A stretch of 39,460 nucleotides of DNA from Burkholderiales bacterium (GTDB taxonomy: Bacteria > Pseudomonadota > Gammaproteobacteria > Burkholderiales > Burkholderiaceae_C): assembly GCA_005793295.1 (NCBI GenBank), contig SXSX01000106.1, positions 1-39,460 on the forward strand, given 5' to 3'. Made by a program: the position numbers and the translations under genes. The notes under the pieces are model-generated. The model searched no databases and was not told the origin of the DNA. It saw nothing but the letters and a program-made list of their open reading frames with translations. Position 1 is the first letter of the stretch, and every line of letters starts with the position of its first letter. Below, piece by piece: positions 1 through 39,460 of this stretch.

Positions 1-143
1 CCCGAAACGATGATGGCCACCAGGCCACCACCGACTTCTTTTTTGCCAACGATGTTGACGTTGGCGGCTTTGACCATGGCGTCAGCGGCAGCAAAAGCAG
101 CAACATAACCTTTGGTTTCAATCATTCCGATAGCTTGTGACAT
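1..143 (-). CDS. Bacterial microcompartment shell protein, BMC-H (single BMC domain), truncated by window edge
   Basis: Reverse-strand translation from ATG at 143 reads [48 protein letters not shown], the classic PduA/EutM/CcmK N-terminus; SD AAGGAG at 150-155 on the minus strand. Confidence 0.93.
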   Translation of the reverse strand, partial: [47 protein letters not shown]

Positions 144-209
144 AAGAGTCTCCTTGAGGGGTTAAAAAAAGGGTTGAGGGAAGGGTGAGGGGGAAAAGTA
201 TGGATGCCA

Positions 210-479
210 TCAACGCATCGGTGTTGGGGTGTCGTAGTTGTCAAGGGAGGCGATGATGAGCGCATCGGCCACCACACGGGGGTGGGCTGGAGCGAACCAC
301 CAAGCCGCAGGTGCGCCGATAGTGATCATCACGCGTTCGCCGATGCCGCAACCCATGGGGTCATAGCAGACCACCACGTCTTTGGGGTAGTCCAGCTGCA
401 CTTCCAATAATGCGCCAGCGGGTAATTCGGGCAGTCGTTTGCTGGCCACGATACGGCCAATCACGGTTCCTGTTTTCAT
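210..479 (-). CDS. EutN/CcmL-family BMC vertex (pentamer, BMC-P) protein
   Basis: 89 aa, MKTGTVIGRIVASKRLPELPAGALLEVQLDY...VVCYDPMGCGIGERVMITIGAPAAWWF; matches EutN/CcmL pattern (V-G-x-V-x-a-t-x-K...D-x-v-G-G-x-G-e-x-V-l). ATGA overlap with the upstream gene. Confidence 0.9.
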   Translation of the reverse strand: MKTGTVIGRIVASKRLPELPAGALLEVQLDYPKDVVVCYDPMGCGIGERVMITIGAPAAWWFAPAHPRVVADALIIASLDNYDTPTPMR

Positions 480-1396
480 ATTTTTACTCCTTGTTCAATG
501 GTGATGCCACGCTTGCGCAGGGCTTCTTTGCCCAAGGGCGTCATGACCGCTTTGGGGTGGAGCCGAACGGTTTTCACGCTCAGCGGAAGAGTTTTAAGCA
601 ACTTCTCGCCAACCACACCCTTGAGTTCGGGTGCGTCGTCGGCAGCTTGGTGTGCATGCAGCTCACATTGATCGCCCTTGCACTCGCAGGCCTTGCCTGC
701 CTTGCACGACGAACAGCAGACCGCCGGGTCGATGTCGGTGGTGGCGGCCACGGCTTTCACCGCCGCTTCGTCCACCCGCATGTCAAAACGAAGCAGGCCC
801 GATTGCGCCGCTTGCAGCAGTGCCGGACTGGCGGCCAAACGCTTAAACAGCTCGGTCAGGGCGTGTGCCTGTGCCGCTGTGCCCACGCGCAAGGGCACCA
901 CCACGCCCTGAGGCCCAGTCGCTGATGCAGCGGCCTGTGCCGCAGTCGCCGGCTTGGCCGCGCCGATCTGCTTCCAGTACGCGTCTTTGACAGCGATCAG
1001 ACCATCGCGAATTTGGTACACATCGGTGCCGTCCAACGTGGCCGTCTGGCCACCCGGCAGGGGCACACCCACCTTGTAGTTTTGAACCACGGTCTGGCCC
1101 AGCACGTTCATGTGCGAGTCCGAGAACTTGGGGCCAGTGGGGCTGGCAAAGCGTTCTTTCAAAAACGCAACGCAGGCTTCGCGGCCACGGAGCACGCGCG
1201 AGTCGGGCAAGGTCCACACCACATCGGGGGCAAAGCAAGCCACGATCGCCTCGGCATTCAAAGCGGCATAACCGGCTTCAAAGCGCTGCATCAGCGCGGT
1301 CACTGATGCCTTCGATGTGTCTGCGCCCGTGGCTTTGGCTCCCAAAGCCGTGCGCACCTGCGCCCGGATTTGTTGCCGCAAAGCGTCTGTGCTCAC
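476..1396 (-). CDS. BMC-associated fusion protein: N-terminal NTF2/SnoaL-like domain, Cys-rich segment, C-terminal TPLGKEALRKRGI tail
   Basis: Likely GTG start at 1396 (GTGA overlap with BMC-T stop). NTF2-like segment MQRFEAGYAALNAEAIVACFAPDVVWTLPDSRVLRGREACVAFLKERF; Cys-rich CCSSCKAGKACECKGDQCELHAH; tail VRLHPKAVMTPLGKEALRKRGITIEQG. Confidence 0.75.
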   Translation of the reverse strand: MSTDALRQQIRAQVRTALGAKATGADTSKASVTALMQRFEAGYAALNAEAIVACFAPDVVWTLPDSRVLRGREACVAFLKERFASPTGPKFSDSHMNVLGQTVVQNYKVGVPLPGGQTATLDGTDVYQIRDGLIAVKDAYWKQIGAAKPATAAQAAASATGPQGVVVPLRVGTAAQAHALTELFKRLAASPALLQAAQSGLLRFDMRVDEAAVKAVAATTDIDPAVCCSSCKAGKACECKGDQCELHAHQAADDAPELKGVVGEKLLKTLPLSVKTVRLHPKAVMTPLGKEALRKRGITIEQGVKI

Positions 1397-2007
1397 GCAG
1401 CACCTCCTGCATCGCGGATCACCGCCTCGGCCACCGCCGCGGCGGCTCGCACATCGGATGCGGTACCCGACAAGTACAAGCGACCAGCCGGACCCATGAA
1501 ACGGCAATCCACCAACTTGACGTTGGCGGCTTTCTCGGCCTCGTTGGCCACTAGCAACGCATACGAGGACGTGGTCATCTCCATGATGTAGAGCGACTCG
1601 CCGGGCAAGAGCATACTGCCAGCCTTGCTGCGGTTGATCAAAAACGCGTGATAACCGTCGACCCGGTCAATCACTTTGGAGGCCAAAATTTCGGGCTTGA
1701 GCACGCTCTTCTCGCTCACGCCCATGGCATCCAACACAGCTGCACCCGCCGACTTGACCGACGAGGAAGACTGGCCGTGGAACTCCAAATAACCAAACTG
1801 TCGCTCAACCACCAAGTTGCCGGGTTTGACGTTGTCGTGCTTGAGCGCGATGTCGGTCAACCACTCGATGTCCATGCCGGGGGCCACTTCGATGACCATG
1901 GCGGCGTCGTTGTGGCGCGGCAGAAAACCTCGGGCGGTAGAGCCGAGCAAACACATGAGCTGTGGCTGCAAGCGGTCCAGAAAAATGTAACTGCGCAAAG
2001 TGGACAT
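1393..2007 (-). CDS. Tandem BMC-domain shell protein (BMC-T)
   Basis: 204 aa with two BMC-like halves: IEVAPGMDIEWLTDIALKHDNVKPGNLVVERQFGYLEFHG and LYIMEMTTSSYALLVANEAEKAANVKLVDCRFMGPAGRLYLSG. Confidence 0.88.
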   Translation of the reverse strand: MSTLRSYIFLDRLQPQLMCLLGSTARGFLPRHNDAAMVIEVAPGMDIEWLTDIALKHDNVKPGNLVVERQFGYLEFHGQSSSSVKSAGAAVLDAMGVSEKSVLKPEILASKVIDRVDGYHAFLINRSKAGSMLLPGESLYIMEMTTSSYALLVANEAEKAANVKLVDCRFMGPAGRLYLSGTASDVRAAAAVAEAVIRDAGGAA

Positions 2008-2016
2008 GAAGGGCTT

Positions 2017-3510
2017 TCAGCGAAGGTGTTCGAGTTCTTCCTGCACGATGCGCAGGACGGTGGCCTGGAGTTCAGGCGTGAGGGTGGACGTGGTGCCCGA
2101 AGCCGCTGACAAAGCGGCACCCGAAGCCATGGCCCCAGCCCAGCCGCCGGGCAGCGGAAAAGCCACGCGCTTCCAGTTGACCAATAACTCGGGGCCAACG
2201 TTGCAGTCGACCGAGCTTTTGCCGGCGTAGCCTGTGCCGATGGTGAAGGTGTAAGGCAAGCCGGTGTTGGCACCCGTACTGTCGTGCACGGTAGAGCCGT
2301 TGACGACCACACGGTAATAGTCCAGCGCCGCGCCCCAGACCACCGCCTGCTCGGCGCTGGCCGAATGAATGCCCGAAGTATGACCCGCACCGCTTTGTTG
2401 CAGCATGAGGCGCGCCACGCCAATGGCTTGGTCCATGTCTTGAACCACCACAGAGCCCAAAATGGGCGAGAGCTTTTCTTTCAGCAGCACATGACCGGCC
2501 TTCGGGTTGGCAATGGGGCACACCAAGGCTTGGCAATCCACGGGCACTTGCACGCCTGCGGCCTGCGCGATCTCGTGCGCCGGGCGGCCCACCACTTTGG
2601 CGTTGAACTTGCCACCAGGGAAGGCGTAATTCTGGATTTGCAGTGCTTCTGCGTCGGTGCACACATGCGCACCCTGGCGGGCCAGCGCTTGCTGCATCTG
2701 CGGCGCAATGCTGGCGTGCAGCATGAGCACCGAAGGGGCCGAGCAGGGGCTGCCGTGGTCGAAGTTTTTGGCGGCCAAAATGGTCTGCGCAGCCGCTTCG
2801 ATGTCGGCGCTGGCGTCCACATAAATCGGCACATTGCCAGAGCCCACGCCAATGGCAGGGTTGCCCGAGCCATAGGCCGCACGCACCATGGGCGTGCCGC
2901 CAGTGGCCAAAATCACGTCGGTGCGGGCGTCGCGCATCAGCGCACCCGTGGCCTCGACCGTGGGGCGGGTCAGGATTTGCAGCGCATGGGCCGGGCCACC
3001 GGCTTTTTCAATGGCGGCTTGCAGCTCATTTGTCACGGCGGTGCAGCAAGCCAGCGCCACCGGGTGCGGCGAGATGACCAACGCGTTGCGCGTCATCAGG
3101 CACAAGATGGTTTTGAAAATGATGGTGGCCACTGGCGAGGTGGAGTTGGACAAGCCCACCACCACACCGGCGGGCCGGCCGATTTCGACGATGCGCAGCG
3201 CATCGTTGCGCCGCACGCCGCCCAACGCCACGTTGTCCCACGCGGTGGGAGTGAGGGTGCAGGCGATCTGGTTCTTGGCAATTTTGTCGGCCACCTTGCC
3301 AATGCGGCTTTCCCGTACCGCCCAGTCGGCATAAAACTCAGCGCGCGGCAACAAGGCGGCTGCCACCTGCTTTGCCACTTGCTTGGCTTGCTCGGGCGTC
3401 CAATAGACCAGCTCAGCAGCGGCTTGCCGAGCATTGGCCAGCAAATCGCGGGCTTCCTGCAAGGCGGCCAGGTCGTGATCGGTCAGATCGATGGAAGCGC
3501 TTGAATTCAT
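2017..3510 (-). CDS. BMC-associated CoA-acylating-type aldehyde dehydrogenase (EutE/PduP-like)
   Basis: 497 aa; GLSNSTSPVATIIFKTILCLMTRNALVISPHP; catalytic Cys context FDHGSPCSAPSVLMLH; ends with linker plus TPELQATVLRIVQEELEHLR helix. Confidence 0.9.
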   Translation of the reverse strand: MNSSASIDLTDHDLAALQEARDLLANARQAAAELVYWTPEQAKQVAKQVAAALLPRAEFYADWAVRESRIGKVADKIAKNQIACTLTPTAWDNVALGGVRRNDALRIVEIGRPAGVVVGLSNSTSPVATIIFKTILCLMTRNALVISPHPVALACCTAVTNELQAAIEKAGGPAHALQILTRPTVEATGALMRDARTDVILATGGTPMVRAAYGSGNPAIGVGSGNVPIYVDASADIEAAAQTILAAKNFDHGSPCSAPSVLMLHASIAPQMQQALARQGAHVCTDAEALQIQNYAFPGGKFNAKVVGRPAHEIAQAAGVQVPVDCQALVCPIANPKAGHVLLKEKLSPILGSVVVQDMDQAIGVARLMLQQSGAGHTSGIHSASAEQAVVWGAALDYYRVVVNGSTVHDSTGANTGLPYTFTIGTGYAGKSSVDCNVGPELLVNWKRVAFPLPGGWAGAMASGAALSAASGTTSTLTPELQATVLRIVQEELEHLR

Positions 3511-3529
3511 GTCGAGAGAAGCTTTTCGT

Positions 3530-4582
3530 TCAACGATGTTGGGCCGCGTTAGCTACAGCATTCAGATCGACGCTTTCCAACGCGCTGAAGATGGCCTCCA
3601 CCGCCTGCTGCTCACGCGGGTTCGCCGCTTGCATGCGGGTGGTGTCGAGCAGCTGGCGCATGACTGAAGGCTGACCGCCTGGCGCAGCACTGACACCGGG
3701 GCTCAAAGTGGGCACGAAGCTGCCACAGGTCATGCGCTGACCTGCGCGGTAGTGGGGCGCGTAGTCGAATACGGCGTAGTGCTGCGTGGCGCAGTTGTCC
3801 CACATGGCCATCGAGTCTTTTTCCCAACGGAAGCGCACCATGAACTCGGGTTTTTTGACCCATTCATAAAGCATGTTCAGCACAGCCTCCGACAAGTCCA
3901 TGTGCATACCCAAAAAGCGCTTGGTCCAGATCGAATTGACGAACAAAATTTTGCGGCCGTTGTAGGGGTGCGTGATCACGGCCGGGTGCGTTACCGTGGG
4001 CGTGTTCTCGATCATCTTGCACTCTTGTGCACTGGCCTGCACCATCATGCCGCTCTTGGCTGAGGCACGCTGCGCCAAGCGCTCGTTGGCATTGATGCGG
4101 CGAAAGTGCCAAGGCAAATCGTGGTCAGCCTGCAGGCCTTCGAGCATCTGCTTCATACCGGGGTTGAGCGCGTCATACGCAGCCCCCGCGTGCATCCACA
4201 TGGTGTCGCCGCCCGATGGGGGTAGATCGGTGATACGCAAGATGGAGACCATGTTGGGCTTCTTTCGGAAGGTCACGTCGGTATGCCAGCGGTCGGTCTC
4301 TGGCGCTTCGTGGCCTTGGTTCGAGATCAGCTGAATTTGCGGGTGGCCTTCGAGGTGCGGGAAGAACTCGTGCTTTTCCATTTCACCAAAGTTTTGGCCC
4401 AAGCGAATGTAAGACTCCGGCTTCAAGGCCTGCTTGCGAAAAAACACCACGCCGTATTGCCAGAGGGCCTGCTTGATTTCTTCGTAAACGTCTTCTGAGC
4501 GGGTGGTGTTCAGGTCGACGCCGCTGATCATGCCGCCAATCGTGGGGGTCATCGGATCTACCTGAATGTGACGAAATTCCAT
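3530..4582 (-). CDS. TauD/TfdA-family Fe(II)/2-oxoglutarate-dependent dioxygenase
   Basis: 350 aa; HxD motif in RWHTDVTFRKKPNMVSIL, GGDTMWMHAGAAYDAL, distal DNCATQHYAVFDYAPHYRAGQR (His and Arg). Confidence 0.92.
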   Translation of the reverse strand: MEFRHIQVDPMTPTIGGMISGVDLNTTRSEDVYEEIKQALWQYGVVFFRKQALKPESYIRLGQNFGEMEKHEFFPHLEGHPQIQLISNQGHEAPETDRWHTDVTFRKKPNMVSILRITDLPPSGGDTMWMHAGAAYDALNPGMKQMLEGLQADHDLPWHFRRINANERLAQRASAKSGMMVQASAQECKMIENTPTVTHPAVITHPYNGRKILFVNSIWTKRFLGMHMDLSEAVLNMLYEWVKKPEFMVRFRWEKDSMAMWDNCATQHYAVFDYAPHYRAGQRMTCGSFVPTLSPGVSAAPGGQPSVMRQLLDTTRMQAANPREQQAVEAIFSALESVDLNAVANAAQHR

Positions 4583-4618
4583 TTTTTTAATCTCCTTAAT
4601 ATGTCAGAGCAGCCCGGC

Positions 4619-5374
4619 TTATTGCCAGCTCAGCAAACGTTTCTCTAACCAGGTCATGGTGCGCACCACGGCCACGCCCAGCAGCGCTAACACCAACAGC
4701 AGCGCCATCACGCCATTGACTTCAAAAGTGGCACCCAGATAAGCCAGCGACTGACCCAAGCCCTTTTCAGAGGCGATGATCTCGGCCCCGATCACGCCCA
4801 ACATGGCATAAATGAGGCCCAGACGCAGGCCCGAAAATATCACCGGCACCGCACCGGGCAAAGTGACCTGAAAGAAAGTGGTCACGGCGCTGGCGCCTAG
4901 CGTCTTGCAAAGCATGACGTGGTCCTGGCTAACGCCGCGAATGCCGGCCACCGTGCTGGAAAGCACAATGAAAAACGTGAGGCTGCAGCCCACTGCGATC
5001 TTGGAGCCCAGGCCCAATCCAAACCACAAAATGAACAAAGGGGCCAACGCAATACGGGGCATCACGTTCATGGCGTTGAGGTAGGGGTCGAGGAATTTTT
5101 CGACCCGCGGAAAAGCCACAAACATCAGCCCAACAGCCATGGCCGCGACGCTGCCAAGCGTGAAGGAAATCAAGGTGCCAGCCATGGTCCAACCCATGTC
5201 GGTCCAGAGCTTGCCGGTGGCGATGTTGTTCCACAGAAATTTGATGACGCCGCTGGGCTGTCCGACAAAGGTCGGATCAAGCCAGCGATTAACGGTAAGC
5301 CACTCGCCCAACGCCAGCACGATGGCGATGAAAACGAGGTGGGCTCCGCCCCAGCGAAAGGTTTCAGCCTTCAT
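4619..5374 (-). CDS. ABC transporter permease (SsuC/TauC-like, BPD_transp_1)
   Basis: Start MKAETFRWGGAHLVF at 5374; hydrophobic segments; NVMPRIALAPLFILWFGLGLGSKIAVG matches the SsuC/TauC EAA-loop region; stop region overlaps upstream ATPase gene. Confidence 0.9.
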   Translation of the reverse strand: MKAETFRWGGAHLVFIAIVLALGEWLTVNRWLDPTFVGQPSGVIKFLWNNIATGKLWTDMGWTMAGTLISFTLGSVAAMAVGLMFVAFPRVEKFLDPYLNAMNVMPRIALAPLFILWFGLGLGSKIAVGCSLTFFIVLSSTVAGIRGVSQDHVMLCKTLGASAVTTFFQVTLPGAVPVIFSGLRLGLIYAMLGVIGAEIIASEKGLGQSLAYLGATFEVNGVMALLLVLALLGVAVVRTMTWLEKRLLSWQ

Positions 5375-6146
5375 GTTTGCTCCAGCCAGATTCGAGGTGT
5401 GACCACAGTTGCGCATAAAGCGCGTGGAAATGGGAATCTTTTTGCAGCTCGCGAATAGAACGCGGGCGCGGCAAGTCAATGGCCACATCGGCCACGATAC
5501 GGCCAGGGCGCGAGGTCATGACAATCACCCGATCAGACACAGCCACCGCTTCGGACAAATCGTGCGTGACAAACAGCACCGATTGCTGGTGCTGTTGGCA
5601 CAATCGCAATAACAAATCTTCAAGTTGCAGCTTGGTTTGCGCATCGAGCGCACCAAAAGGCTCATCCATCAAAAGCAGGGGCGAACCCATAGAGAAGGTC
5701 CGCGCCAAGGCCACGCGCTGGCGCATGCCGTGCGACAAAGCTTTGGGCAAAGTGTTTTCAAAGCCCGCCAAACCCACCTCTTGCAGCATTGCGCGGGCGC
5801 GCTCTTGGGCTTGGGCACGCGGCACGCCGCGCACTTCCATGCCAAACATGGCGTTGCCTAAAGCGGTTTTCCAGGGCATCAAGCTGTCGCGGGCCAGCAT
5901 GTAGCCGACCTGCGGATTGCCTTGAATCGGCGCTTGGCCACCCACCGTCAAACTGCCCTTGCCGGTGTGCGGCACCAGCCCGGCGGCCAAGTTCAGCAGC
6001 GTGGTTTTGCCACAACCGCTGGGGCCCACCAGAGAGACAAACTCACCTTGCCGAACGTGCAGCGAAACATCGGACAACACCTGGCTGGCGCCGTCAAAGC
6101 TTAAATGCACGCCATCGGCGGCGATGGCCAGGGTGGTAGCGCTCAA
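5364..6146 (-). CDS. ABC transporter ATP-binding protein (SsuB/TauB-like)
   Basis: Walker A GPSGCGKTTLL, signature LSHGMRQRVALART, Walker B LLLMDEPFGALD, H-loop VTHD. Confidence 0.95.
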   Translation of the reverse strand: MSATTLAIAADGVHLSFDGASQVLSDVSLHVRQGEFVSLVGPSGCGKTTLLNLAAGLVPHTGKGSLTVGGQAPIQGNPQVGYMLARDSLMPWKTALGNAMFGMEVRGVPRAQAQERARAMLQEVGLAGFENTLPKALSHGMRQRVALARTFSMGSPLLLMDEPFGALDAQTKLQLEDLLLRLCQQHQQSVLFVTHDLSEAVAVSDRVIVMTSRPGRIVADVAIDLPRPRSIRELQKDSHFHALYAQLWSHLESGWSKHEG

Positions 6147-6182
6147 TTGAGGTGCTCCGCTTATGCAAAGATCGTCGAGGGC

Positions 6183-7187
6183 TTAGCGCAGTTGCAAGAT
6201 CTTGCTTGTATCCACTGGTTTGTCAATTTGTCCGGTCCGGCTCAGGTAATCAGCCGCTGCCTGTAAGGCTTTGACATCCAAGGAAAACCGAGCGCCACTG
6301 ATGGAGTTGCGTAGCGAAGTTTCGACCGCTTCTAGCCCGGCAGGGCCTTCGATCTTGAAGGTGTCGTTGATGACTTTAAGTACCGCCGCAAAGTTTGCAG
6401 GGTTCTGTATGAAAGCTTCGGACTCGCGCATAGCCTTGGCAAACGCGGTCAGCGTAGCGCCCTTCTTTTGCGAAAAATCACCACGCACGGTCATCGGACC
6501 TGAAGCGCCGTTGAGTTGCAATATTTCCTTAGGTCCTTCGCCTTTGCGGGGGTCCACGATCACACGACACACCTTCATGGCTCCACAAAATCCGTCCATG
6601 GGTGCGAACAACATAAGCGCGTCAATCTGCTTGTTGGCAATGGCGGGCAAAGCGGTGTTAGGCGCGCCGACGGGCACGATGGTCACATCACTGGCAGACA
6701 AGCCTGCGCCTTTGAGCATGTCGAGTAATTGGAATTCAGCGCCCGAACCGCGCGCTGTTACGCCGATTTTTTTACCCTTGAGGTCAGCCATTACGGCGGG
6801 GTAACCTTTGGCCGCGTTAGGGGTTTCGGTGTGGGTACCGGCCATCAAAAAGAAGATGTTGTCACGCGCTGCATTTCCAATGATCTTCAGGTCTGCGCCT
6901 TTGTTTGCAGCCTGAATAACTACTTCAGCAGGGCCAAAGGCGATATCGATGTCGCCCGCCAACAGCGTCTGAATCCCCAATGGGCCTGCAGGAATGGTCT
7001 TGAGCTCGCACTTGAGGCCATTCTTTTCGCAGTAGCCGTTAGCAGCAGCGACACGAACAATGACGTTTCCCAAGCCCGGATAGTCTTGGATACGCAATGT
7101 TTCCGTTTGCGCCATAGCGTTGGCGCCCAAAATCAGGGCTAATGCACCAAGGGTACTTCTCAAGAAGGCAGGGGCAGAAAATGTCAT
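6183..7187 (-). CDS. ABC transporter periplasmic substrate-binding protein (NMT1/THI5-like/SsuA-type)
   Basis: 334 aa, signal peptide MTFSAPAFLRSTLGALALILGANAMAQ; GLGNVIVRVAAANGYCEKNGLKCELKTIPAGPLGIQTLLAGDIDIAFG. Confidence 0.85.
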   Translation of the reverse strand: MTFSAPAFLRSTLGALALILGANAMAQTETLRIQDYPGLGNVIVRVAAANGYCEKNGLKCELKTIPAGPLGIQTLLAGDIDIAFGPAEVVIQAANKGADLKIIGNAARDNIFFLMAGTHTETPNAAKGYPAVMADLKGKKIGVTARGSGAEFQLLDMLKGAGLSASDVTIVPVGAPNTALPAIANKQIDALMLFAPMDGFCGAMKVCRVIVDPRKGEGPKEILQLNGASGPMTVRGDFSQKKGATLTAFAKAMRESEAFIQNPANFAAVLKVINDTFKIEGPAGLEAVETSLRNSISGARFSLDVKALQAAADYLSRTGQIDKPVDTSKILQLR

Positions 7188-7214
7188 GTCGTCTCCATCT
7201 GTGGTTTATTGGGG

Positions 7215-7249
7215 GTCAACCACTTGATTAGCATCAAGTTTGGTTGGAC
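7215..7249. promoter_or_regulatory. FNR-type palindrome (ACTTGAT-TAGC-ATCAAGT) nested in a longer imperfect dyad
   Basis: TTGAT at 7224-7228, N4, ATCAA at 7233-7237; arms extend to ACTTGAT/ATCAAGT; outer arms GTCAACCA (7215-7222) and TGGTTGGAC (7241-7249). In the divergent intergenic region next to a Crp/Fnr-family gene. Confidence 0.75.
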
Positions 7250-7353
7250 TGATTAGAAAGCTTAAGGAATTAGCGAATTGTTTCTAAGGTGACAATTTAA
7301 GGGAAAGCACTTAAAATTTAGTTCTGTTTACAGGTGACACCTCCCTTTTCAAC

Positions 7354-8058
7354 ATGGATTCCCCGAGCCTGCATTCCGTTGGACGAGCCTTCAAAAACAT
7401 GGATGTAGAGGCCTTATCACAAACCTGGGCAGTGAACTCGGCATTGAACCAACGCTCAGCTCAGGCATTGCTGGGGATTGGCGTGCTGCGTCATTGGCAA
7501 GAGGGTCAAGTGGTGCTCAGCCGGGGGCAGTCCATCTCCACCGCACTGCTGCTTATGAAAGGGCGCTTGCGGGTCAGCGTGACGACCTCCGAAGGTGAAG
7601 AACAATTGCTGCGCTGGATGTTGCCGGGAGAAATTTCTGGCTTGAGCTCAGTGTTTGCAGAAACCACCTATCCGGCCGATCTGGTCTCGGCGACCCCCAG
7701 CCAGGTGCTGCACATCGAACGCGCTAACTTGCTCGATCTGATCACTCAGGACGCTTTGGTGGCGGTGGATCTTCTGCGCATTTTGGGCTTGCGCATCAAC
7801 CAGTTGTTTGACACCTTGGCTGACCAGGGGATGCATACCTTGGAGCAGCGTGTGTGGGCCACTTTGGAGCGCCTCGCTACATTTAACAGCGTGCAAGTGG
7901 CCGACGGCGTGCAGCTGCGCGTAAGCCAATCGGACTTGGCACAAGCCGCGATGGCCTCACGCCAAAGGGTCAACCAGCAGCTGCGCCACTTTCAGGACAA
8001 GGGCCTGATCCGGCTAGGCTACCGCAATATCGTCTTGCTGCGGCCAGCTCGCCCGTGA
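7354..8058 (+). CDS. Crp/Fnr-family transcriptional regulator (no cysteines)
   Basis: cNMP-binding-like fold LRHWQEGQVVLSRGQSISTALLLMKGRLRVSVTTSEGEEQLLRWMLPGEISG; C-terminal HTH VSQSDLAQAAMASRQRVNQQLRHFQDKGLIRLGYRNIVLL. Confidence 0.9.
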   Translation: MDSPSLHSVGRAFKNMDVEALSQTWAVNSALNQRSAQALLGIGVLRHWQEGQVVLSRGQSISTALLLMKGRLRVSVTTSEGEEQLLRWMLPGEISGLSSVFAETTYPADLVSATPSQVLHIERANLLDLITQDALVAVDLLRILGLRINQLFDTLADQGMHTLEQRVWATLERLATFNSVQVADGVQLRVSQSDLAQAAMASRQRVNQQLRHFQDKGLIRLGYRNIVLLRPARP

Positions 8059-8087
8059 AACTCTCAAGCGACCAAGCGGGCCATCGT

Positions 8088-8570
8088 TCATAAAGCCAAT
8101 GCTGCGGTGTTTTTAACTTCTTCCATCACCGCGTAAGTGCGCGTCTCGCGCACACCGGGCAACTGCCACAACACGGTGCCCGCAAACGCGCGGTAAGCGG
8201 CCATGTCGGCCATGCGGGTTTTAAGCAGGTAGTCAAAGCCGCCGGCGACCATGTGGCACTCCATGATTTCGGCGCGTACTTGTACCGCCGCTTTAAACGC
8301 CTCGAACACATTGGGCGTGGTACGGTCGAGCAGGACTTCGACAAAAACCATCATCCCCGCACCCAATTTCAAGGGGTTTAAACGGGCTTCGTAGCCCAGA
8401 ATAAAACCCTCTTTGCTTAAGCGCTGAACCCGCGCCAAAACAGCGGTGGGCGACAAAGCCACGGCCTGCGCCAATTTCAGGTTGGAGATGCGCCCGTCGT
8501 CTTGCAGACAGCGCAAAATTTTCAGGTCCGTTCGGTCTAAGTCGGCTTGAGAAGCGGTCATGTGTTGCAT
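8088..8570 (-). CDS. Lrp/AsnC-family transcriptional regulator, divergent from putA
   Basis: DLDRTDLKILRCLQDDGRISNLKLAQAVALSPTAVLARVQRLSKEGFILGYEARLNPLKLG, typical Lrp wHTH; AsnC effector domain follows. Confidence 0.95.
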   Translation of the reverse strand: MQHMTASQADLDRTDLKILRCLQDDGRISNLKLAQAVALSPTAVLARVQRLSKEGFILGYEARLNPLKLGAGMMVFVEVLLDRTTPNVFEAFKAAVQVRAEIMECHMVAGGFDYLLKTRMADMAAYRAFAGTVLWQLPGVRETRTYAVMEEVKNTAALAL

Positions 8571-8571
8571 T

Positions 8572-8603
8572 ATTCACTATTTAATACTGTTATTTTAGTG
8601 ATT
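8572..8603. promoter_or_regulatory. Candidate Lrp-type operator between the divergent lrp-like and putA genes
   Basis: Inverted repeat TCACTA (8574-8579) / TAGTGA (8596-8601), 22 bp centre-to-centre, in an AT-rich tract. Confidence 0.45.
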
Positions 8604-8665
8604 AATTAATCTTTAAACCATGGAACATAGTGCACCGTACTTAATTTGATTTTGAGAGTTCCACC

Positions 8666-11600
8666 ATGACCGTAGCCCAACGCCTGCCCAGCCCCTACCG
8701 CACAGAAGCTGACATTGTTTCGCACCGGCTGCAGGCCTTGGCCAACGCCTTGGACTGGGCCGCAGCGGCGCAGGTAGCCGCCCCCTGGGTTCAGGCCGTG
8801 CGCGACAACCCGCCGCCGTTTTGGGCCATGGAGAGCCTGCTCAAGGAGTACCCCATTTCAAGTGCAGAGGGTTTGGCGCTGATGCGATTGGCCGAAGCGC
8901 TGCTGCGTATCCCTGATATGGACACCGCCATTGCTTTGACTGCGGACCAGTTGGGCCGGGCCGACTTTGCCGACGGCGGCGACCAAGTGTTGTCACGGCT
9001 CTCCAGCGCTGCGATTGCGCTGTCCAAACATTTTTTACCTGAAACCGCAACAGACGGGCCGCATAAAACCGGCCTCATAGGCAAACTCGGCGCCAAGACA
9101 GTGGTTGCAGCGACGCTGCGGGCTGTTCAATTACTGGGGCGGCAGTTTGTGCTGGGCCAAACCATGACTGAGGCCATGAAAGAAGCCGAAGCAGCGCGAA
9201 AAAAAGCCAGCAATACGCTCACGTTTTCTTACGACATGTTGGGTGAAGGCGCGCGTACCGAGCGTGACACGCAGCGCTATTTGCAAAGTTACCGCGACGC
9301 CATCGGCTTTATTGCACAACATAGCCAGGCTAGCGCAACACCAGAAAAAAATGACGGCATCAGCATCAAGCTCAGCGCTTTGCACCCGCGCTATGAAGAC
9401 GCGCAAAGCCAGCGCGTGATGCGGGAGTTGGTACCACGCGTAGAAAGCTTGTGCGAGATGGCGGCGCAGGCCAATATCAACCTCACCATTGACGCAGAAG
9501 AAGTCGACCGGCTGGAGTTGTCTCTTGAAGTGTTTGAAGCCCTGGTGGCGTGGGTTGCAAAGCACTACCCAGAGTGGCGCGGCCTGGGTTTGGCGATGCA
9601 AGCCTACCAAACGCGGGCACTGGAATTGATAAACCATGTGGCACATCTTGGGCGCACCTACCGCGTGCGCTTGATGTGTCGTTTGGTCAAAGGGGCGTAT
9701 TGGGATGCAGAGATCAAACGCGCCCAAGAGCTGGGCTTGGCGCATTACCCCGTTTTTACCCACAAGCACCACACCGACGTGTCTTACTTGGCCTGCGCCC
9801 GTGCGCTTTTGGCAGCAAGCGATGTGATTTTTCCGCAGTTCGCCACGCACAACGCCGCAACCATCGCAGCCCTCTTGCAGATGGGCGCAAAAAGCGCGGC
9901 GCCGTTTGAGTTGCAACGCCTGCACGGCATGGGTGAAGGCGTGTACCGCGAGGTGCTGAAGAACCCTCTGGTCGGGTGCCGCGTGTATGCGCCGGTGGGT
10001 GCCCATAAAGACTTGCTGGCCTATTTGGTTCGGCGCTTGTTGGAGAACGGGGCCAACTCCTCGTTTGTGCACCAATTGGCAGACGAATCCGTGGGAATGA
10101 AAGATTTACTGATTTCACCGCTGCGCCTCGAGCCCCATCCCTCGCTGCCTTTGCCAGACGACCTATTTGGCAAAGACGCAGGAGGCCGCTTAAACAGCGC
10201 GGGCCTCGACCTCACAGTGCCCAGCATGACAGCGCCTTTATGGACCGCATTTGAATCTCAACCGGTGCCCCACGTTGCACTAACCGAGCCCGCCCATGTG
10301 GGCCTTGCCTTTGCAGCAGCAAAGCAAAGCTTTCCCGCTTGGAATCACCTGGGTGTAATGGAGCGTTCACGCATCCTTCAAACGGCCGCCGACCAACTCC
10401 AAGCGCAAACGCCTGCAGCCTGCGCCCTCTTGGTTAAAGAGGCTTTCAAAACCTGGGGCGATGCCGTTGCAGAGGTGCGTGAAGCGGTAGACTTTTTGCG
10501 CTACTACGCCCTAGAAGCCGAGCGCATCATGCAGCCCCTGGCCATGCCGCAAGCGCTTGGGGCTGCGGTTTCTTCAAACTTCGCCTCGGGCATTTCTGCC
10601 TTCGGGATAACCGGAGAAACCAATACCCTGAGCCTGACAGGGCGTGGGGTTTGGGTGTGTATCAGTCCATGGAACTTTCCGCTGGCTATTTTTATGGGCC
10701 AAGTTGCTGCGGCACTCGCCACGGGCAACACAGTACTGGCCAAACCCGCTGAACAAACGCCCGGCGTTGCTGCTTTTGCGGTGCAACTGCTTCACGCCGC
10801 GGGCGTTCCCCAAGACGCCTTGCAACTCCTGCATGGGCCGGGTGAAACGATTGGCGCTGCGCTGGTCGCCCACCCTGGCGTGGCGGGCGTCGTTTTTACC
10901 GGCTCCACCTCCGTCGCCAAAACGATTTGCCGCGCACTCGCTGCCAAAGACGGGCCTATCGTCCCTTTGATTGCTGAAACCGGCGGCATCAACGCCATGC
11001 TGGTGGACTCTAGCGCTTTACCAGAGCAAGTGGTTGACGCGGTGGTGGTGAGTGCGTTTCGATCGGCCGGCCAACGCTGCTCGGCGCTGCGTTTATTGTG
11101 TGTGCACGAAGACATTGCCGATAGCGTGATTGAGATGCTCCAAGGCGCGGCCCAAGAGCTGCGCGTTGGCAACCCTGCCGAGCTGGCCACAGACCTCGGG
11201 CCGGTGATTGACGCGGAGGCCTTTGCCAACATCACCGCCCACATTAGCCACTTAAAGGCCAAGCACACACCGCTAATTACACCATCCACATCAAAGCCTG
11301 GGGCTGAGGTCGACTTTCCTTTTTTGATAGCGCCCCACGCTTTTGAGGTAGCGCACATCGCCGATGTCAATGCAGAAATTTTCGGTCCTGTTTTACAAAT
11401 CGTGCGCTGGAGCGGCGACCCTTTGGCGGTGGTAGAGCAAGTCAACGCACTGGGATATGGCCTCACCCTAGGCATCCAAACCCGCATCGACACCCGCGCT
11501 CATGCGCTTGCCAACGCAGCGCACATCGGCAACGTGTATATCAACCGCAACATGATTGGCGCAGTGGTCGGGGTTCAAGCGTTTGGTGGCGAGGGCCAGA

Positions 11601-11725
11601 GCGGCACCGGCCCCAAAGCCGGCGGCCCCCACTACCTTTACCGCTTTTGCACGGAACGCACCGTGACAGTCAACACCACGGCGGCAGGTGGCAACGTGGG
11701 GCTTTTAGCTAAGGGTTTAACCTAG
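8666..11725 (+). CDS. putA: Bifunctional proline dehydrogenase / delta-1-pyrroline-5-carboxylate dehydrogenase PutA, short form
   Basis: 1019 aa; PRODH signature KLSALHPRYEDAQ...RLVKGAYWDAEIKRAQELGL; P5CDH motifs PWNFPLAIFMGQVAAALATGNTVLAKPAEQTP, SAFRSAGQRCSALRLL. Confidence 0.96.
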   Translation: MTVAQRLPSPYRTEADIVSHRLQALANALDWAAAAQVAAPWVQAVRDNPPPFWAMESLLKEYPISSAEGLALMRLAEALLRIPDMDTAIALTADQLGRADFADGGDQVLSRLSSAAIALSKHFLPETATDGPHKTGLIGKLGAKTVVAATLRAVQLLGRQFVLGQTMTEAMKEAEAARKKASNTLTFSYDMLGEGARTERDTQRYLQSYRDAIGFIAQHSQASATPEKNDGISIKLSALHPRYEDAQSQRVMRELVPRVESLCEMAAQANINLTIDAEEVDRLELSLEVFEALVAWVAKHYPEWRGLGLAMQAYQTRALELINHVAHLGRTYRVRLMCRLVKGAYWDAEIKRAQELGLAHYPVFTHKHHTDVSYLACARALLAASDVIFPQFATHNAATIAALLQMGAKSAAPFELQRLHGMGEGVYREVLKNPLVGCRVYAPVGAHKDLLAYLVRRLLENGANSSFVHQLADESVGMKDLLISPLRLEPHPSLPLPDDLFGKDAGGRLNSAGLDLTVPSMTAPLWTAFESQPVPHVALTEPAHVGLAFAAAKQSFPAWNHLGVMERSRILQTAADQLQAQTPAACALLVKEAFKTWGDAVAEVREAVDFLRYYALEAERIMQPLAMPQALGAAVSSNFASGISAFGITGETNTLSLTGRGVWVCISPWNFPLAIFMGQVAAALATGNTVLAKPAEQTPGVAAFAVQLLHAAGVPQDALQLLHGPGETIGAALVAHPGVAGVVFTGSTSVAKTICRALAAKDGPIVPLIAETGGINAMLVDSSALPEQVVDAVVVSAFRSAGQRCSALRLLCVHEDIADSVIEMLQGAAQELRVGNPAELATDLGPVIDAEAFANITAHISHLKAKHTPLITPSTSKPGAEVDFPFLIAPHAFEVAHIADVNAEIFGPVLQIVRWSGDPLAVVEQVNALGYGLTLGIQTRIDTRAHALANAAHIGNVYINRNMIGAVVGVQAFGGEGQSGTGPKAGGPHYLYRFCTERTVTVNTTAAGGNVGLLAKGLT

Positions 11726-11797
11726 GATTGTCAAAGCAGAAAATTGGGAGTACGGTGAATTAAATCTTCTTATCCACACCAAGATCGGATCTCTGAC

Positions 11798-12784
11798 ATG
11801 GCACTCTCTCATTTCCCACGCTTACGATTTTTGTTGGTATTTTTAGTCGCCTTTTGTGGGATGGCGGTTGTCACAAATAGTTTTGCGCAAAACACCACCA
11901 TCAAAGTTCTCGTCGGATTTCCCCCCGGAGGCGGCACAGATGCAATAGCGAGGATTTTGGCGGAGAAACTTAAAGACGCGCTTGGCACCCCTGTGATTGT
12001 GGAAAACAAAGCCGGCGCTGGTGGTCAACTCGCGGCGCAGGCCCTCAAGGCTGCTGCGCCAGACGGAAACACCCTGTTTCTTACCCACGACCACTCCGTC
12101 ACCATCATCCCCTTGGTGATGAAAAATCCAGGCTTTGATCCTTCGAAAGATTTTGTTGCTGCCGCTGGCTTTGCCACCTTTGTCAATGCGCTTGCAGTTT
12201 CGGGTGGTACCCCCGCAAAATCGGTCAACGACTACGTTACTTGGGTTCGCAACCAAGGGAGCGGGAAAAGCACTGTTGGCGTACCCGCGCCGGCCTCCGT
12301 ACCAGAATTCTTAGTTAAAGTCATTGGCCAAAAGTACGCTCTTGACTTGCAGGCTGCGCCCTACCGCGGCAGCGCACCCATGATGGGCGACATGCTTGGC
12401 AATCAAATCGCTGCCGGCATTGCCTCTATCCCTGATTTCATAGAAAACCACAAAGCTGGCAAAGTGCGTGTAATTGCGGTGATGGGAGGTGCGCGTCAGG
12501 CCGTGATGCCCGAGGTACCAACCTTTTCTGAACTCGGCTTAACGGGCTTTGAAGACGTTCCGTACTACGGTTTTTTTGCTCCAGCAGGAACGCCCAAAGC
12601 TGTTTTGGATCGCTTCTCTGACGCATTGGCCAAAGTACTTTTGCTTCCCGATGTAAAAAGCCAACTCACCGCCTTGGGATTGACTGTGGGCCACATGACC
12701 CCCGAACAACTCGCCCTCCGAGAACGCGCCTACGCTCAGGTATGGGCGCGTACCATCAAAGCCAGCGGCTTTCAAGCACAGTGA
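11798..12784 (+). CDS. Bug/TctC-family tripartite tricarboxylate transporter substrate-binding protein
   Basis: Signal peptide then KVLVGFPPGGGTDAIARILAEKLKDALGTPVIVENKAGAGGQLAAQALKAAAPDGNTLFL. Confidence 0.92.
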   Translation: MALSHFPRLRFLLVFLVAFCGMAVVTNSFAQNTTIKVLVGFPPGGGTDAIARILAEKLKDALGTPVIVENKAGAGGQLAAQALKAAAPDGNTLFLTHDHSVTIIPLVMKNPGFDPSKDFVAAAGFATFVNALAVSGGTPAKSVNDYVTWVRNQGSGKSTVGVPAPASVPEFLVKVIGQKYALDLQAAPYRGSAPMMGDMLGNQIAAGIASIPDFIENHKAGKVRVIAVMGGARQAVMPEVPTFSELGLTGFEDVPYYGFFAPAGTPKAVLDRFSDALAKVLLLPDVKSQLTALGLTVGHMTPEQLALRERAYAQVWARTIKASGFQAQ

Positions 12785-12785
12785 A

Positions 12786-13280
12786 TTAAAAATCAATCTC
12801 CAGCGGCGTAGGCAGCTTGTCATCCAAATACAAGCTGTACTCATCCCACACGCCTTCGCCGTAGTGCTTGTCACACAGGGCTTCAATATCGCCTAGGGTG
12901 ATGAATAAGGTGCTAAACATCACGTCGTAGAAAAATGGCTGCTCCGTTCCTGCGGCCTCGTCCACCTCCAAATGAAAGCCGTGAACCCACACGCGCTTGC
13001 CGGCGTATTTGGCTTCAAACGCCGCCTTGCGCTTTTGGAATTCGGCTTCTTCGTATTCGTCTTCTGACAATCGGCGCAGGTGGTAGGCGTTGCCGTGCAA
13101 GGGGTGGGCCGGGTCGAGCTGCATATCAATCATGTGCCACTCGCCAGACATCTGGTTGGCCACATTGGCCAATTGCTCCGGCGTGATATCACCTTCCCAG
13201 TGCACAACGTCGATGCAGTTCGATTGACCCACTTCACCGTCCCAGATACTGGCGCTGTGGCGCATGGTTTTTGTGTGCAT
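12786..13280 (-). CDS. Hypothetical protein, ~164 aa, acidic, function unknown
   Basis: ORF with likely start MHTKTMRHSASIWDGEVGQSNCIDVVHWEGDITPEQL at 13280; no family recognised. Confidence 0.65.
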   Translation of the reverse strand: MHTKTMRHSASIWDGEVGQSNCIDVVHWEGDITPEQLANVANQMSGEWHMIDMQLDPAHPLHGNAYHLRRLSEDEYEEAEFQKRKAAFEAKYAGKRVWVHGFHLEVDEAAGTEQPFFYDVMFSTLFITLGDIEALCDKHYGEGVWDEYSLYLDDKLPTPLEIDF

Positions 13281-13434
13281 TGCGGATTCCCTTTTGGCTT
13301 GGATGAAAACTCCTACCAGTCTACCCCCGACGCAGGCCAGATATTGCAAGTCGCAAAGCGTGAGCCGCAAGGTCTTTTCCTCCCCAAATTTTGTTAACCT
13401 GTCAGCTTTCCCATTGAACTCTCATCTACCGCCT

Positions 13435-14961
13435 ATGTCTTCCAAACGCCCGCACATTGTGTTCATCATGGCCGACCAAATGGCCGCACCCCTGTTGCCC
13501 ATGTACAACCCCGCGTCGGTAGTGAAGATGCCCCATTTGTCTGCCTTGGCCGCTGCCGGAGTCACCTTTGATTCAGCCTATTGCAACAGCCCTTTGTGCG
13601 CGCCCTCGCGGTTTAGCTTGGTCAGCGGTCAGCTGCCCTCGCAGATCGGTGGATTTGACAATGCGGCCGACTTTGCCGCCGACGTTCCCACCTACGCCCA
13701 CTACCTTCGCAACCTAGGCTACCGAACCGCGCTGTCCGGACAAATGCATTTTTGTGGCCCCGACCAATTGCATGGGTATGAAGAACGCCTAACAAGCGAC
13801 ATTTACCCAGCAGACTATGGCTGGGCCGTGAATTGGGATGAACTTGAGGTCCGTCCGAGCTGGTACCACAACATGTCGTCCGTGCTCCAAGCCGGCCCTT
13901 CGGTACGAACCAATCAGCTCGACTTTGACGAAGAAGTTGTTTTCAAGGCACGCCAATACCTTTACGACCACGTTCGCAACACGCCCGAACAACCGTTTTG
14001 CCTCACGGTCTCGATGACCCATCCGCACGACCCCTACACCATCCCCGCCGAGTTTTGGAACCTGTACCAAGACAGCGATATTCCCATGCCGCGCAACCCC
14101 ATCGCGCAGGCTGCGCAAGATGCACACTCCAAGCGCTTGCTCAAAGTGATAGACCTGTGGGACAAACCCGTAAGCGACGAAGCGATTCGCCGCGCACGCC
14201 GCGCCTACTTTGGCTCGTGCAGCTATGTCGACGCCAAAATTGGCGAAATTCTTAAAACTTTGGACGACTGCGGGCTGCGCGAGGACACCATCATCGTTTT
14301 CTCTGGTGACCACGGCGACATGCTGGGAGAACGCGGTCTTTGGTACAAGATGCACTGGTTTGAAATGGCAGCCCGCGTTCCATTGGTGGTCTGTGCGCCC
14401 GGGCGTTTTTCTCCCCACAAGGTGTCGCAAAGCGTATCCACCATTGACCTTTTGCCCACGTTTGTTGAGCTCGCCGGCGGCGCGGTTGACCCGCAATTGC
14501 ACTTAGATGGCCGCTCGTTGATGGCACACCTTCAAGGCCTAGCAGACACGCCAGGCCACGACGAAGTCATTGGCGAATACATGGCCGAAGGCAGCAAAAC
14601 GCCGCTGGTGATGATCCGACGCGGACCGTGGAAGTTCATTTACGGACAAGACGACGTCTGCATGCTGTTTAACTTAGACCAAGATCCCGACGAGTTAAAC
14701 AACCTTGCCGAACAAGCCGCATACCAAGACACGGCTCGCGCCTTTCACGAAGAAGTTGCCAAGCGCTGGGATCTCCCCGCCCTGCACGCCCAAGCCCTAG
14801 CCAGCCAACGCCGGCGTCGCTTGGTTGGCAAAGCCTTGGCAACAGGCAAACTCACCTCCTGGGACCACCAGCCCTTCGTCGATGCCAGCCAACAGTACAT
14901 GCGCAACCATAATGATCTTGACGACTTGGAGCGCAGGGCGCGGTTTCCGGTGGTGACTTAA
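13435..14961 (+). CDS. betC: Choline-sulfatase-like type I sulfatase
   Basis: Start MSSKRPHIVFIMADQMAAP; formylglycine motif CAPSR in NSPLCAPSRFSLVSGQLPSQIGGFDNAADF; IVFSGDHGDMLGERGLWYKMHWFE. Upstream in-frame ATG at 13264 overlaps the divergent gene and is less likely. Confidence 0.85.
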   Translation: MSSKRPHIVFIMADQMAAPLLPMYNPASVVKMPHLSALAAAGVTFDSAYCNSPLCAPSRFSLVSGQLPSQIGGFDNAADFAADVPTYAHYLRNLGYRTALSGQMHFCGPDQLHGYEERLTSDIYPADYGWAVNWDELEVRPSWYHNMSSVLQAGPSVRTNQLDFDEEVVFKARQYLYDHVRNTPEQPFCLTVSMTHPHDPYTIPAEFWNLYQDSDIPMPRNPIAQAAQDAHSKRLLKVIDLWDKPVSDEAIRRARRAYFGSCSYVDAKIGEILKTLDDCGLREDTIIVFSGDHGDMLGERGLWYKMHWFEMAARVPLVVCAPGRFSPHKVSQSVSTIDLLPTFVELAGGAVDPQLHLDGRSLMAHLQGLADTPGHDEVIGEYMAEGSKTPLVMIRRGPWKFIYGQDDVCMLFNLDQDPDELNNLAEQAAYQDTARAFHEEVAKRWDLPALHAQALASQRRRRLVGKALATGKLTSWDHQPFVDASQQYMRNHNDLDDLERRARFPVVT

Positions 14962-15059
14962 ATACTTGGTTTACTAAATAGGTGGCGTTTTTGGAATAGA
15001 CTAACTTGCTACGCTGAGGCTGGGCACCCACAACAAACACATTAGCCATATTCAATTTC

Positions 15060-15830
15060 ATGCCACTGATTTCCGCTTACATCATCGCCTTCAACGAAGC
15101 AGAAAAAGTACGCGCTGCCATTGAAAGCGTGCGTTGGGCTGATGAAATTGTGATGGTGGACTCTTGGAGCACCGACGGAACGGCTGAGCTGGCTGCCCAA
15201 TTGGGTGCCAAGGTCGTACAAGTCACATTCCAAGGCTTTGGCAACCTGCGCAACCACGCCATCGCCGCTTGTTCCCACCCTTGGATTTTCAGCCTCGATG
15301 CCGACGAGCGGTGCACCCCAGAGGCCGCGCAAGAAATTCGCCGTATTACCCAAGACCCCAGCGCGCTGGACGCCTACCATACGCCAAGGCGTAACTTCTT
15401 CATGGGCCGCTGGATTCGGCATTCGGGTTGGTACCCCAATTACCGCCAACCCCAGCTTTTTCGCAAAGGGGCGATGTCTTACGACCTCCAGCCAGTTCAC
15501 GAAGGCTATGTTTTACACAGCACCAAGCCCTTAGGACACATGCAAGCCGCCATTTGGCAGTTTCCGTTCAAGAACTTGGCCGAAGTGATGCACAAGGCCA
15601 ACCGCTACTCCTCCTTAGGCGCTGAAAAAATTCAACACAAGAAAATAACCATGGGCTCAGCCCTGATGCACGGAGCCTGGTCATTTTTGAAGCACTACTT
15701 ATTTAAGCGGGGGTTCTTGGACGGATGGGCTGGGTTTGTAATTGCCTTAGGCAATTTTGAAGGGACGTTTTACCGCTACGCCAAGGCACTTGAAATTCAA
15801 AAGGGCGATGAATGGCGACCCCCAACATGA
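15060..15830 (+). CDS. Glycosyltransferase family 2 (WaaE/KdtX-like LPS core glycosyltransferase)
   Basis: ISAYIIAFNEAEKVRAAIESVRWADEIVMVDSWSTDGTAELA...WIFSLDADERCTPE; YHTPRRNFFMGRWIRHSGWYPNYRQPQLFRKG. Confidence 0.9.
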   Translation: MPLISAYIIAFNEAEKVRAAIESVRWADEIVMVDSWSTDGTAELAAQLGAKVVQVTFQGFGNLRNHAIAACSHPWIFSLDADERCTPEAAQEIRRITQDPSALDAYHTPRRNFFMGRWIRHSGWYPNYRQPQLFRKGAMSYDLQPVHEGYVLHSTKPLGHMQAAIWQFPFKNLAEVMHKANRYSSLGAEKIQHKKITMGSALMHGAWSFLKHYLFKRGFLDGWAGFVIALGNFEGTFYRYAKALEIQKGDEWRPPT

Positions 15831-17572
15831 CCCCAAATATGCGCACGTCAAACCGTGCTCTGTACTTGCGGTTATTGAAGTACCTTCAACCGCACTGGAA
15901 GGTTTTTGCTACAGCAGTTTTTTGTATGGCTGCAACAGCAGCAACTGAGCCCGCATTTCCAGCGATCATGAAGTATCTGCTGGACAATGGTTTTCAAACC
16001 AAAGATCCGAAAATGGTTTGGCTTATTCCGATCAGTATCGTTTGCCTTTTTCTGATTCGCAGCATTTTTGTTTTTTGCACTGGCTACTTGATGATGTGGC
16101 TATCTAGCCGTTTGGTGACTGATTTAAGGCGCGACCTTTTTGCCAAATTGATTGTCCTTCCTTCAAGCTATTTTGAAGGCCAGTCCGCCGGGAAATTAAT
16201 TTCTCAACTGGTTTATGACGTCAGCAACGTGACGGATGCTGCCACCAATGCGTTGATTTCAACAGTCCGCGAATCACTGACCGCTATCGCGCTTATTGGG
16301 TACTTACTTTATTTGGATTGGAAGTTAACCCTCATCACGCTTGCAATTGCACCAATCATTGCTTTGACGGTAAGCGCGTTCAGCAAAAGGATGCGTTCTG
16401 CAAGCCACCTAAGCTTGAATGCTATGCGCTTAATTTCGCATGCCATTGAGGAAACAGTTTCAGCACAAAAAGTTGTTAAAATTTTTAGTGGGCAGAAACA
16501 ACAAATTCAACGATTTTTTGATGCCTCGGAGCAATTTCGAAGGGCGCAGATGCGAGAGGCTGTTCCTTCATCGGCGGTTACACCGATTACCCACATTGCT
16601 GCTTCTTTTGCGATCGCAGTAATCACTTACTTGGCATTAAGTCAATCGACGGGGCAAGCAGGTTCTTCAGCTGGTGGCTTTGTTTCCTTTATCACTGCAA
16701 TGCTGTTATTGATTGCACCCATCAAACAGCTCACAAGCGTGAGCACAACGATTCAACGCGGACTCGCAGCAGCCGAAAGTATTTTTTCTCTATTGGACAC
16801 AGTACCCGAACTTGACAATGGGCGAACACCCATCAGCCGGTTACAAGGTGCCATCCGGTTTGAAGCCGTTAGCTTTAAATATGCAGAGACAACACGTTTT
16901 GCTTTAGACAACATCACACTTAACTTCCCGGCTGGGCAAACGATTGCGCTTGTGGGAGGCTCTGGCGGAGGGAAGTCGACACTCGGTTCTCTCATACCAA
17001 GGTTTTACAATATTAGCTCTGGTCAAATATTATTTGACGAGATAAATATTGCTGATATTTCCTTGGTGGACCTGCGTGAAAACATTGCCCTGGTAAGTCA
17101 AGATGTCGTTTTATTCAACGACTCCATCGCTTCTAACATTGCTTACGGTGCTCTATCCACCCGGTCATTCAAAGAAATTGAAGATGCCGCAAAAGCTGCA
17201 AACGCTTTCGACTTCATCCAACTCCTACCTCAAGGGTTTGACACGCATGTAGGTGAAAATGGAGTTAAGTTATCTGGCGGCCAACGACAACGCATTGCGA
17301 TTGCTAGGGCTATTTTGAAAGATGCGCCGATTCTCATTTTGGATGAAGCAACCTCTGCTTTAGACAATGATTCAGAGCGACAAGTTCAGGCGGCACTATC
17401 AAGATTAATGCAGGGTCGAACCACTCTTGTTATCGCTCATCGATTAAGCACCATTGAAAATGCGGATCAAATCGTGGTTTTACATGAGGGGCGTATTGTC
17501 GAGTTCGGCACCCATACTGAACTCCTCTCTAAGTCTGGCTATTATGCAAATCTCATAAAGCTTCAAATATGA
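15812..17572 (+). CDS. msbA: MsbA-like lipid A/polysaccharide ABC exporter (fused TMD-NBD)
   Basis: 586 aa; Walker A GGSGGGKSTL, signature KLSGGQRQRIAIARA, Walker B ILILDEATSALD; six-TM N-terminal half; LPS gene context. Confidence 0.85.
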   Translation: MATPNMTPNMRTSNRALYLRLLKYLQPHWKVFATAVFCMAATAATEPAFPAIMKYLLDNGFQTKDPKMVWLIPISIVCLFLIRSIFVFCTGYLMMWLSSRLVTDLRRDLFAKLIVLPSSYFEGQSAGKLISQLVYDVSNVTDAATNALISTVRESLTAIALIGYLLYLDWKLTLITLAIAPIIALTVSAFSKRMRSASHLSLNAMRLISHAIEETVSAQKVVKIFSGQKQQIQRFFDASEQFRRAQMREAVPSSAVTPITHIAASFAIAVITYLALSQSTGQAGSSAGGFVSFITAMLLLIAPIKQLTSVSTTIQRGLAAAESIFSLLDTVPELDNGRTPISRLQGAIRFEAVSFKYAETTRFALDNITLNFPAGQTIALVGGSGGGKSTLGSLIPRFYNISSGQILFDEINIADISLVDLRENIALVSQDVVLFNDSIASNIAYGALSTRSFKEIEDAAKAANAFDFIQLLPQGFDTHVGENGVKLSGGQRQRIAIARAILKDAPILILDEATSALDNDSERQVQAALSRLMQGRTTLVIAHRLSTIENADQIVVLHEGRIVEFGTHTELLSKSGYYANLIKLQI

Positions 17573-18288
17573 AGATTCCAATACTCATGTACCACCAAAT
17601 TGATGCGCCACCGCCACGTGGTACACCATTGCGGGGTTTGGTCGTTTCACCTCAGGCCTTTCAAAGACAAATGCTGCTCCTCAAGTGGATGGGCTACACC
17701 GGTCTTTCCATGCGTAATTTGGAGCCCTACCTTTGTGGAGAACGGCAAGGGAAAGTTGTTGGCATTACCTTTGATGATGGATACCAAAACAATCTGCAGT
17801 ACGCGCTTCCAACTTTAAAAAAAATGGGCTTCTCAGCAACTTGTTATGCTGTGAGCAGCATGCTAGGAGGCCAAAATAGCTGGGATTTAGGCATAGGGGT
17901 TGCACAGAAACCTTTGATGACCAAAGATGATTTTTTAGAATGGTTAGCAGCTGGGATGGATATTGGCTCACACACGAGAACACACGCTGATCTGACAGCA
18001 ATTAGTTTTCCATCTTTAGTGGAAGAGATACAAGGATCCAAAATTGAATTGGAGTCAGATCTAGGTTGCGAAGTAAGACATTTTTGTTATCCCTATGGCC
18101 GTTTTAATGATACGAGCCTAGATCAGGCAAGAAGTGCTGGCTATGTAACTGCAACTACAACACAGCGCGGGAGAGTTCATGTGGGAACAGACGCCCTAAA
18201 ACTAAAGAGAATCATGGTCCCTAAAGCTACTACGCTCCCTTTGTTTTGGATGAAGACTGCTACCGCTTACGAAGACAAACGCGGATAA
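17569..18288 (+). CDS. Polysaccharide deacetylase (NodB homology)
   Basis: ILMYHQIDAPPPRG, VVGITFDDGYQNNLQYALPTLKKMGFSATCY, GMDIGSHTRTHADLTAIS, CYPYGRFND; ATGA coupling to msbA-like gene. Confidence 0.92.
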   Translation: MKIPILMYHQIDAPPPRGTPLRGLVVSPQAFQRQMLLLKWMGYTGLSMRNLEPYLCGERQGKVVGITFDDGYQNNLQYALPTLKKMGFSATCYAVSSMLGGQNSWDLGIGVAQKPLMTKDDFLEWLAAGMDIGSHTRTHADLTAISFPSLVEEIQGSKIELESDLGCEVRHFCYPYGRFNDTSLDQARSAGYVTATTTQRGRVHVGTDALKLKRIMVPKATTLPLFWMKTATAYEDKRG

Positions 18289-18290
18289 AA

Positions 18291-18935
18291 ATGAATCTAT
18301 ACACAAGTAAAGACCAAAATTATTTTTCAAATGCGCGAACTGAAATCCAACCTTTTCTCCCTGAGAAAAACTGGGGAGCGGCTTCAGTATTAGAAATAGG
18401 TTGCGCCGAAGGGTTTACGCTGGCGTGGCTAAAAAAAATAGGCTACTGCTCTTGGAGCGCAGGGATTGATCCATACGTTAACGTTGATTTATTTCAGCGC
18501 GGTATTGATTATTTCTCGAATACGGATATTGAAAAAAACATTTCAGAAATCTCTATTGATGCGGTTGACCTCATCCTTTGTCTTGATGTACTAGAACACT
18601 TAGTGAATCCTTGGCAAACCCTGCAACTCCTCACTAAGTTTTTGAAGCCTGGGGGAAGGATAATCATTAGTCTGCCTAATGTAAGAAACTATCATGTAGT
18701 CGCTGATTTGGCAATTCGCGGTGAATTTAAGTACACTGAATCAGGCATCATGGATCAGACGCACTTAAGATTTTTTACAAAAGCTTCCGCTATCACCATG
18801 ATTGAGGGGGCAGAGTTGAAAGTCATTGAATGTCGAGCAACTGAATCAGACCGATGGCAAAAAAAATTAATGAAATTTCTAGGGCTTGAGGAATTGACTG
18901 CAAAGCAATTTATATTTGTCGCCGAACACTTTTGA
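18291..18935 (+). CDS. SAM-dependent methyltransferase (class I)
   Basis: VLEIGCAEGFTLAWLKKIGY (motif I), VDLILCLDVLEHLVNPWQTLQLLTKFLKPGGRIIISLPNVRNY. Start MNLYTSKDQNYF at 18291. Confidence 0.88.
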   Translation: MNLYTSKDQNYFSNARTEIQPFLPEKNWGAASVLEIGCAEGFTLAWLKKIGYCSWSAGIDPYVNVDLFQRGIDYFSNTDIEKNISEISIDAVDLILCLDVLEHLVNPWQTLQLLTKFLKPGGRIIISLPNVRNYHVVADLAIRGEFKYTESGIMDQTHLRFFTKASAITMIEGAELKVIECRATESDRWQKKLMKFLGLEELTAKQFIFVAEHF

Positions 18936-18944
18936 ATCATATTT

Positions 18945-19838
18945 ATGCCACAGTACCCAATTGTTCTTTACTGCAAAAGCTATAAAAGAGACCTCAAGCG
19001 AACCAAGCGACTAGTCTTATCTATAGATAAGTACAACACTGAAAATATTCCATTTTATATTTCTGTACCAAAAGCTGACTTGCCGCTTTTTTTTATTGAA
19101 TTAGACGGCACTACGGCTAAATTAATCAGCGATGAAGAGATCATTGAAAAAAATCCGCATATCAGTCAAGAAAAAGTCGATCTTTTGCATGGCAATTTTT
19201 CTCAGCAAATAGTCAAATCAGAGTTTTGGCGCCTCAATTTATCAGAAACATATTTATGCCTTGATTCAGATTCTGTATTTATTCGTCCATTTACCACTGA
19301 ACTTTTTCTTTCATCTGACTCAACCCCCTACACCGTGATTGACGAAGGAAGAGAAATCCTCGATATTGCACTTTACTCTAGGAAAATATCTGTATTGGAT
19401 AATTTTTACCGAGAGTCGAAACAGTTTCAAAAAATCTTTGACCGAATTGGTCGATGCTACAGTTTTGGCCCTAATCCATTAATTTGGAGCCGGTTGGTAT
19501 GGCAAAGTCTCGAAAGAGAATACCTATTACCAAATGGTCTCAGTTTTTATGATGCTGTTTTAAGTGCCCCAATAGACGCCAACTGGTATGGAGAGGCATT
19601 ATTAAAGTACAAAGCTATACCACTATTGCCATGCCAGCCACTATTTAAGGTCTACCACTACGCATGGCAAATGGATCGTGACAATCGCGCAAATATCAGA
19701 TTGCCTGAGCTTGCCAAACTATATGCTGGAGTTATATATCAGTCAACATGGGAGCGCGAACTCGATTGGCCGAGTGAGCAAGGAAACTGGTCTTCTCGCT
19801 TAGCTAGGCGCTTACGACGCCGACTAGGTCGAATTTAA
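18945..19838 (+). CDS. DUF6492-like putative glycosyltransferase
   Basis: PIVLYCKSYKRDLKRTKRLVLSIDKYN...IPFYISVPKADLPLF; ETYLCLDSDSVFIRPF with DxD-like motif; cluster context. Confidence 0.65.
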   Translation: MPQYPIVLYCKSYKRDLKRTKRLVLSIDKYNTENIPFYISVPKADLPLFFIELDGTTAKLISDEEIIEKNPHISQEKVDLLHGNFSQQIVKSEFWRLNLSETYLCLDSDSVFIRPFTTELFLSSDSTPYTVIDEGREILDIALYSRKISVLDNFYRESKQFQKIFDRIGRCYSFGPNPLIWSRLVWQSLEREYLLPNGLSFYDAVLSAPIDANWYGEALLKYKAIPLLPCQPLFKVYHYAWQMDRDNRANIRLPELAKLYAGVIYQSTWERELDWPSEQGNWSSRLARRLRRRLGRI

Positions 19839-21164
19839 TTGACTCACCTTTTTTGATTGAAGCAACATAGTAAAAGCATAAGCCAAGACAAAACCTTGCA
19901 TTTCAAACATGTGATCTCTAAATACAGAATCAAAAAACGCTCTAACGATCCAAAATACCGAGATCGATAATAAAACAACGCCCCACACATTTAATTCGCC
20001 ATCGGAATTTCTAATGTTTTTAAATCCAATTTTTGAGAAGTTTATAAGTACAAACAGATAAAGCCCTGCTCCAACCCACCCAATTGCCAAGGCAGTGTCT
20101 ATCCATCCATTGTGCGCATGGGCCATATCAATCATGGGTTCGGGGCATTCTTGTCTCAGCAATTTTTTATAGGCCTGCCGTGAGCCATCTATGCCCCACG
20201 GATTTTTCGATACAAGCTCCACCCCGGAGCGAAAAAGGATAACTCGAGATCCATCACCATTGTTAACGCTTTGAATAATGCGCTCAGACTCCTTGCCCGT
20301 TCCGTATTTTTCAACAATTCTTTGCTCGACACTTTCAGTCCCAAAGCATTGAACTTGCAGTGCATTTCCCAACAAACCAGAAGTCATGCTTGACTCCATA
20401 TTTCGCCAGCGAGAATCCGTTTTAGCTGCTAAACCAAATACAAGCAGCGACACAATTACCAAGCTTCCAAACAATATGAGTATCTGTTTTTTTTGGGTTT
20501 CGCGTTGCGACCAGTAAGCTACAAGAAATACTAGGCAAATTCCGAATATGCTAAATGCCAACCCTCCTCGCGACCGTGCAAGTGCCGTGCTCGATAAACA
20601 AGCGAGAATAAGAAATATAGCAATCAATTTAGATGGTTTTTTGCAAGCCACTAAACTTGCAGCAAGCAATATGACTGCTTGTCCTGCCGCATAACCCAAG
20701 TCAGCATGGTGCGTCTCCCTACCCCATCCCTGAACGAGCGTCGATGTCTGCAAGGATTGAAAGACAAGAATGCAAAGATGGATCAATATTGTTATGCAGC
20801 TCAAAGAACCAAGCTGAAGACTGCTTCCTATTCGATACGGCGCCAGCAACTGGGCTGCCCCAGCCCCACACACTGCGGCAAGCAAGCCCATTCCCCACTG
20901 TTTACCCAGACTTTCCCAGGCAACAGCGGAGTCTTGTGAAATGAATGGGAAAACAAGAAGATAAGCGGCCCAAATTAATACAGGCACGGGCAACTGAGGA
21001 AATGAACGTATTTTGAAAAAATGCCAAGTCAGAGCCACCAACGCAATCAATAAAGAAAGTGATCGTAATGCAATGGTTCCTGACATCGGCAACACGGCAA
21101 TGTAAGTTGCGCAGCTAAATGTGATCCAAAAAATAGAATCGCGATATGTAAATGTCTTCAACAT
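19824..21164 (-). CDS. O-antigen ligase/polymerase-like membrane protein (WaaL/Wzy_C type)
   Basis: 446 aa polytopic; STALARSRGGLAFSIFGICLVFLVAYW and AHAHNGWIDTALAIGWVGAGLYLFVLINF (conserved H-N-x-[WY]-L/I-D region). Confidence 0.85.
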   Translation of the reverse strand: MLKTFTYRDSIFWITFSCATYIAVLPMSGTIALRSLSLLIALVALTWHFFKIRSFPQLPVPVLIWAAYLLVFPFISQDSAVAWESLGKQWGMGLLAAVCGAGAAQLLAPYRIGSSLQLGSLSCITILIHLCILVFQSLQTSTLVQGWGRETHHADLGYAAGQAVILLAASLVACKKPSKLIAIFLILACLSSTALARSRGGLAFSIFGICLVFLVAYWSQRETQKKQILILFGSLVIVSLLVFGLAAKTDSRWRNMESSMTSGLLGNALQVQCFGTESVEQRIVEKYGTGKESERIIQSVNNGDGSRVILFRSGVELVSKNPWGIDGSRQAYKKLLRQECPEPMIDMAHAHNGWIDTALAIGWVGAGLYLFVLINFSKIGFKNIRNSDGELNVWGVVLLSISVFWIVRAFFDSVFRDHMFEMQGFVLAYAFTMLLQSKKVSQLNST

Positions 21165-22096
21165 GCTTGCATCCTATTTATTTTTCGTTTCCATAAAAAC
21201 TTTTTGATGAGGCTTTTCGGCGCATCCTGTTTCAAGGCGTTGACTCGTAATAAGTAGCGCTCATTAAGTTCTAATGTCCACTGATTCTTTCGTTTAATTT
21301 TAAGCTGTGAATCTATCGCCACAAAATTACCCAGTCGTGAGTGTTCAAACCGGGCATCCGGATGTTTCATCTGCAACAACTTTTTATTCTCTTTAATTAG
21401 TTTTCGCGCTTCCTGGCTACCCTGAAACGTCGCGCTGCCCACATGAAGAACAAACACATCCTCCGTAATCATCTGTTCATAGCCCGCATTTCTTAAGCGC
21501 AAACTGAAATCGAAATCTTCGTAGTAACCCAAACCAAATGCGGGATCAAGACCCTCTAGCTCAAGCCAGACATCATGACGTATTGCGATGCAAAAAAAGT
21601 CGCACCGGTACGTGGGAATCAAATGCCGGCATGGGTTGGTGTTGAGCCACTGCCCAATTTCCAGCCATTCTGACGGGGTGGCCTCTGGCTTCCAAAGCCG
21701 TTGACCATTTCCAGCTGCATTGGTCACAGGACCAAGCATCGCCACATTAACTGGGGCCTCCTTGATAACTCGCTTTAAAGCATCTAGGGTGTATTCAGGA
21801 AAAACTGTATCGTTATTTACAAGCAGTATCCATTGACCTCGCGCGTGGGATACGCCCCAGTTCATCCCTCCAGCGAAACCACGGTTGCTATCGCTCAATA
21901 AGCACCGAATTGATGTATATGCAGCACACCAATCTGCCGTCTTTTCGGCAGAACCATCCGAGGAGCCGTTATCAACAACCAGTATTTCAATGTCTTTATC
22001 TCCGAACCAAGGCCGCAAAGATTCCAGGCATGCTTTGCTAGTTACCTCAAAGTTTCGAAAACCGAGGACTACCAGCGAAAGCAACGGTCGTGTCAT
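21158..22096 (-). CDS. Glycosyltransferase family 2
   Basis: LSLVVLGFRNFEVTSKACLESLRPWFGDKDIEILVVDNGSSDGSAEKTADW...NRGFAGGMNWGVSHARGQWILLVNNDTVFPE. Confidence 0.93.
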   Translation of the reverse strand: MTRPLLSLVVLGFRNFEVTSKACLESLRPWFGDKDIEILVVDNGSSDGSAEKTADWCAAYTSIRCLLSDSNRGFAGGMNWGVSHARGQWILLVNNDTVFPEYTLDALKRVIKEAPVNVAMLGPVTNAAGNGQRLWKPEATPSEWLEIGQWLNTNPCRHLIPTYRCDFFCIAIRHDVWLELEGLDPAFGLGYYEDFDFSLRLRNAGYEQMITEDVFVLHVGSATFQGSQEARKLIKENKKLLQMKHPDARFEHSRLGNFVAIDSQLKIKRKNQWTLELNERYLLRVNALKQDAPKSLIKKFLWKRKINRMQAC

Positions 22097-24588
22097 AGAA
22101 AACTCAGCATCCTGTTAACGGTTTTGTTGGTGGTGTATGGGCTAGTCCGAAAATTATCATTTAGATTATTGTTAGCCCATTTTTCATAAAGGGCCAACAA
22201 AGCGCTCGCAAGTTGATTAGTCATTTCTAACGAAGGGGTTTCTTTCTCTGAAGCTTGCAATACTTCATGGCCCTCTTTCGCAAGCAGTGACTCCATTTGT
22301 GGATTGCGATAAACCAGCGCCAATATAGGCCGCTGCATCCACAAATATTCATACATTTTAGAGGGGATGTATTCTGTGCATATCGGCTCATTGCCGTGCA
22401 GCAGCAGGAGCACATCCATAGAACGCATTAACTTCAAGATTTGATCCCGTCCGCTCAATCCCAGTACCGGGTCTGCCTCAATACGCCCAAAATGCTTCAC
22501 ATAGTCACGGATATTTGAGATTTCGAGGTGCGCCTTAGAACCCGCATCTAAGGGTCCGCCATAAACGTGAAGCTCCATAAGTTCAAAAACTTCAGGTTGA
22601 TTATTTTGAATTTGCTCCATTGCAGCCAACATCGGTAATAAATTACGGGTGGTGGACAAGGCACCAAAATGACCAATTCGCATTTTTTCGGTTGGTCTGT
22701 ATTCAGGCATCACCTTAAAAGGAGAATCTATCCCTGGCAAAACCACATGGCCTCTTTCTCCCAATTGCGGGTGGCGTCGTTTAGCACTAGCAAGTGCTTG
22801 ATCCGTGAACCAAATCGCGGTATCTGCGTGCGTACAAATGATTTGCTCAATACGGGCTTGCATGCGTTCTTGCGATGTGTCAGGCGTTTTACCAGGCATC
22901 ACCAAGGGGTCGTGTACCTCGGCCAACCAACGAATCCCTAAATGTTTTTGTAACACCTGCGCTGCCACGTGGGCCGCGAACGCACCACCTGTCGAGTAAA
23001 TCAGATCAAAGTCGCGATGACGCGCAAGCCATCGGCCTTTGATGTACGCACTTATCCACCACGACCAAGAACTCTCGACTGGGCGCACGAGTTTTTCTAC
23101 CAGCATGAATGGCAACAGCGGCAACGAAAGAATTACCATCACAAAGCGGTATACAAGCGCGGATGAGATGTGCTTACGCAGCACATGGCGTAGCTCAAAG
23201 CGTATTCCCGCAGGCCCCAGAGGCCACAGACGGTAATGTTCGTATTGTGTATCTTGTCGTCCAGAAACTCCACTGAGCACCACCAATTCAATGCCTGCTG
23301 CTTCTAGGTGCGGCAGTTTGTCGGTAATCGTTTGGCTGGCTGCACGGCCATCCATATTGAAAGCGTGGGACAGCACCAACCACCGCTGCGTGTATGTCTT
23401 CGTAATCGCTTGGGCGATCCCCTCGTAGTCAGCGGCCGCTTTGACCCACGTGTGATCTCCGGCAAACGCAGCGGCATTTTTCGAAAGCTTTTCCGAAAAA
23501 TTAGTATCGTTTTGAATACGGCCAATCGCTGAAGCGAGCACCTCCACATCCTTTGGGTCTTGCAACAGCAGTGCATTCACGCCATCTGTCAAGTCTTGTG
23601 CAATTCCGCTGTAGGGCGCATCACTGACCACTACCGGCAAGCCATGGGCCATAGCCTCTAGAACCACCATGCCGTAGGAATCTTCCAGCGTGGGGTGAAC
23701 CAGAACATCAGCGGCTTGGTACGCTGACTCCATATCGGTCAAACTTCCCAGAAAATGCACCCGCTGCGCAACACCTGCAAGGTGCGCCAAACGCTGCATG
23801 GCTTGCGCTCCTTGCGCGTTCCCCACAACAGCAAGATGCGTGTGTTCTGGCAGCTTGGCTAAAGCACTGAGAAGCGCAGGAAGGCCTTTTTTGACAAAGT
23901 CATTGCCTACAAACAAAAGCAAAAAAGCTTCTTGCGGTAAACCGTGTTGATTGCGAGCGGCAAATCGAAGGGCATCGGTCGCCCTACCCGGAGCTTGCGC
24001 AGCCCCAGGCGTCACCACGCCCAGCATAGGTGCGGCTTCAGGGTAAGTGGCTTGGAGAACCTCTTTCAACGCCGGAGAGGCACACACTATTTGCTTTTTT
24101 ATCGCAAAGGCATAGCGGCGCTTCTCTAGCCAAAGGTAAGCCAGCAATCGCAGACTGCTTGCGACTTTGAGCCAACGCAGGGCTAGTGCCACGCCTTCTT
24201 TATCTTTGAATAAGGTGTATTTGATGGGCAGTACGTGCACCGTTTGCACGTTGCCATGCCACGTATTTTCATGCGAGTGAACGATATCAAAACCAGACCG
24301 CGTCGCACGCCATGTGGCCCACGCAAAATACAGTTGGTTGATCCAGCGCGGACGCTGCATCGGTAAGGCAACGCGGTGGTAAACGACGCCTGGGTAAGCG
24401 TGATTCGCTGTTTGGGAAAAAACATGCACTTCATGCCGCGCTGCCAGCTCCTCCACCACTGCGATCGAGTACCGCTCTGCCCCACCGCCGGTGACAGAAA
24501 AGTTACGGCTCAAAACAGCAATTCGCAAGCGTCTTGGCTCGGTCGATGGCGGAAGATTGGATGGGTCGAATGCGGTCTGCAAGGGCAT
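22093..24588 (-). CDS. Two-domain glycosyltransferase (GT4-GT4 tandem fusion), 831 aa
   Basis: First unit RIAVLSRNFSVTGGGAERYSIAVVEELA...VHPTLEDSYGMVVLEAMAHGLPVVVSDAPYSGI; second unit from RWLVLSHAFNMDGRAASQTITDKLPHLEAAGIELVVLSG to YIPSKMYEYLWMQRPILALV, in one uninterrupted ORF. Confidence 0.85.
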   Translation of the reverse strand: MPLQTAFDPSNLPPSTEPRRLRIAVLSRNFSVTGGGAERYSIAVVEELAARHEVHVFSQTANHAYPGVVYHRVALPMQRPRWINQLYFAWATWRATRSGFDIVHSHENTWHGNVQTVHVLPIKYTLFKDKEGVALALRWLKVASSLRLLAYLWLEKRRYAFAIKKQIVCASPALKEVLQATYPEAAPMLGVVTPGAAQAPGRATDALRFAARNQHGLPQEAFLLLFVGNDFVKKGLPALLSALAKLPEHTHLAVVGNAQGAQAMQRLAHLAGVAQRVHFLGSLTDMESAYQAADVLVHPTLEDSYGMVVLEAMAHGLPVVVSDAPYSGIAQDLTDGVNALLLQDPKDVEVLASAIGRIQNDTNFSEKLSKNAAAFAGDHTWVKAAADYEGIAQAITKTYTQRWLVLSHAFNMDGRAASQTITDKLPHLEAAGIELVVLSGVSGRQDTQYEHYRLWPLGPAGIRFELRHVLRKHISSALVYRFVMVILSLPLLPFMLVEKLVRPVESSWSWWISAYIKGRWLARHRDFDLIYSTGGAFAAHVAAQVLQKHLGIRWLAEVHDPLVMPGKTPDTSQERMQARIEQIICTHADTAIWFTDQALASAKRRHPQLGERGHVVLPGIDSPFKVMPEYRPTEKMRIGHFGALSTTRNLLPMLAAMEQIQNNQPEVFELMELHVYGGPLDAGSKAHLEISNIRDYVKHFGRIEADPVLGLSGRDQILKLMRSMDVLLLLHGNEPICTEYIPSKMYEYLWMQRPILALVYRNPQMESLLAKEGHEVLQASEKETPSLEMTNQLASALLALYEKWANNNLNDNFRTSPYTTNKTVNRMLSFL

Positions 24589-24696
24589 AAGTGCAAGTAT
24601 CGCACCAAGGCTTAGGGTGATGAAACTGACTCTTACTCCATTGCATCACTGCACTGCGAGACAATACGCACCACTTCAACAGAAAGCCGACCCACC

Positions 24697-26490
24697 ATGC
24701 TCGATATTCGCGCTCCTTTGCAAGCCCACATTGCCCAATGCGTCGTGCAGCCCGGTGATGTTGTTATTGCGGGCCAATTGCTGATGGTCTTAGAGGCGAT
24801 GAAGATGGAACACGAAATTACCGCGCCTATGGATGGCGAGATTCGTGCGCTGCATTTTTCTGAGGGCGAGACTGTGGGAGAAAACGATGTCTTGGTGACT
24901 ATGCAGCGAAGTAACTCCTTTGCTAAGTCTGCTTTGAAAAATGAACCTGCCTCCACCGCTTCCACGCTTCGCGCCGACCTCAAACGTCTTCAAGCCCGAC
25001 TTGAACACACGCTAGACGTTAACCGCCCCGAAGCGGTTGCCAAACGCCACGCGCTTGGGCTTCGCACTGCGCGAGAAAATATTGCTGACCTGTGCGACGC
25101 AGACAGTTTTTCCGAATACGGCGCGCTGGCGGTTGCTGCGCAACGCCAACGCCGAACGGCCGACGATTTGGTTCGCAATACCCCAGCCGATGGGATGGTG
25201 ACAGGGATTGGCAGCATTCACGGCCAACGCTGCGCCATTCTTGCCTATGACGCCACGGTTTTGGCAGGCACGCAAGGCATGCGCAACCACCAAAAAACCG
25301 ACCGACTATTAGGCCTAGCGCTAGAGCACCAATTGCCGGTGGTACTTTTTGCCGAAGGCGGAGGCGGTCGCCCGGGCGATGTCGATATGCCCATTGTGGC
25401 GGGCTTGCATGTCACAACCTTTGCCAGTTTTGCCAAACTCAACGGCCAGGTTCCGGTCATCGGCATCACCACCGGGCGCTGCTTTGCCGGCAATGCGGCG
25501 CTTTTGGGGTGTTGCGATGTCATCATCGCCACGCGCTCCAGCAACATTGGAATGGGCGGCCCGGCCATGGTCGAAGGCGGAGGCTTGGGCGTTTTCAAGC
25601 CAGAGGACATTGGCCCGAGCCCGGTGCAACACGCCAACGGCGTCATCGACATCTTGGTGGAAGACGAAGCGCAGGCAGTTGCAGCAGCCAAAAAATACCT
25701 CGCTTTTTTTCATAGTGGCGCGTCTCAATGGCATGCTCCAGACGCAGAACTCCTGCGCAACGCAGTACCCGAGAACCGCTTACGGGTGTACGACAGTCTT
25801 GCGGCTGTACACGCTTTGGCCGATACCGACAGCGTCTTAAGTCTGCGCACTGGTTTTGGCATTGGGATTCACACCGCATTGGCGCGGATCGAAGGCCGCG
25901 CGGTGGGCATTCTCGCCAACAACCCTCAGCACTTGGGCGGGGCCATTGATGCTGACGCCGCCGACAAGGCCAGCCGCTTTTTGCAACTCTGTAACGCCCA
26001 TGGCCTGCCTTTGGTGAGCCTGGTCGATACGCCGGGCTTTATGGTGGGCCCTGACACCGAGGCGACCGCGCAGGTGCGCCACGTCAGCCGCATGTTTATT
26101 GCAGCCGCCCATTTGCGCGTTCCTTTTTTAAGCGTCGTTTTACGCAAAGGGTATGGCTTGGGCGCGATGGCCATGACAGCGGGCGGATTCCACGCGCCAC
26201 TGTGTACCGTGGCTTGGCCCAGTGCGGAGTTTGGGGCCATGGGCTTGGAAGGTGCCGTACGTTTGGGTTACAAAAAAGAGCTGGAAGCGCTTCCCGAGGG
26301 CCCACAACGCGATGCGCTGTTTGCCCAACTCCTGGCCCAGCACATTGAAAACGGCAGCGCCATTGCGATGGCGACTACGCTGGAGATTGACGCGGTGATT
26401 GACCCTGCTCAAACCCGCAAGTGGTTAGTACAGGGGCTCGCCTCAGGACGGCTCAAAGAGCTGCGCGGCGCCAGCATCGATAGCTGGTAA
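24697..26490 (+). CDS. Biotinyl-domain/acyl-CoA carboxyltransferase fusion
   Basis: N-terminal biotin attachment QLLMVLEAMKMEHEITAPMDGEI; then carboxyltransferase GGGGRPGDVDMPIVAGLHVTTFASFAKLNGQVPVIGITTGRCFAGNAALLGCCDVIIATRSSNIGMGGPAMVEGGGLG and VSLVDTPGFMVGPDTE...VVLRKGYGLGAMAM. Confidence 0.9.
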   Translation: MLDIRAPLQAHIAQCVVQPGDVVIAGQLLMVLEAMKMEHEITAPMDGEIRALHFSEGETVGENDVLVTMQRSNSFAKSALKNEPASTASTLRADLKRLQARLEHTLDVNRPEAVAKRHALGLRTARENIADLCDADSFSEYGALAVAAQRQRRTADDLVRNTPADGMVTGIGSIHGQRCAILAYDATVLAGTQGMRNHQKTDRLLGLALEHQLPVVLFAEGGGGRPGDVDMPIVAGLHVTTFASFAKLNGQVPVIGITTGRCFAGNAALLGCCDVIIATRSSNIGMGGPAMVEGGGLGVFKPEDIGPSPVQHANGVIDILVEDEAQAVAAAKKYLAFFHSGASQWHAPDAELLRNAVPENRLRVYDSLAAVHALADTDSVLSLRTGFGIGIHTALARIEGRAVGILANNPQHLGGAIDADAADKASRFLQLCNAHGLPLVSLVDTPGFMVGPDTEATAQVRHVSRMFIAAAHLRVPFLSVVLRKGYGLGAMAMTAGGFHAPLCTVAWPSAEFGAMGLEGAVRLGYKKELEALPEGPQRDALFAQLLAQHIENGSAIAMATTLEIDAVIDPAQTRKWLVQGLASGRLKELRGASIDSW

Positions 26491-26506
26491 TACTTAGACG
26501 CAGCTG

Positions 26507-27721
26507 TTACCTTTGGGTTGTGAGCCAACGCTCCAAACGTGCCACTCCATCTGTCAATCGCGCAAGGTCTTTAGATGCGAAACACCAGCGCAACCATGCC
26601 GCTGATTCTGGAGCAAACGCACTGCCTGGGGCCAAGCCCAGCCCCGCTTCAGTGACCAAGCGCTTGGCAGTGGCTAGCGAATCGGTATGGCCAGGGAGTT
26701 GAAAAAAAGCATACATCCCTCCCTTAGGGTTGGCTACTTGAACGCCCGGTAAGGTTTGCAGCGCGGGAATTAAGGTGTCGCGGCACGCTTTGAGGTGTTG
26801 GACCAAACGTGGTGTGACCTCTTCTCGGCGCTCTAAAGCCACGATGCCTGCGCGTTGGGTGAACACGCTGGCACACGAGGTGTTGAATTCAATGAGCTTG
26901 CCCATGGCTGCTTCCATGCTTGGCGGCATCACCAACCAACCCAAGCGCCAGCCTGTCATCAAATAGCTTTTTGAAAAACTATGTACCACCACCAAGCGGT
27001 CCTCGGGCGCTGCAAGGTCTAAGAAACTCGGAGCACAGCCGTTGCGGGTCGGCTCGTAATACAGGTTTTCATACACCTCGTCGGCCAAAATCCACGTCCC
27101 TGTTGTGCGGCAGTGTTGAAGAATGGCAGTTTGTTCTTCCCGGCTGAGTGTCCAACAGGTGGGGTTGTTGGGCGCGTTAACGATCAACAATTTGGTATGG
27201 GCTGAGATCTGAGATAACAGCTTAGGCAGGTCCAGTGTCCAAGCTCCCGCCTCACCCGCCAAACTGCTTTGCGTCTGCGCCGTCAAGGCAACGGTCCTCA
27301 GTTGTGCGCCCATGATCACAGCCTGCGCCGTCAGGTTGGGCCACACCGGCGTGACCGCCACCACTTCGTCACCCGCATCCACCAGCGCTTGCACCGCGAG
27401 CATCAAGGCATTCACGCCGCCGGCTGTCACTGCAATCCTCTGGGCTTGAATAGGGGCGTGGCCTTCAGGCGCTGTGTGCTTTTGGGTCATCGCTTGCGCA
27501 ATCGCTTCGCGCAGCTCAGGAAGGCCCAGGTTGTGGGCGTAAAACGTTTCGCCCCGCTGCAAGGAATCTATCGCCGCTTGGCGAATGAAGTCAGGTGTGA
27601 CTTCATCGCTTTCCCCAAACCAAAAAGCCAATACGTCTCTGCGCCCTAAACCGGCGTTGGCGACTTCCCGTATCTTGGATTCTTCAAGATTAAGGATGGC
27701 GCGACGCATAGACCCCGTCAA
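26507..27721 (-). CDS. PLP-dependent class I/II aminotransferase
   Basis: LLIVNAPNNPTCWTLSREEQTAIL, ADEVYENLYYE, VVVHSFSKSYLMTGWRLGWLV (PLP Lys). Confidence 0.93.
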   Translation of the reverse strand: MTGSMRRAILNLEESKIREVANAGLGRRDVLAFWFGESDEVTPDFIRQAAIDSLQRGETFYAHNLGLPELREAIAQAMTQKHTAPEGHAPIQAQRIAVTAGGVNALMLAVQALVDAGDEVVAVTPVWPNLTAQAVIMGAQLRTVALTAQTQSSLAGEAGAWTLDLPKLLSQISAHTKLLIVNAPNNPTCWTLSREEQTAILQHCRTTGTWILADEVYENLYYEPTRNGCAPSFLDLAAPEDRLVVVHSFSKSYLMTGWRLGWLVMPPSMEAAMGKLIEFNTSCASVFTQRAGIVALERREEVTPRLVQHLKACRDTLIPALQTLPGVQVANPKGGMYAFFQLPGHTDSLATAKRLVTEAGLGLAPGSAFAPESAAWLRWCFASKDLARLTDGVARLERWLTTQR

Positions 27722-28713
27722 TCTAATTTAGCGCCAGAGGCTTTGACAACCTTAGACCACTTGGCCAATTCTCCTTTGATAAAGCCATCAAACTGCGCTC
27801 CGGCCAAGTTCGGGAATTCTGCACCTTGGCTGGCCCAGGTTGCTTTGGCCTCGTCGGTCAGGCAGGCGCGGCGAATTTCTTCAGTGGCCCGCGTTTGGGC
27901 ATCAAGGGGTGTGGCCTTAGGTGCCCATATGCCATACCAGGTACTTACGGTGTAGTCAGGCAAGCCCAGTTCGGCTGAACAAGGCACATCAGGAAACGCC
28001 GCGTTGCGTTTGGCGCCTGACACCATCAAAGCCTTGATTCGGCCGCCTTTGATATGGGCAGCGGATGACCCCAGGCCATCGAACATCATGTCTACATTAC
28101 CCGCAATTAAATCTTGCAAGGCGGGGCCTGCGCCGCGGTAGGGAATGTGGGTGATGAAAGTTTTCGTTTGAAGCTTGAACAATTCGCCAGCCAAATGGTG
28201 CGAGGTTCCGCCGCCGGCAGATCCATAATTGAGTTTGCCGGGGTTTTTACGAACAAAGTCGAGGAACTCTTTGAAGTTGTTCACTGGAACTTTTTTGGGA
28301 TTCACCACCAAAATTTGAGGGACGCTGGCCACCAAAATCAGGGGCGAAAAATCACGCTCAATGTCGTAATCGAGCTTGGGATACATATACGGTGCAATCG
28401 TGTGGTGTACCGCGCCCATGAACAATGTGTAACCGTCTGGTGCTGCCTTAGCGGCAATGCCTGCGCCCAAGGTTCCTCCTGCGCCACCCTTGTTGTCAAT
28501 AATGAGCTGCTTTTCTGTCAGCCGCGCAAACTGCGCTGCCATAGGACGGGCAAAGGCGTCCGTGCCGCCGCCCGCAGGAAACGGAACCACCATGGTGACC
28601 GGCTTGGCTGGCCATGAGGCTTGTGCAAAGCTCGGAAGTGTCAGGCCAGTTGCGCCTGCTGCAGCCCATTGCAGCAGGCTGCGCCGCTGAAGCAAATTTT
28701 TGGAATTCAACAT
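27718..28713 (-). CDS. Bug/TctC-family tripartite tricarboxylate transporter substrate-binding protein
   Basis: PAKPVTMVVPFPAGGGTDAFARPMAAQFARLTEKQLIIDNKGGAGGTLGAGIAAKAAPDGYTLFM; ATGA overlap with aminotransferase gene. Confidence 0.93.
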   Translation of the reverse strand: MLNSKNLLQRRSLLQWAAAGATGLTLPSFAQASWPAKPVTMVVPFPAGGGTDAFARPMAAQFARLTEKQLIIDNKGGAGGTLGAGIAAKAAPDGYTLFMGAVHHTIAPYMYPKLDYDIERDFSPLILVASVPQILVVNPKKVPVNNFKEFLDFVRKNPGKLNYGSAGGGTSHHLAGELFKLQTKTFITHIPYRGAGPALQDLIAGNVDMMFDGLGSSAAHIKGGRIKALMVSGAKRNAAFPDVPCSAELGLPDYTVSTWYGIWAPKATPLDAQTRATEEIRRACLTDEAKATWASQGAEFPNLAGAQFDGFIKGELAKWSKVVKASGAKLD

Positions 28714-28739
28714 AAGAAGTCTCTCCTCTTTATAAGATT

Positions 28740-28919
28740 GTGAACTGCCAGTCGCCTACGGGGATAAGGCGCTGCGCGTGCATCGTACCGCTATTTTTAA
28801 TAGCCGTTGCTCAAGTTGTTCGCTTCTCTTGGATAATTGGTATCAGCGACCAATGGCGAGTTTGCTTTCGTTGGAATACCGAGGGCGCTTTTGATGTTGA
28901 AATTGTGGATTACCACTAA
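28740..28919 (+). pseudogene. Truncated HigB/RelE-type toxin remnant (C-terminal part only)
   Basis: In the frame ending TAA at 28917-28919: ISDQWRVCFRWNTEGAFDVEIVDYH*, matching the HigB C-terminus; upstream of the match the frame loses family-like sequence and stops at 28713-28715. Not in the supplied ORF track because no ATG. Confidence 0.65.
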
Positions 28920-28929
28920 AGGAATTGAA

Positions 28930-29229
28930 ATGAGACAGGTAGCTGCCGTCACCCCTGGTGAAATGCTTGAACAAGAATTTCTCAAACCATTGGGTTTATC
29001 CAAATACAAACTGGCGAAAGACCTTGGTATTCCCGCACAACGCATCGGCGATATCGTCGCAGGCAAGCGGGCCATCACCGCTGACACCGATCTGCGCTTA
29101 TGCCGGTATTTTGGGCTCAGCGATGGGTGGTGGTTGCGTGGTCAAGGCAATTACGACATGGCAGTAACCCGTGAAAAAATGGGCGAGGCATTGGAAAAAA
29201 TTCAGCGCTGCACTTTGCTGGCAGCTTAA
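28930..29229 (+). CDS. higA: HigA-family antitoxin (XRE HTH)
   Basis: 99 aa, AAVTPGEMLEQEFLKPLGLSKYKLAKDLGIPAQRIGDIVAGKRAITADTDLRLCRYFGLSDGWWLRGQGNYDM; ATG at 28930. Confidence 0.92.
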   Translation: MRQVAAVTPGEMLEQEFLKPLGLSKYKLAKDLGIPAQRIGDIVAGKRAITADTDLRLCRYFGLSDGWWLRGQGNYDMAVTREKMGEALEKIQRCTLLAA

Positions 29230-29251
29230 AACCGTTTTAGAAGTTTAGAAA

Positions 29252-29716
29252 ATGATAGATGGAGCCGTCAAAAAGTCGATTCAGTCTAGCGTCTTATGCT
29301 GGTTGGCCACAGTAGATGCATCGGGGCAACCCCATGTTTCTCCCAAAGAGATTTTTGCGGCGGTAGATGAAACGCATGTGGTGATTGCCCATATTGCCTC
29401 GCCCCATACCGTGCGCAATATCGCCAGCCATCCAAAAGTTTGTTTGAGTTTTGTGGATGTATTTGTACAAAAAGGTTTCAAACTTCAAGGTCTCGCCCGC
29501 ATCGTCAAAGCTGCCGACCCCGAGTATTTAACATGGGCAGAACCCTTGCTGGTAATGGTTGAAGGCAAATTCAAAATTCCAAGTGCCATCGTGGTGGAAG
29601 TGCAAACCGTTGACCCGATCTTGGCACCCAGTTATCGGTTTTATCCAGAAGCCACGACAGAACACGACCAAATTGCCTCCGCCATGCGCCGATACGGGGT
29701 TCAACCCAGAGATTGA
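29252..29716 (+). CDS. Pyridoxamine 5'-phosphate oxidase-like (PPOX) flavin-binding protein
   Basis: LCWLATVDASGQPHVSPKEIFAAVDETHVVIAHIASPHTVRNIASHPKVCLSFVDVFVQKGFKLQG. Confidence 0.85.
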   Translation: MIDGAVKKSIQSSVLCWLATVDASGQPHVSPKEIFAAVDETHVVIAHIASPHTVRNIASHPKVCLSFVDVFVQKGFKLQGLARIVKAADPEYLTWAEPLLVMVEGKFKIPSAIVVEVQTVDPILAPSYRFYPEATTEHDQIASAMRRYGVQPRD

Positions 29717-29728
29717 ATCGGTGACGCT

Positions 29729-31255
29729 TTAAAACCGCGGCAAATCTGGGTGCTTGATTTGCCCACCGCGCACCAGCATCTTCCCGTACTCAGCGCAACG
29801 CTGCAGGGTCGGAATCACTTTGCCCGGGTTGAGCAAGGCACGGGGATCAAAGGCGTGTTTGATGGCAAGCATCTGGGCGTTTTCCTCGGCGGAGAACTGC
29901 ACGCACATGCTGTTGAGTTTTTCAACACCGACGCCGTGCTCGCCGGTCACGGTTCCGCCCATGGCGACACTGGTCTCTAAGATGTCGGCTCCGAAAAGTT
30001 CACAGCGGTGAAGTTGGTCCGGGTCGCTGGCATCGAACATGATCAACGGGTGTAAATTTCCGTCACCGGCGTGAAACACGTTGGCGCAACGAAGCTGGTA
30101 TTTCTTTTCCATTTCCCCAATCGCCAACAAAATATCAGCCAAGCGTTTGCGCGGAATGGTGCTGTCCATGCACATGTAATCGGGGCTGATGCGGCCCGAC
30201 GCTGGGAACGCGTTTTTGCGGCCACTCCAAAATTTCAAACGTTCTGCTTCCGATTGGCTGACAGCAATGGCGGTCGCGCCGTTTTGGCGCAAGACATCAC
30301 TCATGCGGCCGATTTCTTCTTCGACTTCTTCAGGCGTTCCGTCACTTTCGCACAGCAAAATCGCCGCAGCGTTCAGGTCATAGCCGGCGTGAACAAAATC
30401 CTCAACCGCGGCGGTCATGGGCTTGTCCATCATCTCCAAACCCGCAGGAATAATGCCTTCGGCGATTACCGCAGCCACCGCGTCCCCAGCTTTTCTTACA
30501 TCGTCGAAGCTCGCCATGATGCAGCGGGCGAGTTGCGGCTTAGGGACGAGTTTGACCAAGACTTCGGTGGTCACAGCCAACATGCCTTCGCTGCCGACGA
30601 CCAAGCTCATCAGGTCGTAGCCGGGCGTGTCTAAGGCCTCTGCGCCAAATTCAATCGGGTCGCCTTCCACCGTAAACCCCCGAACTTTCAAAATATTGTG
30701 CAGGGTTAAACCGTATTTCAGACAATGGACACCGCCGGAGTTTTCAGCAACGTTGCCACCGATCGTGCAGGCGATTTGGCTGCTGGGGTCGGGCGCGTAA
30801 TACAAGCCGTAGGACGCTGCGGCTTCGCTGATAGCGAGGTTGCGAACGCCGCATTGAACGAGCGCGGTCCGGCTACGGGCGTCGATTTTGACGATGCGGT
30901 TGAACTTTGCCAAGGACAAGGTCACGCCGCGGGCGTGGGGCATCGCCCCGCCCGACAAGCCCGTTCCTGCACCCCGAGCGACAACCGGCACGCGCAAGAC
31001 GTGGCAGGTTTGAAGTACGGCCCTCACCTGGGCTTCATCTTCTGGCAAAGCCACCACCAAAGGCCGCTGGCGATAAGCAGTTAAGCCGTCACACTCATAC
31101 GCGGTGGTGTCCTCAGTTTGGTACAGCAGGGCGTGGTAAGGTAAAACCTGGCGCAAGGCTTGCACAATCAGCGCCTGCAAAGCCGCTTTATCAAGCAGGT
31201 CGTGGCCTGTGGCTTGGGTGGCAGCACGGGCAGCAGAGGGAAGAGGGGCGTTCAT
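29729..31255 (-). CDS. FAD-linked oxidase, glycolate oxidase subunit GlcD-like
   Basis: RVPVVARGAGTGLSGGAMPHARGVTLSLAKFNRIVKID (FAD-binding 4), VAENSGGVHCLKYGLTLHNIL, NVFHAGDGNLHPLIMFD, VTGEHGVGVEKL. Likely start MNAPLPSAARAAT at 31255. Confidence 0.93.
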   Translation of the reverse strand: MNAPLPSAARAATQATGHDLLDKAALQALIVQALRQVLPYHALLYQTEDTTAYECDGLTAYRQRPLVVALPEDEAQVRAVLQTCHVLRVPVVARGAGTGLSGGAMPHARGVTLSLAKFNRIVKIDARSRTALVQCGVRNLAISEAAASYGLYYAPDPSSQIACTIGGNVAENSGGVHCLKYGLTLHNILKVRGFTVEGDPIEFGAEALDTPGYDLMSLVVGSEGMLAVTTEVLVKLVPKPQLARCIMASFDDVRKAGDAVAAVIAEGIIPAGLEMMDKPMTAAVEDFVHAGYDLNAAAILLCESDGTPEEVEEEIGRMSDVLRQNGATAIAVSQSEAERLKFWSGRKNAFPASGRISPDYMCMDSTIPRKRLADILLAIGEMEKKYQLRCANVFHAGDGNLHPLIMFDASDPDQLHRCELFGADILETSVAMGGTVTGEHGVGVEKLNSMCVQFSAEENAQMLAIKHAFDPRALLNPGKVIPTLQRCAEYGKMLVRGGQIKHPDLPRF

Positions 31256-31358
31256 TGGCTTTACTGTAAAGGAACTCGGCCCGGTAGTGCGTGAAGAATC
31301 TTTCAGCGCTGCGTGAAATTGAGGGCTTGAAGGTGCGCCCGGCGGACGCCAGGCTTGT

Positions 31359-32246
31359 CTAAGCCAACACTTGTTTGAGCCATTCGGCAAAGGCGGCGCA
31401 CTCCCAGCGGTCCATCATTCCAGTGCGCCAGCACAGGTAATGGGCGTGGGGGCTCGGTACATTGGTGACAAAAGGCGCACTGCTGCCTAAGCGAACTAGC
31501 GAGCCGTTGTCCAACCAAGGAGCGCCCAACTTCAGGCGCACCAGCGCCACGCCCATGCCTGCAGCCGCGCCGTCGCACATCAGCCCAATGTCATTGAACT
31601 GCGATCCATCCACTGGCTCGGGCCAATCCAAACCGTTGGCAGCAAACCAGCTGCGCCAAGGCTCCAAAGGGCTGCGCAACAAAGCCACCCGCTCTAAATC
31701 TTGGGCTGTCTCAAACGGGCCGTGTTCGCGCACAAAGGTGGGCGAGGCCAAGGGCGTGATGACGTCTTTGGTTAAACACACAAACTCCAAGTCGGCGTAG
31801 CGCCCTGCGCCAAAGCGCACGGTAAGGTCTGCATCTTCGGCAACCACGTCTAACAAAGGAATAGAGACCTGCATGGTCACATCAATTTCCGGATAGGCTT
31901 CGGTGAACTCGCGCAAGCGGGGAATCACAATCGAGCGGGCAAAGGTGGGGGTGACTGCCAAGCGCAGCTTGCGCTTGGCAGAGACTGCACTGGCACTGGG
32001 GAATTTTTGCAAAATCGCCAAACCTTCGCGCACATGGGCGAGGTATTCGCTGCCCTCGGTCGTCAGAGAAAAGTCCGCCCGACCAAACAGTTTGGTGCCA
32101 ATAATTTGCTCCAACTGGCGTACCCGGTGACTCACCGCGCTCGGGGTGACAAACAATTCTTCCGAGGCTTGGGTCACGCTGCGCAAACGCGCCAGCGCCT
32201 CAAAGGTTAGCAGGCATTGGATAGGGGGAATGCGGGCAAGGCTCAT
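31359..32246 (-). CDS. LysR-family transcriptional regulator
   Basis: IQCLLTFEALARLRSVTQASEELFVTPSAVSHRVRQLEQIIGTKLFGRADFSLTTEGSEYL; start MSLARIPP at 32246. Confidence 0.95.
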   Translation of the reverse strand: MSLARIPPIQCLLTFEALARLRSVTQASEELFVTPSAVSHRVRQLEQIIGTKLFGRADFSLTTEGSEYLAHVREGLAILQKFPSASAVSAKRKLRLAVTPTFARSIVIPRLREFTEAYPEIDVTMQVSIPLLDVVAEDADLTVRFGAGRYADLEFVCLTKDVITPLASPTFVREHGPFETAQDLERVALLRSPLEPWRSWFAANGLDWPEPVDGSQFNDIGLMCDGAAAGMGVALVRLKLGAPWLDNGSLVRLGSSAPFVTNVPSPHAHYLCWRTGMMDRWECAAFAEWLKQVLA

Positions 32247-32328
32247 AGCGCTCACTATAATTCGCGACCCTTGCAAATACAGGGGCTTTGCATGTTTATT
32301 TTGCCTCTTTCATCCAACCGGAGTTGCT

Positions 32329-33174
32329 GTGTCTGATTTCATCGCGGTGTTTCCGCAGTACCTCCTGCCCAAACGAGCGCTCACCGTCTTTGGCGGTTGG
32401 GTCGCCACCCGCCGCTGGGGCAAAGCAACTACTTGCTTGATTGCGTGGTTTGTCAAACGCTACGACGTCAATATGAACGAAGCAGCCAATACGGATCTGG
32501 CAAGCTACACCAGCTTTAACGACTTTTTTATCCGCGCTTTGCGCCCGGGTGTGCGGCCGCTGGCCAATGCCCCCTTCGTCTGCCCGGTAGACGGGGCGAT
32601 CAGCCAGTTTGGCGCCATCCAAGCCGACCAAATTTTTCAAGCCAAGGGCCATGCCTACAGCACGACTGCGCTGGTCGGCGGGGATAAGGCGCTAGCCTCC
32701 GAGTTTCTTGACGGCAGTTTTGCCACGCTGTACTTGAGCCCGCGCGATTACCACCGCATCCACATGCCCTGTGCAGGCAGGCTTCGCAGCATGGTCTATG
32801 TGCCCGGCGACCTGTTCTCTGTCAACCCCAAAACTGCGCGGGGGGTGCCGGGTTTGTTTGCGCGAAACGAGCGCGTGGTGTGTGTCTTCGACACCGAATT
32901 TGGGCCTCTGGTAATGGCCTTGGTGGGGGCGACCGTGGTCGGCAGCATGGCCACCGTCTGGCACGGCGTCGTCAACCCGCCGCGCTTACCGCAGGTCACA
33001 AAATGGCATTACGACGAGAGCGACATTACCCTTTTGCGAGGCGAAGAGCTAGGACGCTTTCTCTTAGGCTCCACCGTGGTGATGCTTTTTTCCAAAGGCG
33101 CTTTGGATTGGAACGCAAAATGGCAAGCCACGTTACCGGTGCGCATGGGCGAGGCCATGGCGCAAGCCCAGTAG
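32329..33174 (+). CDS. psd: Phosphatidylserine decarboxylase
   Basis: SYTSFNDFFIRALRPGVRPL, VCPVDGAISQFGAI, YLSPRDYHRIHMPCAGRL, RNERVVCVFDTEFGPLVMALVGATVVGSM, LGST motif in GRFLLGSTVVMLF; probable GTG start at 32329. Confidence 0.93.
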   Translation: MSDFIAVFPQYLLPKRALTVFGGWVATRRWGKATTCLIAWFVKRYDVNMNEAANTDLASYTSFNDFFIRALRPGVRPLANAPFVCPVDGAISQFGAIQADQIFQAKGHAYSTTALVGGDKALASEFLDGSFATLYLSPRDYHRIHMPCAGRLRSMVYVPGDLFSVNPKTARGVPGLFARNERVVCVFDTEFGPLVMALVGATVVGSMATVWHGVVNPPRLPQVTKWHYDESDITLLRGEELGRFLLGSTVVMLFSKGALDWNAKWQATLPVRMGEAMAQAQ

Positions 33175-33194
33175 AGCAGCCGATCAAACCCGTT

Positions 33195-33596
33195 TTAATG
33201 AACCAAGACGGGGTTCTGCGCTAACTCTGCGTATTGCGACAGTGTGTCTTCGACTTCTTCTTGGGTCGGCATATTGACCTGCCAAGCGACGATGTGCTGC
33301 TGAAAAAGCTCAGCCCATGAACCATCAAGGTACACCTCTTTACCAGAGCGTTTATCCACAATTTCAAAGCCGTGGCGGGCCAGCATCGGCACCCCTTGGG
33401 GGTATTGGTCGGTTTTCACGTCACTCAACGCCGTATTGCCCGGGCCAGAGGCCGCCTCAGGGCTCATGTTCTGCGATTGGGCGTTGGCCAACATATGGGT
33501 GACGGTGAATGTTTCAGAATCGTAGAGCGTGTGCATGCGGTGGTCTTTGTGGTTTGCCTTCAGGAAAAGACATGGGGTGAGCATCTCACATTTCAA
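33195..33596 (-). CDS. DUF3567-like protein
   Basis: MLARHGFEIVDKRSGKEVYLDGSWAELFQQHIVAWQVNMPTQEEVEDTLSQYAELAQNPVLVH; start probably near MHTLYDSETFTVTHM. Confidence 0.7.
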   Translation of the reverse strand: MKCEMLTPCLFLKANHKDHRMHTLYDSETFTVTHMLANAQSQNMSPEAASGPGNTALSDVKTDQYPQGVPMLARHGFEIVDKRSGKEVYLDGSWAELFQQHIVAWQVNMPTQEEVEDTLSQYAELAQNPVLVH

Positions 33597-33611
33597 GGGT
33601 AACAGGAATTT

Positions 33612-34673
33612 CTAGGGTTTTTGGCTTGAAATCCACTGCATATCCACTTCATCGCCATTGCTTTGGGTTAAACGGATACGGGCGGGCAGGTAATCGAGTT
33701 GGGGTGCCAGCCAAAGTTCGACCCGGGTATCGTATTCCCCAGTTCGCTCGCGCAACAGGGCCACCGCAGGCACGGGGCCCGCATCGAGTTTCAAAATCTC
33801 AGGCTTCCCAACCTGAAAAACCCAGTTTTCTGAGCTGCGGGGCCCGACCGCTTGAAACGGCAAGGGCATGCCTGGCTTGATACGGGTGGGCTCGCCAGCA
33901 AACATCGCCGCCAATTGCATAAAAATACTCAGTTGGTCTTGGGCCAAGGCTTGCAGGGGTGCGTCCGGCGTATTGGCGCTAAAGCTCACCCGCCCTTTTT
34001 GACGTTCGAAATGGGCTGCAACTTCGGAGCGCACTTTGTCGCCAAAACGCAGCGGCTCCAACCCATCCAGCGTGACTTGCCCTTTGCTGGTTTGCACACG
34101 TGCGCCCAACAGAAAGTGGCTGATCTCTAATCGCGCGTCATAGGTTTTACCGTCGTGCAACCACAGCAACTCCCCATTGACGTAGTAATTAAAACTCTTA
34201 ATGACGCCGTGCACTTTGTAGCGCAAACGGGTAGATCCAGGCAGCAGCAGGCTCCACCGAGGGGGGCTTGCGTCTACCTCCGCAACCACAGCAGCTGCAG
34301 CAGGCGACGAGGCGGGTTCAAGCGAGGGGCTTGGGGCTGAAGATTCGGACGGGGACGCTGACGGTAGCGGCTCCGAAGACGCTAGTTCGGTTGCAGGTTG
34401 CACTGTTTCAGCAGATGCAATGGGAGTCGCGGCGCTTGCCGTTTTTTTGGCTACCCGCACCATCGGAGCCACTATCTTCGCGGGCTCTGCGGCCGCGGGG
34501 CGCTCCAAGCGCACGCTTCGGGTAGTGAAAGCGCGGTTCACTTGGCCCTGGGGTTGGGCTTGGGGCCACACCAGCAACGCCTCTGACAACGATTGCAAAA
34601 TCCCGAGATGGCCCAAGAAAACGGCCAGCGCCAAGGCGCAGCCAAGCACCCAAGGCCGCCAGCGTTTAGGCAT
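33612..34673 (-). CDS. DUF3108-like protein with N-terminal TM helix and Pro/Ala/Ser-rich linker
   Basis: Start MPKRWRPWVLGCALALAVFLGHLGIL at 34673; SLLLPGSTRLRYKVHGVIKSFNYYVNGELLWLHDGKTYDARLEIS...PARIRLTQSNGDEVDMQW. Confidence 0.8.
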   Translation of the reverse strand: MPKRWRPWVLGCALALAVFLGHLGILQSLSEALLVWPQAQPQGQVNRAFTTRSVRLERPAAAEPAKIVAPMVRVAKKTASAATPIASAETVQPATELASSEPLPSASPSESSAPSPSLEPASSPAAAAVVAEVDASPPRWSLLLPGSTRLRYKVHGVIKSFNYYVNGELLWLHDGKTYDARLEISHFLLGARVQTSKGQVTLDGLEPLRFGDKVRSEVAAHFERQKGRVSFSANTPDAPLQALAQDQLSIFMQLAAMFAGEPTRIKPGMPLPFQAVGPRSSENWVFQVGKPEILKLDAGPVPAVALLRERTGEYDTRVELWLAPQLDYLPARIRLTQSNGDEVDMQWISSQKP

Positions 34674-35961
34674 GGGGCAAAGCCGCAGCGTGGGCTGCCG
34701 CGCGAAGCTTGTCTTTTTTACTCGGCCGTTTGCCTTTGACACCGCCGTTTCCGCTCATGTCTGTAGCAGTCGTTGTTGCGGTCACATTAGCATTCAAAGT
34801 AGGCTCAAAGCCCTCCACCGTTTCCATAGGAACGGCCAAACCTTGGCGTTTTTCAATCAACCGCCAATGCGCTTGGGTGTCGGCGCTCACCAAGCTCACC
34901 GCCAAACCCGCTTCGCCGGATCTCCCGGTGCGGCCGATGCGGTGGGTGTAATCATCGGCAGATCGCGGCAAGTCGTAGTTAACCACCACAGGTAACTGCA
35001 CCACGTCAATGCCCCGCGCTGCCAAATCAGTCGCAACTACCACGCGAATCCGCGATGCCTTGAAATCATCCAAGACCTGGGTCCGCTTGCCTTGGCTGAG
35101 TTGGCCGTGCAAGGGTTCCGCGTCAATGCCTGCTTTGCGAAGTTTGTCTGCCACAATTTCTGCAGAATACTTCGTCGCTACAAAAACTAAAGCACGGCTC
35201 CAGCCCGAATGCTGCAACAAGTGCCGCAAAAGCTGCGTTCGCGCTCGCGGATCAACGGCAATAGCACGTTGGGTGATATCAGGAACTGAGCCTGGCTTTG
35301 GCAATACATCAATGCACAGCGGCGTGTTCAACAGGCTCTGCGCAAGGGCATTGACTGCCGGCGCGAAGGTAGCGGAGAAAAAGAGGTTTTGGCGCTTTTG
35401 TGGCAGCAAAGCCACCACACGTTGGAGCTCTTCGCTAAAGCCAGCGTCAAGCATGCGGTCGGCTTCGTCTAACACCAAGGTTCGCACCGCGCCTAATGCC
35501 AAAGCGTTGTGGTCAACCAAGTCCAATAGCCTGCCGGGCGTTGCAACTACGATATCGGTTCCCCGGCGCAAGCCCATCATTTGCGGGTTGATCGACACAC
35601 CACCAAACACCACCGTGATTTTGAGAGGCTGCGGCAAAGACTGTGCTAGTCCTTTGAAAACCTCACCCACCTGTACCGCCAGTTCACGGGTCGGGACCAC
35701 GACCAGCGTGTGGGCTCGGCGCTCCCATGATGCGGCGCGGCCTGCCACCGCATCCTCCAAAGCACGCTGCAAAAGCGGCAAAGCAAACGCCGCCGTTTTA
35801 CCTGAGCCCGTTTGGGCACAGGCCAAAACATCTTGGCCTTGGAGCACAGCGGCAATGGCTTGGGTTTGAACCGGGGTGGGCTCCTTAAAGCCTGCAGCAC
35901 GGGCGGCAGCGCACAAGTCGGTAGACAAACCAAGAAGAGAAAAAGGCATTCGGGGCAACAA
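34666..35961 (-). CDS. rhlE: DEAD-box ATP-dependent RNA helicase (RhlE-like)
   Basis: ACAQTGSGKTAAFALPLLQ, VLDEADRMLDAGF, FSATF, ATDLAARGIDV, YTHRIGRTGRSGE. Confidence 0.93.
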   Translation of the reverse strand: MLPRMPFSLLGLSTDLCAAARAAGFKEPTPVQTQAIAAVLQGQDVLACAQTGSGKTAAFALPLLQRALEDAVAGRAASWERRAHTLVVVPTRELAVQVGEVFKGLAQSLPQPLKITVVFGGVSINPQMMGLRRGTDIVVATPGRLLDLVDHNALALGAVRTLVLDEADRMLDAGFSEELQRVVALLPQKRQNLFFSATFAPAVNALAQSLLNTPLCIDVLPKPGSVPDITQRAIAVDPRARTQLLRHLLQHSGWSRALVFVATKYSAEIVADKLRKAGIDAEPLHGQLSQGKRTQVLDDFKASRIRVVVATDLAARGIDVVQLPVVVNYDLPRSADDYTHRIGRTGRSGEAGLAVSLVSADTQAHWRLIEKRQGLAVPMETVEGFEPTLNANVTATTTATDMSGNGGVKGKRPSKKDKLRAAAHAAALPHA

Positions 35962-36067
35962 TCAGTGAGGCGCGACTCCTGAAAAATTCAGGATGAACAC
36001 CCCCGATTTTGCCCCGAGTTAGTGAACCTACCGAAACGTCGCTTTTAGCGACGCCCGCCAAGTGCCA

Positions 36068-36373
36068 TTAGGCTTTTTTAGCGTAGGCGCTGCACCAGCC
36101 TTTGCCAGCAACTTGTTTGCCCGCAAACAAGGGGCAGCCACCTGCTGCGTCGCCAGCCTTTGCTTGGTACAAAGCACATGTGATGCAGTTTTGACCGGCC
36201 GCAAATTTAGGGAACTTGACTTTGTCGACCTTGCTGGCATCGGCTTTGTAACCCAAGCCTACAGCGGCGGGATCTGTCTCGGCCAGCATGGGCGGCGCAG
36301 CAAATACGGAACCCGCAAGTAAAGCACTTGCACCCAAACCCAGTTGCGCTACGAATTCACGACGATTTGACAT
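36068..36373 (-). CDS. High-potential iron-sulfur protein (HiPIP), Tat-exported
   Basis: 101 aa; Tat-like MSNRREFVAQLGLGASALLAGSVFA; cluster ligands in NCITCALYQAKAGDAAGGCPLFAGKQVAGKGWCSAYAKKA. Confidence 0.92.
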   Translation of the reverse strand: MSNRREFVAQLGLGASALLAGSVFAAPPMLAETDPAAVGLGYKADASKVDKVKFPKFAAGQNCITCALYQAKAGDAAGGCPLFAGKQVAGKGWCSAYAKKA

Positions 36374-36452
36374 GGTATTTTTTCCAATGAAGTAAAGCCA
36401 GCAGCACCATAGCTGCGCAGCTGCAATTATTATCGCTTGCCTAGGGCATGGG

Positions 36453-36468
36453 ATTGATTCAAATCAAT
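36453..36468. promoter_or_regulatory. FNR-type palindrome ATTGAT-TCAA-ATCAAT upstream of the HiPIP gene
   Basis: Exact TTGAT-N4-ATCAA at 36454-36467; minus-strand TAATAA at 36432-36427 is placed as a plausible -10 for a site centred about -41.5. Confidence 0.65.
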
Positions 36469-36500
36469 GCCCTTGGGCGTCACTCGGCAACGGGCTGTAA

Positions 36501-37694
36501 TTAGCCTAAGGCCCGGCGCGTCAAAACCTCAAAGGCGGGAAGGGTTTTACCTTCCAAGACTTCTAAAAATGCGCCGCCGCCCGTGGATATATAGCCCATG
36601 TTCGACTCGATGCCATATTTCGCAATGGCAGCCAACGTGTCACCGCCCCCGGCAATACTAAAGGCGCTGGATTCGGCAATCGCATGGGCAATCACTTTCG
36701 TGCCATTTTCAAACGCAGCAAACTCAAACACCCCCACCGGGCCGTTCCTGACAATGGTGCCGGCTTGCTTGAGTTGAGCCGCCAATCGTTGCGCCGTTTG
36801 AGGCCCGATGTCCAAAATCAAATCATCGTCCGCCACGTCAGTTGCCGCTTTCACATTGGCCACGGCATCCGGCGCAAATGTTTTTGCTGTCACTACATCG
36901 GTCGGAATGGGAACGGCAGCGCCGCGGGCCTGCATTGCAGCAATCACGGCTTTGGCTTGGTCTAACAAATCTGGTTCTGCCAGGCTCTTTCCGATATTGA
37001 GGCCAGCAGCCAACATAAAGGTGTTGGCAATACCGCCACCCACAATGAGTTGGTCTACATTGGCGGCCAGGCTTTGCAAAATGGTGAGCTTGGTTGACAC
37101 CTTAGAGCCCGCCACAATCGCCACCAGCGGCCGCTTGGGCGCCAACAGGGCTTTTGAAATCGCATCCATCTCCGCAGCCAACAACGGGCCAGCGCAGGCT
37201 ATTTTTGCAAACTGCGCAATGCCGTAGGTGCTGGCCTCGGCGCGGTGCGCGGTGCCAAATGCATCGTGCACAAAAATATCACACAGCCCCGCCATTTTTC
37301 GCGACAAAGCTTCGTCGTTTTTCTTTTCGCCCACATTCACGCGACAGTTTTCAAGCAGAACCACTTGACCAGGAGCAACCGCCACGCCGTCAAGCCAGTG
37401 CGTGACCAACTTCACTTCGCGCCCCAGCAATGCGCCCAATCGCTCTGCCACCGGAGCCAAGGTATCGGCCGGATTGAACGCCCCTTCGGTAGGTCGGCCT
37501 AAATGCGAGGTCACCATCACGGCAGCTCCCGCGTCTAAAGCCATCTGGATACACGGCACGCTTGCCCGTACCCGCGTGTCCTCCGTGATCGCTCCGTTGG
37601 CGTCTTGCGGCACGTTGAGATCGGCGCGAATGAATACGCGTTGGCCAGCGACTCTGCCTTGGGCACATAAATCAGAAAAACGAAGAAAGTTCAT
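36501..37694 (-). CDS. pgk: Phosphoglycerate kinase
   Basis: [88 protein letters not shown]; start [13 protein letters not shown] at 37694. Confidence 0.97.
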
Positions 37695-37728
37695 AGCGAT
37701 GTGAATATTGAAAAATGAAAAAACTAAT

Positions 37729-38103
37729 TTACCAACCCAAGCCAATATGTAAAGGCAGGTAGACCGCCATGCCTGAGATGATGGTGCCTAACACGGCTTG
37801 ACCCGCACCTTTGCGCCAGAAAAAATACAGGGCGCCACCTACGAAGCCATACAGCCGCGCATCCATCAGCGTATGAATAAACACGCCTTGGGTCATCACC
37901 ACTTCAGGAATTACCACAGCAGAAAGCGCAGCGATGGGCGCGTATTGCAAGCCCCGTTGCGCCCAACGGGGCAAGGTCCAAGGTGTATCGGAAATAAAGA
38001 AAAAAGACCGCGAAATCACAGTGATCACTGCCATCCAAAATATGGTCCACAAGGTATGGGCATCAGCATAAGCACTTAAGCCCGTGGTGAAAAAGTCCAT
38101 CAT
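37729..38103 (-). CDS. azlD: AzlD-family branched-chain amino acid transport subunit
   Basis: ~124 aa [36 protein letters not shown]...[16 protein letters not shown]-coupled to azlC. Confidence 0.85.
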
Positions 38104-38837
38104 GTCCTCTCCACGCTGGGCGCTTGGCTGGGTAGCTTTTCCAACAGCAAACACAGCGCCACTGCGGCAGCAATGGCCACCAAGATATTGAGTTTCAAGG
38201 GCAGCGCAAAGGCGGCGACTGCGGCGGTACCCGCTACGCCCGCCGACACCCAACGCAGCCGGCTCGTGGCCAGCGAGCACAAGATCCCGCTTAAAGCCAA
38301 AACGCCCGCAAAACCCAAGCCCCATGCAGTAGGGATAAAGTTTGCCAAGACGACCCCTAAAACACTGAAGCTGACCCAGCTGAACCAGTTGATCCCGCCA
38401 TTGCCTGCCAAGTACGCCATTTGGGCGGCGCGGCCTTCTTCGTCTTCTGCGGGCTTGGCAAAGCGTTTGACAAACAAAACGTAAGTGAGGTCAGCCGTGA
38501 AGTAGCCGGTGACCAAGCGTTGCCAGCGCGGCAAATGCATCACGAAAGGCCGCATGTGGGCGCTAAAGACCACAAACCGCAAATTCACGCAAAACGCCGT
38601 AGCCAAAATAATCCACATCGGCGCACCCGCTAGCAACAAAGGAATAGCTGCCAATTGCGAGCTTCCAGCAAACACCAATAGGCTCATGGCCAATGCTTCT
38701 ACCGTCGTCATGCCCGACTTGACCATGGCCACGCCCGTCATCAAGCCCCAAGCTGCGATGCCCGGGGCGACGCTGAGCATGTCGAAAAATCCTTGGCGAA
38801 ATTCTGGGCGACGCCGATTGGCAGACAAAAAGAACAT
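38100..38837 (-). CDS. azlC: AzlC-family branched-chain amino acid permease
   Basis: EFRQGFFDMLSVAPGIAAWGLMTGVAMVKSGMTTVEALAMSLLVFAGSSQLAAIPLLLAGAPMWIILATAFCVNLRFVVFSAHMRPF. Confidence 0.93.
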   Translation of the reverse strand: MFFLSANRRRPEFRQGFFDMLSVAPGIAAWGLMTGVAMVKSGMTTVEALAMSLLVFAGSSQLAAIPLLLAGAPMWIILATAFCVNLRFVVFSAHMRPFVMHLPRWQRLVTGYFTADLTYVLFVKRFAKPAEDEEGRAAQMAYLAGNGGINWFSWVSFSVLGVVLANFIPTAWGLGFAGVLALSGILCSLATSRLRWVSAGVAGTAAVAAFALPLKLNILVAIAAAVALCLLLEKLPSQAPSVERT

Positions 38838-39460
38838 CAGTTTGCATTTCCTATGGAAAAGTGGCTGCCTACAGCGACGTTGCAGCCGCGCAAAAAATCA
38901 GCAGCAGGCATGCGCTTGCTTCCTGGGCGTTGAAGTTGCGTTAGTCGCAGCATGCCGTGACCGCAGGCCACCACAATACCTTGCTCGCTGACCGCAAGCA
39001 CTTGGCCCGCAGTGGCGCTGGTTGAACTAGCCAAGGATGACACGTCCGCCATCTCCGACATCGACAGTTCCTGCGCCGCCCACACCTTGAATGTCTCACC
39101 TTGAAAATTTGTCTGCGCGACGGGAAAGGGGTCAAAGGCGCGAACCTGGCGGGCGATCTGCGCTGCATCGTGATTCCATTGAATCACCGCTTCGGATTTT
39201 TCAATTTTGTGTGCGTACGTAATGCCTTCTAGCGGTTGCGCTGTCGCACTCAGTGTCTCAGGATGTGCCAAAGCCCGAACCATCATTTGGGCGCCCAAAG
39301 TCGCTACACGGTCGTGCAAACTGGCGGTGGTTTCGGTTGCCGCGATGGCGATGCTTGTCTGAGCAAGCATGGCGCCAGTGTCTAGCCCTGCATCCATTTG
39401 CATGATCGTGACACCGCTGTGGCTATCGCCCGCCTCAATGGCCCGATGGATCGGCGCGGC
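38837..39460 (-). CDS. fmt: Methionyl-tRNA formyltransferase, C-terminal part (N-terminus beyond window)
   Basis: [72 protein letters not shown]-type sequence typical of Fmt; frame open to the window end. Confidence 0.93.
   Translation of the reverse strand, partial: [207 protein letters not shown]

Follow-up and report, generated by a model that had tools for sequence, protein, structure and literature searches.

Comparison of sequences and gene neighbourhoods identifies the protein encoded between two shell genes of a microcompartment (BMC) operon in a Comamonadaceae genome, here called X, as an elaborated version of an unnamed protein of 140–155 amino acids that holds the same position in RMM1 (Rhodococcus/Mycobacterium microcompartment) loci. 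Taken as a whole, X is best explained as an elaborated RMM1-type accessory protein that probably acts as a lumenal adaptor or assembly protein. The unnamed gene of the RMM1 shell block thereby gains a testable identity, and a short module connects it with EutT, EutQ and further proteins of BMC loci. The operon also suggests that common freshwater bacteria have a type of microcompartment in which an Fe(II)/2-oxoglutarate (2OG) dioxygenase is the likely signature enzyme.

Gene, operon and encoded enzymes

The window analysed is the whole of contig C71 (39,460 nucleotides) from a genome with a completeness of 77%. The open reading frame of X proposed in the first-pass annotation was recovered, on the minus strand and with a length of 306 amino acids plus stop; the plus-strand frame at 476–1396 is interrupted by stops. 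The gene is translationally coupled between its neighbours, sharing GTGA (X start and BMC-T stop) and ATGA (X stop and BMC-P start) with them, and these 4-nt overlaps fit one coupled transcript. The operon runs from an ABC transporter through a TauD-family dioxygenase, a CoA-acylating aldehyde dehydrogenase (AldDh) and BMC-T1 to X, BMC-P, BMC-H and BMC-T2 (Table 1). An assembly break near BMC-H divides it between two contigs, and the missing BMC-T2, 97.5% identical to Limnohabitans BMC-T2, was found at the end of contig C119 (G000, 5585–6080, L062).

Table 1 Features of the operon and of X, with positions in the window
Feature	Position	Strand	Basis or remark
BMC-H shell gene, cut by contig edge	1..143	-	PF00936
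BMC-P (EutN/CcmL) vertex protein	210..479	-	PF03319
X, SnoaL/Cys-knuckle accessory protein, 306 aa, GTG start	476..1396	-	4-nt overlaps with both neighbours
X, C-terminal TPxA[RK] module, residues 257-306, related to EutT/EutQ N-termini	479..628	-	
X, Cys/His knuckle CC-x2-C-x5-C-x-C-x4-C-x2-H-x-H, residues 227-249, clade-specific	650..718	-	
X, core, strand-helix-helix-strand, residues 164-209, common to RMM1 orthologues	770..907	-	
X, SnoaL_2/NTF2-like domain, residues 37-135	992..1288	-	PF12680, Foldseek
X, N-terminal helix MSTDALRQQIRAQVRTAL, candidate encapsulation peptide	1343..1396	-	alignments; AF2 helix 3-23
BMC-T1, tandem-domain shell protein, CcmP/CsoS1D-like	1393..2007	-	61% to R. 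jostii RMM1
CoA-acylating aldehyde dehydrogenase, type I, EutE/SauS-like	2017..3510	-	
AldDh C-terminal helix LTPELQATVLRIVQEELEHLR after variable linker, candidate encapsulation peptide	2020..2082	-	
TauD-family Fe(II)/2-oxoglutarate dioxygenase, candidate signature enzyme	3530..4582	-	PF02668; PDB TauD E=5.6e-61; active-site mapping
TauD C-terminal tail	3533..3658	-	in BMC-encoded copies; absent from non-BMC G083 and E. coli TauD
ABC transporter permease, start uncertain	4619..5488	-	PF00528
ABC transporter ATPase	5364..6146	-	PF00005
NMT1-type periplasmic binding protein	6183..7187	-	PF09084
Crp/Fnr-family regulator, divergent, kept beside operon	7354..8058	+	

AldDh matched the profiles TIGR02518 (E=4e-103) and SauS (E=6e-81). 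The hydrophobic moment of its C-terminal helix was reached by 3.5% of shuffles; for the presumed encapsulation peptides in general, hydrophobic moments were mostly not significant alone. Type I BMC AldDh enzymes bear a C-terminal encapsulation peptide according to Sutter et al. (PMC8217296). No phosphotransacylase or alcohol dehydrogenase is encoded in the operon, nor, according to Axen et al. (PMC4207490), are they found in RMM and MIC loci. In having AldDh without these two enzymes, the operon resembles the MIC metabolosomes (incomplete core) of both papers (PMC4207490, PMC8217296).

The TauD-like enzyme keeps the Fe triad (H99, D101, H255), the 2OG residue R266, and H70 and R270 (E. coli numbering), the last two of which bind the anion, contacting the sulfonate in TauD structures. 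Four taurine-pocket positions are altered (Y73F, N95T, S158H and F206W), and the score of 251.8 misses the cut-off of 313 for the PRK09553 taurine dioxygenase equivalog. From these kept and changed residues, together with the score below the cut-off, we infer that the substrate is anionic and probably not taurine. In the BMC-encoded copies a variable linker leads to a conserved C-terminal tail of some 40 residues; the nearest non-BMC homologue found (G083, 57% identity) does not have this tail. The G083 gene (L053, 8845–11549) is also divergent from a Crp/Fnr regulator, so that the TauD–Crp pairing may be older than the BMC association, and it is followed by a gene like those for tripartite-tricarboxylate-type binding proteins.

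Two versions of the importer (window 4619–7187; L008–L035), with binding proteins about 90% or about 50% identical to that of the window, accompany the same BMC operon, which suggests transporter exchange. An enoyl-CoA hydratase and an SrkA-like kinase downstream in L013 recur in only a few loci and an HD protein in none of the others, and these were not counted as operon members. A sulfatase-like protein, of choline-sulfatase type by eye, is encoded on the same contig outside the operon (window 13264–14961).

Distribution of X and its relation to RMM1 loci

The species-level collection supplied about 30 loci containing X or its end. All fetched loci with enough flank have BMC-T1 before and/or BMC-P after X, the complete ones share the gene order given above from importer to BMC-T2, and the operon is conserved in about 30 Limnohabitans-type genomes. 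Of 90 Limnohabitans genomes, 30 carry X (23 among the 56 good ones); in a phylum-wide draw of 399 genomes X was seen only in the window's own, plus one marginal match. Versions with SnoaL domain and Cys cluster come from lake bacteria only (Limnohabitans and close kin). Marginal matches aside, all clear homologues of the C-terminal half seen in profile and genome searches lie in BMC loci, and the earlier view of X as a BMC protein is upheld. One locus titled Akkermansia muciniphila (L012) holds a Limnohabitans-like operon with an X identity of 75%; its label or bin is probably wrong. BMC-T1-like matches in three other Burkholderiales genomes lie in alpha-carboxysome-type contexts, and one on a Nitrobacter plasmid is carboxysomal; these were set aside.

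A tblastn search with BMC-T1 led to the RMM1 locus on plasmid pRHL2 of Rhodococcus jostii RHA1, which has the order AldDh, BMC-T, a hypothetical protein of 145 aa, BMC-P, BMC-H, BMC-T and aminotransferase, with identities to the proteins of the present operon of 41% for AldDh, 61% for BMC-T1, 41% for BMC-P, 75% for BMC-H and 55% for BMC-T2. The 145-aa protein has a helix-like N-terminal stretch, a counterpart of the VVVPLRVG...LLRFDMRVD region of X and, in its C-terminal part, a VVITPLAREQIR module, without SnoaL domain or cysteine cluster. A TauD search led to another genus of the same family (G071), with a TauD-type operon and the same shell set, where TauD and AldDh are 46% and 49% identical to those of the window and X is a protein of 155 aa, again without SnoaL domain and cysteine cluster. 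Two gammaproteobacterial RMM1 loci likewise place X between BMC-T and BMC-P. On pRHL2 (L043, 12001–17490) the block BMC-T, X, BMC-P, BMC-H occurs twice in tandem with identical protein accessions.

In single comparisons, the profile of the window's X family matched G071 X with E=4e-7 over 120 columns and R. jostii X with E=2e-4, and G071 X matched R. jostii X with E=2e-7. An orthologue HMM based solely on G071 X and three RMM1 X proteins, the four orthologues compared from outside the Limnohabitans-type clade, scored all 29 window-family members (one of them a fragment) at 21–32 bits, against 12.7 for the best of 5000 shuffles. When the 50-residue C-terminal module was searched against 321 genomes of the class, it returned the window and the two gammaproteobacterial RMM1 loci (E=3.6e-7 and 6.8e-5), plus one further marginal match (E=0.0097). 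X thus falls into one orthologue group with these proteins, as a gene between BMC-T1 and BMC-P with a homologous core, and the elements common to the group are a helix at the N-terminus, the strand-helix-helix-strand region and the TP module at the C-terminus.

The window's operon shares with RMM1 two BMC-T, one BMC-P and one BMC-H in the same order, a homologous AldDh and the X core. It differs in that the aminotransferase signature gene is absent, whereas in the window, the G071 locus and Limnohabitans-type loci the partner of AldDh is TauD; furthermore, the window has an NMT1-type ABC importer, and its X has the SnoaL and Cys insertions.

Domains of X

The N-terminus of X resembles an amphipathic helix and is followed by a SnoaL_2 domain and by an Ala-rich linker that varies in length and composition between copies; after these come the core, a Cys/His knuckle and the C-terminal module. 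The N-terminal helix is retained by the SnoaL-less copies, and a similar one is seen in alignments of the RMM1 orthologues; hydrophobic moments of the X N-termini were not significantly above those of shuffles. The NTF2/SnoaL-like domain read from the sequence by the first-pass annotation is confirmed by a PF12680 score of 60.2 bits (Pfam cut-off 27) and by the fold, since Foldseek with the X model returned KSI, limonene-epoxide hydrolase (LEH) and SnoaL-like cyclases as best matches (E ~1e-7). Close stand-alone relatives of this domain were absent from 299 genomes. The only stand-alone relative seen, a SnoaL protein with 40% identity to this domain (L037, 1235–1582), lies beside TRAP-transporter-like ORFs (by eye), outside a visible BMC locus and with no clear functional clue.

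The AF2 model of the core is of modest confidence (mean pLDDT 68.8, pTM 0.32), as are the models of the C-terminal half, and Foldseek with the core model gave no fold match, with nothing below E 0.3. Searches with the C-terminal half returned nothing meaningful from Pfam and nothing from PDB sequences. The knuckle CCSSCKAGKACECKGDQCELHAH (residues 227–249) and the tail HPKAVMTPLGKEALRKRGITIEQG (residues 280–303, window 488–559) are present as originally described. In an alignment of 28 X relatives, the six Cys and the last His of the knuckle are invariant and the other His is His in 26, so the cysteines called in the first pass do recur in homologues of the Limnohabitans-type clade. Together with the synonymous TGC/TGT variation at five of the six Cys codons, this invariance means that the cluster is not due to chance, and it indicates selection within this clade; comparison with the orthologues indicates that the cluster is not ancestral. 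It is a candidate site at which metal binding is plausible and Fe-S binding possible.

The C-terminal module of X, carrying 'TPLGKEALRKRGI', was found to match the N-terminal ~45 aa of EutT and EutQ, as the proposed EutT-like tail had anticipated. The X-family profile gave E=0.0016 for EutT and E=0.027 for EutQ, and in single comparisons G071 X matched the N-terminal 45 aa of E. coli EutQ with E=8e-5 and EutT with E=1e-3. The shared module reads ITEAxLRxxH..TPxARExL..xI, and EutT also has a CCxxC. However, the module is C-terminal in X, which is without adenosyltransferase or cupin domain, and the CCxxC precedes the module in X; of the EutT metal motif H-x11-CC-x2-C, X has the CC-x2-C without the upstream His. 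An EutT-type adenosyltransferase was rejected, as no Cob-adenosyltransferase family of Pfam or NCBIfam was matched and only the 45-aa module matches. TIGR02536 (eut_hyp) was matched weakly by 19 of 19 C-terminal halves (best E=0.0045); the window's X matches its last ~45 positions and not the remainder, with 13.1 bits against a cut-off of 152.6, far below membership.

On the 984-kb plasmid of R. oxybenzonivorans the module matched best to a small protein encoded in a BMC locus (E=5e-5), and on a plasmid of Methylibium petroleiphilum the sole match, a weaker one (E=0.009), was the N-terminus of a BMC-locus malate dehydrogenase. Given these matches and those in EutT and EutQ, the TP module is probably common to accessory proteins of several BMC types, and it may represent a general shell or cargo docking element. 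In R. oxybenzonivorans (L046) the module forms a separate small gene just before malate dehydrogenase, and in M. petroleiphilum (L045, 12603–13901) it is fused to the malate dehydrogenase N-terminus.

Role of X in the compartment

Of the 28 full-length X proteins compared, 26 have both SnoaL domain and Cys cluster, and the other two (L034 and L035) have the Cys cluster without SnoaL in an otherwise intact operon. In a TauD+AldDh tree, whose rooting on G071 is weak, L035 is nested beside the SnoaL-bearing L019 with a support of 0.99, and the operon can therefore persist through loss or exchange of the SnoaL domain. By these comparisons, SnoaL and knuckle appear as clade-specific later additions, SnoaL being dispensable. 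As RMM1 and G071 X lack both at the same locus position, and L034 and L035 lack SnoaL, neither part is the core catalyst, and X is most likely a lumenal assembly or cargo-organising protein rather than a missing catalyst. Invariant polar residues across the diverged copies are limited to one Glu and two Arg, which suggests binding rather than catalysis. The first-pass suggestion of a lumenal enzyme or scaffold thus survives in its scaffold part and not in its enzyme part, and X no longer qualifies as the "unknown catalytic component" of an operon that itself holds a dioxygenase and an AldDh, which are the candidate catalysts.

In the proposed mechanism, the ABC importer would bring in an anionic small organic compound, which the TauD-like dioxygenase would oxidise to an aldehyde, releasing sulfite or another leaving group, and AldDh would convert the aldehyde to acyl-CoA inside the shell. 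X, synthesised together with BMC-T1 and BMC-P, would enter the lumen by means of its candidate N-terminal encapsulation peptide and act as adaptor or assembly protein; its TP module would bind a shell or cargo partner common to many BMCs, the SnoaL domain would serve for oligomerisation or small-molecule binding, and the knuckle would be a structural Zn or an Fe(II)/Zn site.

Against X as an adaptor stands the strong conservation of SnoaL and Cys cluster within the clade, which could reflect a real added activity. In this clade X might be a lumenal enzyme whose SnoaL domain takes the product of TauD, an aldehyde or hydroxylated intermediate, as substrate and works as isomerase, hydratase or lyase, with the rest anchoring it in the shell. 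This is in keeping with the clear SnoaL_2 match, the hydrolase, KSI and cyclase folds found by Foldseek and the pocket-type residues W61, D65, D93, N106, D122, D125, Y140 and W141, each at least 90% conserved, but we regard it as unlikely, as the domain is missing from L034 and L035 with the remaining operon intact, from G071 despite the same TauD and AldDh, and from RMM1. The six invariant Cys and the invariant His under purifying selection could instead point to a candidate Fe(II)/Fe-S knuckle that supplies or protects iron for the lumenal dioxygenase, comparable to the metal site beside the TP module in EutT (in E. coli CCELC, with a His 12 residues upstream, after the homologous N-terminal module). 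Such an iron site is improbable: in G071 the same TauD occurs with an X that has no Cys cluster, module and cluster follow each other in the opposite order to EutT, X has no counterpart of the EutT His, and a Zn knuckle is equally likely. That X is a redundant or decaying fusion without an important role, as its variable linker and losable SnoaL domain might be taken to mean, is hardly credible, since X is intact in every complete operon copy seen, with invariant Cys and TP module.

Beyond the adaptor role of X, the locus might tentatively be seen as an oxygen-dependent metabolosome, in which a TauD-family signature enzyme works in the lumen of an RMM1-derived shell and the knuckle and SnoaL pocket of X would handle iron or intermediate; we hold this to be possible rather than probable. 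The open literature searched gave no description of a metabolosome with a TauD-type signature enzyme, nor of such a BMC in connection with SnoaL, 2OG or taurine dioxygenases or Limnohabitans, and TauD is not mentioned in the main texts of Axen 2014 (PMC4207490) and Sutter 2021 (PMC8217296). The locus type may already be catalogued under a MIC name in the supplementary locus tables of Sutter 2021. BMC catalogues hold many metabolosomes with AldDh and no known aldehyde-making enzyme (PMC8217296), for which a concrete candidate enzyme is useful.
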